DNA of 64,000 bases. Origin: Hyphomicrobium sp. LHD-15. Its GTDB lineage: Bacteria > Pseudomonadota > Alphaproteobacteria > Rhizobiales > Hyphomicrobiaceae. Below are positions 1 through 64,000 of the stretch, piece by piece; positions within the stretch are counted from its first letter, which is position 1, and every line of letters starts with the position of its first letter. The position numbers were made by a program, and so were the translations under genes. Where the stretch lies: the NCBI RefSeq assembly GCF_031157355.1, contig NZ_JAVIFT010000001.1, forward strand, positions 682,001 to 746,000, read 5' to 3'. The notes beneath the pieces were generated by a model. That model saw only the letters and a list, made by a program, of their open reading frames with translations, was not told the DNA's origin and did no database searches.

Positions 1-231
1 CGCCTGATCGGGCTCGAGGGCACGTCCACCACCCGTCTCGAGGACGAGGCGTTCGGCGACTTGACCGCGTTGGTGCTCGGCGCGGAGGGAAAGGGCTTGC
101 GCGAACTCACGGCGCAAACGTGCGACAGCCTCGTCTCGATCACGACGGCAGGTGCGCTCGCGAGCCTCAACGTCTCCAATGCCGCGGCGGTGGCTCTGCA
201 TTGGGCCGCACTGGCCCGGCGCAAAAAATGA
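1..231 (+). CDS. rlmB: 23S rRNA 2'-O-methyltransferase RlmB, C-terminal part (cut by window edge)
   Basis: This is the last 76 codons of a SpoU/TrmH-family RNA 2'-O-ribose methyltransferase; the start lies outside the window. The visible part holds the family's SAM-binding knot motifs: LVLGAEGKGL at residues 29-38 of the fragment and LNVSNAAAVALH near the end, the ASLNVSNAA form typical of the RlmB/TrmH group. RlmB methylates G2251 in the 23S rRNA peptidyl-transferase loop. TrmH-type tRNA methyltransferases share these motifs, so the exact target is inferred. Confidence 0.85.
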   Translation, partial: RLIGLEGTSTTRLEDEAFGDLTALVLGAEGKGLRELTAQTCDSLVSITTAGALASLNVSNAAAVALHWAALARRKK

Positions 232-289
232 GAGGCGGCCTCGGGTCGAGACCGCCTCCTCGTATGTCAAAAGCGCGCGCTTCTCTGCG

Positions 290-616
290 TCAGTCGCAGT
301 AGGTCGGCCGCCAGCAGGTCCAGCGACCGCCGCGACAGACGGTGTCGCCCCAGCTGTTGGTGAAGCAGCGGCGTCCGCGCCAACCGCACTCCTCGGGGCC
401 CGGGTAGCACTCGCCCGAAGAGCGGTAGTAGTGGCGATCATAGTCACGGTCGCGCGCGTGGCCGTATGCGCCCAGCAATCCGAGGCCGATGATGCCGGCG
501 GCAACGCCAGCTGCCACGCGGCCACCACGGCCGGCTTCAGCAGGCTGGATCGACGACGCCGTCACGCCAACCATCAGAGCGACCGCCATCAAGGCATTCA
601 TAAATTTCTTGATCAT
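290..616 (-). CDS. small secreted Cys/Gly-rich protein, unknown function
   Basis: A 108-residue protein whose first 28 residues form a signal peptide (MIKKFMNALMAVALMVG..., cleavage after a PAEA motif). The mature chain starts with a glycine-zipper-like stretch (GGRVAAGVAAGIIGLGLLG) and ends in a Cys/Trp/Arg-rich tail with six cysteines, suggesting disulfides in the periplasm or outside. An in-frame start further upstream would place the signal peptide internally, so the Met at 616 is preferred, although its ribosome site is weak. I do not recognise the family. The AEAG-plus-glycine-zipper start resembles the secreted protein at 38081-38683. Confidence 0.7.
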   Translation of the reverse strand: MIKKFMNALMAVALMVGVTASSIQPAEAGRGGRVAAGVAAGIIGLGLLGAYGHARDRDYDRHYYRSSGECYPGPEECGWRGRRCFTNSWGDTVCRGGRWTCWRPTYCD

Positions 617-805
617 GGGTCTTTTCCCAAACCTAGTCTCAAACGTGGAATTCGTTCGCCTGGCTTCGACAACGCGCCCAAGCGAGAAAAAGTTCATGTG
701 AGCAGAAAAACATGTGCTCGATGAATGGGGCATGAACGGGGAGTTTCGGTGCCCAAAACATGCAAAAGGCCGTCTCGACGACGGCCTTCGCTAGAATTCT
801 TCGAT

Positions 806-856
806 GTGACCGATGTGTCCGCCGTCGGATCTCTGAAACCCGAAGCGATCATGGCG
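806..856. repeat. decayed copy of the dispersed palindromic element
   Basis: These 51 bases align without gaps to the intact copy at 46544-46598. The outer parts match best: GACCGATG at the left and CCGAAGCGATCATGG at the right, with TCGGA conserved in the middle. About two thirds of positions agree. The left arm no longer pairs fully with the right. It lies 22 bases past the stop of the 879-1253 gene, the same 3'-flanking position seen for the other copies. Confidence 0.55.
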
Positions 857-878
857 CGAGGCGACAGGATGCGTCGGC

Positions 879-1253
879 TTACCAGTGGCGACGATAGCCG
901 CGTTCGTAGCCGTAGCGATGCCATTTGCGCTGCTTGTACACGGGGCGAGGATAGCCCCAAGCTTGGTAGTAAGGTGGCAGCTTGGCAAACGGACGGCAGC
1001 AGGCCTGGCGATAGCGCAGCTCCTGGGTCGGGCGCCAATATCCCGAGTTGTAGTAGGGATAGTAGCGGCGCGGCGACGCGTAGTACGCGTGGCGATCCGG
1101 CTCGAAATCGGAGCGGTAGTGGCGGTGATAGAACTGATAGTTGCTGTAGTACCCGCCGTTATGATGATGACGGCGATGTCCAGCTTCGGCGGCCGCCGGA
1201 ATGAGGGCCAAGCCGAGAGCGGCTACAAATAGGGCAAGGACCCTAGAATGCAT
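879..1253 (-). CDS. small secreted Tyr/His-rich protein, unknown function
   Basis: A 124-residue exported protein. Residues 1-24 are a clean signal peptide (MHSRVLALFVAALGLALIP, cleavage at AEAG). The mature part is extremely rich in Tyr, His, Arg and Pro (for example HRRHHHNGGYYSNYQFYHRHY), with one adjacent Cys pair. The start at 1253 is fixed by a CAGGAG ribosome site 7 bases upstream; a longer in-frame start would bury the signal peptide. The composition suggests a metal-binding or surface-coating protein, but that is inference. It runs in the same direction as the 290-616 gene, with a decayed palindromic repeat between them. Confidence 0.7.
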   Translation of the reverse strand: MHSRVLALFVAALGLALIPAAAEAGHRRHHHNGGYYSNYQFYHRHYRSDFEPDRHAYYASPRRYYPYYNSGYWRPTQELRYRQACCRPFAKLPPYYQAWGYPRPVYKQRKWHRYGYERGYRRHW

Positions 1254-1537
1254 GACGGACTCCTGGGGGTCGGACTGAGCAGATTTCGCCATCACCTTAA
1301 ATCAAAACGCATAATATTGCTTTAACTCATCCTTCGACGTCGACCAAGTTGCGGTAACATCCGTTTCAACGGCCCGCCGTAACGAGCGCGGCCGATCGTC
1401 AGCCCACTTCTGTTCGGCAACACGGTAACCAAACGGTTAGCGACGCCTTTTCATCGGTTTCAAATACGCACATTGGTGGGGTCTCGTGTGGTGGGATCCT
1501 CGGTGCATCCCGATGTGTTTCGCGGTGCGCGCTGACG

Positions 1538-3676
1538 ATGTTCATGCCTTCGATGTTTTCTCTTGCCGGTCAGGACCCAGCGCGCAGGTCTCCCGGCCGA
1601 CCCGGCCTCCTCGACGTACCGCGCCGCCGCCAGCAAGTGCTGACGACCACCGCGCTCTCCGTTGCGCTTGCCGCGGTCTATCTCGTGCTCACCACGCCGA
1701 CCTACACATCGTGGTCCCGCCTCTATGTCGGCCCAAGCCAGACCCCGGCCGCGGGCGAAGCCGTGCGCGCAGATCCGGCGCTATCCAACAGCGAAGCGGC
1801 CATCGTGGGTTCGGATGCGATGCTGCGCCGGGTGGTCGAGGTTCTGAGCCTTTATGACGATCCGGAATTCGGCGACACCGGTGCTTTGTCGGGATTGCGA
1901 TCGTACTTCCCGGGACGCGCGAGCCCCGACAAAAAGGCGCTCGCGACGGAACGGCTCGCAAGGCAGGTCGAGATCGCACGGGCCGGCAACACCTACATCC
2001 TCGACGTTGGCGTCACCTCGCGATCGCCCGCCAAAGCCGCGCAAATCAACGACACGCTGGTCAGCCTCTATCTCGCCGAGCAGATCAACGCGCGTGCCGA
2101 CACGGATCGGCGCGCCAGCAACCTGATCGACAGCCGGCTCGGCGCGTTGAGAGATCAAGTGCAACAGGCCGAAGAGCGGATCGAGACGTTCAAGACGCGC
2201 AACCAAATCCCGAGTTCGGACGGGCGCATCGCCGACGAGCAGCAGATCGCCAGGCTCAACGACGAACTCGCCACCGCACGTGCCAAAACCGCCGACGCGC
2301 GTGCGCGGAGCGATGCCGCCCGCTTCACGCTCACATCCGATGCCGGCCTCCAAAGCCTACCCGAGATCTTGCGCTCTCCGACCATCGAACGCCTTCGCAC
2401 GCACCTCGCCGAAGCCAACGAGCGGGCAAACTCGCTTGCCGTAAACCTCGGGCCTCGCCATCCGGCCTTGCTGGACGCCCGCGCGCAACGCAACGCCATC
2501 CGCGCGCGGATCGACGCCGAACTACGGCGCATCGAACACGCGCTCGCGTCGGAGCAAGATGTCGCCGCGCGCCGCGAGCAGGAGCTTCAAGGGCTCATCG
2601 AGACCCGTACGGCCGATGTTTCTCGTGTCGTGACGGCTCAGATCGAGCTTCGCAAACTGGAACAGGACGCCGCGACCAGCCGCGAAGCGCTGAGCGCTTA
2701 CCTGACGCGAGCCAAAGAGGCGCGCGAAGAGGCGCAGATCGCAGTGCCCTCAGCGCGCGTCGTCTCGGACGCGACACCGCCTACCAAAGCGAGCTGGCCG
2801 AATGCGTGGCTGGTGCTCTCGCTCGGCTTTTTTGGCGGGGCGGCCCTGGGCGGCCTCCGCGCGTTTGCCGGCGCGCGGCTCGATACCACGGTGAGGCCGG
2901 CCTATGGCGCGACGGCGATCGGCCAGCTGCCGTTGTTCCCGGTTCCGAAATTCCGCAGCAAAGTCCGTTCGCAGCTTTCATCGTCCCGCCGGTCTCTCTC
3001 GCTCCGCAGCCGCCCGGGGGGCGCCGCGATCGGGCGCATTCTGGATGCCGTCGCCACACCGGACGGGGCCAATGAAGCCCATTATCGCCAGAGCATCCTG
3101 CAACTGCTGGGCTCGTTCGAGCCCGATCGTCATGTGAGCTATCCGACGGCCATCATGCTGCTCGGTGCCGACAGGCGCGCCAGCCCCTCTCCTATCTCGC
3201 TTGCGCTCGCGCACGCGGCTGCTCTCAGGGGCGAGCGCGTGCTGCTCGTCGATGCCTGCTCCGCAAGCCCCGTTCTATCGCCGGTGCTTGCCCCCGAGCG
3301 AACCGAAGGCTGGCCGGCGCTTCTTGCCGAACCCGCAGCATTGGCCGCCCACACCGCCGGGCCCGAGGATTTCGGATTTTCCCTGCTTGCGCTGGCCAGG
3401 GCCGATCTCGGCCTGCTCAAGCGCGGCGAGCGCCGCCAGCTCGCGGCCAATCTGGCCGCGGCCTCGCTCGACTACGACCTCGTTGTCATCGATGGCGGCG
3501 TGCTGACCACGGATGAATCGGCCTCCGCCCTGCTGCCGCTCATCGACAAAATTCTGATCGTTGCGCGCAACGGCAAGACGCAGCAGGCAAACCTCGATCA
3601 CACACTGCATTTGCTGGCGCCCTACCGCGGCAAAGTTGGGGGCGTCGTGCTGGCAGGTGCCGTCTCGCGAAGCTGA
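1538..3676 (+). CDS. Wzz/BY-kinase-like polysaccharide co-polymerase with degenerate P-loop
   Basis: A 712-residue inner-membrane protein of the exopolysaccharide chain-length family. It has an N-terminal membrane segment near residues 37-54 (LTTTALSVALAAVYLVL), a long periplasmic coiled-coil region, the proline-rich PPTKASWPN entry to the second membrane segment near residue 420, and a cytoplasmic BY-kinase-like domain from about 530. Walker A' (RVLLVDAC) and a Walker-B-like strand (YDLVVIDGG) remain. The Walker A lysine is gone: GADRRASPSPIS stands where GEGKTT is normal. No C-terminal tyrosine cluster is present. It probably controls polymer length or export without kinase activity. The nearby galE supplies sugar nucleotides. 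No strong ribosome site marks the start; the Met codons at 1547 and 1553 are alternatives. Confidence 0.85.
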   Translation: MFMPSMFSLAGQDPARRSPGRPGLLDVPRRRQQVLTTTALSVALAAVYLVLTTPTYTSWSRLYVGPSQTPAAGEAVRADPALSNSEAAIVGSDAMLRRVVEVLSLYDDPEFGDTGALSGLRSYFPGRASPDKKALATERLARQVEIARAGNTYILDVGVTSRSPAKAAQINDTLVSLYLAEQINARADTDRRASNLIDSRLGALRDQVQQAEERIETFKTRNQIPSSDGRIADEQQIARLNDELATARAKTADARARSDAARFTLTSDAGLQSLPEILRSPTIERLRTHLAEANERANSLAVNLGPRHPALLDARAQRNAIRARIDAELRRIEHALASEQDVAARREQELQGLIETRTADVSRVVTAQIELRKLEQDAATSREALSAYLTRAKEAREEAQIAVPSARVVSDATPPTKASWPNAWLVLSLGFFGGAALGGLRAFAGARLDTTVRPAYGATAIGQLPLFPVPKFRSKVRSQLSSSRRSLSLRSRPGGAAIGRILDAVATPDGANEAHYRQSILQLLGSFEPDRHVSYPTAIMLLGADRRASPSPISLALAHAAALRGERVLLVDACSASPVLSPVLAPERTEGWPALLAEPAALAAHTAGPEDFGFSLLALARADLGLLKRGERRQLAANLAAASLDYDLVVIDGGVLTTDESASALLPLIDKILIVARNGKTQQANLDHTLHLLAPYRGKVGGVVLAGAVSRS

Positions 3677-3881
3677 GCAAAGTGCGCTGTGCTAACTGTT
3701 TCCATGCATGTGCATGCCTCGCACAACCCGGCCGTAAACTCGGAATTAGAGAAAACCTCGTAGGGTTCGGGATTGAACCCCGCGTCCTCCCCTGGAGGGC
3801 GCCGCCGACGTTCGCCCTCGCTCAGGTCATGGATCTGCCGAGACAAGCGGACCTGTTTCCAATTTCATGCGAGGCTCTCCT

Positions 3882-4859
3882 ATGACTGTGCTTGTGACAG
3901 GCGGCGCCGGATATATCGGCAGCCACATGGTGCTGGCACTGCTCGATGCCGGAGAAAAGGTCGTCGTCGTCGACAACCTCTCGACGGGCTTCCGCTCCGC
4001 CGTTCGCGCCCCCGCCGTGCTCGTCGAAGGCAATGTCGGAGACCAGGCGCTCGTCACCCGTGTCGTGGAAGAGCACCGGCCCCGCTGCATCATCCATTTC
4101 GCCGGATCGATCGTGGTGCCGGATTCGGTCGCGGATCCGCTCGGCTATTATCTGAACAACACGTCGAACTCGCGCTCGCTGATCGAGGTTGCGGTCAAGA
4201 CCGGCGTCAAGTCCTTCATCTTTTCGTCGACGGCGGCGGTCTACGGCAATCCGAAGCAAATCCCGGTCAAGGAGGATGCCGAGCTCAAGCCGGTGTCGCC
4301 CTACGGCACCTCGAAGCTGATGACCGAGCTGATGCTCGCCGACACCGCATTCGCGCACGATTTCCGCTATGTGGCACTGCGCTATTTCAACGTGGCCGGC
4401 GCCGATCCCGAGGGCCGTACCGGCCAATCGACGCCGCGCGCGACCCACCTGATCAAGGTGGCGTGCGAGACCGCGCTCGGCAAGCGCCCGTCGATGGACG
4501 TATTCGGCACGGACTACCCGACGACTGACGGAACCTGCGTCCGCGACTACATCCACGTCAGCGACCTCGCGGCGGCGCACATGGCCGCGCTCAAGTATCT
4601 CGATGGTGGCGGCAAGTCGGACATCTTCAACTGCGGGTATTCGTCGGGCTACTCGGTTCTGGAAGTCATCGAGGCGGTGAAGCGCGCCTCCGGCGGCCCG
4701 TTCCCGGTCAAGCTCGGGCCGCGGCGGCCGGGCGACGCGGAAGCCATCGTGGCGGACTCGGCCAAAATCCGCAGCCGCCTTGGCTGGGAGCCGCGCCTTG
4801 CGGACCTCGACAAGATCGTGGCCCATGCGCTGGCCTGGGAACGGTCGCTCAAGGCCTAA
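3882..4859 (+). CDS. galE: UDP-glucose 4-epimerase
   Basis: A 325-residue short-chain dehydrogenase/reductase that interconverts UDP-glucose and UDP-galactose with bound NAD. The NAD-binding GGAGYIGSH lies at residues 7-15, and the catalytic YxxxK (YGTSK) at Tyr141/Lys145. CVRDYIHVSDLA and the C-terminal RRPGDAEAIVAD are characteristic of GalE. The start at 3882 places a GAGG ribosome site 8 bases upstream; an in-frame ATG at 3867 sits before that site and is less likely. It probably feeds galactose residues to the surface polysaccharides whose chain-length protein is encoded just upstream. Confidence 0.95.
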   Translation: MTVLVTGGAGYIGSHMVLALLDAGEKVVVVDNLSTGFRSAVRAPAVLVEGNVGDQALVTRVVEEHRPRCIIHFAGSIVVPDSVADPLGYYLNNTSNSRSLIEVAVKTGVKSFIFSSTAAVYGNPKQIPVKEDAELKPVSPYGTSKLMTELMLADTAFAHDFRYVALRYFNVAGADPEGRTGQSTPRATHLIKVACETALGKRPSMDVFGTDYPTTDGTCVRDYIHVSDLAAAHMAALKYLDGGGKSDIFNCGYSSGYSVLEVIEAVKRASGGPFPVKLGPRRPGDAEAIVADSAKIRSRLGWEPRLADLDKIVAHALAWERSLKA

Positions 4860-5008
4860 ACCCACCCATCGGCGGGGAGCCCGTGTTTCGGGCGCGGCCG
4901 ACCGTGGCATGAAGACCCTTTTTCCGCGGGCGGGAGTTCGCTAAAAGGGGGCGCACTGCTTCGCGCCGGCTCGGTTCGCACCTGCCCGGGACGACGCATT
5001 CGACGTTC

Positions 5009-5084
<76 letters not shown>

Positions 5085-5291
5085 AGACTTACATCATTCA
5101 CATCATTCAGATGCGTGCGCTGGCAATTGCCGATTAACGGCGATAGCAGCCGGCCTCCGCGGCTCATCGGCCTTCCCGGCGGCTCTCAGATTTGCACGGC
5201 CGTCGACCGTCTGTTTGACTTTGCTCAAACTCCACCCCCGGCCTCCGGTTGCATACTTGCGGTTCGATTTACCCAAGGAGTCGAGCCGGCT

Positions 5292-6035
5292 ATGGCCCTA
5301 CCCCCAAGATGCAATGCCTGTCCGGTGCGTGAGGCGTCGCTCTGCGGCTCGCTCGGCGAAGATGCGGCCCATGCGCTCTCGCGCGTCATGCACCGGATGC
5401 GAGTTCCGGCCGGGCGGGTGATCTATGGAGCGGCCGAGCGGGCGGATACCTTCGCCATCCTGATCTCGGGCGTCGTCAAGCTCGTGATCACGAAGCCGGA
5501 TGGGCGCCAGCAGATCGTCGGCCTTCAGTTTCCGTCCGACTTCGTCGGGCGGCCGTTTCTCGATGGCTCGAACCTTTCGGCGGAAGCGGCGACGACACTC
5601 GAGCTTTGCTGCTGTTCGGGGCGTGCCTTCGAAAACGTGATGCGCGAGCATCCGATCATCGAACGGGTGCTGCTCAAGCGCATCGCTGCCGATCTCGACA
5701 GCGCGCGCAACTGGGCGTTCCTGCTCGGGCGCACGACGGCCCAGGAGAAGGTAGCGAGCCTGCTCCATCTCATCGCCGAACGGATGGCGCGAAGCGTCGT
5801 GCGCGGCGACAGGGAGCGGCCGTGCGCGCTCGGGCTTTCGCTGCCGCTGTCGCGCATGGAGATGGCCGAGTGCCTCGGGCTGCGCCTCGAGACCGTTTGC
5901 CGCCAGATGACGCAACTCAAATCCCGCGGCGTGATCTCGACCATGGGCCGGCGCGCCTTCGACGTGCTCGACATGGAGAAGCTGCGGAATTGCGCGGCGA
6001 ACGCGACGGCGATGACCGTCGAGGAGTGCGTTTAG
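5292..6035 (+). CDS. FNR/FnrN-type oxygen-responsive Crp-family regulator
   Basis: A 247-residue transcription factor of the Crp/Fnr superfamily. The N-terminal cysteines 7, 10 and 18 have the C-x2-C-x7-C spacing of FnrN/FixK1-type proteins, and a central cysteine cluster at 106-108 can give the fourth ligand for an oxygen-labile [4Fe-4S] cluster. A cNMP-fold sensor spans about 30-130 and a winged helix 160-225. The recognition helix reads E200-T-V-C-R204: the Glu and Arg that contact TTGAT half-sites are kept, but the usual Ser is Cys. The start at 5292 follows AAGGAG by 11 bases; a longer in-frame start at 5115 overruns that site. It probably switches genes at low oxygen; its targets are not visible here. 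Confidence 0.9.
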   Translation: MALPPRCNACPVREASLCGSLGEDAAHALSRVMHRMRVPAGRVIYGAAERADTFAILISGVVKLVITKPDGRQQIVGLQFPSDFVGRPFLDGSNLSAEAATTLELCCCSGRAFENVMREHPIIERVLLKRIAADLDSARNWAFLLGRTTAQEKVASLLHLIAERMARSVVRGDRERPCALGLSLPLSRMEMAECLGLRLETVCRQMTQLKSRGVISTMGRRAFDVLDMEKLRNCAANATAMTVEECV

Positions 6036-6090
6036 GAAATTGGGGAAGTTGCGGCGGTTCCGAGATAATCGCGAGGGCGCGTTGCAAGCC

Positions 6091-7086
6091 TCAGTTCGGC
6101 GCAGGCCCGAAGCCGAACGTCAGGCGCAGTCCGGTGCGGACATCCCACAGGTCGTCATCCTGAACGTGCGATTCATATCCGCCCGCCGATGAATTGCTCG
6201 ACAGGTGCGCGGTCGGCACCTTCGAGAAGTAATCCGCCTCGGCGAAACCTTCGATGTTGGACGTGGGCGAGAGCTTGTACTTCAAGCCGACGCCGAGCAA
6301 GCCGCGGAACCCGAAGCCGGAGTCGCCGTCGGATACGCTTGCGGCAAATCCGTCGGGGTCCAGATCTGAGCTCGACCGGAACTTCCCATCAGCGTCGTAG
6401 CCGTAGATGCCCGCTCCGAGCCGCCCGACGAGGGCGAGCTGCGGCGTCAGCCAGCGCTCGGGCTCGACCGAGAGCGAAATGCCGTAAAGCCACGCGTCGA
6501 TCTTGCCGCTGCGCTGCAGCTCGCAGCACGCCGATACGGCGGTGTGGGTCTCTTCTTCGAGATTACGAACGAACGGTGCGAGCGACCAGGTCACCGTCGT
6601 GGTCGGGTTGACGGCCTGATCGTGCTCGAGGCGCGCGCCGAATTCCCAGCTCTCGCGTTCGACCTTGGTCTTGGCGGACAGGCCGTCGGTGACAAGGATC
6701 GTGCCGTCGACCGTTTTCAGGGTCAGATCTGCTGCGGGTGGAGACGTGTCGCTCCGGCTGTCGTCAGCCTTGCCGTAGAGCAGGAAGAATTCAACGCGAT
6801 GGAACTTGTCGAGGTAGGGCGTGCCGGTGTCGAAGCCGACCGTGCCGCCCGCGAAGAAGCCATCATCCGGCGAGACGAGCACATCCTGCTCGGGGCCACC
6901 GCCGATCACGACGATGCCGTGGCCGGTCACGTCCGGGCCGTCCTGGTGCAGGTAGCCACCCTCGAACGAGAGGTAGCGGCCGTTAGGACCGACCGGAGCC
7001 TTGCCCATATCGGCAAGCGGCGCTTGCGAAAATGCAATCAGCCCGGTGGCTGCGATCATCGCAAAGCGAACGCGACGGCCCGTCAT
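6091..7086 (-). CDS. outer-membrane beta-barrel protein, unknown substrate
   Basis: A 331-residue exported protein with a signal peptide (residues 1-25, AMIAATGLIAFSQAPLA). The mature chain has alternating amphipathic strands such as RYLSFEGGYLHQD, HRVEFFLLYG, LALVGRLGAGIYGY and LGVGLKYKLSP, and the last strand LRLTFGFG lies close to the C terminus, as expected for a beta barrel. It resembles the Lpg1974-type pore-forming outer-membrane family, but that assignment is only by general character. It converges on the FNR-like gene with a 55-base gap. Confidence 0.65.
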   Translation of the reverse strand: MTGRRVRFAMIAATGLIAFSQAPLADMGKAPVGPNGRYLSFEGGYLHQDGPDVTGHGIVVIGGGPEQDVLVSPDDGFFAGGTVGFDTGTPYLDKFHRVEFFLLYGKADDSRSDTSPPAADLTLKTVDGTILVTDGLSAKTKVERESWEFGARLEHDQAVNPTTTVTWSLAPFVRNLEEETHTAVSACCELQRSGKIDAWLYGISLSVEPERWLTPQLALVGRLGAGIYGYDADGKFRSSSDLDPDGFAASVSDGDSGFGFRGLLGVGLKYKLSPTSNIEGFAEADYFSKVPTAHLSSNSSAGGYESHVQDDDLWDVRTGLRLTFGFGPAPN

Positions 7087-7287
7087 CCTATCCCCCAGCG
7101 GCTATTATATTTTGCGCGCATCAATTCTCACGCGCGCCCGCCCATCTGAACGCTTCTCACGAGAACACGCAGACGGCGGATCGCTCTCCGCAATGGGCGA
7201 TTCTTAAGTGATTCGCGACCCCCGCGCCCGCGAATCACAACAGGAATTTCAAAAAATTCTATGTGTATTCGCTGCGTTACAAACGAA

Positions 7288-7311
7288 AGCGGAGGCCTTT
7301 CGGCCTCCGCT
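7288..7311 (-). terminator. hairpin terminator of the giant adhesin gene
   Basis: A perfect 10-bp stem (AGCGGAGGCC/GGCCTCCGCT) with a 4-base loop starts 25 bases past the adhesin stop codon. On the minus strand it is followed by a T-rich tail (TTTCGTTTGT), fitting a rho-independent terminator. Confidence 0.8.
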
Positions 7312-7335
7312 AGAATCGCAATCACGCTGTCTACT

Positions 7336-10300
7336 CTAAATGACGAAAAAGTCAGTGTGATCGATGGCAGACGCAGCCCCACCGGAGAAGCCGTTCAGGG
7401 TTGCGAACTGAACCTTGGCACCGGCTCCGTTACCGTCGGCGTCGTAGTAGAGGGCGCCGGTATCGGTTTCGAAGATGATGCGCTGATTGGCGTTCGACGC
7501 ATTTCCGCTGGTGTTGGCCACGAACGCCGCCGCCGACAGGGCACCCGCCGAGAGCGTCGTGAAGATCGACCGGTCGAGATAGATCAGATCCTGGCCACCC
7601 GACGGGTTGGCATCGAAATCGTGGATCGTGTCGACGTTGGTGGCGCCGTTCAGCGGTGCGCTGAACACGAAGATGTCGTTGCCCGAACCACCGGTCAGCG
7701 CATCGTTGCCGCCATTGCCGATCAGGATGTCGTTGCCGCCACCCGCGTTGATGTTGGTGCCGCTGCTGTTGCCGATGAAGATCTCGGCATCGTTGCCGCC
7801 GGTCATCGTGTTGGAGTCGTAGGTGACGGTGACCGTCGCGGTGCGGTTGGCCGCACCGTCGCTCAAGTTGTAGACGAAAGAGCCGCCCTCGTTGCCGCTA
7901 TCGGTCAAGGTGACCTTGCTGGCCGTTAGGGACACGTTGGACAGCCCGCTGGTGCTGTTGATCGCGGTGATGTCGATGCTGCTGCCTTCCGGATCGCTGT
8001 CGTTGAGCAGGAGTGCCCATTTCGGGATGTCGAACGCAGTGCCCGGCGTGACGTTGGTGATGACGATATCGTTGGTCGCAACCGGCGCGTCGTTCACGGC
8101 CGTAATGCCGATGGTGACCGACGTGCTGTGCGTTAGCGAACCGCCGGCGCCGTTGTCGCCGGTGTCATCGACGAACAACGTGAGCGTGGCATTTGCCGGC
8201 GGCGTGTTGCTGTCGATGATGTAGTTGATGGTTCCGCCCGCGCCGAAGCCGGTGTCGATCCCTCCGAGCAGGTTGTTGATCTCGGTCTGGCTGCCGGTAA
8301 TCGTGACCGTCGACGTTCCGCTGCCGCTGACGGACGCGCCGCTGTTGCCTGCGCTCACGGTGAGAACGCCTGCGGTGACCGACAGCCGGACAAGGATGTT
8401 GTCGTTGCCCGCGTCCACGTCGAACACCGAAAGACCGGTGCCGTGCAGGGCAAGGTTCACCTGCTCGGTCGCCGCGTAGCTCGATGCGGTGATGGTCGCG
8501 ACCGGTGCGTCGTTCACGGATGTGAGATCGAGCACCACGGTATCGGTATCGCTCAATGCGCCGCCGGCACCACTTCCGCCGCCGTCGTTCGAGGTGACGG
8601 TGAGCGTCACGTCGGCCGTTGCGTTGGCGAGCGGGGTGAAGGTGACGCCCTGTGCGGACGTTGCGAGGAAGGTGTTGATTGCCGCTAGTGTGCCGGTCAG
8701 CGTCAACGCGCTGGAGGTGCCGCCAACGGTTACGCCTGCAGTCGAAGCGGCCGCCAGCGAGCCGCTTCCGGTGGGGATCGACAGCGTGACCGTCAGGTTC
8801 GATGCACCGATATCGGCGTCAGTGAACGATATGCCGGTGAGCTTGGTCGGCGTGTCCTCTGCGACAGCGATTGACGACGGCACGGTGTTGATCGGGGCGT
8901 CGTTCGCGTGCTGAACCGTGATCGCGAGTGAAGCCGTCGACGCATCTCCGTCCCGATCGACGATCGTGTAGGCGAACGCGCCGGTGACGTCGCTGACCAG
9001 GCCTTTCGGCGCGGTGAAATGCCAGGCACCGGTCGCGAAGTTGAAGGTGAGCTTGCCGCCGATCTCGGTCGTAACGTTGCTCAGGAGAGACCCGGCAATC
9101 GGCGCCCCACCCGCACTCGAGGTGATCTGGGCACCGTTGTAGGAGTAGGTGGCGCCATTGATCTCAATCGACGTGATCCGGCCTGCGCCGTCGGCGCCAA
9201 AGCCATCGTTGCCAAGGACGTTTCCGGAGACGTCTCCGCCGCCGACGACACCGATCAACGTGCTGATCAAGTCGCTGAAGCTGCCGACGCTGATCGGCGA
9301 GCCGGAGCCATCCACATCGACATCCTGCAGGCGCTCGGTGATGATGCCGTCGCCGATGCCGATGGTGGTGACGTTGACCGGGTTCACGCCGTTGACGAAC
9401 GCGTTCCAGGCCGTCGCCGTGGCGCTGTTCAACGAGCTTCCTCCCGCTCCGGTCTGCTCGTTGGGATTGCCGTCGCTCAGGAAGAAGACCTGATTGCTCC
9501 AGCCGGCCAACGGCGTGTAAACGGCCATCGTGGTCTGAATACCGTCGGTGAAATCGGTGCCACCGTCGAACGGACGCCAGCCGCCGGCCGCCGGATTGAG
9601 CGCGTCGATCTGGGCATTGAAGGCTGCAAGACTCGTCAACGGACCGTAGGAGGCCGAAGAGGACGAGAATGCAACGAGGCGAATGGAAACATCGCCGCTC
9701 GTGCCGTTGAACAGCGCCTCGCCGGCCGCCTTGACGGCCGTCAGCATCTGGTTTAGCTCGCCGTTGTTGATACTGCCGCTGAAATCAAGGACGAAGGCGC
9801 AGTTGAAGTTCTGGCCGTCGCCTTCGACAACGGTAGCCTTATCGTTCGCCGCGACCGGTACGTCATCAATCACCGTGATCGATGCGTTGAGCGGAACATT
9901 GGTGTCGCCCACGGGGCCGCCGCTGTCCGTGACGCTCACGCGGCCATTGAGGTTGATCGCGATGGCGTTCTCGCTCGCCCCCGACGGATGATCCACAGGC
10001 GCCAACAGCGTGAAGGTGTAAGCGCCGGTCGCGGCGTTGGTGAGCGCAAGCTCGAACACCTTGGTGTCACCGGCTCCGAACGAACCGTTACCGCCGTCAC
10101 CGTTGGTGTAGCCGACCAGATTGCCGCCATCGTTCGCGAAGTAGACTTGGCGGCCGCCCGAGGTCAACGCACCGTTTGCAATGGTTTGAACGGCGGGGTT
10201 TCCGGACAGCGCCGCAATCGCGAAGCTCAAGGCACCATCAACGCCGCTCTGGACCAACGGGCCGAAACTGCCCTGATGCACGTTCGTCGTCAGAGCGAGG

Positions 10301-13300
10301 TTGCCGCCCGCATCGGCATCCAGATCGGGCGGGCCGGACGTCTCGTCCTCGATGCCGCCCGGGAGGCCATGTTCTTCCTCGACAAGCCCCGTGACCGCGC
10401 CGGAAATCACCAGCGGCTGGTTGACGTTGACGACCTGGATGGTGTGCGTCTGGACGGCACTGTCGCCGTCGCCGTCGACCACCGTTGCACGGATGTTCAC
10501 CGAGGCCGTCGCACCCACAGACGAAGGCGTGAAGGTCCAGGTGCCGTTGCCGCCGGCATCGGGCGCGGAGACCGTGAGCGTACCGGCTGAGGTGACGATG
10601 GTTTCGCCGTCGGCGAGCTGGCCGGACGTGATGGTCTGCTGACCGGCGCCGTCAACGTCGATCACGAGCTGTCCAGCCGAAATCCAATCGGCGCCCGCCG
10701 CGAACTGATAGGTGCCATCAATGGCAGCGCCGTTCTCGTTGACACTGCTCGGACCGGTGATGGTGACCGTCGGCGTATCGTCGTCGACATCGATCGAGAG
10801 GGTGCCGTCCACCGAATCTCCGTCATTGTCGGTGACACGATAGGTGATGGTGAAGCCCTGATTGTTTTCGTCGTTGCCGGGGGCGTGCTGGATGGCTGCG
10901 TGCTGGGTGACCGTATAGGCGCCCGTCGCCGGGTCGAGCGTCACGCTCAACACCGTCACGGTGCCCTGCCGCACCAAAAGGTCAGATCCCGAAGAGACGT
11001 AGGTAAAGCCCGACGGCGCACCGCTGGTCAGCAGCGCAATTGAACCGCCGTCCGTGCCGAAATCGTGGGCGAGCACACCTGTCGTGTTGGCGCTGTTGAC
11101 GTCGTCGCCTACTCCACCAGAGTTGCCATGGGCGATGGTATCGTCATCGAGCTGGACGAGCGCATTCTTGCCCGCGGTCGGCGCATCGTCTCGGAACGAA
11201 AGCGAATGACCGATATTGACGCTCGCGGATGCGGCGTCTCCGTCGCTGTCGGTTACGGTTGCGACGATCGAAATGAGCCCTGGCGCAAGCGACACCGCCT
11301 GGTCCGGTCCCGCATCCGGCGTGTGAAGGATCGCGCGCTGCTGGTTGAGCGTCACGGTTCCGGCGGCATCGACTGTAAGCCTGAACGACACGTCACCAGC
11401 CACGCTGCCGACGCGGCCGACCACGCTTCCGTTTTCGACAAAGAGCAGAATGCTGTCGCCGGTGGCCGAGTCGTCGAGGCCGGAGTCCACGCCAGTGGCG
11501 CTAACAGCGAGGGCGTAGGTGATCGCGCCCGCTTGATCATTGCCAAAGGTGGTCGTGAACAGCGAGGCAAAGCTCGCAGAGTCGTCGATCGACAGGGTCG
11601 TTTCGTCGACGACAAGAACGCCGGCGGCCGCAGCGCTCGCGCTAATTGCCGGAGCGTCATCGCAGAAGATCGAAGACGTGCCGATGTCGAGCGAGGCGGT
11701 CGCGGAATCGCCGTCGGAATCGGTGATCGTCGCCGTCAGCGCCACGACGTTCGGCGCGATCGAAGCGGTCTCGTCGGGGCCAGTGTTGGGCTCGTGCGCG
11801 ATGGCGCGGATCTGATCGAGCGTAACGTTTCCGGCGGAATCGACGCTCAGCCGGAACGCGACCGCACCGTTGCTGCCGCCCACAAGGCCGACGACGCTGC
11901 CGCCGTCCATGTAGAGCAGGATGGGCTGGCCGGAGACCGAGTCGGTCAGGCCCGAGTCGGCGCCTGCCGCCGAGAGGCTCAATGCGTAAGACGTTCCGGC
12001 GCCGTTGGAGCCGTCGGCGCCGTACTGGCCGGTAAAGCTGCTTGCGAAATTGGCGGATGCGTTGGTGCCGAGATCGGTCTCGTCGACGATCAGGCTCGAG
12101 CCGGGGCCGGTGACACGGATCTGGGGAACGTCATCGACGACGCCGACATCGAGCGAAGCGGTCGCGGAGCTGCCGTCCTTGTCGGTGAGGACAACGGCGA
12201 ATTTCTCGAAGAGTGTGTTCTCGCCGGCGCCCGCGTCGTGCTTTTCGGCGCCGTTCAACGTGTAGGTGTAGGTCACCACGCCGGTTGCGGCGTCGAAGCT
12301 CGTGATCTTCAGCGTGTTGCCGAGTGGGGTGGTGATCGTCGCAGCGGTGAACACACCGTTGGTGATTACGGCCTTTCCGCCGACCGTGAGATCGTCGAGC
12401 CCATCGGGCGTGGAGATCTTGAAGTTTCCGGTTCCAGTCAGCTGTTCCTTGCTGGTGTCGGTGCCAGCCGGAAGGTCGTCCTCGTCCACGAGCAGGTCGC
12501 CGCCCTGCGCAGCCGGCTTCAAATCCGAAATCGTCACGCCGTCGTCGGCACCGCGGATGGTGATGGTAATGACCTGGGACGCGGTACCGCCGTGGCCGTC
12601 GTCAACGGTGACGCGGTACTGCTGGACGCGGACGTCTTTCGGGCCGAGCGGGTCGAGCACGCTGTCGGGGACGCTGAACGTCCAGCCGATGGAATCCGTG
12701 CCCTGGTCGACCGAGCCGATGGCCAGGGTACCGATGTAATTGTTCCCAAGTGGGACAACCTTGGCGGTGTGCGTATCGAGTGTGTCAACATCGGCGAAGG
12801 TCACCGCCCCCGTTTTGACGTGGGTGGTCGCATTTTCGCCCTGAGCGCCGTCCGCCACTTCGCAAACCGTGGCGGCCTGCACGGCCGACGTGATCACCGG
12901 TGCGTCGTTGGTGCCGACGATCTTGATCGTTACCTGGGTTGTAATGACGTTGTTGGCGCCGTCGCGGATCGAGACGTTGTAGACCTGAACCAGCGTCTCG
13001 CCGGCCTGGAGATGGTCAATGGCGCCGTCCGGGAGCTTGAATGTCCAGGAGAAAGAGTCCGACTTCTGATTGACCGCACCCAGTGAGAACGAGCCGACAT
13101 AACCGTTTCCGACCGGCGCGAACGATACCGAGTGCTTATCCTGGACGCTGTCCTTGAACTTTATGACCGCCGAGCGGGAGTGGACGTAAGTGTTTTCCTG
13201 CGCGTGGTTGTCCTTGAGCTCCGTGATGCTGGCGCACTGCGGTTGCGTGGTGAAGACCGGAACGACCGCTCCGCACAGCTCCGTAAATGAGAGAACTTTG

Positions 13301-13323
13301 ATCTTCTTGATTTTCTTTGCCAC
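7336..13323 (-). CDS. giant type I secreted adhesin: cadherin/VCBS-like repeats, vWA domain, RTX repeats
   Basis: A 1995-residue repeat protein, probably exported by a type I system and held at or released from the surface. The N terminus is Lys-rich without a Sec signal. Two VCBS-type domains follow (each ending near GTNDAPVI or TITIRGADDG), then DUF5801/T1SS-143-like repeats punctuated by VVDDVPQI and DDAPAI. A von Willebrand A domain begins near residue 1175; its MIDAS residues are visible (DFSGS, GGTDF, FLSDGNPNE). More Ig/cadherin-like repeats follow, then RTX calcium repeats near 1854-1888 (GNGGNDALTGGSGNDIFVF) and a hydrophobic C-terminal secretion tail ending DFFVI. The GTG at 13323 follows GGAG by 6 bases; an in-frame start at 13389 has no such site. 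No HlyB/HlyD/TolC genes are nearby. Confidence 0.9.
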   Translation of the reverse strand: MAKKIKKIKVLSFTELCGAVVPVFTTQPQCASITELKDNHAQENTYVHSRSAVIKFKDSVQDKHSVSFAPVGNGYVGSFSLGAVNQKSDSFSWTFKLPDGAIDHLQAGETLVQVYNVSIRDGANNVITTQVTIKIVGTNDAPVITSAVQAATVCEVADGAQGENATTHVKTGAVTFADVDTLDTHTAKVVPLGNNYIGTLAIGSVDQGTDSIGWTFSVPDSVLDPLGPKDVRVQQYRVTVDDGHGGTASQVITITIRGADDGVTISDLKPAAQGGDLLVDEDDLPAGTDTSKEQLTGTGNFKISTPDGLDDLTVGGKAVITNGVFTAATITTPLGNTLKITSFDAATGVVTYTYTLNGAEKHDAGAGENTLFEKFAVVLTDKDGSSATASLDVGVVDDVPQIRVTGPGSSLIVDETDLGTNASANFASSFTGQYGADGSNGAGTSYALSLSAAGADSGLTDSVSGQPILLYMDGGSVVGLVGGSNGAVAFRLSVDSAGNVTLDQIRAIAHEPNTGPDETASIAPNVVALTATITDSDGDSATASLDIGTSSIFCDDAPAISASAAAAGVLVVDETTLSIDDSASFASLFTTTFGNDQAGAITYALAVSATGVDSGLDDSATGDSILLFVENGSVVGRVGSVAGDVSFRLTVDAAGTVTLNQQRAILHTPDAGPDQAVSLAPGLISIVATVTDSDGDAASASVNIGHSLSFRDDAPTAGKNALVQLDDDTIAHGNSGGVGDDVNSANTTGVLAHDFGTDGGSIALLTSGAPSGFTYVSSGSDLLVRQGTVTVLSVTLDPATGAYTVTQHAAIQHAPGNDENNQGFTITYRVTDNDGDSVDGTLSIDVDDDTPTVTITGPSSVNENGAAIDGTYQFAAGADWISAGQLVIDVDGAGQQTITSGQLADGETIVTSAGTLTVSAPDAGGNGTWTFTPSSVGATASVNIRATVVDGDGDSAVQTHTIQVVNVNQPLVISGAVTGLVEEEHGLPGGIEDETSGPPDLDADAGGNLALTTNVHQGSFGPLVQSGVDGALSFAIAALSGNPAVQTIANGALTSGGRQVYFANDGGNLVGYTNGDGGNGSFGAGDTKVFELALTNAATGAYTFTLLAPVDHPSGASENAIAINLNGRVSVTDSGGPVGDTNVPLNASITVIDDVPVAANDKATVVEGDGQNFNCAFVLDFSGSINNGELNQMLTAVKAAGEALFNGTSGDVSIRLVAFSSSSASYGPLTSLAAFNAQIDALNPAAGGWRPFDGGTDFTDGIQTTMAVYTPLAGWSNQVFFLSDGNPNEQTGAGGSSLNSATATAWNAFVNGVNPVNVTTIGIGDGIITERLQDVDVDGSGSPISVGSFSDLISTLIGVVGGGDVSGNVLGNDGFGADGAGRITSIEINGATYSYNGAQITSSAGGAPIAGSLLSNVTTEIGGKLTFNFATGAWHFTAPKGLVSDVTGAFAYTIVDRDGDASTASLAITVQHANDAPINTVPSSIAVAEDTPTKLTGISFTDADIGASNLTVTLSIPTGSGSLAAASTAGVTVGGTSSALTLTGTLAAINTFLATSAQGVTFTPLANATADVTLTVTSNDGGGSGAGGALSDTDTVVLDLTSVNDAPVATITASSYAATEQVNLALHGTGLSVFDVDAGNDNILVRLSVTAGVLTVSAGNSGASVSGSGTSTVTITGSQTEINNLLGGIDTGFGAGGTINYIIDSNTPPANATLTLFVDDTGDNGAGGSLTHSTSVTIGITAVNDAPVATNDIVITNVTPGTAFDIPKWALLLNDSDPEGSSIDITAINSTSGLSNVSLTASKVTLTDSGNEGGSFVYNLSDGAANRTATVTVTYDSNTMTGGNDAEIFIGNSSGTNINAGGGNDILIGNGGNDALTGGSGNDIFVFSAPLNGATNVDTIHDFDANPSGGQDLIYLDRSIFTTLSAGALSAAAFVANTSGNASNANQRIIFETDTGALYYDADGNGAGAKVQFATLNGFSGGAASAIDHTDFFVI

Positions 13324-13697
13324 GACCGGCTCCACATCCAAAAAATGGGCACTCCCGGACCGAAAAGCAAAAACGGTGCCAGCGAACAATCAGCGGCAAT
13401 TTCAAATTTAATTAGAAATATCGATAAAATTTTATACCTTTTTATTTCTCCCCAATTGGGCCGTTAATTCAGAATTAAAATGCAAATAAATATTTTATCA
13501 ACTCGATCGAACGTTGGTTTTTTTAGTTCCCATCGGCCTTGACGCGCGTCGGACGCTGTTGAGGTCGGTCCGCTCGGCATCTCTCAGCCCTGAGCCGCCG
13601 CGGCGGCCGACCCAGTTAGCGGTGGACACAGTTAGCGGTGGACAGGCCCTGCCTGTTGCGATTGGATCCGGCGCCTATCCTCACGCTCGGACGACCG
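13324..13697. other. AT-rich intergenic leader between the adhesin and the HAD gene
   Basis: This 374-base gap separates divergent genes. Its middle, about 13400-13510, is strikingly AT-rich with runs of T and A, unlike the GC-rich surroundings. It probably holds the adhesin promoter and may bind an H-NS/MucR-like silencer; I cannot define boxes by eye. A tandem 16-mer lies at 13613-13644. No credible gene is seen. Confidence 0.6.
13613..13644. repeat. perfect tandem duplication of a 16-mer
   Basis: CAGTTAGCGGTGGACA occurs twice head to tail with no spacer, 53 bases before the HAD-phosphatase start. It could be a duplicated regulator site or a replication-slippage product. Confidence 0.85.
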
Positions 13698-14588
13698 ATG
13701 ACCTCTTCACCGCCTCGCGGCCTGCTTCCGCCCCCGATCATTGCGCACGCAGGCCCGCTTCTCGAAAACTACGACGTTCTCTTCTGCGATGTTTGGGGCG
13801 TCGTGCACGACGGCGTGCGCGCCTACCCGGGCGCGACCGACGCGCTGTTGCGCTTCCGGGCACGCGGGGGAACCGTGGTGCTAGTGACGAATGCGCCGGT
13901 TCCGAAATTCCGCGTCGAGGCGATGCTGGAAGCCCGCCACGTTCCGCCCGACGCCTATGACGCCATCGTCTCCTCAGGCGAGATCGCGCTCGCGCACCTT
14001 TCCGAGCAAGCCTACGCCCGCGTGCATCTGATCGGGCCACGCGGCCGCGACGGAGCCTTCTTCGAGAGGGTGACGGCTGCCAACGTTGCGGTGGCTGACG
14101 CGGAGGCGGTGGTCTGTACCGGCCTCGTCGATGACGTCAACGAGACCGTCGAGACCTATAAGCCGCTGCTCGAAGAGGCTCGCGCGCGCGACTTGCCGTT
14201 CGTCTGCGCCAATCCCGACCTCGTGGTCGACGTGGGCGGGCGCCTGTTCCTCTGCGCGGGTGCGCTGGCCGATGCCTACGTTCACATGGGCGGCACCGTA
14301 TTCTGGGCGGGGAAGCCCCACGCGAGCGCCTATCGGACTGCGAAGGCTGCGGCAGAGCAGATCCGCGACGCCGAGGTTCGCTCCGATCGGATCCTCGTCA
14401 TCGGAGACGCCGTTCGGACCGACCTCGCCGGTGCACAGGGAGCCGGGCTCGATGCTCTCTTCATCGCCGGCGGCATTCACAGGCACGAGACAATTTCTGG
14501 AGACAAGCTCGAGCCGGAAAAACTCGCCCGGCTGTTTCCGGCCGGAACGCCAGGCGCGCTCGCGGCCATGCCGGCGCTCGCCTGGTAG
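13698..14588 (+). CDS. HAD-superfamily class IIA hydrolase (TIGR01459-like)
   Basis: A 296-residue cytoplasmic phosphatase-like protein. The N-terminal loop LFCDVWGVVHDG at about residues 31-42 is the DxxG variant of motif I in the NagD/class IIA group, VVLVTNAP is motif II with its Thr, and the C-terminal VIGDAVRTDLAGAQGAGLD is the metal-binding motif IV. Length and motifs fit the alphaproteobacterial TIGR01459 family, whose substrate is unknown. The start at 13698 is the first Met that leaves a normal N terminus; its ribosome site is poor, and an in-frame Met at 13638 lies inside the tandem 16-mer. Confidence 0.85.
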   Translation: MTSSPPRGLLPPPIIAHAGPLLENYDVLFCDVWGVVHDGVRAYPGATDALLRFRARGGTVVLVTNAPVPKFRVEAMLEARHVPPDAYDAIVSSGEIALAHLSEQAYARVHLIGPRGRDGAFFERVTAANVAVADAEAVVCTGLVDDVNETVETYKPLLEEARARDLPFVCANPDLVVDVGGRLFLCAGALADAYVHMGGTVFWAGKPHASAYRTAKAAAEQIRDAEVRSDRILVIGDAVRTDLAGAQGAGLDALFIAGGIHRHETISGDKLEPEKLARLFPAGTPGALAAMPALAW

Positions 14589-14644
14589 GCGCGATCAGGC
14601 GTAAAGGCGATCAAGCCCGATCATCGATCGCGCCTCGTTGCCGC

Positions 14645-15280
14645 TCAGATCTTGTGAGCCATCCGGCGCCGCTTGGTTTCGAGATAATGCTCATTGTGGA
14701 CACTGGGACGGACGATGACCGGAATCCGGTCGACGATGTCGATCCCCGCCTCCTCGAGCGCTTCGACCTTGGTCGGGTTGTTCGTCATGAGACGAATTTT
14801 CGAAAAACCCAGGTCGAGTAGAATCTCGGCCGCCAGCTCATATTCCCGCGCGTCGATCGGGGCGCCGATCTCGATGTTGGCATCGACGGTGTCGAGGCCC
14901 TGGTCCTGTAGCGCGTAGGCTTTGATCTTGTTGAAGAGGCCGATACCCCTTCCCTCCTGATAGGGCAGGTAGATCAGAACGCCGTTAGGCACGGTCGTGA
15001 TCCGCCGCAACGCGGCCTCGAGCTGGGCGTGGCAATCGCAGCGAAGCGAATGGAAGATATCGCCGGTCACGCAGCCGGAATGCACGCGAACCAGCGGGAT
15101 CTCTCCGGCCTCGTCGTCTTTGCCGCGGTTGATAAGGGCCATGGCCTGCACGTGCTCCTCGCGGCCCTGATAGGCGCGGGCTTCGAGCACAATCTCCACG
15201 CCGTCGAGCTCGATCGGCAGCTGTGTGCGAGCCGATCGATCGATGTCGAGCTTTCTTGCTTGGACGCCGCTTGCCGGCAT
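14645..15280 (-). CDS. ribA: GTP cyclohydrolase II
   Basis: A 211-residue enzyme that opens the imidazole ring of GTP, the first committed step of riboflavin synthesis. The zinc ligands are in SGCVTGDIFHSLRCDC, the catalytic region reads YQEGRGIGLFNKI, and the C-terminal half has IEIGAPIDAREY and LMTNNPTKVEALEE. It is a stand-alone RibA, not fused to RibB. The start at 15280 is supported by GAGGAG 8 bases upstream; a longer frame starting at 15379 lacks such a site. It is divergent from the beta-glucosidase gene. Confidence 0.95.
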   Translation of the reverse strand: MPASGVQARKLDIDRSARTQLPIELDGVEIVLEARAYQGREEHVQAMALINRGKDDEAGEIPLVRVHSGCVTGDIFHSLRCDCHAQLEAALRRITTVPNGVLIYLPYQEGRGIGLFNKIKAYALQDQGLDTVDANIEIGAPIDAREYELAAEILLDLGFSKIRLMTNNPTKVEALEEAGIDIVDRIPVIVRPSVHNEHYLETKRRRMAHKI

Positions 15281-15453
15281 CGGGCACTCCTCAAGTCTGG
15301 TTCCGGCTGTTCGCTGGGTTGGCGGCGACGCGTCCGATCGGCAGCAGGTGGACATGTTGTAGCACATCACCCTTTTCACAAGATGCGAATTGGACGCGGG
15401 GCGTGCTGCCCGTATACCATGGGAGCATCCCTAACGGACAGAGCGGCTTTTCG

Positions 15454-17661
15454 ATGAGAATCTGTATTCTTCTCTTTACCTTCGTCGTTAGCCTTGCATC
15501 GCTCCCTGCCCAATCCACACCTTCGCCCCGCCCCCTTCCGACGGGCGCCGCCGAAGCCGAGATCGAAGCCAAGATCTCCGCCCTAATCGGCAAAATGACG
15601 CTCGAAGAAAAGATCGGGCAGCTCAATTTCCCGTCCTATGCCTTTCCACGCGAACCACAGATCGAGGCCGTCACCAAGGGGCGGATCGGAGCTATGCTGA
15701 ACGTGGCCAATTTGGACCACGTGCGCGTGTTCGAGGAGGCCGTCCAGGCCTCGCGGCTCAAGATCCCGATGATCTTCGCGATCGACGCCATCTACGCCTT
15801 CCACATCGCCTTCCCCGTGCCGATCGCCTGGGCCGCAACCTGGGAGCCCGAACTGGCCGAGCGCGCCGCCGAGGCGATTGCCCGCGAGACGGCCCAAATT
15901 GGCGTCAACCTTACCTTCGCCCCGATGATCGACATCTCGCGCGACCCCAGATGGGGCCGCGTGATGGAAGGAGGCGGAGAAGATGCCTATCTCGGCGCCG
16001 CCTTCTCGGCTGCACGCGTGCGCGGCTACCGCAAGGGCGGGCTCGCGACATCGGCCAAGCATTTCGTCGGATACGGCGCGCCGGAGGGCGGGCGCGACTA
16101 TAACGGCGCGCAGATCTCGATGTCGGAACTCTTCGACCGCTACATTCCGCCGTTCCAGGCCGCGATCGATGCCGGCACCGAAACGGTGATGGCGTCGTTC
16201 AATACCGTCAACGGCGTGCCGGTCACCGCGAACCGCCCGCTGATCACCGACGTGCTCAAGACGCGACTGGGCTTTGACGGGCTCGTGATGTCGGATTTCG
16301 CGGCGATCATGGAGCTCAAGAACCATGGTGTTGCCGGCGACCTCGCCCAGGCCGCCGAGAAGGCGCTTCACGCCGGTATCGACTACGACATGGAGAGCAA
16401 GGCTTACGACCAGCATCTCGAAGACAGCGTGAAGGCCGGACGTGTGCCGGTGGCCGAGATCGACGCCGCCGTCAGGCGCGTGCTGCGCGTCAAATACCGA
16501 ATGGGCCTGTTCGAGGATACGCCGGGCGGTCAGCGCAAGCGGCCGCCGCCGCTCGACGAAGCAAGCGTCCGCAAGACGGCACGCGACGTTGCGCGAGAGA
16601 GCTTCGTGCTCGTAAAAAACAACGGCGCGACGCTGCCCATCGGCCCGCAATCCGGGACCGTTGCGCTGATCGGCGCCGCGGCACTCTCGGTCAACGATCA
16701 CTCGTGGTACGGGCCAGCCGGCCTTGAGAAACCGCGCACCGAAACGCTTCACGATGCGCTCAAGGCCCGCCTCGAAAGCAAGCAGACTTTTCTGTTTGCG
16801 CCCGCCTTCGCGGACGCCTGCGGGCTTTCGTTCGAGGACAAGAGCAAGGCGGTCGAGACGGCGCGGGCCGCCGATCTCATCGTCTTCATCGTGTCCGAAG
16901 ACTGCGCGGTTTCGGGCGAAGGCGCCTCGCGCGTCGATCTCGGTCTTTCGGGCGTGCAGGGTGAAATGCTCGATGCCCTCGCTGAGGTCGGCAAGCCGAT
17001 CGCGCTCGTGGTCGAGACCGGGCGGCCCCTGGTGCTGACCGACGCCTCGGAAAAGGTCGCCTCCGTCCTGATCGCCTGGCATCCGGGCACCGAAGGGCGG
17101 ACCGCGCTCGCCGAGGTGCTGACCGGTGAATTCGCGCCATCCGGAAAACTGCCGATGACGTTTCCGCGCTCGGTCGGGCAGATCCCACTCTCCTATAACG
17201 AACTGCCGACCAGCCGGCCTTCGACCGGCGATCGCTACACGACCGGCTACGTGGACGAGAAGCCGACGCCGCTCTATCCGTTCGGGCACGGCCTCAGCTA
17301 CACCAGCTTCAGTTATTCCGGTCTCGCGGTCGGCAAACCGCTGTTGACGCGCGACGGCACGATCGACATTCGCGTCGACGTCACCAACACCGGATCGCGA
17401 AGCGGCCAGGAAGTGGTTCAGCTCTACACGCGTCAGCTCGTCGCGGCACGGTCGCGTCCGTTGCGGGAACTCAAGGGCTTCCAGAAGATCAAGCTCGCGC
17501 CGGGCAAGAAAAAAACGGTGCGGTTCACGCTCAAGGCGTCCGATCTCGCCTATCACGACGACACCGGCGAGCCCGTGATCGAGCCGGGCAAGTTCGACGT
17601 GTTCGTCGGCGGCAGCTCTGCGGCCGACCTCAAAAGCGAATTCAGAATCGTGGCCGAATAA
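15454..17661 (+). CDS. bglX: periplasmic beta-glucosidase, glycoside hydrolase family 3
   Basis: A 735-residue exported glycosidase. Residues 1-22 form a signal peptide (MRICILLFTFVVSLASLPAQS). The (beta/alpha)8 domain follows, with KHFVGYGAPEGGRDYN and the nucleophile Asp281 in GLVMSDF. The alpha/beta sandwich domain comes next (ALIGAAA, AWHPGTEGRTALAEVLTGEFAPSGKLPMTF). A C-terminal fibronectin-III-like domain begins near residue 640 (DVTNTGSRSGQEVVQLY). Length and order match BglX. It removes terminal beta-D-glucosyl residues from oligosaccharides; here it may recycle or trim polysaccharide. The Met at 15454 is chosen because it starts the signal peptide. Confidence 0.92.
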   Translation: MRICILLFTFVVSLASLPAQSTPSPRPLPTGAAEAEIEAKISALIGKMTLEEKIGQLNFPSYAFPREPQIEAVTKGRIGAMLNVANLDHVRVFEEAVQASRLKIPMIFAIDAIYAFHIAFPVPIAWAATWEPELAERAAEAIARETAQIGVNLTFAPMIDISRDPRWGRVMEGGGEDAYLGAAFSAARVRGYRKGGLATSAKHFVGYGAPEGGRDYNGAQISMSELFDRYIPPFQAAIDAGTETVMASFNTVNGVPVTANRPLITDVLKTRLGFDGLVMSDFAAIMELKNHGVAGDLAQAAEKALHAGIDYDMESKAYDQHLEDSVKAGRVPVAEIDAAVRRVLRVKYRMGLFEDTPGGQRKRPPPLDEASVRKTARDVARESFVLVKNNGATLPIGPQSGTVALIGAAALSVNDHSWYGPAGLEKPRTETLHDALKARLESKQTFLFAPAFADACGLSFEDKSKAVETARAADLIVFIVSEDCAVSGEGASRVDLGLSGVQGEMLDALAEVGKPIALVVETGRPLVLTDASEKVASVLIAWHPGTEGRTALAEVLTGEFAPSGKLPMTFPRSVGQIPLSYNELPTSRPSTGDRYTTGYVDEKPTPLYPFGHGLSYTSFSYSGLAVGKPLLTRDGTIDIRVDVTNTGSRSGQEVVQLYTRQLVAARSRPLRELKGFQKIKLAPGKKKTVRFTLKASDLAYHDDTGEPVIEPGKFDVFVGGSSAADLKSEFRIVAE

Positions 17662-17662
17662 A

Positions 17663-18100
17663 CTATCGGCCGAGCAGGCGCGGCCACTCGATGGCGGGGC
17701 AGCGGTCCATGACGACCGTGAGCCCGGCCGCAGCGGCTTCCGTCGCAGCCACTTCGTTGATGACGCCGAGCTGCATCCAGACCGCTTTGATACCCAAGCG
17801 ATCCTTCTCGCGGATCGCAGCGCGGACGACATCGAGAGCGGCTTCGGAATTGCGGAAGATGTCGACGACGTCGACGGGCCGTGTGATCGCAGCGAGATCC
17901 GCGGCTACCGGCTGCCCGAGTAGATCGCCTCCGGCCAGCCCCGGATTGACCGGGATGACCTCATAGCCTCGCGCCAACAGAAAACGCGCCACGCCGTGGC
18001 TCGGACGGCTCGGATTGGCGGATGCGCCCACAACGGCAAACGTGCGGGCCGTGCGCAGCAGATCCGCAATCTCGTCGTCGCTCGGAGCTTGGTTGGTCAT
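17663..18100 (-). CDS. CoA-binding domain protein (YccU-like)
   Basis: A 145-residue Rossmann-fold protein of the CoA_binding family. VVGASANPSRPSHGVARFL at about residues 23-41 is the nucleotide-binding loop, and VDVVDIFRNSE and VWMQLGV are typical of stand-alone YccU proteins. The family's biochemical role is not established. Its ATG overlaps the stop of the upstream VOC gene in an ATGA arrangement, so the two are probably translationally coupled. It is the last gene of a four-gene minus-strand group. Confidence 0.85.
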   Translation of the reverse strand: MTNQAPSDDEIADLLRTARTFAVVGASANPSRPSHGVARFLLARGYEVIPVNPGLAGGDLLGQPVAADLAAITRPVDVVDIFRNSEAALDVVRAAIREKDRLGIKAVWMQLGVINEVAATEAAAAGLTVVMDRCPAIEWPRLLGR

Positions 18101-18531
18101 GATTTCTCGTAGGGCAGCACGACGTGGCCGGCCGCGTCGAACGGGAAAAACGGATTGTACGCCACCTCCCAGAGATGGCCGTCGGGATCCTTGAAATAAC
18201 CGGACTGGCCGCCCCAGAACGCGCGCTCGGACGGCTTCACGATGGTGGCACCTGCCGCTTCGGCCTCCGCAAGTACGCTCGCGACCTCGGCTTCGGACCG
18301 CACGTTATGGGCCAGTGCAACGCCGGAAAATCCGGGCGCGCTGTCCGAGACTTTCGCGTCCTTGGCAAGCGACGCGCGACCGAACACCGCGAGCACCACC
18401 CCGCCGGCATCGAAAAACGTGACGTTCTCGTTCGAATCCGAAGAGGCTTTGAAACCCAGTTTTTCATAGAATGTGCGCGCACGCGCGACGTCGGAGACGC
18501 CGAGCGTCACGAAGGAGAGGCGCGGCTCCAC
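18097..18531 (-). CDS. VOC/glyoxalase-fold protein
   Basis: A protein of about 144 residues with two beta-alpha-beta-beta-beta modules of the vicinal oxygen chelate superfamily: LSFVTLGVSDVARARTFYEK at the start and GQSGYFKDPDGHLWEVAYNP near the end. Such proteins are lyases, dioxygenases or resistance proteins; the substrate cannot be told from sequence. Two GTG starts compete. The one at 18531 has GGAAAGG 9 bases upstream, while the one at 18540 lies right against that site and overlaps the upstream gene. It is coupled to the CoA-binding gene downstream. Confidence 0.85.
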   Translation of the reverse strand: MEPRLSFVTLGVSDVARARTFYEKLGFKASSDSNENVTFFDAGGVVLAVFGRASLAKDAKVSDSAPGFSGVALAHNVRSEAEVASVLAEAEAAGATIVKPSERAFWGGQSGYFKDPDGHLWEVAYNPFFPFDAAGHVVLPYEKS

Positions 18532-18533
18532 CG

Positions 18534-19424
18534 CTAGCACCCTTTCCAGACAGGCGTGCGCTTCTCGATAAACGCGCCGATACCTTCGGCGGCATCGCGG
18601 GCCATCATGTTTTCGACCATGACGGACGCTGCATAGGCATAGGCCTCGGCGAGCGGTTCTTCGATCTGGCGATAGAAGGCTTCCTTGCCGATGGCGACGG
18701 TGAGTTTCGATTTGGCGGCGATGATGCGTGCCATCGCGATCGCCTCTTCCCGCACACGCTCGGGCGGCACGACACGATTGACGAGCCCATAGCTTGCCGC
18801 AGCCTCGGCGCTCAGCATTTCTCCGAGCAACAGCATCTCCATTGCCCGCTTTCTCGGAACGTTGCGAGACAGCGCCACCATCGGGGTCGAGCAGAAGAGG
18901 CCGATGTTGACGCCAGGCGTGGCGAAGGTTGCAGTGGAAGCGGCAACCGCGAGATCGCAGGTTGCGACCAGCTGGCAGCCGGCCGCCGTCGCGATGCCCT
19001 CGACAGCCGCGATAACGGGCTTCGGATTGCGCACGATTGCCTGCATGAGCCCAGCGCAGGCCTGCATGGTCTCGTCGTAGAACGCGCGACCGCCGTCGGT
19101 ATCCGCGCGATGTGCGGCGAGCTCCTTGAGGTCGTGACCGGCCGAAAAAGCCGGGCCGGCTGCCGCGAGCACGATGGCGGCAACCTCTCGATCACCGCCA
19201 AGACGCGCGAGACTGTCGCCCAACGTAGCCATCATACGTCGCGAGAGGCTGTTGCGCGCGCGAGGGGCGTTGAGCGTAACCACCGCGACACCCGGCTCCG
19301 GATTCGCGACCAACACCAGCTCCTCGCTGCTGCCGGTCACGTCCAAAGCCGATGCCGACGTCTTGGTATCGGTGGTCACGATTTCAACATTGCTCCGTTG
19401 GCGTGTTTCACGCCCCGCGCGCAT
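18534..19424 (-). CDS. enoyl-CoA hydratase/isomerase family protein
   Basis: A 296-residue crotonase-fold protein. The oxyanion-hole segment is FSAGHDLKELAAHR and the second loop is VEGIATAAGCQLVATCDLAVA. The position of the usual first catalytic Glu carries Cys (ATPGVNIGLFCSTP), as in the ECHDC3-like subgroup. It may therefore act on a short acyl-CoA by an atypical mechanism or be a non-hydratase member. About 30 residues precede the fold; an internal GTG (codon 17) is an alternative start. It lies 22 bases after an exported-protein gene and just before the VOC gene, probably in one transcript. Confidence 0.85.
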   Translation of the reverse strand: MRAGRETRQRSNVEIVTTDTKTSASALDVTGSSEELVLVANPEPGVAVVTLNAPRARNSLSRRMMATLGDSLARLGGDREVAAIVLAAAGPAFSAGHDLKELAAHRADTDGGRAFYDETMQACAGLMQAIVRNPKPVIAAVEGIATAAGCQLVATCDLAVAASTATFATPGVNIGLFCSTPMVALSRNVPRKRAMEMLLLGEMLSAEAAASYGLVNRVVPPERVREEAIAMARIIAAKSKLTVAIGKEAFYRQIEEPLAEAYAYAASVMVENMMARDAAEGIGAFIEKRTPVWKGC

Positions 19425-19446
19425 TCAGCTCAGCGTTTCCGGCTGC

Positions 19447-20022
19447 TCAGGGTGCCGGACCTTCGCCGTCCGCGGGGCCGCTTTCGCCGGCCTCTTCGGG
19501 GATCAGCTCCTCGATGGCGGCGATATGCTTTTTCACGACATCGACGTTAGCCGCGAACTTAAGCGGCTTGGCCTGGGCGATCTCCTGCGTGAGGTCGTCG
19601 ACCGCAAGCTTCTTGTCCTCGGGCGGGATGGTGTCGTCGGCCTTGATCTCGTCGAGCTCCTTTTTCATCTTCTCGACAGGATCGGTGTACTTTCCCGTCG
19701 CGCGATCCAGGCCATCCAGCACGATGGTAATGTTGGCGCCGACGTCCTCGAAATCCGCAAAGCTCGTGAAGCCGTGCTTTTTGGCGATGTCCTCGAGTTC
19801 TTTCGTCAGCGCTGCGTCGGGCTGCTCGCCACCTTCGGCAAGCTTGCTCGCGAGCGGCGCGAAATCCTTCTGGGCCGAGATGAAGTTCGTCACGAGCTGA
19901 TCGGTCAGCTCGAGCTGCTTGAACTCCTGCGCGGCTGCGCCGAACGCGCCCGCGCCTGCCAGTATTGCGCTCAGACCGATGGCCCCTGCCAGCGATCTCA
20001 GACTAGAAATGAACGTGCTCAT
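19447..20022 (-). CDS. exported alpha-helical protein, unknown function
   Basis: A 191-residue protein with a signal peptide (residues 1-31, ending AAAQEF). The mature part is acidic and predicted helical, with charged stretches such as EKMKKELDEIKADDTIPPEDKK, and a low-complexity tail. It is probably periplasmic. No family is recognised with confidence. The start at 20022 follows GGGAGA by about 9 bases; a longer frame begins at 20133 without a good site. It is the first gene of the group that runs into the enoyl-CoA hydratase gene. Confidence 0.75.
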   Translation of the reverse strand: MSTFISSLRSLAGAIGLSAILAGAGAFGAAAQEFKQLELTDQLVTNFISAQKDFAPLASKLAEGGEQPDAALTKELEDIAKKHGFTSFADFEDVGANITIVLDGLDRATGKYTDPVEKMKKELDEIKADDTIPPEDKKLAVDDLTQEIAQAKPLKFAANVDVVKKHIAAIEELIPEEAGESGPADGEGPAP

Positions 20023-20485
20023 GAAGCGTTGTCTCCCATTCGCAAAGCATGCTCGCGATCGTGTGGGTCCCCCAGCATGTCGATCCCGTACCGCAACTAA
20101 GATCACAACTGAGACGGATCTAAGAACGGTCAATGGGTCTCGATGTTCCTGCCGGGATACCCGCTAAATCAATTGGCCTTCGCACGATCACGTCCGCCCA
20201 GGCTGCTCGCATCCATCCCGCTACACCGGTGTGGCAACGGCCGCAAGAAACGGTTAACTCCAGAACGCTGCCACGCCACGAAATCCGGCGGCGATAATGA
20301 GGTATTATTTTACCGCCATGATGGTATTTAGATACCTCATTATTTAATTTATTGATATTATTTGATTTTATCTTTTCTCGCCCCAATTGACGTGAGTCTA
20401 TCCGTCACGTACACACCACGCTTCGCAACGGCGTGGGTTATTCCCGCCGAATTCCACTCCAATTTGGGCAGGAGCCTGTCCCGCC
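20023..20485. other. intergenic region between the exported-protein gene and rplM
   Basis: This 463-base gap separates divergent genes. Its right half, about 20294-20385, is AT-rich and contains a perfect 12-bp inverted repeat at 20294-20343. A smaller ACGTGA/TCACGT inverted repeat lies at 20390-20410, overlapping a TTGACG that could be a -35 box. The rplM promoter must lie here. No gene is seen. Confidence 0.6.
20294..20343. promoter_or_regulatory. 12-bp inverted repeat upstream of rplM
   Basis: ATAATGAGGTAT at 20294-20305 is repeated exactly in inverse at 20332-20343, with 26 bases between the arms. The spacer holds a smaller TACC/GGTA dyad. It lies 143 bases before the rplM start in an AT-rich stretch, so it may be an operator or a leader hairpin. 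The function is not known. Confidence 0.7.
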
Positions 20486-20947
20486 ATGAAGACATTCGTC
20501 GCCAAGCCGGGCGAGGTGGACAAGAAGTGGGTCGTGATCGACGCCGAGGGTCTCGTCGTCGGTCGTCTCGCCACGCTGATCGCCACGCGCCTCAAGGGCA
20601 AGCACAAAGCACTCTATACGCCGCACGTCGATTGCGGTGACAACGTCATCGTCGTCAACGCCGAGAAGGTCGTCTTCACCGGCAAGAAGCGCGAAGACAA
20701 GGTCTACTATCGCCATACCGGATATCCGGGCGGCATCAAGGCCAACACGCCGAAGCGCATCTTCGAAGGCCGCTTTCCCGAGCGCGTCATCGAGCTTGCT
20801 GTCGAGCGCATGCTGGCCCGCGGGCCGCTGCAGCGCAAGCTGATGAGAAACCTCAAGATTTACAAGGGTGCCGAGCATCCGCATGCGGCGCAGTCGCCGG
20901 TTGCGCTCGACATCGCGAAGCTCAATCGCAAGAACTCGAGGGCCTAA
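20486..20947 (+). CDS. rplM: 50S ribosomal protein L13
   Basis: A 153-residue ribosomal protein of the large subunit. [19 protein letters not shown] at the start, [24 protein letters not shown] and the C-terminal [16 protein letters not shown] are all L13 signatures, and the length is normal. The start lies 12 bases past a CAGGAG. It forms an operon with rpsI, which begins 5 bases after its stop. Confidence 0.99.
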
Positions 20948-20952
20948 TTGCC

Positions 20953-21432
20953 ATGGTACAGGAAACCAAGTCCCTGGACGATCTCGGCGCCCTCAAGGGT
21001 GCTGCTCCTGCCGAAGCACCCGTGCACGTGCAGAAGCTCGACAAGTTCGGCCGCGCCTACGCAACCGGCAAGCGCAAGGACGCCGTCGCACGCGTCTGGA
21101 TCAAGCCGGGCCGTGGCCAGATCACGGTCAACAAGAAAGACTTCAAGCAGTATTTCGCACGCCCCGTGCTGCAGATGCTGCTGCAGCAGCCGCTCAATGC
21201 CGCGAACCGCGCAACGCAGTTCGACATCATTGTGACGGTCGTCGGCGGCGGGCTTTCGGGCCAGGCCGGCGCGGTGCGTCACGGCATCTCCAAGGCTCTG
21301 ACCTACTACGAGCCGGAGCTGCGCGGCGTGCTCAAGAAGGGCGGCTTCCTGACGCGCGACAGCCGTACCGTCGAGCGCAAGAAGTACGGCCGGGTCAAGG
21401 CTCGCCGCAGCTTCCAGTTCTCGAAGCGCTAA
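20953..21432 (+). CDS. rpsI: 30S ribosomal protein S9
   Basis: A 159-residue small-subunit protein. [19 protein letters not shown] and the C terminus [16 protein letters not shown], whose last residues reach toward the P-site tRNA, identify S9. The alphaproteobacterial N-terminal extension of about 30 residues is present. It is cotranscribed with rplM and followed by a strong terminator. Confidence 0.99.
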
Positions 21433-21477
21433 TTCGAGACGGGCTGAATTCAAGCCCCCTTACGTGTTTTTCGTCGC

Positions 21478-21511
21478 AACGGCCCGCTTCAAGCGGGCCG
21501 TTGTTTTTTTG
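21478..21511 (+). terminator. rho-independent terminator of rplM-rpsI
   Basis: A perfect 10-bp stem (AACGGCCCGC/GCGGGCCGTT) closes a TTCAA loop and is followed at once by G and a run of T. It ends the ribosomal-protein operon 45 bases after the rpsI stop. Confidence 0.95.
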
Positions 21512-21594
21512 TTTGAAATGGTGTTGTTCTCTGCTGCCAAAATGGAATGGGCGCACGTTCCAGCATTCCTGTTTGACCTGAAAAGGCTCCGTTG

Positions 21595-22332
21595 ATGATC
21601 GAAGAGCTGTTAATCGAGATCGGCCACCTGGTATCGCCGGAGTGGTGGTATCAAAACGCTATTCCACTCTTCAACATCCTGATCATCGACCTCACGCTCG
21701 CAGGCGACAACGCGATCGTCGTCGGCATGGCGGCGTCGCGCGTCGAGAAAAGCATGCGCGCCAAGGTCATCTTCTGGGGCATCGCCGGCGCGGTCATTCT
21801 CAGAATTCTGTTCTCGGGCGTTGCGCAGCAGATGCTGCAAGTCATCGGCCTCACGCTCGCAGGCGGCCTGCTGCTGCTGTTCGTCTCGTGGAAGATGTAC
21901 AAACAGATCATCGAGGGACATGAGCACTCGATCGATCATGTCGAAGGGCAGCTTGCGGCTGACCTGCCGAAAAACCAGCAGGCGACCTTCTGGTCGGCAC
22001 TCTGGACGATCATTCTCGCCGACGTGTCGATGTCTCTCGACAACGTGCTTGCCGTTGCTGGAGCCGCCGGCGACTCGACGCTCGTGCTGGTCATCGGTCT
22101 TGCGATCGCGATCGTGCTAATGGCCGTCGCATCTACCTACATCGCCAAGCTGCTTGCGAAGTATCCTTGGATCGCCTGGGTCGGCCTCATCATCATCCTC
22201 TACGTCGCACTCGACATGATCTATCGCGACAGCCACAAGATCTTCTGCGCCGCTTACGGCATCGGCTGCTCGGAGACGATCTGGGAAGGCATTCTGCATC
22301 GGCTCGGCTTCGGGCCTGGCGGAGGCACATGA
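21595..22332 (+). CDS. TerC/YjbE-family integral membrane protein
   Basis: A 245-residue inner-membrane protein of the TerC family, linked in other bacteria to metal (Mn) efflux or tellurite tolerance. About seven hydrophobic segments are visible. The family's acidic motifs lie in membrane segments: [14 protein letters not shown] near residue 30 and [14 protein letters not shown] near residue 150. The true start is the ATG at 21595, not the TTG just before it. Its stop overlaps the argC start in an ATGA arrangement, which implies translational coupling of two functionally unrelated genes. Confidence 0.9.
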
Positions 22333-23288
22333 GCAAGGCGTCTGCAAAATCCGGCGCCGGCAAGCCTCGCATCTTCATCGATGGCGAAGCCGGTACGACG
22401 GGACTAGAGATCCGCGAACGGCTGGCGGCTGAGCCAGCCGTCGAGGTGGCCAGCATCGCCGCCGAGGCGCGCAAGGATCCGAAAGCCCGCCAGGCCTTGA
22501 TGGCGGACGTGGATCTCGTCGTGTTGTGCCTGCCCGATGCAGCGGCTATCGAAGCCGTCGCATTGGCAGACGCCCTCGGCGACAAGAGCCCGCGCATCGT
22601 GGACGCTTCGACCGCGCATCGCGTCGCCGCAGGCTGGGTGTATGGCTTTCCGGAACTCGACAAGGCGCAGGCCGAGGCCGTGCGGCAGGCGCGGCGCGTG
22701 GCCAATCCGGGTTGCTATCCGACCGGCGGCATCGCGCTGCTGCGCCCGCTCGTCGATGCCGGGCTGTTACCAGCCGACTACCCGATCACCGTGAACGCCG
22801 TTTCCGGATACTCAGGCGGCGGCAAGTCGATGATCGAATCCTACGAGGTCGGCAAAACGGCCCCTGCGTTCGAGCTTTACGGATTAGCGCTCGAACACAA
22901 GCACCTGCCGGAGCTTCAGCGCTATTCTCGGCTGACGCGGCAGCCGATTTTCGTGCCGTCGGTCGGAAACTTCCGGCAGGGCATGCTGGTTAGCGTTCCG
23001 TTGCATCTCGACACGCTGCCAGGAAAGCCTTCGGCGCGCGACCTGGAGCAGGCACTCGCTGCGCACTACGCGGGCTCGAACCTCGTTCGCGTCGCGCCGC
23101 ACGCCGAGACCGCTAAGCTCGGCGGACGCCTCGATGCGCTTGCTCTAAACGGCACCGACAAGCTCGAACTGTTTGTGTTCGGGCACGACAAGAACGGCCA
23201 CGCGCTGCTCGTTGCCCGGCTCGACAATCTGGGCAAGGGTGCCGCGGGCGCAGCCGTGCAGAACATCCGCCTGATGCTCGGGCTTTAG
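22329..23288 (+). CDS. argC: N-acetyl-gamma-glutamyl-phosphate reductase (short type)
   Basis: A 319-residue NADPH-dependent enzyme of arginine synthesis that reduces N-acetyl-glutamyl phosphate to the semialdehyde. The N-terminal [17 protein letters not shown] binds the nucleotide, the catalytic Cys lies in [15 protein letters not shown], and [10 protein letters not shown] and [12 protein letters not shown] follow. Length and the DGEAGTTG motif mark the type 2 (short) ArgC common in alphaproteobacteria. Translation is coupled to the terC-like gene. Two copies of the palindromic element follow the stop. Confidence 0.95.
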
Positions 23289-23293
23289 CCCTT

Positions 23294-23402
23294 TGATGAG
23301 ACCGATGATTCACGCTTCAGGCTTTTTCTGCGCTGCCGATTCACGCCGCGCCCGATAGGGGTCGCGACGATCGGAGCGCGTAGGGCCTGAAGCGATCATG
23401 GT
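23294..23402. repeat. palindromic element copy A, arms split by 62 bases
   Basis: The left arm at 23298-23322 and right arm at 23385-23402 match the intact neighbour copy B exactly through AGACC-G-ATGAT-TCA-CGCTTCAGGC and GCCTGAAGCG-ATCAT-GGT. In B only 7 bases separate the arms; here 62 bases do, and they include another GATTCACGC. It begins 6 bases after the argC stop. Confidence 0.85.
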
Positions 23403-23413
23403 GGTCCTTTAGC

Positions 23414-23465
23414 GAGACCGATGATTCACGCTTCAGGCTGGTAGGGCCTGAAGCGATCATGGTCT
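23414..23465. repeat. palindromic element copy B, intact hairpin
   Basis: AGACC, ATGAT and CGCTTCAGGC in the left arm pair with GCCTGAAGCG, ATCAT and GGTCT in the right: 20 base pairs with a bulged G and a 3-base TCA bulge on the left, and a 7-base loop (TGGTAGG). The same architecture recurs at 46544-46598. Confidence 0.92.
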
Positions 23466-23541
23466 GTATCCCTGTTCCCTACGGAACTGCGGCGGATTGC
23501 ATCCGGCGCATTGTTCCGCATGGCTCGGAGGAGGCTTCCCG

Positions 23542-23682
23542 ATGATCTGGCTTGTTCTCATCGTGCTAATTGGAGGCGCATTTGCAATCGCGGTGATCGC
23601 ATCCGACGCGCAAATCGGCCCTTCGGATCGCTCGGACGACGCGAAACGCAAAGACCTGCCGCCTGACAAAGACGCCGAATAG
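23542..23682 (+). CDS. small single-pass membrane protein (46 residues)
   Basis: A short gene supported by an excellent ribosome site, GGAGGAGG, ending 8 bases before the ATG. The product starts with one membrane segment (MIWLVLIVLIGGAFAIAVIA) followed by a charged cytoplasmic or periplasmic tail rich in Asp and Lys. The function is unknown. It lies between the palindromic repeats and ctaA, and converges on ctaA with 15 bases between the stops. Confidence 0.65.
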   Translation: MIWLVLIVLIGGAFAIAVIASDAQIGPSDRSDDAKRKDLPPDKDAE

Positions 23683-23697
23683 GTTCGGGTGGCAGGG

Positions 23698-24786
23698 TCA
23701 GGCTTTGCGCGCCGCGACGTGCAGATGGCGCACCGCGATCACCAGCAGGATCGCGGCACAGGCCTGATGCGCAATGCCGAGGCCGAGCGGCACGGCTTCC
23801 AACAGCGTCCAGATGCCGAGAGCGGCCTGACCGAGCACGCCTGCCACCAGCAACGCCGACGAGCCACGGGCTTCGCGACTAGCTCCCGAAGTGAACGTCC
23901 GCACAGCTTCGATCGCGACCAGAACGACGACGCTGTAGGCGATCAACCTGTGAATGAACTGCGCCATCACCGGGTTTTCGAACGGATTGTGCCACCAGGG
24001 CTCGATGGCCCACAAATCATGCGGGATGAGCGCGCCGTTCATGGTGGGCCAGGTGTTGTAGACGAGCCCGCCCTTGAGGCTCGCGACGAAGGCGCCGATC
24101 ACCACCTGTAGAAAAATGGCTCCGATAATCAGCAGCGGCAAGATGCGCGCCGTGGTGCGCCCAGCCGTGTTCTCGCTTTCAGGAACCGTAAGTTCGAGCG
24201 CCAGCCACACGACGAGTGCCAGGATCAGAAAGGCGACGGTGAGGTGCAGTGCGAGCCGATACTGGCTGACGTCGACGCGGTCGACGAGGCCGGATTTCAC
24301 CATATACCAGCCGATGACTCCCTGCACGCCGACGAGCAGCCCCACCCCCAGCAGCTTCAGCGGATAACCGGGCCGCATCACGCCCGCGTACCAGAAGATC
24401 GCGAGCGGCAGAGCCAAGGCAAGCCCGATGATGCGGCCAAGGAAACGATGGCCCCACTCCCACCAGTAGATCGCCTTGAAGGCGTCGAGTGACATCCCCT
24501 TGTTGACGAAGTGGTATTCCGGGATTTCCTTGTACTTGGCGAACGCCTCCAGCCAGTGGGCTTCGGTCAGCGGCGGGATGGCGCCGAGGATGGGCTGCCA
24601 CTCGGTGATCGAAAGGCCGGAGTCGGTCAAGCGTGTCGCGCCGCCCACTGTGATCATGGCCAGCACCAGGCCTGCGATGGCGTAAAGCCAGATACGGACG
24701 GCGCGGTCCCAAGGCACCGCGCGCACTGCGCCCGCCTCTTTTCCTGCTCCCGCCCCTTTGCCCGTCATTGTCCCGGTCGACGCCAT
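23698..24786 (-). CDS. ctaA: heme A synthase (COX15/CtaA, type 2)
   Basis: A 362-residue inner-membrane enzyme that oxidises the C8 methyl of heme O to make heme A for aa3-type cytochrome oxidase. About eight membrane segments are visible. The conserved GGATRLTDSGLSITEW near residue 50, the first His region in WWEWGHRFLGRIIG, the HLTVAF segment and the C-terminal GIAHQACAAILL with its His match the family. The N terminus has a Gly/Lys-rich cytoplasmic stretch. It is probably needed for oxygen respiration, together with the bc1 complex further along. Confidence 0.95.
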   Translation of the reverse strand: MASTGTMTGKGAGAGKEAGAVRAVPWDRAVRIWLYAIAGLVLAMITVGGATRLTDSGLSITEWQPILGAIPPLTEAHWLEAFAKYKEIPEYHFVNKGMSLDAFKAIYWWEWGHRFLGRIIGLALALPLAIFWYAGVMRPGYPLKLLGVGLLVGVQGVIGWYMVKSGLVDRVDVSQYRLALHLTVAFLILALVVWLALELTVPESENTAGRTTARILPLLIIGAIFLQVVIGAFVASLKGGLVYNTWPTMNGALIPHDLWAIEPWWHNPFENPVMAQFIHRLIAYSVVVLVAIEAVRTFTSGASREARGSSALLVAGVLGQAALGIWTLLEAVPLGLGIAHQACAAILLVIAVRHLHVAARKA

Positions 24787-24946
24787 GCTTATTTTTTTCC
24801 TCGGGTTTCGCCGAAGGTGTGATAGGGCGAACCTGCGCTCCGATCAATGCGATGATCGGGCGCGAGAGGTGCCTCTTCCCTACATCGCCGTAAGGTTATG
24901 GGCCGTAAGGGTATGTACGGGGTTGGTTGGAAAATATGGGCCGTTC

Positions 24947-25153
24947 ATGACCCTTCGCACACGCAAGCTGGTGGGCGCGATCGCGCTGCTGCTGTTTCTC
25001 ACGGTTTATGCGCTTGCCGCCATGATGGTCGCCATCGTGATGCAGGTCGGCGCCAGCAAGGTCGCGGAACTCGTTTACTATCCGGTGGCGGGCCTGCTGT
25101 GGCTGCCGCCCGCGATGTGGCTGGTCAAATGGATGCAGCGCCCGGACGCGTAG
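24947..25153 (+). CDS. DUF2842 membrane protein
   Basis: A 68-residue protein with two membrane segments (GAIALLLFLTVYALAAMMVAI and LVYYPVAGLLWLPPAMW). The MTLRTRKLVG start and the PxxGxLWLPPAMWLVKWM end are typical of DUF2842, found in alphaproteobacteria and of unknown function. A longer in-frame start at 24758 would add a non-membrane stretch overlapping the ctaA leader. Its last 29 bases overlap the 3' end of the convergent deacetylase gene. Confidence 0.85.
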   Translation: MTLRTRKLVGAIALLLFLTVYALAAMMVAIVMQVGASKVAELVYYPVAGLLWLPPAMWLVKWMQRPDA

Positions 25154-26258
25154 CCGGAGCCGGCGACAAGCTCTCGCGCGGACGCTTTTTCAGCAGTTTC
25201 CGGATCTGATCGATCGCCGTCCTCGCGGTGTCGAAGATGGCGAACGGCAGGCCGGTCATCATGATCGCAACGTAGTGCGGCTTCTGGTAGTCGCCGTTGA
25301 GGGAAACGCGCGGCAGACCGGTCATGGCCGCAAGATGACGCGATCTCAGCACATCCTTGTGGGTCGTCACCGCGGTTTCGAGACCGAGCGAGCGGACGAT
25401 CTCGAAATCGCGTTCGCCCGCGCTGCAGGCGTCACCGTACGGGAAGCTGAAGTGCGGGCACGGGCGCCCTAGTTCTTGCTCGATGCGCTTCACACTCTCG
25501 CCGATCTCGGCGCGCGCGTCTTCCTCGGAGAGCTTGGCGATTGCGTAGTGGCTGCGCGTGTGTGCGCCGATCGTGACCAGAGGATCGGAGGCAAGCGCGC
25601 GGAGTTCGTCCCAGTCCATGATGAGATCGCGGCAGAGCATAGAGGCATCGTAGCCGGCAGCCTCGGCGATCCTGCGGACAGTGGCGCGCAGCTCACTCTC
25701 GGGCTTTGCGCGCAGCGGCCAGTAGATCTCGTAGAACGCGCGATCCTTCGCTTCCGGCGTGCTGGTGTCGAAGATGCGCATGGCGCCATCGAGCGCGACC
25801 TCGAGACGATCGACCTTGCGAATGGCGGCTTCGAGCACGAACCACCAGAGATCGCCCTCCCCGTCGGCGTAGGCCGTCGGCACGTAGATGGCGAACGGCA
25901 AGCCACGTGCCTTGAAGATTGGATAGGCGTAGTCGCGGTTGTCGCGATAGCCATCGTCGAAGGTGAAGCACGCGAAAGGTCGGGTTTCGCCTTCCGCCTT
26001 CATGCGGCGGGCGGCCTCGTCCAGCGAGACGATATCGTAACCGGCTTTTTCGACGGTCTCGATGGCCGCTTCCAGAAAGGTCGGCGTGACTTTCAAAATC
26101 CGGTTCGGCTCGAAGCTCTCGGGAGCCTCCGGGCGGACATTGTGCAGCGTGAAAATAATGCCCTTGCCGCGTGTCAGCGGGGCCAGGAGCGCGCCTGCGC
26201 CCGAGTAATGCAACATCGAGAGCGCGGCCTGCATGACGCGTGTGGATGTGCGGCTCAT
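25125..26258 (-). CDS. polysaccharide deacetylase family protein (NodB fold, CE4)
   Basis: A 377-residue carbohydrate esterase 4 protein. The catalytic and metal-binding TFDDGYRDN puts Asp101/Asp102 in place, the second motif GAHTRSHYA gives His233 and His237, and FSFPYG is the third motif. It removes acetyl groups from a surface or peptidoglycan polymer. No classical signal peptide is visible, so it may act in the cytoplasm or at the membrane. It lies beside the chain-length, export and glycosyltransferase genes, which suggests it modifies the polymer they make. It overlaps the DUF2842 gene tail to tail. Confidence 0.9.
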   Translation of the reverse strand: MSRTSTRVMQAALSMLHYSGAGALLAPLTRGKGIIFTLHNVRPEAPESFEPNRILKVTPTFLEAAIETVEKAGYDIVSLDEAARRMKAEGETRPFACFTFDDGYRDNRDYAYPIFKARGLPFAIYVPTAYADGEGDLWWFVLEAAIRKVDRLEVALDGAMRIFDTSTPEAKDRAFYEIYWPLRAKPESELRATVRRIAEAAGYDASMLCRDLIMDWDELRALASDPLVTIGAHTRSHYAIAKLSEEDARAEIGESVKRIEQELGRPCPHFSFPYGDACSAGERDFEIVRSLGLETAVTTHKDVLRSRHLAAMTGLPRVSLNGDYQKPHYVAIMMTGLPFAIFDTARTAIDQIRKLLKKRPRESLSPAPATRPGAASI

Positions 26259-26364
26259 GGTCGTTCCGGATTGCTTCCCAAACGACGAGCTAAAGCCAAG
26301 TTCGTTCAGATCATGTTAAATCCGAAACGGGCTGTTACGTATCAGCGTTAACAAATGCTTGCGA

Positions 26365-28647
26365 TCAGCCAGCCCGCGCGACGCGTTCACCACGCGGCTT
26401 GAAGCCTTCCTTGCCGACCGCGAACAGCGCAATCCCTTCGACCTCGAAGCCCAGGAACGTGCCGGGCTCCGCGGGCGCGCTCGGCTTTGCTGCCGTGTCG
26501 TCGACGAGCATGACGCCCGTGTCGAAGCGGCCTTCGATTGCCTCGAACAACGGACGGGCCTGCTCCGAGCGGCTCACGACGACGATGTGCTCGTAGACGT
26601 CGTCCAGCGCATCCAACAGGAAATTGATGGTGTCACTGTCGAGCGGTTCGTCTGCCGTCTCGACTGCCCGGCCGGACGGAATGAGATGGACGTCGTTGTC
26701 GCGCAGAGGACGCACGACGTCCTCGAAGCGGGCCTTGCCCTCGATCAGATCGGCGAAGCCGGGGAAAGATGGCTGGCCCAGAGGCTCCGCGATGCCCACC
26801 CCGTCGCAGCTCCAATCGATCATCACCACCGCCAATCCCTTGTCGGCCAGCAGGCGGCAGAGACCCAGCGCTTCGTTTGCCAGGGAAAACACGTTCGAGG
26901 AGCCCACGAAAAGGGTTCTGACGCCGGAGCTGCCTTTCCGGCGGAGGCCCTCGAGCTTTTCGACCAGGACATCGGGTGACGTGATTTCCGCCGTGACCAG
27001 GCTCTCGGATGCGGGTGCGACCTCGGCGGCGGCTGGAGCCGGAATCGGCGGAGGAACCACGGGTTCGGCTGGCAGCTCGGCGCGGGCAGGTTCCGGGATC
27101 GGATGATGAACCGGAAGCGGAGGTGGGCCGGCGGCTGGCACCGGCATCTCACGACGTGGCCTCTCGGGCAATCTCGGCTGGACACGCTCGCGCTCAGAGC
27201 GTTCAGCGCGATCCTGTGCGCCGGCGCGGCGGCGGCTCGGCACGCGGGCGCCGCTCAAGAGGCCGCGCGTGATGACGAGCGCGAGACCGATCAGGATCGT
27301 CGCGACCGCAACCAGGAGAGCGGTGGACGTCTTTTTCGGGAACACCGGAATGCTTGCGGCACGCGCGCCGGACACGATCTGCGCTTCCACGGGCACGGCA
27401 CGGCTATCGTCGGCGCGGACGCGATTGCCCTCGTATTGCGCGCGCAGACGATCGAGTTCGGCGCGCTTCGATTTCGCATCGGCTTCTAGGCTTCTGAGCT
27501 TTGCTTCCTCGGGGCCGGAGTTGACGATGCGGTTCTTGATCCCGCTGACGTTGCGCTGAATCGCTTCTTCGCGGAGCGCGGCGACCTTCGCTTCCTTTCC
27601 GAGACCGTCGACGACGTTCGCGACCTCGGTGGCGAGCTGCGTTTTAAGCCCCTTGAGTTCGGCAGCGAGCTGACGCATGCGCGGATGGCCCGGCAAGAGC
27701 GTCGCCGAAAGCTCGGAAATCTGGCGCTCAACGCGTACCCGGCTTTGCACCAAGCTCTGGATCAGCGGAGATTTTTGTACGTCGGCCAATGTTTCGGCAC
27801 TTCCGAGCTCCTGCATCTCGCGGGCCTGCTTGGCACGCGCCTCGGCTTCGCTGCGTGCGGCCTGCACGCGCGACAGCTCGGCATTCAATTCCGAAAGCTG
27901 CTGCTCGTTAAGCCCTGTTGCCTGCTGGCCGCCCTTGAAGATGTTGGCCTCGCCCCGGAACTTCTCGACCGCAGCCTCCGCAACGGAGGCCTCCTCGGCG
28001 AGTTTGGCGATCTTGGGCTCGAGCGCCTTCTGGACGTCGTCGGTCTCGGCGATGCTCTGGCGCGCGAGGTTCTCGCGATAGGTCTCGGCGATGCGGTTTG
28101 CGACGGCTGCCGCCAGCTCCGCGTCGCTCGAGGAAAAGCGTACGCCGATGAGGCGGCTTTCCTTCGGCGAGTAGACTTCGAGGCGATTGAAGTAGGCGGT
28201 GAGCGCGCGCGCCTCGTCGCTTTCGGAGGCGCGCGGGGCGCCGATGCCGACGAGGCGCAGCAGGCGGGACCACGTATCGGGCGAGCCCTTGGCGCTGTTG
28301 AACTCGGCAAGGTCGGCGAGCTTCATCTCGCGGACGATGGTTTCGCCGAGATCGGGCGACATCAGCGCGCGGACGTGGGTGTTGACGGCCTCCTTGTCCA
28401 TTCGCACGCTGACGCTGTCAGAGCCTCCCGAGCGGGACGGATCAGCGAATGGGTTGTTGGTACTCTTCGATTCGATCGCGAGTTGCGTCTCCGACTGATA
28501 GCGCGGCGCGACCAAGGACAGGCCACCATAGGTCGCGGCCGCCAGAACAGCTGCGAGCACAGCAAGCCGCGGCAGGCTGCCAATCGCGCTCTGCCACAGC
28601 GATTTCAGGTCGATATCGTCGGGACGATGGTGTGAATTGGGGGCCAT
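26365..28647 (-). CDS. Wzz/BY-kinase-like polysaccharide co-polymerase, P-loop lost
   Basis: A 760-residue protein with a Wzz domain at the N terminus (membrane segment near 30-50), a long periplasmic coiled coil (about 180-450), a second membrane segment near 465-485, a Pro/Ala/Arg-rich linker (about 490-580) and a BY-kinase-like C-terminal domain. As in the paralogue at 1538-3676, the P-loop is lost: LFVGSSNVFSLANEALG stands where GEGKTT belongs. AVVMIDWSCDGVG remains at the Walker A' strand. It probably sets polymer length rather than phosphorylating. The ATG at 28647 is chosen because the Wzz domain begins soon after; a Shine-Dalgarno-like AAGGAGG lies about 85 bases further upstream, so an earlier start is possible. 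Confidence 0.85.
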   Translation of the reverse strand: MAPNSHHRPDDIDLKSLWQSAIGSLPRLAVLAAVLAAATYGGLSLVAPRYQSETQLAIESKSTNNPFADPSRSGGSDSVSVRMDKEAVNTHVRALMSPDLGETIVREMKLADLAEFNSAKGSPDTWSRLLRLVGIGAPRASESDEARALTAYFNRLEVYSPKESRLIGVRFSSSDAELAAAVANRIAETYRENLARQSIAETDDVQKALEPKIAKLAEEASVAEAAVEKFRGEANIFKGGQQATGLNEQQLSELNAELSRVQAARSEAEARAKQAREMQELGSAETLADVQKSPLIQSLVQSRVRVERQISELSATLLPGHPRMRQLAAELKGLKTQLATEVANVVDGLGKEAKVAALREEAIQRNVSGIKNRIVNSGPEEAKLRSLEADAKSKRAELDRLRAQYEGNRVRADDSRAVPVEAQIVSGARAASIPVFPKKTSTALLVAVATILIGLALVITRGLLSGARVPSRRRAGAQDRAERSERERVQPRLPERPRREMPVPAAGPPPLPVHHPIPEPARAELPAEPVVPPPIPAPAAAEVAPASESLVTAEITSPDVLVEKLEGLRRKGSSGVRTLFVGSSNVFSLANEALGLCRLLADKGLAVVMIDWSCDGVGIAEPLGQPSFPGFADLIEGKARFEDVVRPLRDNDVHLIPSGRAVETADEPLDSDTINFLLDALDDVYEHIVVVSRSEQARPLFEAIEGRFDTGVMLVDDTAAKPSAPAEPGTFLGFEVEGIALFAVGKEGFKPRGERVARAG

Positions 28648-28782
28648 TTCGGATTCGTCCGATACTTGCGTAGCTCCGACGGATACACGCCCGCGCGTTA
28701 GAAATTCCTTAAGTTTCTCAAAAAAGGGCACCTCCTTAGGTTTTCTTAACCGTGGCTCCCTAAGACTGACCGTAGACACCCA
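28648..28782. promoter_or_regulatory. divergent promoter region of the polysaccharide genes
   Basis: The gap between the divergent chain-length and export genes contains several TTAAG/TTAGG motifs, including an inverted pair CTTAGG (28735-28740) and CCTAAG (28759-28764). It must hold the promoters of both genes. No box is definable with certainty. Confidence 0.4.
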
Positions 28783-29505
28783 ATGGTTGTGCGGTCGAGC
28801 ATGCGCGCTGGTTCTACGGCTTTCATACGTCTGGTCTTTTCGTGCGTCGGCGCGCTCGCGCTGTCGGCGTGCGCGCACGATCCCGACACCGTCGTCGCGG
28901 CGGCGCTGACCAATGCCGAGCGGCAGGCCGCTCCTTACGTCTACGGCGATGCCGAGCCTCCGCGTGAGGGCGAGGTTGTCGCCTGGGGCGCTCCCACCGT
29001 TCATCCCGCTGGCCTCAAGGGCGATCCCAGACTTTCGGAAGCCGAAGGCCCTTACGTGCTCGATACCGGCGACCGCCTTCGCGTGTTCGTCTACGGGCAA
29101 CCGAACCTGTCGCGGGCCTACACCGTCGACCAGGAAGGCGCGATCACCGTGCCGTTGATCGGCGCCGTTCGCGCACGCGGACGCAGCACGCGCGAGGTCG
29201 AGCGCGCGATCCGCCATCAGCTCGCCGAAGACTACGTGCGCGACCCTCAGGTGACCGTCGACATCCTGCAGAACCGGCCGTTCTTCATCTACGGCGAGGT
29301 CAAGGCCGGCGGGCAATATCCGTTCATTTCGGGCATGACCGTCGAAACCGCCATCGCGGTCGCGGGCGGCTTTTCGGAGCGCGCGAGCGTGCGCAGCTTC
29401 CGCATCACGCGGCGCCTCAACGGATTTGTCGATCAGATCGAGGCGCCGGGCGACTATCCGCTGCTGCCGGGCGATACGGTCTACGTCAACGAGCGCTTCT
29501 TCTGA
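28783..29505 (+). CDS. polysaccharide export lipoprotein, Wza-like
   Basis: A 240-residue protein of the Poly_export family with an SLBB domain. The N terminus has a lipoprotein signal with lipobox LSAC near residue 30. The export domain contains YVLDTGDRLRVFVYGQPNLSRAYTVD, and the SLBB domain follows (FFIYGEVKAGGQYPFISGMTVETAIAVAGG). It forms the outer-membrane channel for a polymer. It is shorter than E. coli Wza because it has one SLBB repeat and no C-terminal helix. Met codons at 28783 and 28801 are both possible. It lies 11 bases ahead of the glycosyltransferase gene. Confidence 0.9.
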   Translation: MVVRSSMRAGSTAFIRLVFSCVGALALSACAHDPDTVVAAALTNAERQAAPYVYGDAEPPREGEVVAWGAPTVHPAGLKGDPRLSEAEGPYVLDTGDRLRVFVYGQPNLSRAYTVDQEGAITVPLIGAVRARGRSTREVERAIRHQLAEDYVRDPQVTVDILQNRPFFIYGEVKAGGQYPFISGMTVETAIAVAGGFSERASVRSFRITRRLNGFVDQIEAPGDYPLLPGDTVYVNERFF

Positions 29506-29516
29506 GGTTGCATCCC

Positions 29517-30659
29517 GTGACCGACAGCGCCTCTCAGCCGCCGCTTCGCATTCTTCACGTCATGCGCGCGCCCGTAGGCGGCCTGTTCCGGCATGTGCTC
29601 GATCTCGCCGGAGAACAGGCGCAGCGCGGGCACTTCGTCGGCATCGTCGCCGACAGCACTGCGGCGGACGAGCTGACCAAGAAGCGGCTCGCCGCCATCG
29701 AGCCGCACCTGCGGCTCGGGCTGTCGCTCATTCCGATGAGCCGGCAACCGGGGCTTGGCGACATCAAAGCGGTCAATTCCGTCACCCGCATCGCGCGTGC
29801 GCTCGATCTCGACGTGCTGCACGGACACGGCGCCAAGGGCGGCGCTTATGCGCGGCTTGCAAAGACTGTGCTTGCGGCCCGCGGGCTTCGCGTGGCGGCG
29901 TTCTATACCCCCCACGGCGGAAGCCTGCACTACAAGCGCGGCACGCTGGCCGGCGCCGTGTTCCGAGTGCTCGAGCGGGTCATGGGGCTGATGACCAACG
30001 GCCTCATCTTTGAATCCGACTACGCGCGCACAGCCTATGCGGCGCTCGTGGGCCAGAGCGGCACGCCAAAGCGTGTCATTCCGAACGGCCTTGCGCCCAA
30101 GGATTTCGAGGAGCGTCCACCGCAGCCCGATGCGGCCAATTTCCTGTTCATCGGCGAACTGCGCGCGCTGAAGGGCGTCGACGTGCTGCTCGACGCACTT
30201 GCTGCCGTCGTTCCGAAAATGCCGGTTCGCTGCGTGATCGTCGGTTCCGGTCCCGATGGCAACGCATTCAAAGCGCAGGCGCAGGCGCTCGGCCTCGGCG
30301 CGCATGTCACGTTTCCCGGTGCGATGCCGGCTCACGACGCGTTCCCGCTCGGCCGCTGCCTCGTCGTGCCGTCTCGCGCAGAAAGCTTTCCCTACGTCGT
30401 GCTCGAAGCGGGCGCGGCGGGCAAGCCGTTGATCGCGACACGGGTCGGCGGCATTCCGGAAATCGTTGCCGGCACGGAGACAGGGTTGATCGAAGCGGGA
30501 TCCGTTCCCGAGCTCGTTCAGGCGCTGGAAGCCGTGCTTGCAGATCCGGAGGGCGCAGACGCCCGCGCCGCCGAGCTGCGGGCGGTCGTGCAGCGCAAGT
30601 TCACCGTCGCGGCGATGACGGATCAGGTGCTGGATTTCTATCGCCCTGGCACGCGCTGA
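29517..30659 (+). CDS. GT4 family glycosyltransferase
   Basis: A retaining GT-B glycosyltransferase of about 380 residues. The N-terminal domain has HVMRAPVGGLFRHVLDLA, and the C-terminal donor domain carries the EX7E motif in ESFPYVVLEAGAAGKPLIAT. It transfers a sugar from an NDP donor to a growing polymer or lipid-linked acceptor at the inner face of the membrane. GTG at 29517 is preferred because GAGG lies 9 bases upstream; a TTG at 29508 is an in-frame alternative. It probably shares a transcript with the Wza-like gene. Confidence 0.9.
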   Translation: MTDSASQPPLRILHVMRAPVGGLFRHVLDLAGEQAQRGHFVGIVADSTAADELTKKRLAAIEPHLRLGLSLIPMSRQPGLGDIKAVNSVTRIARALDLDVLHGHGAKGGAYARLAKTVLAARGLRVAAFYTPHGGSLHYKRGTLAGAVFRVLERVMGLMTNGLIFESDYARTAYAALVGQSGTPKRVIPNGLAPKDFEERPPQPDAANFLFIGELRALKGVDVLLDALAAVVPKMPVRCVIVGSGPDGNAFKAQAQALGLGAHVTFPGAMPAHDAFPLGRCLVVPSRAESFPYVVLEAGAAGKPLIATRVGGIPEIVAGTETGLIEAGSVPELVQALEAVLADPEGADARAAELRAVVQRKFTVAAMTDQVLDFYRPGTR

Positions 30660-30670
30660 GGGGTAGGCGG

Positions 30671-32542
30671 TCAGTCGGGCGCTTTCGTCAACGCCAATCT
30701 GAGCCATGCGGGCGCGTCGTTCGCAGCGCGCGCCGTAAGCTCGCCCGGTGTCCAGCGGTAGGCAGCTTCGAACAGCTCCTCGTGGCGATGCCAATCGAGA
30801 AAGCCGGTGCCGGCCGCGATGGGCGGCACGAGCGAGATGTCGTCGGCATGCAACTCGCGCAGGAAATCGCGCCGGTTGGCCATCAACGCGCGCATCAGCA
30901 CGGTGATGAGCCCAGGCGCATCCGGCAGCGAAGCGCGCCGCAGAGGATTGAGCACCAGCTTGAGCAGAGCGCCCCGCGACGGCAGAGTTTCATAATCGAC
31001 ATCGAAGCGATCGAGCTCGGGCGGCTTGAAGCTGACGACGACGTTCGGCCCGGCCTTGAGATCGTGCATGACCTTGATCGGCACGTTGTCGAGCAGGCAG
31101 CCATCGACCAGCATGTCGCCGTCGCCGGTGTAGACCGGCGGCAGCAGAACCGGGATCGAGGCGGAGGCGCGGATTGCCCGCCAAACCGGCCCGGTACGAT
31201 GGACGACAGGACCGTAGCGCGACAGGTTGGTCGAGATTGCGAAGAACGGCAACCAAAGATCCTCGATGTCGATGGTTCCGAACAGGCGCTGCAGCTCGGC
31301 ATCGAAGACCGTGTGATCGAGCAGAGCATAGCGCGGCAGCGTGTAACGGCGCAGCGCGCGATTGGCGACGAACATCTCGCCCATCTTCGTATCGATTTCG
31401 TCGGGCGTCGCATCCAGCATGAAGGCCGCCGCAAGCGCCGCACCCGCCGACGTGCCGCCCATGATGTCGAAGGCCACTCCCGCCTCCAGAAGCGCCTTGT
31501 AAACACCGGTGTGAGCGGCCGCGAGGGCGCCGCCGCCTGCCGCGACGAAGCCAATGGCACGGCCTTCAATGAAACGCGCGAGCCGCTCGACATCCGCCTC
31601 GCTATCAAGCGCCACGTGATGGTGCATCGCGACCGGCCGATCCGCGAGCCAGCGCGCCGTGCCGGTGAGCTTTCTGCGCGTCGGATGCAGCAGGACGAGC
31701 CGCGTCGCTTCCGGCGTTACGAAACGGGCGGCGAGGCGTTCGAGGGCATTCAGCGCAGGAACGGCTTCATGGGGTGCAACCGCGAGGACGAGATCGGCAT
31801 GGCGAATGACCTTCTCGCTCCACGGCGTTATGCTGTCGTCCGTCACCAGCAGCAGATGATCGTGTGCGGCTTCGAGCGCGTTCAAGCGCGCGGTCGCGTC
31901 CGGCTCCTCCAGTGCGCTGCCGGTCCCCAAAAGCGCGCGGGCGGCTTCGCCATCGATCACGGCACAACGCGCGTTCCGGCCTAGCGCCTCGGCAAGCATG
32001 TTCAGGAACCGCCGGTCGATGCGCGCGTCGCCGGCTGGGATGATCGAGATCGTGCGCGGCCGGGGTGCCGCCTGCGGCAGACTTGCGCTGTGCGACGTGG
32101 TTGCCGCGAGGCGATTGGCGAGCGTTGCCGTCAGCGTCGACCAAATCCCAGGATGCGCCGCAACCAGCTCGTCGAACTCGGCCCGCGAGAGAGCGAGGAC
32201 CAGGCTGTCGCGCATGGCGGTGACGTTTGCAGTTCTCGGGTTTCCGGTCAGGAAGGCGATCTCACCAACCGGCTGACCTGGCCCAATCTCAGTGACCGGC
32301 TCGCGACGCCCTTCGAGGGTGACGACAAAGCGACCCGACACCACCACATAGAGAGCATCGGCCGCGTCGCCCTGGCGCATCAGTACGTCGCCGCGGCGGA
32401 GCGTACGCAGCACGCAGCGCTCGGCGAAGGCTACCCTCTCCGGCTCGGACAAGCCCGAGAAGAGATCGACTTCGGCGATGCCGTCCAAAAGACCGTCGGC
32501 GGGTTTCATGAAGGGAGGACCGCTTGCTGCCGTCTCCGTCAC
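30671..32542 (-). CDS. cyclic-nucleotide-domain patatin-like phospholipase (NTE type)
   Basis: A 623-residue protein. A cNMP-binding domain spans about residues 20-140 (LRRGDVLMRQGDAADALYVVVSGRF, GEIAFLTGNPRTANVTA), and a middle domain is like that of neuropathy-target-esterase relatives. The patatin domain has the oxyanion loop GGGALAAAHTG, nucleophile Ser365 in GGTSAGA, and Asp480 in VDGCLLDN, where DGG became DGC. It probably hydrolyses phospholipid or lysophospholipid at the membrane under nucleotide or lipid control. The start may be the GTG at 32542 or the Met 11 codons later. Duplicated TCCTATAGTGA boxes precede it. Confidence 0.9.
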   Translation of the reverse strand: MTETAASGPPFMKPADGLLDGIAEVDLFSGLSEPERVAFAERCVLRTLRRGDVLMRQGDAADALYVVVSGRFVVTLEGRREPVTEIGPGQPVGEIAFLTGNPRTANVTAMRDSLVLALSRAEFDELVAAHPGIWSTLTATLANRLAATTSHSASLPQAAPRPRTISIIPAGDARIDRRFLNMLAEALGRNARCAVIDGEAARALLGTGSALEEPDATARLNALEAAHDHLLLVTDDSITPWSEKVIRHADLVLAVAPHEAVPALNALERLAARFVTPEATRLVLLHPTRRKLTGTARWLADRPVAMHHHVALDSEADVERLARFIEGRAIGFVAAGGGALAAAHTGVYKALLEAGVAFDIMGGTSAGAALAAAFMLDATPDEIDTKMGEMFVANRALRRYTLPRYALLDHTVFDAELQRLFGTIDIEDLWLPFFAISTNLSRYGPVVHRTGPVWRAIRASASIPVLLPPVYTGDGDMLVDGCLLDNVPIKVMHDLKAGPNVVVSFKPPELDRFDVDYETLPSRGALLKLVLNPLRRASLPDAPGLITVLMRALMANRRDFLRELHADDISLVPPIAAGTGFLDWHRHEELFEAAYRWTPGELTARAANDAPAWLRLALTKAPD

Positions 32543-32565
32543 TATAGGAAGTGGTCACTATAGGA
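32539..32565. repeat. direct repeat of an 11-mer with 16-base period over the patatin start
   Basis: TCACTATAGGA occurs at 32539-32549 and 32555-32565. On the minus strand this reads TCCTATAGTGA twice, each containing a -10-like TATAGT. It overlaps the GTG start of the patatin gene and may be a duplicated operator or promoter element. Confidence 0.7.
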
Positions 32566-32606
32566 CGGGCGGTCTCGATCCGAACCGGACTTATTGGCGA
32601 GGCCGG

Positions 32607-32729
32607 TTAACGGCGGCGGAAAAATGCGGGAGCTGTCCACGTCTCTCTCGCCAAGCCCACAATGAACAGGCCAAGGGCGGGCAGAAAGACCGCGATGAAG
32701 GACAGAACGAGGGCGAGCGTTGCGTGCAT
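32607..32729 (-). CDS. candidate 40-residue membrane protein
   Basis: A short open frame encodes MHATLALVLSFIAVFLPALG and then LFIVGLARETWTAPAFFRRR: one or two hydrophobic segments and a positive tail, as in small inner-membrane proteins. A GAGG lies only 2 bases before the ATG, a weak arrangement, so translation is uncertain. It sits between the 144-residue gene and the patatin gene, on the same strand as both. Confidence 0.4.
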   Translation of the reverse strand: MHATLALVLSFIAVFLPALGLFIVGLARETWTAPAFFRRR

Positions 32730-32790
32730 ACCCTCAATATGGGGGTAGATCGGTTTCGGATCACCGTCCGAACGCCTTCTCTACCAAAAT

Positions 32791-33225
32791 TTAAGCTGCG
32801 ACCGCTTGTCCCTGGATGCCGTATCCCTCGGTCGCCGTGGTCAGGGCCTCGCTCATGGCGCGGGCCATCTTGTGCGGGTTGAAGCCCCACTTGGCGTTGA
32901 GGCGCATGTTGGCGGCGGCTTCGAGCGCGGTCACAAGTGCTGCCTGCCCATGAATGGCGATCAGATCGCTGACATGGCGCGTGCGGGTTGCTTCCAGAAA
33001 GCTGCGGAAGCGCAGCAGAACTGCCACCTTGCGAACGCGCGCGCGGGGCGAGATCTGCCAGAAATCCTGCTCGACGCGGCGCAGATCCTCGTCCGACAGC
33101 GTGACCGACGGCAGCAGCAGATTGCCAGCCGACAGAATCTTGAGAGCCAGTGCCAACTCGCGGGCGCCGACGCGCGGGACATCGCTGGTGTCGACGGCGG
33201 TTTCCGGGGCTTTTTCGTTCGTCAT
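32791..33225 (-). CDS. conserved-looking hypothetical protein, 144 residues
   Basis: A soluble, mostly helical protein of 144 residues without signal peptide or membrane segments. It contains LALALKILSAGNLLLPSVTLSDEDLRRVEQDFW and the segment MRLNAKWGFNPHKMARAMSEAL. I recognise no family. Its ribosome site (CGGAGC) lies inside the last codons of the cold-shock-like gene, 6 bases from whose stop it starts, so the two are probably cotranscribed and may work together. Confidence 0.7.
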   Translation of the reverse strand: MTNEKAPETAVDTSDVPRVGARELALALKILSAGNLLLPSVTLSDEDLRRVEQDFWQISPRARVRKVAVLLRFRSFLEATRTRHVSDLIAIHGQAALVTALEAAANMRLNAKWGFNPHKMARAMSEALTTATEGYGIQGQAVAA

Positions 33226-33231
33226 GGCGTT

Positions 33232-33465
33232 TTAGCTCCGTGTTTCGAGTTGGCTCGAACGGCCAAATACGGTCCAGGGCGATCCATGCAACAGGATGAT
33301 GTCCCTTGGACTATGTGATTCGACGAGGAAATCCACATCGAGACCGACCAGGCGGCCATCTGGGTTGCGGATATCCGTCTTCGAGAAGCGGTATTTCCGG
33401 CCATCTGTGGCGCTGATAACGCCGAAGCCGATGCTCTCGTGAAACTTGGTGATCTGACCTTGCAT
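33232..33465 (-). CDS. cold-shock-like nucleic-acid-binding protein
   Basis: A 77-residue protein whose first 45 residues follow the cold-shock domain pattern: MQGQITKFHESIGFGVISA, then DGRKYRFSKTDI, corresponding to the RNP1-like KGFGFI and the second strand pair of CspA. The RNP1 Lys and one Phe are altered (SIGFGVI). It may bind RNA or single-stranded DNA; a weakened aromatic patch is expected. GGAG lies 6 bases before the ATG at 33465; an in-frame frame opening at 33585 has no such site. It is the first gene of a pair with the 144-residue protein. Confidence 0.7.
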   Translation of the reverse strand: MQGQITKFHESIGFGVISATDGRKYRFSKTDIRNPDGRLVGLDVDFLVESHSPRDIILLHGSPWTVFGRSSQLETRS

Positions 33466-33783
33466 GACACGCTCCAACTCGGGTCGCGACCGCCAGAAGC
33501 GGCGCTTGGCAGAACCATGCCGGAGAAGGACAGCGTGTGCTGTTACGGCAGGAACATTCCCAATCTTTTCAATCGTGTCAACCAATCTCTTCGCAAGTGC
33601 ACATAGAAAAAGGCCGCCTTTACAGGCAGCCTTTCAATTGGTCGCAGGAAATTATGTACCGGTCGGTTAACTCACGCCGTCCGCTTCGTGCGGAGCGTGC
33701 ATCACGGGCCACTTTTCTCGTCGGTTTCGAGTGCCAACCCCGCGAGCGCAACAGGCGTGCGGGGCCGGCTCGGCGTGGAAGCC
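33466..33783. other. intergenic region between the exporter operon end and the cold-shock-like gene
   Basis: This 318-base gap holds the minus-strand terminator at 33607-33634 and, nearer the cold-shock-like gene, its promoter. I see no credible gene in the remainder. Confidence 0.6.
33607..33634 (-). terminator. terminator of the ABC exporter operon
   Basis: On the minus strand AAAGGCTGCC pairs with GGCGGCCTTT around a 6-base loop with one mismatch, and is followed by a T run. It lies about 150 bases after the adaptor-gene stop. Confidence 0.75.
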
Positions 33784-34812
33784 TTAGTTGTTACGAAAAA
33801 AGGCGTCTACCCGCATGCCCGGCTTCAACGCCGAGGCATTCCCCTCCAGTTCGATCGTCACTTCCATGACCTCGACGTCGGTCGGACGGAGCGGGCCGCG
33901 GGGGCCGATCTTGGCCTGGCCGAGGGTCGGCGCGATGCTCGTCACCTTGCCCTGGAACTTCTCATCCTGCACGCTCGTGCTCTTCACGTAGGCGGACTGG
34001 TTGAGCTTGATCTTGCCCACGTCGCCTTCGTCGACTTCGGCCTTCACGCGCAACACGCTCATATCGCCCATGACGACCAGCGCGAGTTCCGGCGAAGGCG
34101 CCACGACTTCACCCTGCTTGGCGTTGACCTGCAGGATGGTGCCTGCGTACGGCGAGCGAATGCGGGTTTTATCCAGAAGCGCTTCGGCCATTCTCACCTC
34201 GGCGCGCGCGGCGCTGACAGCGGATTCGGCGCGGCTCGGCGCCGGCAGGTTCGGCTTCGATTGAGCCTTCACGTAAGCGATGCGCTCGCGCTCGAGGCGC
34301 TCATTCGCATCCTTGAGGCGACGGCGTGAATCAGTGACGGCAGCTTCGCTTCCGGTCCCGCTGCGCTTCGCGGCGATGGCGTAATCCAACTCGATGCGGG
34401 CGCCCGTCACGGCGCGCTCCGCCGAGTAGATGGCGTCCTCTGCCTTGCGCACGTCCTCACGGCCCGAGGCAAAGGCCTTCTCGCGATCCTCGCGCAGCGC
34501 CTCGGCTTCGGTCTCGGCGGATGCGAGCTTGGCGCGTGCCTCGGCATCGTCCAGACGCAGCAGAAGCTCGCCTTCCTCGACCTTGTCGTCGACCTTGATC
34601 AGAACTTCCTCGACGCGCCCCATGTAGGTGGCGCCAAGGCGGATATCGCCGGACTTCGGCTCGACGCGGCCTGGTGCGGCGGCTTCGTAGTCCTTGGTCA
34701 CGAGCGGAAGCGCCTCGTCGGCAACGCTGCCGGCTTTGTACTTGTCGTAGGCGAGGTAGCCGCCGGCTCCGGCAAGCCCCAGCAGAATTATGAGGTTTAT
34801 GGGCTTCAACAT
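33784..34812 (-). CDS. HlyD/DevB-type periplasmic adaptor protein
   Basis: A 342-residue membrane-fusion protein. One N-terminal membrane anchor (residues 5-22, INLIILLGLAGAGGYLAY) is followed by a split lipoyl/barrel-sandwich domain (GRVEEVLIKVDDKVEEGELLLRLDD and the returning SPYAGTILQVNAKQGEVV), which flanks a coiled-coil hairpin (about 100-220). A beta-barrel domain follows. It links an ABC pump to an outer-membrane channel. The start is 15 bases after the ATPase stop. It is the last gene of the exporter group permease-ATPase-adaptor; no TolC-like gene is present here. Confidence 0.9.
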   Translation of the reverse strand: MLKPINLIILLGLAGAGGYLAYDKYKAGSVADEALPLVTKDYEAAAPGRVEPKSGDIRLGATYMGRVEEVLIKVDDKVEEGELLLRLDDAEARAKLASAETEAEALREDREKAFASGREDVRKAEDAIYSAERAVTGARIELDYAIAAKRSGTGSEAAVTDSRRRLKDANERLERERIAYVKAQSKPNLPAPSRAESAVSAARAEVRMAEALLDKTRIRSPYAGTILQVNAKQGEVVAPSPELALVVMGDMSVLRVKAEVDEGDVGKIKLNQSAYVKSTSVQDEKFQGKVTSIAPTLGQAKIGPRGPLRPTDVEVMEVTIELEGNASALKPGMRVDAFFRNN

Positions 34813-34827
34813 GGCGCGTGATGTTCC

Positions 34828-35601
34828 TTAAGCTGCAACGTTCTTTTTCTTGGACGCGGCTCCGTTGTCGGGGCCTTTATGGTTCGGCGAACGGTCGTCG
34901 CCGACAATGCGTCCGTCTTCGATGGTGATGATGCGATCGGCGTAATGAAGCGTGCGGTGATCGTGGGTGACCGCCATGACGGCGCGTGTCGGATCCTTTG
35001 CGACCTCGGCCAACAGCTCCATCACGGCCTTGCCGTTCTCGCTGTCGAGCGCTGCCGTCGGCTCGTCCGCGAGAACCACGGAAGGACGCCCCGCCAGCGA
35101 TCTCGCGATCGCGACGCGTTGCTTCTCGCCACCGGAAAGCTTCGAGGGGTAGGTGTGCATACGATGACTGAGACCAACCGACTTCAACGCCTCGGCGGCG
35201 GTTTCCATCGGATCGAGGGAGCGGGCATCACGCACGTCGAGCGCGACCAGAACGTTCTCGATCGCCGTCAACGTCGGAAACAGGTTGTAGCTCTGGAAGA
35301 CGAAGCCGACATGCTGGCGGCGAATCTCGGCGAGATCCTCGGACGACTGGCCGACGGCCTGATGACCCGCCAAATGCAATTCGCCGCTCGTCGCCGTGAG
35401 AATGCAGCCGAGGATCGAAAGGAGTGTTGTCTTGCCGCTGCCGGACGGCCCCATCAGCAGCGTCAACTCGCCGGGGCGCAGATCCATGCTGACGCCCTTC
35501 AGGATGTGAAGCTCGCCGGCCCCGGTCCCGATCGTCTTGACGATGTTGCGAGCCTCAAGAAGCGGGCGCGGCCCGTTCGATGCTCTTGGTGCCTTAGACA
35601 T
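34828..35601 (-). CDS. ABC transporter ATP-binding protein (MacB/LolD/DevA type)
   Basis: A 257-residue ATPase. Walker A is GPSGSGKTT (Lys57), the Q-loop lies in FVFQSYNLFPTLTAIENV, the signature is LSGGEKQRV, and Walker B is VVLADEPTAALD. The His-switch is in AVTHDHRTLHYADRI. The sequence belongs to the LolD/MacB/DevA group that drives extrusion or lipoprotein release through FtsX-type permeases. A GGGAGATC lies 10 bases before the ATG. It works with the adaptor gene downstream and the permease gene upstream. Confidence 0.95.
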   Translation of the reverse strand: MSKAPRASNGPRPLLEARNIVKTIGTGAGELHILKGVSMDLRPGELTLLMGPSGSGKTTLLSILGCILTATSGELHLAGHQAVGQSSEDLAEIRRQHVGFVFQSYNLFPTLTAIENVLVALDVRDARSLDPMETAAEALKSVGLSHRMHTYPSKLSGGEKQRVAIARSLAGRPSVVLADEPTAALDSENGKAVMELLAEVAKDPTRAVMAVTHDHRTLHYADRIITIEDGRIVGDDRSPNHKGPDNGAASKKKNVAA

Positions 35602-35895
35602 TTTAACGTGATCTCCCGAAACCGAACGCAGTGATCAATTCAAAGAGCTTGCCACCAACGGCTTATCGCGGCTGTTACGCTTGTCACATGAAAGTGCGGT
35701 AAGGCGCCGATTTTTCATTCGCCAAACCGGAAATCATTCTCTCAACGGATCACTACGCGCGGGACGCTACGAACACATGCTGCTCGCTGCAAGGGGCCAC
35801 GGCGTCCGATCCGTTCCTTCACACTCTTGCCTCCACTCAAACGAGATCCGGAGGGCTTTTGGCCCTCCGGCCTCATGGTCCGGCGTCGCGGGTCC
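35602..35895. promoter_or_regulatory. 294-base gap inside the exporter gene group
   Basis: This gap between permease and ATPase is unusually long for one operon. It contains a strong hairpin just after the permease stop (35848-35870) and an AACGGATC/GATCCGTT inverted pair near 35744 and 35808, so the ATPase-adaptor pair may have its own promoter. Confidence 0.45.
35848..35870 (-). terminator. hairpin after the permease gene, no T tract
   Basis: A perfect 9-bp GC-rich stem (CCGGAGGGC/GCCCTCCGG) with a 5-base loop sits 25 bases after the permease stop. No T run follows on the minus strand, so it may be a transcription pause, a partial terminator or an RNA-protecting hairpin. Confidence 0.6.
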
Positions 35896-37095
35896 TCACC
35901 TATTGAAGACACCCGCAGGATCGATTCGCGTCACCTTACGGATCGCAGTGATGGCGGCGAAGACACACATGCCGACCGTCAGCGCGAAGAGATAGGCCGC
36001 GATCTTCGGCGTCATAACGATCGTCAACGTCGGCACTCTTACCGAGAGACGGTAGATCGCAAGCATGGCGAGCAGCATGCCGGCGGCATAGCCGAGCACC
36101 GCCGAGAGCAACGCCTGGATTAAGATGACGGCGTGGATGTAGCTCGCCGACGCACCCAACGCGCGCAGCGTGGCGAACTCGTTCAAGTGATCCTTGGTGC
36201 TGGCGTAGAGCGTCTGCGCGACAATAACGACGCCGACGATCGCGCCCAACACCATGCCGGTGATCAGTGCCAAGCCGGCGCCGGTCGAGAACATCCAGTA
36301 GTTGATGCTGCGCCGGGTGAATTCGTCATGGGTCAGAATCTCGGCGCCCTGGAGGCGGTCGGCCAAGCTCTTGCGCACGGCTTCCAGATTGGCACCCTTT
36401 TCAAGCGTCACCAGGACGTAGGTCGACTGGGATGCGTTCGCGCCGGTGAACTTGCGCGCGGTGGCGATGGGGGTGAAGCCATACGGAAGCGTGGTGAAGG
36501 AGCGAATGCCCTTCGTGACCGCCGTGACTTGCGCCCGCTGGTTGTTGATCTCCGCGTAATCGCCCTTCTTCTCGATGCCGAGATCCTTGAAGTAGGATCG
36601 ATCGACGGCAATCGCGTTCGGCAAGTTCAGATCGTCCACCTCGCCTTCGTCAATGCTCCATGGGCGCGTTCCGCCATTCGCCCAGTCGAGACCGACAAGG
36701 ATGAACGTCTTCTTGCCGCCTTCGGGCTTACGCCATGCGGAGAAGCTCACGATCATGTCCTCGGCCTTGAGCACACCCGGCGTCGAGAGCGCGGCGTACT
36801 TCTCATGGCCGATCAAAAGCGAGGGATCGTCGAAGCTCTTGGTGCCGAAGGGCACGATCCAAAGATCGGCGGGTGCCTTGTCGAGAACCGTGGCGATCTT
36901 GTTTTCCGATCCCTTGTAGAGACCGACCTCGATCGCAACCAACACCACGGAGAAGACGATACCGATCAGCGTGACGAGAAGGCTCATGCGATCATGAAAA
37001 AGATTCCGGTAGGCGATCTTGGGCGCCATCTTGATGACTTTGCCCTGAGCCGCCGGCGCGGCAGAACCCGCTCCCGCTGCAATCTTCTTCATCAT
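35896..37095 (-). CDS. FtsX-like ABC transporter permease (DevC type)
   Basis: A 399-residue permease with one N-terminal membrane segment (about 45-65), a large periplasmic MacB-like domain (LWIVPFGTKSFDDPSLL to about residue 240) and three C-terminal membrane segments (GLALITGMVLGAIVGVVIVAQTL and two more). KIAYRNLFHDRMSLLVTLIGIVFSVVLV near the start is typical of DevC. Length and topology match that family, whose substrates elsewhere include glycolipids. The start at 37095 has GGAG 6 bases upstream; a TTG four codons earlier is less likely. Confidence 0.9.
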   Translation of the reverse strand: MMKKIAAGAGSAAPAAQGKVIKMAPKIAYRNLFHDRMSLLVTLIGIVFSVVLVAIEVGLYKGSENKIATVLDKAPADLWIVPFGTKSFDDPSLLIGHEKYAALSTPGVLKAEDMIVSFSAWRKPEGGKKTFILVGLDWANGGTRPWSIDEGEVDDLNLPNAIAVDRSYFKDLGIEKKGDYAEINNQRAQVTAVTKGIRSFTTLPYGFTPIATARKFTGANASQSTYVLVTLEKGANLEAVRKSLADRLQGAEILTHDEFTRRSINYWMFSTGAGLALITGMVLGAIVGVVIVAQTLYASTKDHLNEFATLRALGASASYIHAVILIQALLSAVLGYAAGMLLAMLAIYRLSVRVPTLTIVMTPKIAAYLFALTVGMCVFAAITAIRKVTRIDPAGVFNR

Positions 37096-37328
37096 GTCCG
37101 TCTCCAATGAGGTAACGAGAGTGTTGTGCGCTGAACTCGTTGCCGCGTCCAGCGCCCGCGCAAGCCCGCGCGTGCTTTTATTCCATTACAAACCGATGTG
37201 TCAGACCGAATTTAGGCTCGGCGCGATCGCCGGTTCACGGTGCGATGTTACCGCTCGGTCTCTAGGCGTCCGCTTTTCGTAGATTGGCAGAACGCCTCTT
37301 GTTTTCGTTGTGTCGTGCTTCTTGCCCG

Positions 37329-37838
37329 CTACTCGTTGCAGCCAACTGAAACCGTGGTGCCGATGGCAGGAATGAACTTCTTGCAGGTTTGGGGCGCATC
37401 GGATGTCGCGGCGGTCACCGTGTTGCTGGTGGAAGACGCCTCGGCCTTCACGTCGGATGCCGGTTGAGGCGTGACGGTCTCGGTTTCTTCAACCGGAACC
37501 GAACCCTGAATCAGCGCGGAGCTGCCGGTTACGCGGCTTTCCCCTTCCTTCGCCGGCTCGATTTTCGAATCGGCTTTCGGAGCGACGACCTTTGCCGGTT
37601 CCGCCTTTGCGACGCGGGGAGCAGGCTTATCGATGTGCCTGGCCTGCTGAACCGGAGCGCGCTTCTTTGGGATCGCCTGTTTCTGATAACCGGCGCTGCC
37701 ACCTTGAGCGGGCGTTGCGACGAACGTTCCAAGCGGACCGCCGAAGCCCAACCGAACGCCACCGCCGGCTTCGGCTACCGACGTCAACGCGAGCATGGCC
37801 GTGAGAGCGGATGCGAGAGCGAGAGACTTGGTATACAT
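37329..37838 (-). CDS. secreted protein with Cys-flanked C-terminal tail, member 1
   Basis: A 169-residue exported protein. The signal peptide is residues 1-24 (ending SVAEA), then comes a Gly-rich stretch (GGGVRLGFGG) and a low-complexity Lys/Pro/Ala linker. The C-terminal tail at residues 146-169 contains SDAPQTCKKFIPAIG and then TTVSVGCNE. The last 22 residues closely match the tail of the protein at 38081-38683. The two cysteines could form a disulfide loop. The start follows AGGAG by 6 bases. The function is unknown, and the family was not recognised. Confidence 0.8.
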   Translation of the reverse strand: MYTKSLALASALTAMLALTSVAEAGGGVRLGFGGPLGTFVATPAQGGSAGYQKQAIPKKRAPVQQARHIDKPAPRVAKAEPAKVVAPKADSKIEPAKEGESRVTGSSALIQGSVPVEETETVTPQPASDVKAEASSTSNTVTAATSDAPQTCKKFIPAIGTTVSVGCNE

Positions 37839-38016
37839 GGCGATCTCCTGGATCCGTGATCAGCTTGCCGGGCGTGTCTCGATGTTGACCGGCGTTGAAA
37901 TTCTGATCGGACCATGCGCCACGCCGACGTCCCTCGCTGTTCCAGGCGGCACAAATTTGTCATTTCGTGCGCGGATCTCGCGGCGCTGCTCTCGAACGTA
38001 AACCGTGCACAAATGA

Positions 38017-38048
38017 AAAGAGCCGACCCCATCTGGGACCGGCTCTTT
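38017..38048 (-). terminator. terminator between the two tailed secreted proteins
   Basis: On the minus strand AAAGAGCCG pairs with CGGCTCTTT, with an inner CCC/GGG stem and TTTTC after it. It ends the 38081-38683 transcript 33 bases past its stop, so the two related genes are probably transcribed separately. Confidence 0.8.
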
Positions 38049-38080
38049 GGCTTTGTGTCTTTGACTGTTACGCCCGAGTG

Positions 38081-38683
38081 TTAGCAGCCGACATTCACTG
38101 CGACGCCCAATGCCGGGACATAACGCTTGCAGGTATCGGGAGCGTCGGCGACGGTCGTCTTGGCCGGCTCGGCTTCGCTTGTCGCAACCGTCGTGTCGGC
38201 AACGGTCTTGTTGGCGGCGGTCTTGTCGGTCGTCGGCTCGATCTTCGCGGCATCGGCCTGGCTGACGTCAACCTGAGTGAGCGCAGCAGTGCTGGACGGC
38301 GCAGCGACGTAGGTGCTCGGCGTCTTGTTGGTGGCTGCGGTTTCTTCGACGGGCGGCTCATCGCCGTTGGCGACGGCTTCAGCTTTCGCCTTCTCGGCTG
38401 CAGCGGCCTGCTGCTGGCGCTTGGCGGCTGCGGCCTGAGCCTGAGCTTTCGCACGGGCCTGTGCCTGCGCCTTCGCCCGGGCTTGAGCTTGCGCCTGAGC
38501 GCGGGCCCGAGCGGCTTCTGCCTTCTTGGCCTGCTGAGCCTGGTGCGCCATGGCGCCGACGGCCAGAACACCGAGACCGATGCCGAGGCCAATGCCGCGA
38601 CCACCTGCTTCGGCTGCCGGGGTGATGGCCATGCTGGCGGCCACAAACGTTGCGATTGCTGTGATGCTGAGCTTCTTGGCCAT
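38081..38683 (-). CDS. secreted protein with Cys-flanked C-terminal tail, member 2
   Basis: A 200-residue exported protein. The signal peptide covers residues 1-26 (MAKKLSITAIATFVAASMA, ending AEA). A Gly-zipper-like hydrophobic stretch (GGRGIGLGIGLGVLAVGAMA) is followed by an Ala/Gln/Lys/Arg repeat that is probably helical, a Thr/Ala/Asp linker, and the tail ADAPDTCKRYVPALG then VAVNVGC at residues 179-200. The tail is shared with the neighbour at 37329-37838. The start at 38683 is supported by GGAG 6 bases upstream. It may sit in the envelope, but its job is unknown. Confidence 0.8.
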   Translation of the reverse strand: MAKKLSITAIATFVAASMAITPAAEAGGRGIGLGIGLGVLAVGAMAHQAQQAKKAEAARARAQAQAQARAKAQAQARAKAQAQAAAAKRQQQAAAAEKAKAEAVANGDEPPVEETAATNKTPSTYVAAPSSTAALTQVDVSQADAAKIEPTTDKTAANKTVADTTVATSEAEPAKTTVADAPDTCKRYVPALGVAVNVGC

Positions 38684-38902
38684 TGTCGTCTCCATCTGAT
38701 CTCTTGCGCTTGAGCGGATGGGGCGTGGCCATCAGCGCTCTCTTGAAGCTCAATGTGCCGTTTCATGTGCCGAAGCGCTGTTCCAGTTGGAACAGGCTTC
38801 AGAAAACTTATACCGACGGCCGGAATAAATCGACAGCCGTCTGATATGTTGGTTGCATTACCAGGAACGTCGCTGTTTTCGTTTGCCTTTTACGCCCGTG
38901 CC

Positions 38903-39778
38903 TTAAGCTGCGGACGTGGCGAGGCCGCCAACGACGCGGAGCTGGGCAGCGGGCTTTGCGCGGATGCTGTCGGTGATCGAGCCAGCGATGCGGGACACGA
39001 ACGCGGTCGTGCGATCGAGCACGACGTGACGCTGACGGTCGACGGTGACCATGTGATAGCTGTCATCCAGCACGACGAGGTCGACCGGTCCGGCCAGCTC
39101 GCGTTGCAGATAGGCCGCGTTGTCGAGCCCGGCATAGTCGTCCTCGCGGGCGTGCAGGATGAGAACGGGCTGCGAAATTCTGTTCAGCGACTTCATGACG
39201 ACCTTGGCCAGACGCCGCCGCTCGAGCACCGCGCCGCCCGGGGTCGATACCGGGGCCACCTTGGAGCCTTCCGATGCCATGGCGTTGCGGATGAAATCGC
39301 GGATGCGCTGATCCTTGATGCCAACGTGGATCGGCACCGGGAAACGGAACAGGTTGGCGACCCACTTGCTGTCGATCAGGCGGAAAAGCGGCAAATACCA
39401 GGGAATCTGGCGCCCGCTGAGCCACAACGTCGGCGAATAGAGTGCAACCGCGTGGACCTTGTCGGGGTGGCGCTCGGCCAGCATCAGGCTCAGCACGGCG
39501 CCCGTCGACAAGCCGCCGACGATCACCGTCTCGCAGGTTGCGGAGAGCTCTTCCAAGCCCTTTTCGGCGCTCTCGTACCAATCCTGCCAGGTGGTGGCCA
39601 TGAGATCGGCTTCGGTGCCGCCGTGGCCCGCCAGCTGGGGGCATAGGACCGTGTAGCCGTTCCGGGTCAAGCCATTGGCGACGAAGCGGATTTCACTGGG
39701 GGAACCGCACAGGCCGTGGATCAGCAGTACACCGACCCGCCCGCTCTTGCCTGCAAAACTCTTTTCGCTCTTCTGCAT
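38903..39778 (-). CDS. alpha/beta hydrolase (carboxylesterase/monoacylglycerol-lipase-like)
   Basis: A 291-residue cytoplasmic hydrolase. The HG oxyanion motif is in VLLIHGLCGSPSEIRFVA, the nucleophile elbow is GGLSTGAVLSL, the catalytic Asp is in LHAREDDYAG, and the His in LDDSYHMVTVD. Order and length match the serine aminopeptidase S33/carboxylesterase Est30 group. It probably cleaves short or medium acyl esters; the substrate is unknown. The Met at 39778 is preferred to a TTG four codons earlier. Confidence 0.9.
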   Translation of the reverse strand: MQKSEKSFAGKSGRVGVLLIHGLCGSPSEIRFVANGLTRNGYTVLCPQLAGHGGTEADLMATTWQDWYESAEKGLEELSATCETVIVGGLSTGAVLSLMLAERHPDKVHAVALYSPTLWLSGRQIPWYLPLFRLIDSKWVANLFRFPVPIHVGIKDQRIRDFIRNAMASEGSKVAPVSTPGGAVLERRRLAKVVMKSLNRISQPVLILHAREDDYAGLDNAAYLQRELAGPVDLVVLDDSYHMVTVDRQRHVVLDRTTAFVSRIAGSITDSIRAKPAAQLRVVGGLATSAA

Positions 39779-39977
39779 CTTACGCCCCAAATGATTTCCC
39801 GGCTCGATGGAGGGACGTTAGGGCCGCAAGAAAACACCCGCTGTTCCTGGGGATACAAAGCAATCCCGTTTGGTGACGCGCGGTTGAAAGTTTTAGGACT
39901 GCTGCGGTGGCGCTATGCTTTTTGCAGGTTGGCTCATCAAGGCCATTGACCTTGTCCCGCGCCCGGATTACACCAGC

Positions 39978-39992
39978 TTAGAATTATTCTAA
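39978..39992. promoter_or_regulatory. iron control element (Irr box) before bfr
   Basis: TTAGAATTATTCTAA is a perfect 7-1-7 palindrome that matches the inner part of the ICE consensus (TTTAGAA-N3-TTCTAAA) bound by the heme-responsive regulator Irr in Rhizobiales. It lies 70 bases before the bacterioferritin ATG. Irr is known to repress bfr under iron limitation in related organisms, so iron control of this gene is expected. Confidence 0.8.
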
Positions 39993-40062
39993 TTCAGATC
40001 AGGCGCTGCTGAACGGCTGTCGCCGGTCCATTGCATCCATAAGTTGGTGAGAGGGGACCCCC

Positions 40063-40554
40063 ATGAAGGGTAAACGCGAAGTTATCGACATCCTGAACGA
40101 GGCGCTCAAGCTCGAGCTCGGCGCGGTCAACCAGTATTGGCTTCATTACCGGATGCTCGAAAACTGGGGCTTCACCAAGCTCGCCAAGAAGGAGCGGGCC
40201 GAGTCCATCGAAGAGATGCACCACGCCGACAAGCTCGTGACCCGCATCATCTTCCTCGAGGGGCTGCCGAACCTGCAGCACGTCGCTCCGCTGATGATCG
40301 GCGAGAACCTCACGGAAGTCCTCCAATGCGACCTCAAGGGCGAGAAGATCGCACACGAGACGTACATCCGCGGCCGCGACATCTGCAAAAACGCCAAGGA
40401 CTATGTGACGATGGAGCTGTTCGAGGACCTGATCGAGGACGAGGAAGGCCATATCGACTTCATCGAAACGCAGCTCGATTTGATCGAGAAGATCGGCATC
40501 GCAAACTACGGCCAGCTGCAGGCCGAGGCCGCGAACGAGGTGGAAGGCCACTGA
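40063..40554 (+). CDS. bfr: bacterioferritin
   Basis: A 163-residue iron-storage subunit that assembles into a 24-mer shell with heme at the dimer interface. The heme ligand Met52 and di-iron residues Glu18, Glu51, His54, Glu94, Glu127 and His130 are all at the E. coli Bfr positions. The sequence also carries [15 protein letters not shown] and FLEGLPNLQ. The ATG has GAGAGGGG upstream. An Irr-type box lies 70 bases ahead. Confidence 0.98.
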
Positions 40555-40720
40555 GGCCATTCCAACTTTAGGGGCCCTATTTCCGGGCGCCTTCTGAGTA
40601 CAGGGAGCGGGGTTGCCTGGGGCGCGGCAACTCCGCTTTCTTTTCACTAATTTAATCCACGAAGTTCCGAGACTGCGGAACCTCTCCACCTGCCTGGCGT
40701 TGTCCCGGAAGGTGAAAGCT

Positions 40721-41140
40721 ATGACAGAACGAGACCTTAACAAACATTCAGACGCTCATCCGCCCGCGGCCGTCCTGGTGGTGGATGACGATCCGATCCT
40801 GCGCTCGACTCTCGCCTTCGAGATCCGCGATGCCGGGTATCAGGTGCGAGAAGCCTCCAATACGGATGAAGCCGAGCAGATCCTCTCGGCCGGCGCGCCC
40901 ATCGACGTGGTGGTCACGGATATCGAAATGCCCGGCCCACGCGACGGCTTGGCGCTGGCCAAATCGGTGCGGGCCTTCAGGCCTCACATCAAGGTCATCG
41001 TTGCGTCCGGCGCGATCCCGCTGACGGGAGTCGTCGGGGTGGCCGACGCGTTTTTCGGCAAACCGTACGATTTCTCGCGCATTCTCATGCGCATCCGATC
41101 TTTGCTGCACACGCCGCCGCGCGCGGCTGATCCGGCCTAA
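40721..41140 (+). CDS. single-domain response regulator
   Basis: A 139-residue stand-alone receiver domain. The acidic pocket is VDDDP near residues 21-25, the phospho-acceptor Asp67 lies in VVVTDIEMPG, the switch Ser is in VIVASGA, and Lys114 in FFGKPYD. There is no output domain, so it probably works as a phosphorelay carrier or CheY-like switch. GGAAGGTGA precedes the ATG; a longer in-frame start at 40613 is not supported. Its stop is 6 bases from the convergent mtnP stop. Confidence 0.92.
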   Translation: MTERDLNKHSDAHPPAAVLVVDDDPILRSTLAFEIRDAGYQVREASNTDEAEQILSAGAPIDVVVTDIEMPGPRDGLALAKSVRAFRPHIKVIVASGAIPLTGVVGVADAFFGKPYDFSRILMRIRSLLHTPPRAADPA

Positions 41141-41146
41141 AATCAC

Positions 41147-42028
41147 CTACCCTTTCGCGTCCAGTACGCGGCCGGCGACAGCGTCGAGCTTGCGCACGAG
41201 CGAGGCATCGCGCGCGTCAGGAGCGGTAATCAGCGCGACATCGAGGGCGCGGTCGGATCCGATCGGGCAGGCAGGATGCTCGCGCGGGAAGCTCCTCGCG
41301 AGGCTGGTGACGAGCCGCTGGGCCTTCTCGGTGTTGCTCTGCATCACGGCGATGATGGACGCCACGTCGACAGCGGCGTGCTCGTCGTGCCAGCAGTCGT
41401 AGTCAGTCACCATGGCGACGGTCGCGTAGCAGATCTCCGCCTCACGGGCGAGCTTGGCTTCCGGCATGTTGGTCATGCCGATGACGTCCATGCCCCAGCT
41501 GCGATAGAGATTGCTCTCGGCGCGCGTCGAGAACTGGGGGCCTTCCATCACCAGATAGGTGCCGCCGCGAGTGTAGGAGATCGCTTCGGCCTTGGCGGCG
41601 GCTTCGACCGCATCGACAAGCAACGGGCTCACGGGATCGGCGACCGAGACGTGGGCGACGAGGCCGGGGCCAAAGAAGCTCTTTTCGCGCGCGAAGGTGC
41701 GATCCACGAACTGGTCGACCAGCACGAAGTGGCCGGGCGCGAACTCCTCCTTCAGCGAGCCACAGGCCGAGATCGACACAAGATCGGTAACGCCGGCCCG
41801 CTTCAAAGCATCGATGTTCGCACGGAAGTTGATCGCGGACGGCGGCACGGGATGCCCGCGGCCGTGGCGAGGGAGAAAGCGGATCGGAAGGCCGCCGATT
41901 TCCGCGAACAGGATTTCGTCGGAAGGCGCGCCCCACGGGGTCATCACCTTCTCCCAGCGGGCGTTCTCCAAGCCCGGCAGATTGTAAAACCCGCTGCCGC
42001 CGATGATGCCCAGAACCGATGCGGTCAT
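41147..42028 (-). CDS. mtnP: S-methyl-5'-thioadenosine phosphorylase
   Basis: A 293-residue nucleoside phosphorylase that splits methylthioadenosine, a by-product of polyamine and homoserine-lactone synthesis, into adenine and methylthioribose-1-phosphate. LGIIGGSGFYNLPGL at residues 6-20, RHGRGHPVPPSAINFRANI, SACGSLKEEFAPGHFVLVDQF, the substrate loop YLVMEGPQFSTRAES and IGMTNMPEAKLAREAEI are PNP/MTAP signatures. GGGAGA lies just ahead of the start at 42028; a longer frame reaching 42094 is not preferred. It enters methionine salvage. Confidence 0.95.
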   Translation of the reverse strand: MTASVLGIIGGSGFYNLPGLENARWEKVMTPWGAPSDEILFAEIGGLPIRFLPRHGRGHPVPPSAINFRANIDALKRAGVTDLVSISACGSLKEEFAPGHFVLVDQFVDRTFAREKSFFGPGLVAHVSVADPVSPLLVDAVEAAAKAEAISYTRGGTYLVMEGPQFSTRAESNLYRSWGMDVIGMTNMPEAKLAREAEICYATVAMVTDYDCWHDEHAAVDVASIIAVMQSNTEKAQRLVTSLARSFPREHPACPIGSDRALDVALITAPDARDASLVRKLDAVAGRVLDAKG

Positions 42029-42140
42029 CCTGTCTCCCTTCCCCCATGGCGCTCCGAACCAATGTTCGAGGCGAAAACTCTTCGCTGTACGCATGCTGTC
42101 GTTACGCTTTTACGACAACCTCATGATCATGCCCAAAAAG

Positions 42141-42167
42141 AAAAGGCCCCGAGGATCGGGGCCTTTT
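42141..42167 (-). terminator. terminator of the petABC operon
   Basis: An 11-bp perfect stem (AAAAGGCCCCG/CGGGGCCTTTT) with a 5-base loop is followed on the minus strand by CTTTTTGG. It lies about 33 bases after the cytochrome c1 stop. Confidence 0.9.
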
Positions 42168-42199
42168 CGTATGCGTCGCGCGTTGCTGCCGGCTTCCGG

Positions 42200-43066
42200 T
42201 CAATGGGGGATGCTGGCCCAGATGCGCTTCTTGCCGACATAGAGCAGCCCGGTCGTCACCACGAGATAGAGGAGGACGAGCCAGCCGAGGCTCTTGCGGG
42301 CGTTGAGGGAGGGATCGGCCGCCCAGGCGAGGAACGCCGATACGTCGCGGGCGTTCTGATCGAGAGAGCCGGTGCCATCCTGGTACTTGACGAAGTTGTC
42401 CTTGGCGAGCGGAGCGGGCATCGCGATCTGATGGCCCGGGAACGCCGCGTTGTAGGACATGCCGTCCGAGAGCTTCACATCGGCTGGCGCCTCGTGATAG
42501 CCGGTCAACAGCGCGTAAAGATAGTCGGCGCCGCCCTCCTGATAGCCAGTCGCGATATCGCGGAGCATGGAGAACGGATGCGCCCACCAGGTGCCCGTGT
42601 ATTCCACGTTACGAGCCTTGGCGATCAACGACAGATCCGGCGGCAGCGCGCCGTTCTGGGCGGCGCGGGCCTCGTTGTCGTTCTTGAAGGCGCCGATCAT
42701 CGGATCGAACAGCTTCGGCTCGCGCTCGAACATCTTGCCTTCGTCGTTCGGCCCGTCGACGATCTTGTTCGGCCACTCGTGGGCGAGCGCCTTCACGGCT
42801 TCTTCCGGAAACTCCGGTCCACCGGGCTCGACCAGGTTGCGGAAGCGCACGCGCTTCAGGCCGTGACAGGCGGAGCAGACATCCTTGTAGATCTGGAAGC
42901 CGCGCTGAAGCTGAGCAGTGTCGAACTGACCGGTGAAGCCGCCGAAGCTCCAGGTCTGGCGCTCGATGTGGACGTGACCTCCGGCAGCATTCGCGGCAGG
43001 CGCCAGAGCGGCACCGGCCAGAAGCGCAAGAGCGGCAAGGGAACCGTATTTCATGGCTCGCATCAT
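42200..43066 (-). CDS. petC: ubiquinol-cytochrome c reductase cytochrome c1
   Basis: A 288-residue membrane-anchored c-type cytochrome of the bc1 complex. A signal peptide spans residues 1-27, the heme-binding CSACH lies at Cys64/Cys67/His68, the Met ligand is in HQIAMPAPL, and a C-terminal anchor near 258-278 (SLGWLVLLYLVVTTGLLYVG) is followed by a Lys-rich end. It takes electrons from the Rieske protein and passes them to soluble cytochrome c in the periplasm. AAGGA lies 6 bases before the first of two Met codons at 43066. It is the last gene of petABC. Confidence 0.95.
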   Translation of the reverse strand: MMRAMKYGSLAALALLAGAALAPAANAAGGHVHIERQTWSFGGFTGQFDTAQLQRGFQIYKDVCSACHGLKRVRFRNLVEPGGPEFPEEAVKALAHEWPNKIVDGPNDEGKMFEREPKLFDPMIGAFKNDNEARAAQNGALPPDLSLIAKARNVEYTGTWWAHPFSMLRDIATGYQEGGADYLYALLTGYHEAPADVKLSDGMSYNAAFPGHQIAMPAPLAKDNFVKYQDGTGSLDQNARDVSAFLAWAADPSLNARKSLGWLVLLYLVVTTGLLYVGKKRIWASIPH

Positions 43067-43080
43067 CTGATTTCCTTCGC

Positions 43081-44358
43081 TCAGCGCGTCTCTGGGGCTG
43101 CGGCTGCGCCTTCCGGCGTTCCCGAGCCTCCGCGCAAGACGGAAGCGGATATGGATTTCGGAAGCTTGGTCGGCGTCTCGATGAGACCCAGCACCGGCAT
43201 CACGATCAGGAAGTGCGCGAAGTAATAGGCCGTGAAGATCCGCGACCAGGTGACGTAGGCGCCTTCCGCCGGCTTGGCTCCGAGATAGCCCAGAGACACC
43301 GCCGAGATCACGAGCAGCCAGAAGAACCACTTATAAAGCGGGCGGTACTTGGCCGAGCGCACGCGGCTGGTATCGAGCCACGGCACGAAGATGAGAACCG
43401 CGATCGCCGAGAACATCGCGATGACGCCGCCGAGCTTCGAGGGGATCGCGCGCAGGATCGCGTAGAACGGCAGGAAGTACCATTCGGGCACGATGTGCGG
43501 CGGCGTGACCAGAGGGTTCGCCTCGATGTAGTTGTCGGCGTGACCGAGGTAGTCCGGCAAATAGAACACGAACCAGGCGAACAGAATGAGGAAGGCGAAC
43601 AAGCCGACCGCATCCTTGGCGACTGCGAACGGGAACATCGGAACGGCATCGGACTTGGTCTTGATGTCGAGGCCGGTGGGATTGTTCTGGCCGGCCACGT
43701 GCAGCGCCCAGATGTGCAGCACCACGATCCCGAAGAGAACGAACGGCAGCAGGTAATGGAGCGCGAAGAAGCGGTTCAGCGTGGTGCCGGAAACGGAGTA
43801 GCCGCCCCACAGCCATTCGACGATCGCGGTGCCGACACCCGGAATGATCTCGTTCAGCGACGAGAACAAGTTGGTGATGACCGTGACGCCCCAGAAGCTC
43901 ATCTGACCCCAGGGGAGCGCGTAACCCATGAACGCCGTCGCCATCATGATCAGGAAGATGATCACGCCCAGGATCCAAAGCACCTCGCGGGGGGCTTTGT
44001 AGGAACCGTAGTAGAGGCCGCGGAAGATATGGATGTAGACCGCGATGAAGAACATCGAGGCGCCGACGGCGTGGAAATTGCGCAGCAGCCAGCCGAAGTT
44101 CACGTCGCGGCGGATCGCTTCAACCGAATTGAACGCTTCATGCGCGCTCGGCTGATAGTGCATGGCCAGCACGATGCCGGTGACGATCTGCGCGACGAGG
44201 CAGAAGGTCAGGATGCCGCCGAAGGTCCAGAGATAGTTGAGATTGCGCGGTGTCGGAAAATCAACGAACTGACCGTGCATGAGACGGGCAACCGGAAGAC
44301 GGTCATCCCACCATTTGGCGAAAGCCGACTTCGGCTCGTAGCTCGACGTATGCTCCAT
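43081..44358 (-). CDS. petB: ubiquinol-cytochrome c reductase cytochrome b
   Basis: A 425-residue integral membrane subunit with eight membrane helices and two b-hemes. The histidine ligand pairs are in [24 protein letters not shown] and [22 protein letters not shown]. The quinol-oxidation site has the PEWY motif ([15 protein letters not shown]), and [19 protein letters not shown] is typical. It oxidises ubiquinol and drives proton translocation by the Q cycle. The start follows GAGGGG by 8 bases, 15 bases after the Rieske stop. Confidence 0.98.
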
Positions 44359-44373
44359 CGAAAGCAGCCCCTC

Positions 44374-44946
44374 TTAGCCGATCTTGATCTTGGTGTCGGA
44401 AACGAACTCGTAGGGCGGCACCTCGAGATTGCGCGGAGCGGGTCCCTTGCGGATACGGCCGGACGTATCGTAGTGCGAGCCGTGGCATGGGCAGAACCAG
44501 CCACCGAAGTCACCTTTCGTATCTGCCATCGCCTGTCCCTTGGGAATGCAGCCCAAGTGCGTGCAGATGCCGATCAGGATCAGCCAGTTATCCTTGCCCG
44601 ACTTGATACGGTTGGTATCGAGGGCGGGCGTCGCTTCGGGCAGCAGATCGTTGCGGGCGGACTGATCAGGAAGATCAGCGAGCGGCACGGCCTCGGCGGC
44701 CTTGACCTCCTCGGGCGTGCGGTTGCGGATGAAGATCGGCTTGCCGCGCCACATGGCGGTAATGGCCTGACCTTCCTTTACCGGAGACAAATCGATCTCG
44801 ACGGATGCCAAGGCCTGAGCGCCGGCGTCGGGATTCATTTGAGAGATGAAAGGCCACAACGTGACCGCTGCTCCCACCGCCGCAAATGCATTGCCGGCAA
44901 TGATGAGAAAATCTCGGCGGTTTGGCTCTTCGACTTCACTGGCCAC
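44374..44946 (-). CDS. petA: Rieske iron-sulfur protein of cytochrome bc1
   Basis: A 190-residue protein with an RRDF twin-arginine-like N terminus and one membrane anchor (about residues 14-35). The [2Fe-2S] ligands are Cys128 and His130 in CTHLGC and Cys152 and His155 in CPCHGSHYD, with Cys133/Cys154 forming the disulfide. It transfers electrons from ubiquinol to cytochrome c1. Translation begins at a GTG with GGGAGGGGA about 8 bases upstream. It is the first gene of the operon. Confidence 0.97.
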   Translation of the reverse strand: MASEVEEPNRRDFLIIAGNAFAAVGAAVTLWPFISQMNPDAGAQALASVEIDLSPVKEGQAITAMWRGKPIFIRNRTPEEVKAAEAVPLADLPDQSARNDLLPEATPALDTNRIKSGKDNWLILIGICTHLGCIPKGQAMADTKGDFGGWFCPCHGSHYDTSGRIRKGPAPRNLEVPPYEFVSDTKIKIG

Positions 44947-45000
44947 TTATAATCCCCTCCCAGTTTCGAGGATTTTCTAATCGCTCGTTATGTCACGCGA

Positions 45001-45052
45001 AGTGCTTGCTGAAGCACTAACCGAGGCACGCAAGTTGCGCAAGAACTGCGCA
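45001..45052. promoter_or_regulatory. hairpin and paired TGCGCA palindromes in the petABC/trmL divergent region
   Basis: AGTGCTT-GCTG-AAGCACT (45001-45018) is a perfect 7-bp hairpin. TTGCGCAA (45035-45042) and a second TGCGCA (45047-45052) start 11 bases apart, about one helical turn. These are candidate operators for the petABC or trmL promoters; the regulator is unknown. Confidence 0.4.
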
Positions 45053-45216
45053 GTCCGTTTACGTCGCGAATCCAGATTTTCATCGCCCCCACGGCTCGGT
45101 GTTTCGCACCGATCACGCATCATGCATCGTTTGCCAACGTGCTCAAGACGGCTTAACTCGAACACGGCCGACCACACGAGCGCGCACGTTTCTTTCGACT
45201 AAGGTAAGATCGCAGA

Positions 45217-45684
45217 ATGCGCCTTGTTCTTTATCAACCCGACATTCCGCAAAATACTGGAACCATTCTCCGACTTTCGGCGTGTCTGGGCGTTCCAATC
45301 GATCTAATCGGGCCTGCCGCTTTCGATTTCAGCGACCGTTCATTCCGGAGGGCTGGACTCGACTATTTGGATCACGTTCACATCAGCCGCCACGAAAGCT
45401 TCGACGCTTTTGATGCGGCGCGCGTTTCGCTTTCTCCAACGCCTCGCCTCGTGCTGCTCACCACACATGCGGCAGAATCGCACGTCGATTTCCGGTTTTG
45501 CGAAAGCGACCTCCTGCTACTTGGCCGCGAAAGCGCGGGGGTCCCGCAGTCGGTTCATGAGCGAGTCGATGCGCGCATCCGCATTCCGATGCGCGCGGGG
45601 CTGCGTTCACTGAACATCGCCGTCGCGGCGGCGATGGTGCTCGGAGAGGCGCTGAGGCAGACGGATGGGTATCCGAAAGAGTAG
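45217..45684 (+). CDS. trmL: tRNA (cytidine/uridine-34 2'-O)-methyltransferase
   Basis: A 155-residue SpoU-fold enzyme. The N-terminal [18 protein letters not shown], the middle [12 protein letters not shown] and the C-terminal [19 protein letters not shown] are the three knot motifs of TrmL, which 2'-O-methylates the wobble base of leucine tRNAs. It is a short stand-alone enzyme of normal length. Its stop codon is followed immediately by the heptamer repeat array. Confidence 0.95.
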
Positions 45685-45768
45685 GCAGCGGGCAGCGGGC
45701 AGCGGGCAGCGGGCAGCGGGCAGCGGGCAGCGGGCAGCGGGCAGCGGGCAGCGGGCAGCGGGCAGCGG
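45685..45768. repeat. 12 perfect tandem copies of the heptamer GCAGCGG
   Basis: The 84 bases after the trmL stop are exactly twelve head-to-tail copies of GCAGCGG without one mismatch. They lie between the stops of two convergent genes. The seven-base period would shift frame if read through, and such pure arrays are prone to slippage. Confidence 0.98.
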
Positions 45769-45794
45769 AAAGATAGTGAGATGCCGCTGCGGAT

Positions 45795-46325
45795 CTAGCC
45801 CTTGTTCAGCATCAGCGTGAGACCGATCAGCGTCTCGCTGAAGAACTGGATCTCCACCATCTGCTTGGCATCCTTCACGATGATGTCCATGTTGGCCGAC
45901 AGCGTCGAACCCTCGGTGCCTTTCACCGACACGCGGAAGCCGCGCGGCGTGACCTCGCCGTCGAGCACACCGTTCACATTGTACATCAGCTCGTTCCACT
46001 CACCCTGCAGCTTGCCCCCAGAGTGGCGAACGTTACCCTTGACCTCGATCTTGCCGCTGCCGGATGCGCAACGAATGGTCTGCTTCAGCGTGTTGCCGTC
46101 GCCCTCGATGAAATAGGTCGCGCGGCACTTCACGTCTTCGGTCTTGCCGTCCTTGAAGCGCAGGCGGCCAATGCCGCCCCACCAGCCATCGAGGCTCGCG
46201 AATGGGCCAACCGCTTGCGGAGCCGCGTCCACGGCGGGCGCGATCGTTGCGGCCAGCGTCATCGCCAATGCCGCTACAGCTACCCGCGCAGAGCTGCGCT
46301 TCGTCATCGCAATAACGAGGTTCAT
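45795..46325 (-). CDS. exported protein, unknown function
   Basis: A 176-residue protein with a signal peptide (about residues 1-34, VAVAALAMTLAATIAPAVDAA). The mature chain looks like a beta-rich, lipocalin-like fold: FASLDGWWGGIGRLRFKDGKTEDVKCRA, and later GKIEVKGNVRHSGGKLQGEW. Two cysteines could pair. The start at 46325 follows GAGAGGGG closely; an in-frame start upstream would hide the signal peptide. I do not recognise the family. It converges on trmL. Confidence 0.75.
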   Translation of the reverse strand: MNLVIAMTKRSSARVAVAALAMTLAATIAPAVDAAPQAVGPFASLDGWWGGIGRLRFKDGKTEDVKCRATYFIEGDGNTLKQTIRCASGSGKIEVKGNVRHSGGKLQGEWNELMYNVNGVLDGEVTPRGFRVSVKGTEGSTLSANMDIIVKDAKQMVEIQFFSETLIGLTLMLNKG

Positions 46326-46672
46326 AGGCCCCTCTCGGTCGATCCGCTCGATTCCCACTGCTACCCAAGTTGCCGAGACGCCCCAGTCTTGCAACAGGCC
46401 GCGATCATGAAGCCGTTGATATCTGACGGCGTGTGTCAGCAAGGCCGCAGCGCGAATCAAAGGCTCGCGCGCCCGGAAGCCACGAGAATGCGAGCTCGAG
46501 CATGACTGCTCTTCTTCGAATTGCAATCCCGCTCTAGGTTTTTGATGAGACCGATGATTCACGCTTCGGACTGGTAAGGTCCGAAGCGATCATGGTCTAA
46601 ACGTCATCCGCCATACGGTGCCGCCAGACGTGGGTCAGGCACCCGCGAAACGTCAGATCGTGGCCGCTCAGC
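46326..46672. other. intergenic region holding a palindromic element
   Basis: The 347 bases between gatB and the exported-protein gene contain palindromic copy C (46544-46598). The rest holds the promoter of the exported protein gene. I see no credible gene. Confidence 0.6.
46544..46598. repeat. palindromic element copy C, intact hairpin
   Basis: It matches copy B in layout: AGACC, bulged G, ATGAT, TCA bulge, a 10-bp inner stem and a 7-base loop (TGGTAAG). The inner stem is CGCTTCGGAC/GTCCGAAGCG instead of CGCTTCAGGC/GCCTGAAGCG, so two base pairs changed on both sides. It lies 74 bases past the gatB stop. Confidence 0.92.
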
Positions 46673-48157
46673 TCAAAGGCCGAGCTTTTGCTTCAGGATC
46701 TCGTTGACGGCGGCGGGGTTGGCCTTGCCGCCGGTCGACTTCATCACCTGTCCGACGAACCAGCCGAGCATCGAGGGCTTGGCTTTCGCCTGCTCGACCT
46801 TGTCGGGGTTGGCAGCGATGATCTCGTCGACGGCCTTTTCGATGGCGCCGGTGTCGGTCACCTGCTTCATGCCGCGGCTTTCGACGATCTCGGCTGGATC
46901 GCCACCTTCGGTCCAGAGGATCTCGAACAAATCCTTGGCGATCTTGCCGGAGATGGTGCCGGCCGAAATGAGATCGACGAGGCCGCCGAGCTGCTTGGCG
47001 GAGAGCGGCGAATGCTCGATGTCGCGACCTTCCTTGTTGAGGCGGCCGAACAGCTCGTTGATGACCCAGTTGGCGGCCAACTTTCCATCCCGGCCCTTGG
47101 CGACGGCCTCGAAGTAATTCGCGTTCTCGCGCTCGGCGACGAGCACCGTCGCGTCGTAGGCCGAGAGGCTGTAATCCTTGACGAAGCGCGCGCGTTTCTC
47201 GTCGGGAAGCTCCGGCAGGTGCTGCTTCAGATCGTCGACGTAGGCCTGCGTGAATTCGAGCGGCAGAAGATCGGGATCGGGGAAGTAGCGATAGTCGTGC
47301 GCCTCTTCCTTCGAGCGCATGGAGCGCGTCTCGCCCTTCGCGGCGTCGAACAGGCGCGTCTCCTGATCGATGGTGCCGCCATCCTCGATGATGTCGATCT
47401 GGCGCCGCGCCTCGACCTCGACGGCCTGACCGATGAAGCGGATCGAGTTGACGTTCTTGATCTCACAGCGCGTGCCGAGCTTGTCGCCGGGTTTGCGTAC
47501 GGAGACGTTCACGTCGGCGCGCAGGTTGCCCTTCTCCATGTCGCCGTCGCAGGTGCCGAGGTAGCGCAGGATCGTGCGCAGCTTCGTGACGTAGGCCTGG
47601 GCTTCCTTCGACGAACGCAGATCCGGCTTCGAGACGATCTCCATCAGCGCGACGCCCGAGCGATTGAGATCGACGAAGGAATAGTCCGGATGCTGGTCGT
47701 GGATCGACTTGCCGGCGTCCTGCTCCAGATGAAGGCGCTCGATGCCGACGCGCTTGGCTTCGCCGTCGACGTCGATCTCGATCTCGCCTTCGCCGATGAT
47801 CGGCTGCTTGTACTGACTGATCTGGTAGCCCTGCGGCAGATCCGGATAGAAGTAGTTCTTACGGTCGAACACGCTCTTGAGGTTGACCGCCGCCTTGAGG
47901 CCGAGGCCGGTGCGGACCGCCTGGGCGATGCATTCCTCGTTGATGACCGGCAGCATGCCGGGCATGGCCGCATCGACGAGCGAGACATGGCTGTTCGGCT
48001 CGGCGCCGAATGCGGTCGAGGAACCGGAGAAAAGCTTCGAGTTGGAAGCCACCTGGGCATGGACTTCCATGCCGATCACGACTTCCCAATCGCCGGTCGC
48101 GCCCGCGATCAGGTTCGCCGACTTGGATTTTCCGCCGCTCTTTGCCGTTTCCTGCAT
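46673..48157 (-). CDS. gatB: aspartyl/glutamyl-tRNA amidotransferase subunit B
   Basis: A 494-residue subunit of the tRNA-dependent amidotransferase that converts Glu-tRNA(Gln) or Asp-tRNA(Asn) to the amide forms. The N-terminal [12 protein letters not shown], the kinase-like [38 protein letters not shown] and the C-terminal YqeY-like domain ([21 protein letters not shown]) are all present. The start at 48157 has GGAGAG 7 bases upstream; a GTG five codons earlier overlaps that site. It is the last gene of the interleaved gat group. Confidence 0.97.
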
Positions 48158-48181
48158 TTCATGTCTCTCCACTGCGCCAGG

Positions 48182-48469
48182 TTACGGCGCGCGAAACCGA
48201 TAGGCCAGCGCCGCCCAGACGAGGCCGAAGAAAAACTGAAGAATAAAGATCGCGGCCTCGCCGCCGACGGCGTGAATGCTGAAAACGCCGATCTGGCCGC
48301 CGATCCAATAGAGCAGAAAGCCCACCGCCGAGGCCGCGAAGGCCGCGATCGGGATCTTCTGCCACTGGTCGGCGCTCCGCCCCATCATCACGGCGACGGT
48401 GATAACGGCCGGATTGGCCAGCGCCAGCAGCACCAGCGTCATCGGATCGAAGGAGTTGATCGCGATCAT
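48182..48469 (-). CDS. small membrane protein inside the gat operon
   Basis: A 95-residue hydrophobic protein with about three membrane segments (TLVLLALANPAVITVAVMMG, IAAFAASAVGFLLYWIGG and FILQFFFGLVWAALAYRF). No family is certain. Its ATG overlaps the chorismate-mutase stop in an ATGA arrangement, so it is translationally coupled to that gene. It stops 24 bases before gatB. Confidence 0.8.
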   Translation of the reverse strand: MIAINSFDPMTLVLLALANPAVITVAVMMGRSADQWQKIPIAAFAASAVGFLLYWIGGQIGVFSIHAVGGEAAIFILQFFFGLVWAALAYRFRAP

Positions 48470-48801
48470 TCTCTTGGACCGCCGCTGCTTGCTTCCTGCT
48501 GGCGAAGCTTCTCTTCCTCGTACTGAACGAACCAGCCGATCATGTTGCGCCATTGGGCGCCGACCATTTCGATCATCTCGGCAGGCAGGCCACGCTGGCG
48601 CGCCTGGACCTTCACTTTGTCGATCACCTGCTGAATGCGCCAGGGGACGTGCGCGTCGCCCGGGTTCTTCTTCAGCTGCCAGGCCCGCTCGACGTACGCA
48701 AAGCGCTCGGCGATGAGGTCAACGAGGGCCGCATCGATGCGATCGATCTCGGAGCGCACCTCCGTCATGTCGGCGCATTCCCAGGGACGCTTCGGATCCA
48801 T
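48466..48801 (-). CDS. chorismate mutase family protein (AroQ class)
   Basis: A 111-residue all-helical protein. EVRSEIDRIDAALVDLIAERFAYVERAWQLKK at about residues 14-45 follows the AroQ pattern, with the Arg and Lys that bind chorismate, and GLPAEMIEMVGAQWRNMIGWFVQYEEEKL is the third helix. It would convert chorismate to prephenate for Phe/Tyr synthesis; PchB-like isochorismate lyases share this fold. It begins 1 base after the gatA stop and overlaps the membrane-protein gene by four bases. Confidence 0.85.
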   Translation of the reverse strand: MDPKRPWECADMTEVRSEIDRIDAALVDLIAERFAYVERAWQLKKNPGDAHVPWRIQQVIDKVKVQARQRGLPAEMIEMVGAQWRNMIGWFVQYEEEKLRQQEASSGGPRE

Positions 48802-48802
48802 C

Positions 48803-50335
48803 TTACTTGCCTCCCGGCTTTTTCTTGGCAGGGGCGGCGGCCGCCTTCTTGGCGTCGCCTGCCCACCATCGCTCGCCTACTGTGAAACGTCCGGCCGCAT
48901 CCTCGATGGCTTGCGCGGTCTGGAAGAGCGTCGTCTCGTCGAACGGCTTGCCGATCAGCTGCAGGCCGAGGGGCGTGCCTTCCGACGACAGCCCGGCCGG
49001 AACGGACAAGCCCGGAAGGCCCGCCATGTTCACGGTGACGGTGAAGATGTCCTCGAGATACATGGCCAGCGGATCGCCGGTTTTCTCGCCGAACGCGAAG
49101 GCGGGCGAAGGCGTGGTCGGCGTCAGCACCACATCCACCTTGCTCCAGGCCTCGTCGAAGTCGCGCTTGATCAAGGTGCGGACCTTCTGTGCCTTGAGGT
49201 AATAGGCATCGTAGTAGCCGGCCGAAAGCACGTAGGTGCCGATCAGGATGCGTCGGCGCACTTCCTTACCGAAGCCGGCCGCGCGGGTGTTCTCGTAGGT
49301 GTCGATGACATCCTTGCCCGGAACGCGAAGACCGTAGCGCACACCGTCGTAGCGAGCGAGGTTGGAAGAGGCTTCTGCGGGTGCCACGATGTAATAAGCG
49401 GGCAGCGCGTACTTGGTGTGCGGCAGGCTGATTTCATGGATCGTCGCACCGGCGGCCTTGAGCCACTCGATGCCTTTGGTCCAGAGATCGTCGATCTCCT
49501 TCGACATCCCCTCGACGCGATATTCCTTCGGCACGCCGACACGGAGGCCTTTAATGCCTTTGCCGAGAGCGGCCTCGTAGTCGGGGACCGGCGCGTTGAC
49601 GGAGGTCGTGTCCTTCGGATCATGCCCCGCCATGGCGCCGAGCATGATGGCCGCGTCGCGCACGGTCTTGGCAATCGGCCCAGCCTGATCGAGCGAGGAC
49701 GCGAACGCGACGATACCCCAGCGCGAGCAGCGGCCGTAGGTCGGCTTGATGCCGACGGTGCCGGTCAGGGCCGCGGGCTGGCGGATCGAGCCGCCGGTGT
49801 CGGTCGCGGTGGCAGCAAGACAAAGGCCCGCGGCAACGGCCGCGGAAGAGCCGCCAGACGAGCCGCCCGGAACCAGCTTGTCGGTTTTGCCGTTGCGGCG
49901 CCACGGCGACACCACCGGTCCGAAGGCGCTAGTCTCGTTCGACGAGCCCATCGCGAACTCGTCGTTGTTGAGCTTGCCGAGCATGACGGCACCGGCGCTC
50001 CACAGGTTGGCGCCGACCGTCGATTCATAGGTGGGTTTGAAGTCGTCCAGGATCTTCGAGCAGGCCGTGGTGCGGATGCCGTCGGTGCAGAAGAGATCCT
50101 TGTTGCCGAGCGGCAGCCCCTCGAGCGGGCGTGCTTCGCCCTTCGCCAAGCGCGCGTCGGCTTCCTTGGCCTGCGCGAGCGCGTGTTCGGGTGTCACCAG
50201 AACATAGGCATTCAGCGCCTCATTCGACGCCTCGATGGTTTCGAGATGCGCCTTGGTCAGCTCGGTCGCCGAGAATGTCTTGGCCTTGAGGCCGTCGCGC
50301 GCTTCGGCCAACGTCAGGCGAGTGAGTTCGCTCAC
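48803..50335 (-). CDS. gatA: aspartyl/glutamyl-tRNA amidotransferase subunit A
   Basis: A 510-residue amidase-signature enzyme that releases ammonia from Gln for the amidotransferase. The catalytic Lys lies in [11 protein letters not shown], the Ser-cis-Ser pair in [15 protein letters not shown] and [12 protein letters not shown], followed by [14 protein letters not shown]. The C terminus has a short Lys/Ala extension. The start is a GTG at 50335, 3 bases after the upstream gene's stop. It forms the GatCAB complex with gatC and gatB. Confidence 0.97.
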
Positions 50336-50338
50336 AGT

Positions 50339-50749
50339 CTAGTTCCCTTTCTTGCCGTCCTTAGCGTCGCAGCGCGTGAAAGTGTCGGGCTCGTCATCGT
50401 CGGAGTCGGACACGTCGAAGCTGTCCTCAGCCTCGTTCTTCGAAAAGACGTAGGTCTCGGGCGTGACCGACATGCCCTCGGAGCAGATCATCAGCGCGAC
50501 CCACTGCTTGCCGGGCTCGTGCTCGAAGATCTTGGTGAACTCGCAGCCGCCTTCCCAATTGTGGAAGCCATCGGCGTCGAGCAGCTCGGGCGCGGTACCG
50601 ACGTTCTTCGGGCCGCCTGCCTCAATCTTGCGCAGCTTCTCGCACTGGGCGACCGTCGCGTACTGGCCGGTGAGAAAAGTTGCGCGATCCTTGGCTGCGG
50701 CGACAATCGTCGACAGCGCAAGGGCGGTGGCAATCAGAATGGAGCGCAT
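50339..50749 (-). CDS. exported acidic-tailed protein inside the gat operon
   Basis: A 136-residue protein with a signal peptide (residues 1-19, MRSILIATALALSTIVAAA). The mature chain has four cysteines and an acidic C-terminal stretch (SDSDDDEPDTFTRCDAKDGKKGN). It is probably periplasmic. I recognise no family. The start at 50749 has GAAGG 4 bases upstream. It sits between gatC and gatA, whose start is 3 bases past its stop. Confidence 0.75.
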   Translation of the reverse strand: MRSILIATALALSTIVAAAKDRATFLTGQYATVAQCEKLRKIEAGGPKNVGTAPELLDADGFHNWEGGCEFTKIFEHEPGKQWVALMICSEGMSVTPETYVFSKNEAEDSFDVSDSDDDEPDTFTRCDAKDGKKGN

Positions 50750-50772
50750 CAGACCTTCTCTTGCGGATCGCA

Positions 50773-51048
50773 TCAGACCGGACGCCCCCTGTCAGCTTCC
50801 GCGCGCGCCTTGTTGATGTGGTAGCTGCGGCGGGAATAGTAGAGGCTGACGAGACCGAACAGGATCGAGAGCGGGGCGTTGACCTGCTCGGCCAGATCCC
50901 GGGCTTTCAAGAGGTAGGCAGGCGTATCGCTTACCGCCTGAGGGGAAAGCGAGCGGGCGCCGGTGCTGCCTTCCTCGCGCGGGACGGCAAGAACCAGGAG
51001 ACCCGTCGCGATCAGTGCGACGGCCAGCAGTGCGAAAATCTTGGACAT
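50773..51048 (-). CDS. small membrane protein inside the gat operon
   Basis: A 91-residue protein with an N-terminal membrane segment (IFALLAVALIATGLLVLAV) and a second one (PLSILFGLVSLYYSRR). The connecting loop is about 30 residues. GGAGG lies 7 bases before the ATG, so expression is likely. The family is not recognised. It sits between gatC and the exported protein. Confidence 0.8.
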   Translation of the reverse strand: MSKIFALLAVALIATGLLVLAVPREEGSTGARSLSPQAVSDTPAYLLKARDLAEQVNAPLSILFGLVSLYYSRRSYHINKARAEADRGRPV

Positions 51049-51087
51049 GTCCGTGCCTCCGATGGCCGCCCGTAGCGCGGCCTCACA

Positions 51088-51375
51088 CTATTCGACGACC
51101 TTGGGGACGACAAAATAGTGATCGTCCACCACCGGTGCGTTCTTCACGATCGCATCGGCAATCTCGCCGTCCGTCACGCGGTCCTCGCGCTTCTTGAGCT
51201 CCTGGGCGACGACCCGCGTCATCGGCTCGACACTGGTCGTGTCGATTTCGTCCAACTGCTCGACCCAATTCAGGATTCCCGACAGCTCACCTTCGAGGCT
51301 CTTGGCCTCCTCGTCGGTTATCTTGATGCGCGCCAGGCGTGCGATGCGCCGGACGGTCTTTTCGTCAACCTGCAT
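51088..51375 (-). CDS. gatC: aspartyl/glutamyl-tRNA amidotransferase subunit C
   Basis: A 95-residue subunit that wraps around GatA and GatB. The N-terminal [39 protein letters not shown] and the C-terminal [12 protein letters not shown] are GatC signatures, and the length is usual. It is the first gene of the gat group on the minus strand. The ribosome site is weak. Confidence 0.97.
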
Positions 51376-51528
51376 GGGGTCCGCTCAAATCATTAGGGTG
51401 CGTCGGCTGAAGCGCCGCGTGTTTCTCATAGCGGGCTCGCCCAGGCCGTGCAACTGCGGGACCGCCCCAGGCAGCTGGCTCGGCGGCAGCGCAGGCCCTT
51501 GATCCGGCAAGTTTCTTCCCGAAAGCGG

Positions 51529-53862
51529 TCAATGCTTTTTGCGGTACTGGGACAAAAAGGGCCCCAGCACATCGGAGAAATCGTCGGTCCACGGCTTCAG
51601 ATGGGGCTCAGGCAGGTTGCGGGCGCCCAGCATCGTCTTGTAGGGGTCGATCGCCTCCCAGCTCTTAGCCAGCACGACGACCGTCGATCCGGTCACCTCA
51701 TAGCCGTCATCCTCCGAATCTTCGACCACGAGGCCGTGCAGCCCCCCAACTGTCGGAAGGGTCGCAGCCAGGACCTGCTCGAGGTCCAGGTAGCGGTTCG
51801 AGATGTGGAGCACGGCCGCCCCCGTCGGTTTTATCTTCGACGCGTAAAGCCGGATCGCCTCGGCCGTCAGTAGGTGCATCGGAATCGCGTCGGAGGAGAA
51901 CGCATCGACAATCAGAAGATCGTAGCGTTCGTCCTTCTCCTTGGCGAGCGTCAGCCGGGCGTCGCCGATGACGATATCCGCCTTGGGCTGGCAATTGGCG
52001 AGAAAGGTGAAGTTCTTCGACTGGGCGATCCCGACCATCACCGGGTCGATCTCGAAAAAGCGCCAGTCCTCGCCGGACGCAGAGTGGCAAGCGAGTGAGC
52101 CGGCGCCGAGACCGATCACGCCTGCCGACAGCTCTCGGCCCTGCATCGCGGCCAGGCGGCCGGCAATCCGGACGGCCGTCGCCATCGGTCCTCGCGGATG
52201 ATAGTAGGTCGCGGGCGTGGTGCTGGCGATCGGGTTGCCGTAGACGTCGCGGATGCGTTGCGCGCCGTGCAGCGTGGTGCCGTGCTGAAGCACATTAAAG
52301 TGCCCATCGGCCGATTGGATTACGCGGTAGACACCGAAATAGCTGCGCTGTGCCTGGCCACGATGAACACCAGATGGGAGCAGCGTCACCGTCAGGTAGA
52401 TGGCGACCGCCATCAACAGAACATGCGGCGGATGGCGCCACACGACGGCTGCCAGGATCGCGAAGGCCGCCGCAATCCCGGCGGTCGAGCCCCAGCCGCC
52501 GAACCCAATCTGATAGCGTGTTGCGACGTCCGGCCCCCAGGCGATCAATGCGCCGCCCACCACGATCAACACCCCAAACAGGGCGAGGGATTTGCGGCTC
52601 TCACGGGCCAGATTTAGGGCGCCCGGCCGGCAGGCGAAGCTCAATGCGAGCAGCAGCGGATACTCGAACACCTCGGAGAAGATCTTCGGCGCCACCAAGG
52701 CTGCGAACACCCCGCCCAGTACGCCGCCCACCGACATCCAAAGATAGAACTCGGTCAGGCGGGCTGCCGCGGGGCGCGCCTCGTAGAGCGTGCGATGGGC
52801 GACGAGCGTCGCTGTGACGAAGGCGGCAATGCCGAAGCTTGCGGAATAGAACCACGTCTCCTTTTCCGTCTGGGCGAGCTGCAGGAGAGCGAGGATCGTC
52901 GCTCCCGCGTGAAGCGGCAGCAGGATCGAGCGCGGAATCCACGCGCGTTCGCGAAACACAACGACGAACGTCATCAGGAACAGGGCGAGCGGGATCACCC
53001 AGATCAGCGGCGCGGACGCAACGTCGGTTGCCACATGGGTCGTGAAGGCGGTGAGCAGCGCGGACGGCACGAACGCAAGGCCGACCCATGCGAGACGGCG
53101 GCGCCAGCCGAATTCCACCCCCGACGCCAACGCCGTGTTGCTGCTCTCACTTGTAACCGCCGCTCCAGATACCGCCGCGGCTTTCCGCATCACCACGAAG
53201 CAGGTCGCAAGCGCGAGGACGAGACCGGCAAACCCGAACGTCCAGAACGTCGCCAGGGTTTTCAAGCCGACGGCCGGCTCGAAGACGAACGGATACCCGA
53301 GCAACGCCAAAAGGCTACCGAGGTTCGAGGCCGCATAGAGGAAGTAGGGATCGGCGCTGTCGCTGTTGCCGGTTTTTGCGTACCAGGCCTGAAGCAGCGG
53401 TGCATTGGCCGATATCGCAACGAAAGGAAGCCCGATCGCGACCGCAAACAATCCGAGCTGCCAGACATAGGCGTCGCCGGGTGGCGGCTCGGACCATCCG
53501 GCCGGAATGGCGATGGGAAGGGCGGCGAACGCGAACAGCGAGAGCGCGAGATGCACGAACCCCGAAGACGCAGCTGGAACGCCGCGTACCAGCAGATGCG
53601 CATACAGGTAGCCAACCAGAAGCGCGCCTTGGAAAAACAGCAGCGCAACGGCCCATACCGATGGCGCGCCGCCCAGCAGCGGCAGAACCATCTTGGCAAA
53701 CAGCGGCTGGACGGAAAACAGCAGGAAGGCGGACAGGAATGTCGTCGCCGTAAACAACCAGCGTGTGGCGGAAAATGCCTGATCGCCCGAGCCAGGATCG
53801 GCGATCTCGGAGCGAGGCGCGTTCTGATCGGCAGTGGCCTGGGTCTCAAAAGGTCTCGTCAC
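51529..53862 (-). CDS. membrane-fused spermidine-synthase-like protein
   Basis: A protein of about 777 residues. The N-terminal half has about a dozen membrane segments of an MFS-like fold (WLFTATTFLSAFLLFSVQPLFAKMVLPLLGG, typical of fused MFS/spermidine synthase). The C-terminal part, from about residue 530, has the aminopropyltransferase fold: GVIGLGAGSLACH, FFEIDPVMVGIA, IVIGDARLTL, DLLIVDAFSSDAIPMHLLT. The last motif keeps the DAF/DSSD-like acidic loop in altered form, so true spermidine synthesis is doubtful. A GTG at 53862 after GGGGGA is preferred; an in-frame start at 53934 is possible. The role is unknown. Confidence 0.85.
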   Translation of the reverse strand: MTRPFETQATADQNAPRSEIADPGSGDQAFSATRWLFTATTFLSAFLLFSVQPLFAKMVLPLLGGAPSVWAVALLFFQGALLVGYLYAHLLVRGVPAASSGFVHLALSLFAFAALPIAIPAGWSEPPPGDAYVWQLGLFAVAIGLPFVAISANAPLLQAWYAKTGNSDSADPYFLYAASNLGSLLALLGYPFVFEPAVGLKTLATFWTFGFAGLVLALATCFVVMRKAAAVSGAAVTSESSNTALASGVEFGWRRRLAWVGLAFVPSALLTAFTTHVATDVASAPLIWVIPLALFLMTFVVVFRERAWIPRSILLPLHAGATILALLQLAQTEKETWFYSASFGIAAFVTATLVAHRTLYEARPAAARLTEFYLWMSVGGVLGGVFAALVAPKIFSEVFEYPLLLALSFACRPGALNLARESRKSLALFGVLIVVGGALIAWGPDVATRYQIGFGGWGSTAGIAAAFAILAAVVWRHPPHVLLMAVAIYLTVTLLPSGVHRGQAQRSYFGVYRVIQSADGHFNVLQHGTTLHGAQRIRDVYGNPIASTTPATYYHPRGPMATAVRIAGRLAAMQGRELSAGVIGLGAGSLACHSASGEDWRFFEIDPVMVGIAQSKNFTFLANCQPKADIVIGDARLTLAKEKDERYDLLIVDAFSSDAIPMHLLTAEAIRLYASKIKPTGAAVLHISNRYLDLEQVLAATLPTVGGLHGLVVEDSEDDGYEVTGSTVVVLAKSWEAIDPYKTMLGARNLPEPHLKPWTDDFSDVLGPFLSQYRKKH

Positions 53863-54085
53863 TTTTCCCCCGTGCCTGGCCCGGCTCGCAAGGACAGAAA
53901 AAACTCGGCCGGATCTCGTTGTCGCGCGGACCATAAACGGGAAGGCGGCCCCTGTCAGTGGACATCGGCCGAAGCGCCTTTCCTTAGGGATACGTTGGCG
54001 TTAATCCATCCCTCCACAACCCTTTCGTTCGCATGCGCTCGGAAATGGCTATAAGTAGGCCCATGATACATCCCGGAACTCATCC

Positions 54086-54586
54086 ATGACCTCCGACGGC
54101 CAAGCCGTTCAAAGAGGCGTTACCCTCAGCGATATCGAGGCGTTCAAAGAACTCATCGTGCCCGGACGCCTGATCGCGATCGACGCCGGCACCAAGACGC
54201 TCGGACTCGCGCTCAGCGACGTCACGCGCACCATCGGTTCAGCGCTCGAAACGATCAGACGCACGAAGTTCAGCCTGGACGCCAAGCGCCTCCTGGAGAT
54301 CGCTGCGGAGCATTCGATAGCCGGGTTCGTGCTGGGCTTTCCCGTCAACCTCGACGGTAGCGAAGGCCCCCGCGCGCAAGCCACACGCGCCTTCGCACGC
54401 AATCTGAACGCTCTCAGCCCGTTGCCAATTCTGCTGTGGGACGAACGCCTGACGACGGCCGAAGCCGAGCGGATGCTGATCGAAGCGGACGCCAGCCGGA
54501 AACGTCGCGCCGACGTCATTGACAAGCTGGCAGCGACGCTGATCCTGCAAGGCGCGCTCGACAGAATGCGCGTTCTGCCGCGCTGA
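54086..54586 (+). CDS. ruvX: RuvX/YqgF family protein (putative Holliday-junction resolvase, rRNA maturation)
   Basis: A 166-residue RNase-H-like protein. LIAIDAGTKTLGLALSD near residues 29-45, GFVLGFPVNLDGSEGPRA and the DERLTTAEAERM segment carry the conserved acidic residues of YqgF. Its function in other bacteria is 16S rRNA 5'-end processing. An N-terminal extension of about 20 residues precedes the fold. Confidence 0.95.
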   Translation: MTSDGQAVQRGVTLSDIEAFKELIVPGRLIAIDAGTKTLGLALSDVTRTIGSALETIRRTKFSLDAKRLLEIAAEHSIAGFVLGFPVNLDGSEGPRAQATRAFARNLNALSPLPILLWDERLTTAEAERMLIEADASRKRRADVIDKLAATLILQGALDRMRVLPR

Positions 54587-54733
54587 TCGCGCACGCCGTC
54601 GCCGCCGCAAAAGTCGGTTCATCTCCCGTTGGTCAAACTCGGGTCGTATGCGTGCCGTATTGGTTGCGCACACTGCGAGCGAACCTTGCTCTCGCCAACC
54701 CAGCGGGGGCACGTTGCGGCTGGATGAGCACCG

Positions 54734-55933
54734 ATGCGCTGCAAAGCCAAGCATCCGGATCCTTCTCTCGGCGCCCCTTTCGAAGGCGCGCAGGCGGACA
54801 TCGAGACGCTACTCAGCCGCTTCGACCCTACTCTTCGTTCACGCGTCCGCCGCCTCGTGCGCTCATCGCCACGCCTCGCGGATCTCGCCATCGTGTTTCC
54901 GGGGGCGCTGCATACGCTTGCCAGCCTGCGCGGTTCGCCAAAGCGCCGACAGAAAGCGCTCACTCTGATCGCCGAAGGAGCCGCGCTGCGCGACGTCGCC
55001 GCGACGCTCGACCTGCCGATGTGGCTCAGACGACTGCCGCCCGAAGCCTTCGCAGGCTGGCACGGGGCGCTGCCGAGATCCGACACGTTCGCCAGGCGCA
55101 TTACCAACCATCTTCCAACGGCGGCTGAAGACAGTGCGTTCTGGTTGCGATCGGTCGCATTCGGAGTGCAAGCCTGCGATGACTATTTCGCGCTCTGGCT
55201 CGCCCAGCAGGCCGTCTTCATGGAGCCGGGAGATCCAGAGCGGCTGTTCGGCCTCCTCGCGGCGTACGCTTGGTTTTCCAATGCCGCGCCCTCCCCTGCC
55301 CGCGATCTCATCGTGATGCCCTGGCGGCCGGTGATGGCGCTCGACACCGCCGTGTGCGCGGCCAAAAGCTGGTTGAACCGGTTGCGCCTCGTGGTTCAGC
55401 TCAAGGAGGGCGTGCTCGCAGATCCCTGGCTGCTGCCCGGCGAAGCGCGCGGCTTCACGTTCCGGCCTTTGCTCGACGAAAAGGCAATCCTGGCTGAAGC
55501 ACATGCAATGCAGAATTGTGCCGACCAGTACGCCGACCGTCTGGCCCGCGACAAATGTCGCATATTTTCGATCCTTAGGCGGGGTGTCCGTGTTGCGACT
55601 CTCGAGATCGGACCCCATCCACGCGAAGCCGGCGTGCTCGCAATTTCGCAGCTCAAAGCCCGTCATAATTTGCCGGCCGGTGTTGAAATCTGGCAGGCAG
55701 CACATACATGGATTGGTCAGCAGACTGAACTCAAACGTTCGAGTACTGGTCTGCTTCCTGAACGCTCACTTGATACAGATACTTGGACCGCATTGTTGGC
55801 GCCATATCGGAAGGCAGCCAACGGTGCATCTTGGATGCCGGAATTGGCTAGCAAGGATACCTTTTTGCTGATTGAAGACGGCATAGCGGAACTGGCGAGG
55901 CGGGCAGGAATTACGTCGTGGCTGTTTACTTGA
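54734..55933 (+). CDS. PcfJ-like protein, unknown function
   Basis: A 399-residue soluble protein. The N-terminal two thirds are helical, with repeated Leu/Arg-rich segments. The C-terminal part, from about residue 240, carries the PcfJ-like pattern LAEAHAMQNCADQYADRL, then ATLEIGPHPREAGVLAISQLKARHN. In typical PcfJ proteins the second motif begins HC; here Asn-Cys replaces His-Cys. PcfJ proteins occur on plasmids and islands and have no clear activity. Base use loses GC near the 3' end (about 55600-55930). No strong ribosome site marks the start. Confidence 0.6.
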   Translation: MRCKAKHPDPSLGAPFEGAQADIETLLSRFDPTLRSRVRRLVRSSPRLADLAIVFPGALHTLASLRGSPKRRQKALTLIAEGAALRDVAATLDLPMWLRRLPPEAFAGWHGALPRSDTFARRITNHLPTAAEDSAFWLRSVAFGVQACDDYFALWLAQQAVFMEPGDPERLFGLLAAYAWFSNAAPSPARDLIVMPWRPVMALDTAVCAAKSWLNRLRLVVQLKEGVLADPWLLPGEARGFTFRPLLDEKAILAEAHAMQNCADQYADRLARDKCRIFSILRRGVRVATLEIGPHPREAGVLAISQLKARHNLPAGVEIWQAAHTWIGQQTELKRSSTGLLPERSLDTDTWTALLAPYRKAANGASWMPELASKDTFLLIEDGIAELARRAGITSWLFT

Positions 55934-56279
55934 CGGAATTGACCGTAACAGCGCCGTTTGGGTGATACCCGCTCGGCGTGCGTGACCACTCGTCACGCAG
56001 ACAAATCCGGCAAACAATAGTTCTCGTGTGCGCGTTGATCTAAAGGGTTGCCCATGTCGGGATGGGTCCATGTTCAATTCATAATCACAGGGACAAGACG
56101 TTCCCTGATTTTTCGAACTACTCATTACGATTTTTTCAGGAGCATATTCAGGTTTGCGCGTTTCCAAGAACGTCTGACGTACACGGTGAGACCTGCTTTT
56201 CGCAGGGTGTTCGGCAACAGGGGGTTTCCCCGAGCGCGTCTTGGGAGGGTCGCATCCCAGCAAGAGGACTCGATACAAT
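55934..56279. other. intergenic region before the MarR gene
   Basis: A 346-base gap of lower GC than its surroundings. A perfect 7-bp hairpin (GCGTGAC/GTCACGC, loop CACTC) lies at 55980-55998 after the PcfJ-like gene. The MarR promoter and probably its own operator lie further right. No credible gene is seen. Confidence 0.55.
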
Positions 56280-56744
56280 ATGAAACATGATGCTGGTGAC
56301 GACCGGATGTCGTCGGCTCTTCACTTGCTGCACCGGGCCGGGCAGTGTGCAGATGAAATGTTTGCCGTGAGCGTTGGCGAAGTGGGGCTTACGCCGCGTC
56401 AGTTCGCGGTCATGGCTGCCATCGCCAACAGCGAGGAACCCAGCCAGACCACATTGGTCGAACTGACGGGCATCGATCGCTCGACGATGGCCGACATCGT
56501 AAGGCGCTTGACCTCGCGCGGGCTCGTTCAACGTCGCCGCACACGCCGGGATGCACGCCGCTACGCGGTACGCCTCACGGACAAGGGTGAGAACGCGCTG
56601 CGTCTTGCCGAACCGGCTGCCCGCACGACCGACGAGCAGTTGCTCGCCGCGCTCGCGCCGACGCAGCGGGATGCGTTCCTGCGGTCGTTGTCGCGTATCG
56701 TCCTTGCCGTCGAACCGCAGACGACATCTCGCGGCTCACGCTGA
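56280..56744 (+). CDS. MarR family transcriptional regulator
   Basis: A 154-residue winged-helix regulator. The dimerisation helices flank LTPRQFAVMAAIAN, the recognition part TTLVELTGIDRSTMADIVRRL, and the wing RTRRDARRYAVRLTDKGENAL, all typical of MarR/OhrR proteins. A Cys (HRAGQCADEM) near the first helix could act as a redox sensor as in OhrR, but its position needs alignment. The ATG at 56280 has AGAGGA 15 bases upstream; an internal Met at 56307 is an alternative. No obvious target gene lies next to it. Confidence 0.88.
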   Translation: MKHDAGDDRMSSALHLLHRAGQCADEMFAVSVGEVGLTPRQFAVMAAIANSEEPSQTTLVELTGIDRSTMADIVRRLTSRGLVQRRRTRRDARRYAVRLTDKGENALRLAEPAARTTDEQLLAALAPTQRDAFLRSLSRIVLAVEPQTTSRGSR

Positions 56745-57093
56745 TTGGTATTGCCTACCCGTGCGCGGTATCGTCGGGACCCGCGCACGAAGCAAGCAAG
56801 CCAAGTCCGGAGCGCTGCCCTCGATTGGGGTGGCGCCATCCTGAGCGAAGTGCCGCCGATCGGCTCATCCCGCTCCTCTCTCGCCATCCTCGCCTGTCAC
56901 AAAGACAGACCTTGTCGGAAGACAGGCCTTGCCGGACAAGCCGGCTGATCGGGCGGCGTACAGCGTCGCCGGCTCGCATTCTATTGTCCCTGCCCTCGGG
57001 GTCGAGGATATCTCCTCGGTTGCCGTAACCCGCAACTGCCACTAGCCTTGTGCTCAAGCTCACACACGGGACGGCTTCGGGGTCGCGGCACAG
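56745..57093. other. intergenic region between the MarR gene and plsY
   Basis: A 349-base gap. A 9-bp hairpin (CGTGCGCGG/CCGCGCACG) lies at 56760-56789 just past the MarR stop, without a T run. The rest holds the plsY-dprA promoter; no box is recognised and no gene is seen. Confidence 0.55.
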
Positions 57094-57822
57094 ATGCATC
57101 GGATCAGCAGTGTCTTCTACTTTGGCGGCGCGCTCGTCGCCGGCTCGCTGATTGCGGCCCCGATGGCGGCCGCGGACACGTTCACGCTCACACCGGAACC
57201 GCTTTCCACATTCGAAGCCATCGCGGCGTATCTGCTGCCGGCGGCCGTCGGCTATCTGCTCGGATCGATCCCGTTCGGGCTGCTGCTGACGCGTCTTTCA
57301 GGCCTCGGAGACATCCGCTCCATCGGATCCGGAAATATCGGAGCGACCAACGTTCTGCGTACGGGGCACAAGGGGCTTGCCGCGCTCACCCTGTTGCTCG
57401 ATGCGCTCAAAGGAACGCTCGCGGTGATCCTCGGATATCGGATCGGCGCGCACTTCGGGCTTGCGACAGACGGTAGCCTGATCGCCGGGCTCGCGGCCTT
57501 CCTCGGCCACATCTTCCCGGCTTGGCTCGGCTTCAAGGGCGGCAAAGGCGTTGCGACCTACATCGGCGTCGTCGGCGGCCTGATCTGGCCCGGCGCCTTG
57601 ATCTTCTGCGGGCTCTGGCTCGCAACTGCCGTCACCACGCGCTACTCGTCGCTTTCCGCTCTCATCGCCAGCGTAGCGACGCCCGCTATCCTGTTCGCAC
57701 TCGGATATCTCCCCGAAGCTCTGCTCGCTCTTCTCATGACCCTGCTGCTGCTCTGGAAACACGAGGCAAACATCCGCCGCCTCCTGAAGGGCGAGGAGCC
57801 CAAGATCGGTGCCAAAGCGTGA
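57094..57822 (+). CDS. plsY: glycerol-3-phosphate acyltransferase PlsY with N-terminal extension
   Basis: A 242-residue membrane enzyme that moves an acyl group from acyl-phosphate to glycerol-3-phosphate, starting phospholipid synthesis. The family motifs [25 protein letters not shown] and [21 protein letters not shown] are present, with five to six membrane segments. PlsY is usually about 200 residues. Here about 40 residues precede the first helix and look like a cleavable signal peptide ([17 protein letters not shown]). A shorter start at the Met at 57163 is possible; neither has a clear ribosome site. dprA overlaps its 3' end. Confidence 0.93.
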
Positions 57823-59035
57823 CCTCTTCGCTGCTGCACCGGCTCCCGTCGTCGCGCTCGATGACGAGGAGCGCCTCGCCTGCCTGCGCCTGACCCGATC
57901 GAGCCAGATCGGTCCCGTTACCTTCCGTGAGCTCATCGCGCATTTTGGATCGGGGCGCGCGGCACTCGCTGCAGTTCCGGCGCTGTCGCGGCGCACGGGT
58001 CGCTCCATCCGGCTGTGCCCGGCGGAAGACGCCGAAGCCGAGCTTCGTGCCGCCGACAGGATGGGGGCGCGCCCGGTATTTTCCATCGAGCCCGGTTATC
58101 CATCCGCCCTGGCCGCGATCGATGCGCCGCCACCGCTGGTCTACATCAAGGGACGCGCCGAATTGCTCGCGGGCCCCTGCATCGCCGTCGTCGGTTCGCG
58201 CCATGCCTCGGCTGCCGGCATGAAGGTCTCGCGCCTCTTTGCTCGCGGGCTGGCGTCGAACGGGTTCGTCATCGTTTCAGGGCTTGCGCGCGGGATCGAT
58301 GCGGCAGCTCATGATGCGAGCCTCGACAAAGGCACCGTCGCGGTGCTCGCGGGAGGCGTGGATGTCATCTATCCGCCGGAGCACGACCGTCTGCAGGCGC
58401 GGATTGGCGAGGATGGCTGTCTCATCACCGAACAGCCTCCCGGCTTCGTTCCGCGCGCCAAGGACTTCCCGCGGCGCAATCGCCTGATCTCGGGCTTGTC
58501 GCTCGGCGTCATCGTCGTCGAGGCGGCGCGGAGATCGGGAACGCTGGTTACAGCGCGCTTCGCCGGGGAACAGGGTCGCGAAGTCTTTGCGGTGCCCGGG
58601 CACCCGCTGGATCCGCGGGCCGAAGGCACCAATCAGCTCCTGAAATCCGGCGCAACCATCGCAACGGAGCCGCAGGACGTTCTCGAGGCACTGGCGCCTC
58701 AGCTCGCGCAGCGGGGGGTGGGACTGACAGAGGCTGCCTCTTCGGGCGCCCCGTTCGAGATCTCGCGAGCTTGGGTGGGAGCCGGACAAACTTCGGAGAA
58801 AGCTTGCGGAGGCCCCGAGGCCGAGGGGCCTTTCGCATTTCGAGCGGAACCGGGCGAAGGGGAGCGCAACCGGGTGCTTGCAGCCCTCGGCCCCCATCCG
58901 ATCGACATCGACGAAATCGTGCGCGTGACCGAACTGAACGCGCGGGTGGTGCGTGTGCTTCTTATGGAATTGGATCTTGCAGGAGAAATTGCGCGGCACG
59001 GATCGCAACTCGTCTCGCGCTCCGTTCAACAATAG
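57809..59035 (+). CDS. dprA: DNA-processing protein DprA
   Basis: A 408-residue protein that loads RecA on incoming single-stranded DNA during transformation. The Rossmann-like core shows [56 protein letters not shown] and [23 protein letters not shown]-terminal winged helix ([32 protein letters not shown]) is present. Translation begins at a GTG inside plsY, 14 bases before that gene's stop, after GAGGAG. The stop codon abuts the stop of the next, opposing gene. Confidence 0.96.
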
Positions 59036-59239
59036 TTACATAACATCCTTGGCGCGCAACTTCGCTTCGGCGTGGGCTAATTCAAGAATTCCCGCAAGTG
59101 TAACCAGCCTATTCGTGTGCGCCATTTGCTTAAGTTCAACGATGAGATCGGCCATATACTCGATCTGCTCGCCTCTCGACCTCGCGACTGCGATGTCCTG
59201 TTTGCTTTTTAGACCCTCATTATTGTGCAATGGCGCCAT
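59036..59239 (-). CDS. small helical protein, unknown function
   Basis: A protein of 64-67 residues, mostly helical (EQIEYMADLIVELKQMAHTN, then TLAGILELAHAEAKLRAKDVM), of a type common near core genes in rhizobia. It has no signal or membrane segment. AAGGAG lies directly against the ATG at 59239, too close to serve it. The same site is 9 bases before an in-frame TTG at 59230, which may be the real start. Its stop TAA touches the dprA stop TAG with no base between. Confidence 0.7.
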   Translation of the reverse strand: MAPLHNNEGLKSKQDIAVARSRGEQIEYMADLIVELKQMAHTNRLVTLAGILELAHAEAKLRAKDVM

Positions 59240-59395
59240 CTCCTTCTGGTCGTTCTCTTGAGATAGTGATATGACGGCCTTGACTTATCTTAAATTAACC
59301 TCAATCAGATTCAGTTGCAATTCAATAATTGTTGCTACTCAAGGTTGTCACTAGCTAGAATTTCAGCAGATCCGATCCTCCTCTATCGGGCTTGC

Positions 59396-59423
59396 TTGAC
59401 ACCCGCGCCACGGGCCCTCTAGA
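59396..59423 (+). promoter_or_regulatory. promoter of groES-groEL
   Basis: TTGACA (59396-59401) and TCTAGA (59418-59423), 16 bases apart, form a plausible housekeeping promoter. The preceding CTTGAC context also fits the relaxed -35 of alphaproteobacterial sigma-32. The operator lies just downstream. Confidence 0.6.
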
Positions 59424-59436
59424 ACCGCCAAGCCGG

Positions 59437-59463
59437 CTAGCACTCGAGCTAATGAAGTGCCAG
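59437..59463. promoter_or_regulatory. degenerate CIRCE operator (HrcA)
   Basis: CTAGCACTC, nine bases, then AAGTGCCAG. The classical CIRCE is TTAGCACTC-N9-GAGTGCTAA: the left arm matches at 8 of 9 positions, the right at 6. It lies between the promoter and groES, 64 bases before the ATG, the expected place for HrcA repression. Confidence 0.75.
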
Positions 59464-59526
59464 CCGCCGGTTTACGCGCGGTTCTGCGCGACCTCCCCAA
59501 CAAGCCCTACGGAGTTCAAATTTCCC

Positions 59527-61552
<2,026 letters not shown>

Positions 61553-61581
61553 GCGGGTCGGCAATCGCTAGACAAAAAAGA

Positions 61582-61610
61582 AGGGCGCGGGAACAATCCC
61601 CGCGCCCTTT
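61582..61610. terminator. bidirectional terminator between groEL and xoxF
   Basis: An 11-bp stem (AAGGGCGCGGG/CCCGCGCCCTT) with a 7-base loop lies between the convergent stops. Toward xoxF the minus strand continues CTTTTTTG, a strong T run; toward groEL the plus strand continues TCTCGTTT. Confidence 0.9.
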
Positions 61611-61638
61611 CTCGTTTGCGCCTCTGTTTCTTGTCTGA

Positions 61639-63462
61639 TCAGGGCAGCGTGTAGACGGTCAGCGTGCCGCCGAGGTCGGTATAGGACTTGAGGCCCGCAT
61701 AGTTGCCGACGGCTCCCGCGCCATCGTTGGGCTTGTCGAGGCCAGCAGCGAGACCGATGCCTGCCCAACCGCCGATGCCGGAAAACAGCCCGATGTACTG
61801 CTTGCCGTTGTGGGCATAGGTGAAGACGTTGCCGATCGAGCCGGACGGCAAGCGATGCTTGAACAGCTCCGTGCCATCCGCCTGATCGCGGCATTTGAAA
61901 TAGCCTTCGAGCGAGCCGTAACAGGCGAGACCGCCGGCGGTCGTCAGCATCCCAGACCAGACCGAGAACGGCTCCTCGATGGTTTTGACAATGCTGCCGG
62001 AGGCGGCGTCGTAGATCGTGAAACGGCCAGTGCTCGATTTGCCCTCGGGCGGAAAGAGCTGCAGCGTGGCGCCCACGTATGGCTGCCCCGGCGTGTAGGT
62101 GACCTTGAACGGCTCCATGTCCATGCAGACGCTGTTGGCCGGGATGTAGAAATGGCCGGTCAAGGGCGAGTAGGACGCGGGCTGTTCGTTCTTGAAGCCG
62201 AGCGCTCCCGGGCAGATGTACTTGGTGATCTCGTCGGGCCCATTCAGGAACGTCGATTTCCCGGCGACGACCTTTGGGCGGCCGTAATCCGGCGCCTGCT
62301 TGTCCAGGACCACGCCTGTCGACCAGTTGAGATCGTTGTCGTAGGGCTTCGCGACCAACGGCTCACCCGTTGCGCGATCGAGCGTGTAGGCGAAGCCATT
62401 GCGGTCAAAGTGCACGAGCACGTTCCGCTTGGCGCCGCCGATCGCCATGTCGTCGACCAGGATCATCTCGTTGACGCCGTCATAGTCCCACTCGTCGAAC
62501 GGCGTCATCTGATAGGCCCAAGCCGCGATGCCGGTATCGGGACTGCGCGCGAAGATGGTCATCGACCACTTCTGATCGATCGGCTTGCCGTCGGGACCGG
62601 CTCGCTGCGACGGGTTCCAAGTCGAGGGGTTTCCGGTTCCGTAGTAGACGAGATCGAGCGCGGGATCGTACGAAAACCAGCCCCAGGTCGAGCCCCCGCC
62701 GATCTTCCATTGATCACCGGTCCAGGTCTTGAGCGAGCTGTCCTTGCCGACGGGTTTTCCGAGCGACAATGTTTTCTGCGGATCGACCAGGATGTCAGCG
62801 TCGGGGCCTGTCGAATAGGCGCGCCAAAGCCGTTTGCCATCCACAATGCTGTAGGCGGTCACGTGGCAGCGAACCCCGTGATCGGCACCCGAGACCCCCA
62901 CGATCACCTTGTCCTTGACGACGATCGGTGCGCCGGTTCCGGTCTCGGCGATCTTCGGATTGCCGTTCGAGACCTTCCACCTCTCCTTGCCCGTTTGCGC
63001 ATCCAGGGCCACCAGCGACGCATCGTTCTGATACAGGAAGATCGTGTTATTCGCGTATTGAAGGCCGCGATTGACAGTGTCGCAGCACATCACCGAGAGC
63101 ACGAACGGATCCTGCTTCGGCGTGTACTTCCAAAGGATGTGCTGCTCATTGTCGAGGTCGAGCGCGAACACGTTGTTGGGGAACGGCGTGTGAAGATACA
63201 TCACACTTCCGACGACGAGAGGCGATCCCTCATGACCGCGCAGGACGCCGGTCGAGAACTGCCACGCCACCTTGAGATGCTTGACGTTCGACGTGTTGAT
63301 CTCGTCGAGTTTTGAAAACCTTTGCGCGGTGTAGTCTCCCTGCTGCATCGCCCAGTTGGCCGAATTGCGCGTCTGCTCAGCAACCGTTTCGTTGGCCGAA
63401 GCCGGCGGCGCAAAAAACGCCACCGCGAGTGCGAGCACGCTTGCGAGAGATCCGACGTGCAT
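61639..63462 (-). CDS. xoxF: lanthanide-type PQQ methanol dehydrogenase
   Basis: A 607-residue periplasmic quinoprotein with a signal peptide (residues 1-24, ending PASAN). The adjacent-Cys disulfide Cys126-Cys127 lies in [10 protein letters not shown]. The catalytic Asp326 and the extra Asp328 in [10 protein letters not shown] mark XoxF, which needs La/Ce/Nd as cofactor; calcium MxaF has Ala in place of the second Asp. [14 protein letters not shown] and [12 protein letters not shown] match the XoxF5 clade from memory. It oxidises methanol to formaldehyde or formate and passes electrons to a c-type cytochrome. GAGGA lies 8 bases before the ATG at 63462. No xoxG or xoxJ lies in the window. Confidence 0.95.
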
Positions 63463-63664
63463 TCGGCGTTCCTCTTTCAGCCAGAAGCGCGAACACGCGC
63501 CACGCGACGCGGCATCCTGCATCGGTTTCCGGCGATGTTCTGTTCGGCAAGTTGCCGCGCTCCGACTGGCCTCCCTCAAACAGAGACGCCCGCGACTACG
63601 ATGCTGCGGGCGTTCTTCTCGAGGCGGCTGGACGCCTTCAAGGCGTGGCGCATTCGACTTTAGA

Positions 63665-64000
63665 TCAGCCCCATTGGGCGGCGCGCGCCGAAGAAACCGA
63701 AATCCGCCTTTCGAATTCCGCCGCAGCAGCAGGGCGGCCGAACAAAAAGCCTTGCAGATAGGAGCATCCCGCGCGGCCGAGCATCAAGGCCTGCGCTTCC
63801 GTCTCGACGCCTTCGGCCAGAAGCCCGACGCCGAGAGCCTTCGCAATCTCGTTGATCGCGCTCACGATGGCGCGGGCCCGGCTGTCGCTCACGACATCAC
63901 AGGTGAGCGAGCGGTCGAGCTTGATCGCGTGGATCGGCAGATGCCTCAGATAGCCGATGCTCGAATATCCACTGCCGAAATCGTCGAGCGCGATGCGTAC
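63665..64000 (-). CDS. EAL domain protein, C-terminal part (cut by window edge)
   Basis: The last 111 residues of an EAL-type cyclic-di-GMP phosphodiesterase; the start lies outside. [21 protein letters not shown] carries the metal-binding Asp pair, HAIKLDRS the catalytic Lys region, and [31 protein letters not shown] the final motifs (E of EGVE, and YLQG). The domain looks catalytically competent in this half. It may hydrolyse c-di-GMP and so control adhesion or motility. Confidence 0.92.

Follow-up and report, generated by a model that had tools for sequence, protein, structure and literature searches.

What could a tail shared by otherwise different exported proteins be for? Two genes for such proteins, A and B, lie side by side in the 64,000-nucleotide stretch of Hyphomicrobium DNA analysed here (the window), and an earlier note had described their products as a new-looking family of secreted proteins with a cysteine-flanked C-terminal tail. 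The layout that it reported, in which a signal peptide and a Gly-rich start are followed by a linker of low complexity, is seen in both translations, and each protein has at its end a tail of 16 residues bounded by cysteines. Both signal peptides end AEA-GG. B, whose start codon was assigned behind GGAG, has a glycine-zipper-like start followed by a linker rich in Ala, Gln, Lys and Arg. The motif proposed for the tail matches A as well as B: A ends ...DAPQT-CKKFIPAIGTTVSVGC-NE, with two residues beyond the second cysteine, and B ends ...DAPDT-CKRYVPALGVAVNVGC, terminating on that cysteine. The tail codons had been said to differ at many synonymous sites; synonymous change is real, but "many" amounts to six of the 13 shared residues (21 codons were aligned: 7 identical, 6 with synonymous and 8 with non-synonymous differences). 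The likeness of the two tails is not due to chance, since a 22-column profile returns six copies from this genome alone (E 3e-14 to 2e-3). A and B are probably transcribed separately, given a terminator-like hairpin behind B that was located by a pattern scan whose number of sites was not above that in shuffles. Coordinates are collected in Table 1.

Table 1. Features of the tail locus, in window positions.
Feature	Positions	Strand	Basis
DevB/HlyD-like periplasmic adaptor	33784..34812	-	NCBIfam/Pfam matches
DevA-like ABC ATPase	34828..35601	-	NCBIfam/Pfam matches
DevC1, MacB/DevC-like ABC permease	35896..37092	-	Pfam FtsX and MacB_PCD above cut-off; synteny; tree
Tail protein A (169 aa, exported, GGGVRLGFGGPLGTF class)	37329..37838	-	ORF and translation; orthologues; tail profile E 3e-14
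Hairpin tail codons of A (C152-C167, CKKFIPAIGTTVSVGC)	37338..37385	-	AlphaFold2 hairpin, block pLDDT 80-87, remainder near 50
Terminator-like hairpin 3' of B	38017..38048	-	Pattern scan, 14 pairs
Tail protein B (200 aa, exported)	38081..38683	-	ORF and translation; tail profile E 9.8e-12
Hairpin tail codons of B (CKRYVPALGVAVNVGC), extreme C-terminus	38084..38131	-	Translation and profile match
Alpha/beta hydrolase, far side of tail genes	38903..39790	-	Position kept in many genera

The six copies in the genome, detected with a profile of 32 tails (A1), are A, B, two proteins with a CISCNY(V/T)PEVV start, one Gly/Cys-rich protein and one exported TPR protein. For the family census we used a broader profile (A4), and found the tail in 83 of 103 Hyphomicrobiaceae genomes, at 1-10 copies each; orthologues of A were searched with a full-length class-A alignment. 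Named matches are nearly all Hyphomicrobium, H. zavarzinii ATCC 27496 among them. Outside the family, no full-length tail was found in overlapping draws of 297 and 347 genomes from the order, 289 from the class and 349 from the phylum. Weak hits elsewhere, in further families, classes and phyla, were rejected as partial matches to the tail in reading frames that are short or unrelated. Thus, the expectation that further matches would be found beyond this locus is amply confirmed, and the original observation is both correct and larger than first noted.

The tail is carried by at least eight classes of body (GG(V/I)RLGFGGPLG, glycine-zipper-like, CISC, Gly/Cys-rich, WCDDC, TPR, W(F/T)DG domain and Clp-protease-like), assigned by motif and in part roughly, and the proteins are otherwise not homologous, forming a family of exported proteins united only by its C-terminus. 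The Clp-protease-like body is a single, weak case (E 8e-4, slightly under the cut-off). A signal peptide had been expected on every match. By hydropathy and AxA rules complete members do carry one; otherwise, the tail falls within a segment predicted to be periplasmic. We considered whether the N-terminus of the CISC class is lipidated and did not adopt this reading, because the residues preceding the cysteine do not match a typical lipobox. A small W(F/T)DG...W domain with paired cysteines is common to tail proteins of several genera (L130, L132, L121, L096, L097 and L098); it had no Pfam match in the single member scanned, L132. Tail proteins of genus g25 (L039, L057 and L158) have long, strongly cationic repeats of the AAARKAAARK type, which look as if they were suited to polyanion binding.

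Both cysteines are present in all 127 collected tails, constantly 14 residues apart; the collecting pattern itself demanded this spacing, which was taken from profile hits, all of which had it. The tails follow the pattern C-[KR]-[KR]-[FY]-[IVFL]-[PA]-[SA]-x-G-x-T-[VIL]-x-V-[PGA]-C; of the 127, 118 have Gly at position 9 and 121 have Val at position 14. A divergent form, C-R-[RK]-[FY]-S-[AP]-A-I-A-x-[LV]-[IV]-x-V-P-C, is found in genus g11. The suggestion that the tail always ends at the second cysteine fails: A itself runs two residues further, the family has 0-8 residues beyond it, and two tails are internal (L128 and L250). The clearest internal copy is in L250 (3140-6640, + strand), a membrane protein of 1167 aa in which a cyclase domain and a hydrophobic segment are combined with two PDZ-Sel1-PG_binding units; the first of these units is closed by the tail, which stands between the two. 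AlphaFold2, run on A with 17 sequences, predicts a protein that is disordered (mean pLDDT 54) apart from the tail, which is modelled as a two-stranded beta-hairpin (residues 151-156 and 161-166, block pLDDT 87 and 80). C152 and C167 sit at the open end of the predicted hairpin, and a disulfide between them would be expected to close it. Neither a cleavage site nor a membrane segment was apparent in the tails of these proteins.

The cysteine-bounded motif had been described as unlike any known domain, and this description stands. The 32 tails, together with A and B, gave no Pfam or NCBIfam match above cut-off; the tail had no match among PDB sequences, and searches of PHROGs and of plasmid records returned nothing useful. 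A literature search combining Hyphomicrobium with tail-related subjects found no paper. We conclude that the tail is a real module that is absent from the libraries searched.

The strongest clue to the function of the tail is a neighbour that the earlier note did not mention, DevC1. The order in the window is alpha/beta hydrolase, tail genes, DevC1, DevA-like ATPase and DevB/HlyD-like adaptor. DevC1 holds a MacB periplasmic core domain (PF12704, 47.4 bits, cut-off 27) and an FtsX-like permease domain (PF02687, 49 bits, cut-off 25.5), and by both domains is a MacB/FtsX-type (type VII) ABC permease. Its best NCBIfam match is devC (TIGR01185), at 156 bits under a curated cut-off of 290; the ATPase (235 versus 296) and the adaptor (97.5 versus 129) likewise score under theirs. 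Thus, the exporter resembles DevBCA of cyanobacteria, in that adaptor, permease and ATPase are three genes with DevB, DevC and DevA as best matches, but it is a relative rather than a member, and no tail proteins are described for DevBCA in the literature examined.

Pairing of the tail with DevC1 is well supported. Among 76 DevC1 loci, two (G336 and G350) are cut by contig ends, and in 72 of the 74 testable loci DevC1 is immediately preceded by a tail gene in the same orientation (63 established by coordinates, 9 by reading the sequence); the two loci without a tail gene are in G021 (C61) and G326. The gap between tail gene and DevC1 has a median of 179 bp (range 90-725, 63 loci). Genus g11 was a candidate for DevC1 without tails and was rejected, since a divergent tail of the CRRYSAAIAGLVDVPC type is present in each of the 15 g11 loci read. 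In L153 (genus g23) the permease gene lies away from those for the ATPase, adaptor and hydrolase, yet is still beside a tail gene, and in L155 likewise only tail and permease are seen. In all 21 testable DevC1 genomes with a single detected tail, that tail is the one adjacent to DevC1.

Across the 103 genomes, 74 have DevC1 and a tail, 1 has DevC1 alone, 9 have a tail alone and 19 have neither, where DevC1 was assigned at E < 1e-136 to the window protein, with the addition of the cut locus in G350. Tails are therefore present in 74 of 75 genomes with DevC1 versus 9 of 28 without it (Fisher p 5e-13, in a test that ignores relatedness). G326, the one genome with DevC1 and no tail, shows the longest branch of the DevC1 clade (0.82). 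For five of the tail-only genomes (G003, G327, G329, G344 and G271) the assembly is fragmented or incomplete, or the tail lies where a contig stops; the other four (G010, G013, G386 and G371) are reasonably complete and yielded a tail without any DevC1, and in G013 the hydrolase gene still adjoins the tail gene. No DevC1 was found outside Hyphomicrobiaceae among 239 sampled genomes of the order. The family has two DevC paralogues, and a tree sets DevC1 (26 rows, support 100/99) apart from DevC2 and its relatives. In the DevC2 loci read, DevC2 is accompanied by an alpha/beta hydrolase gene and by no tail gene. Several of them (L226, L228, L229 and L231) have a module of their own, in which the alpha/beta hydrolase is a different one and an exported DUF2147-like protein takes the place of the tail protein.

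Covariation was measured over 43 genus-by-class cells with BLOSUM62 scores, shuffling genus labels within class. Tail similarity was 61.3 for different bodies in the same genus, 54.0 between different genera and 58.7 for the same class in different genera, and the shuffles gave p 2e-4. Tails thus follow lineage more than body, as would be expected if a lineage-specific common partner reads them; domain copying within genomes could also produce this covariation.

We propose that the tail is a docking or sorting tag in a many-to-one relationship with the DevBCA/MacB-like exporter that contains DevC1, and give this reading a probability of roughly 45%. The tag would be a lineage-specific, 16-residue C-terminal beta-hairpin with a disulfide between its invariant cysteines. 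The 1-10 carriers of each genome would reach the periplasm by Sec, where the disulfide would form, and the hairpin would then dock on DevC1, at its periplasmic part, or on the adaptor; carriers would most likely be cargo moved to or across the outer membrane, or otherwise partner subunits. From sequence and gene order we infer physical docking on DevC1, with the direction (cargo, partner subunit or product anchor) a matter of conjecture. The reading draws on the position of the tail gene before DevC1 even where the permease has left its cluster, on co-occurrence across genomes, on the adjacency of lone tails to DevC1, on the long branch of DevC1 in tail-less G326, on the covariation of tails by genus over different bodies, and on the lack of a tail neighbour for the paralogue DevC2 in the loci read. 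There is also a precedent, since MacAB-TolC exports the enterotoxin STII, which reaches the periplasm via Sec and acquires its disulfides there; MacB-type permeases work in the periplasm, and little is known of how they recognise substrates (PMC5985334). Both systems combine a Sec-exported disulfide protein (predicted here), a MacB-type permease and an HlyD-like adaptor (PMC5985334). STII has no transferable tail of this kind, however, export of tail proteins by the pump is putative, and the separate ATPase and permease genes beside the tails resemble DevBCA rather than MacAB-TolC. Against docking stand the four tail genomes without DevC1 and the two internal tails, and the synteny may reflect co-expression or slow rearrangement. 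More broadly, a type VII (MacB/DevC-like) ABC pump might pick out many different periplasmic proteins by a transferable disulfide hairpin at their C-terminus, making a two-step secretion route with its own tag; this claim we regard as doubtful.

Co-occurrence of DevC1 and tails would also be accounted for if the hairpin anchored exported proteins to an envelope component, such as a special lipid, delivered by the DevBCA-like pump, so that pump and tags never touch. DevBCA exports a glycolipid in Anabaena (PMC8277102), and a lipid role is made plausible by the hydrolase of the cluster together with the complex of a type VII ABC transporter and a lipid hydrolase, YbbAP-TesA (PMC12646458). An anchor explains less well why the tail gene stays by the permease gene once the remaining cluster is gone, and we consider it unlikely. 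It is just as improbable, in our view, that the hairpin is a mere stabilising cap or self-association element, with DevC1 synteny incidental or due to shared regulation. The bodies are predicted to be mostly disordered, and a closed hairpin could shield their C-termini, but a cap predicts neither the co-occurrence with DevC1, nor the retention of the pair in rearranged genomes, nor tails on folded TPR and Clp-protease-like bodies.

Known C-terminal tags suggest a further possibility, namely a sorting signal removed by a dedicated enzyme in the fashion of PEP-CTERM or MYXO-CTERM. GlyGly-CTERM was tied to rhombosortase through adjacency in single-target genomes, and the tail resembles that system in that many targets are paired with one membrane protein, the gene for which adjoins the target gene in genomes that have a single target (PMC3237569). 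Like GlyGly-CTERM, PEP-CTERM/exosortase, LPXTG/sortase and MYXO-CTERM/myxosortase, it is a short C-terminal homology region found several times per genome on many exported, otherwise non-homologous bodies, and MYXO-CTERM also has an invariant cysteine (PMC11980579). When the 16-residue core was compared with these tripartite tags (LPXTG, PEP-CTERM, GlyGly-CTERM and MYXO-CTERM), it had no membrane helix, a run of at most eight residues after the second cysteine, and no NCBIfam match. Unlike those tags, it has a predicted cysteine-closed hairpin, lacks a basic cluster at the C-terminus and, in the genomes sampled, is confined to one bacterial family; two copies are internal; and the gene that tracks it encodes an ABC permease, not a protease. 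As the tail lacks both the transmembrane and the basic part of such tags, we judge cleavage very improbable.

If the docking reading is true, the hairpin tag and its linked pump would allow MacB substrate recognition to be tested directly, using cysteine mutants and a peptide of 16 residues. The tail also offers a handle on exported Hyphomicrobiaceae proteins that are otherwise unannotated.

Further genes lie beyond the adaptor in the window. A 144-aa protein (32791-33225, - strand), with no Pfam or NCBIfam match, accompanies the block of adaptor and hydrolase genes in a number of genera (L150-L152, L154, L156, L157, L159 and L160). Next to the adaptor gene, positions 33232-33585 (- strand) encode a small protein that contains a cold-shock-like stretch (GQITKFHESIGFGVISATDGRKYRF) and has a counterpart at the corresponding place in L160 (10247-10645).
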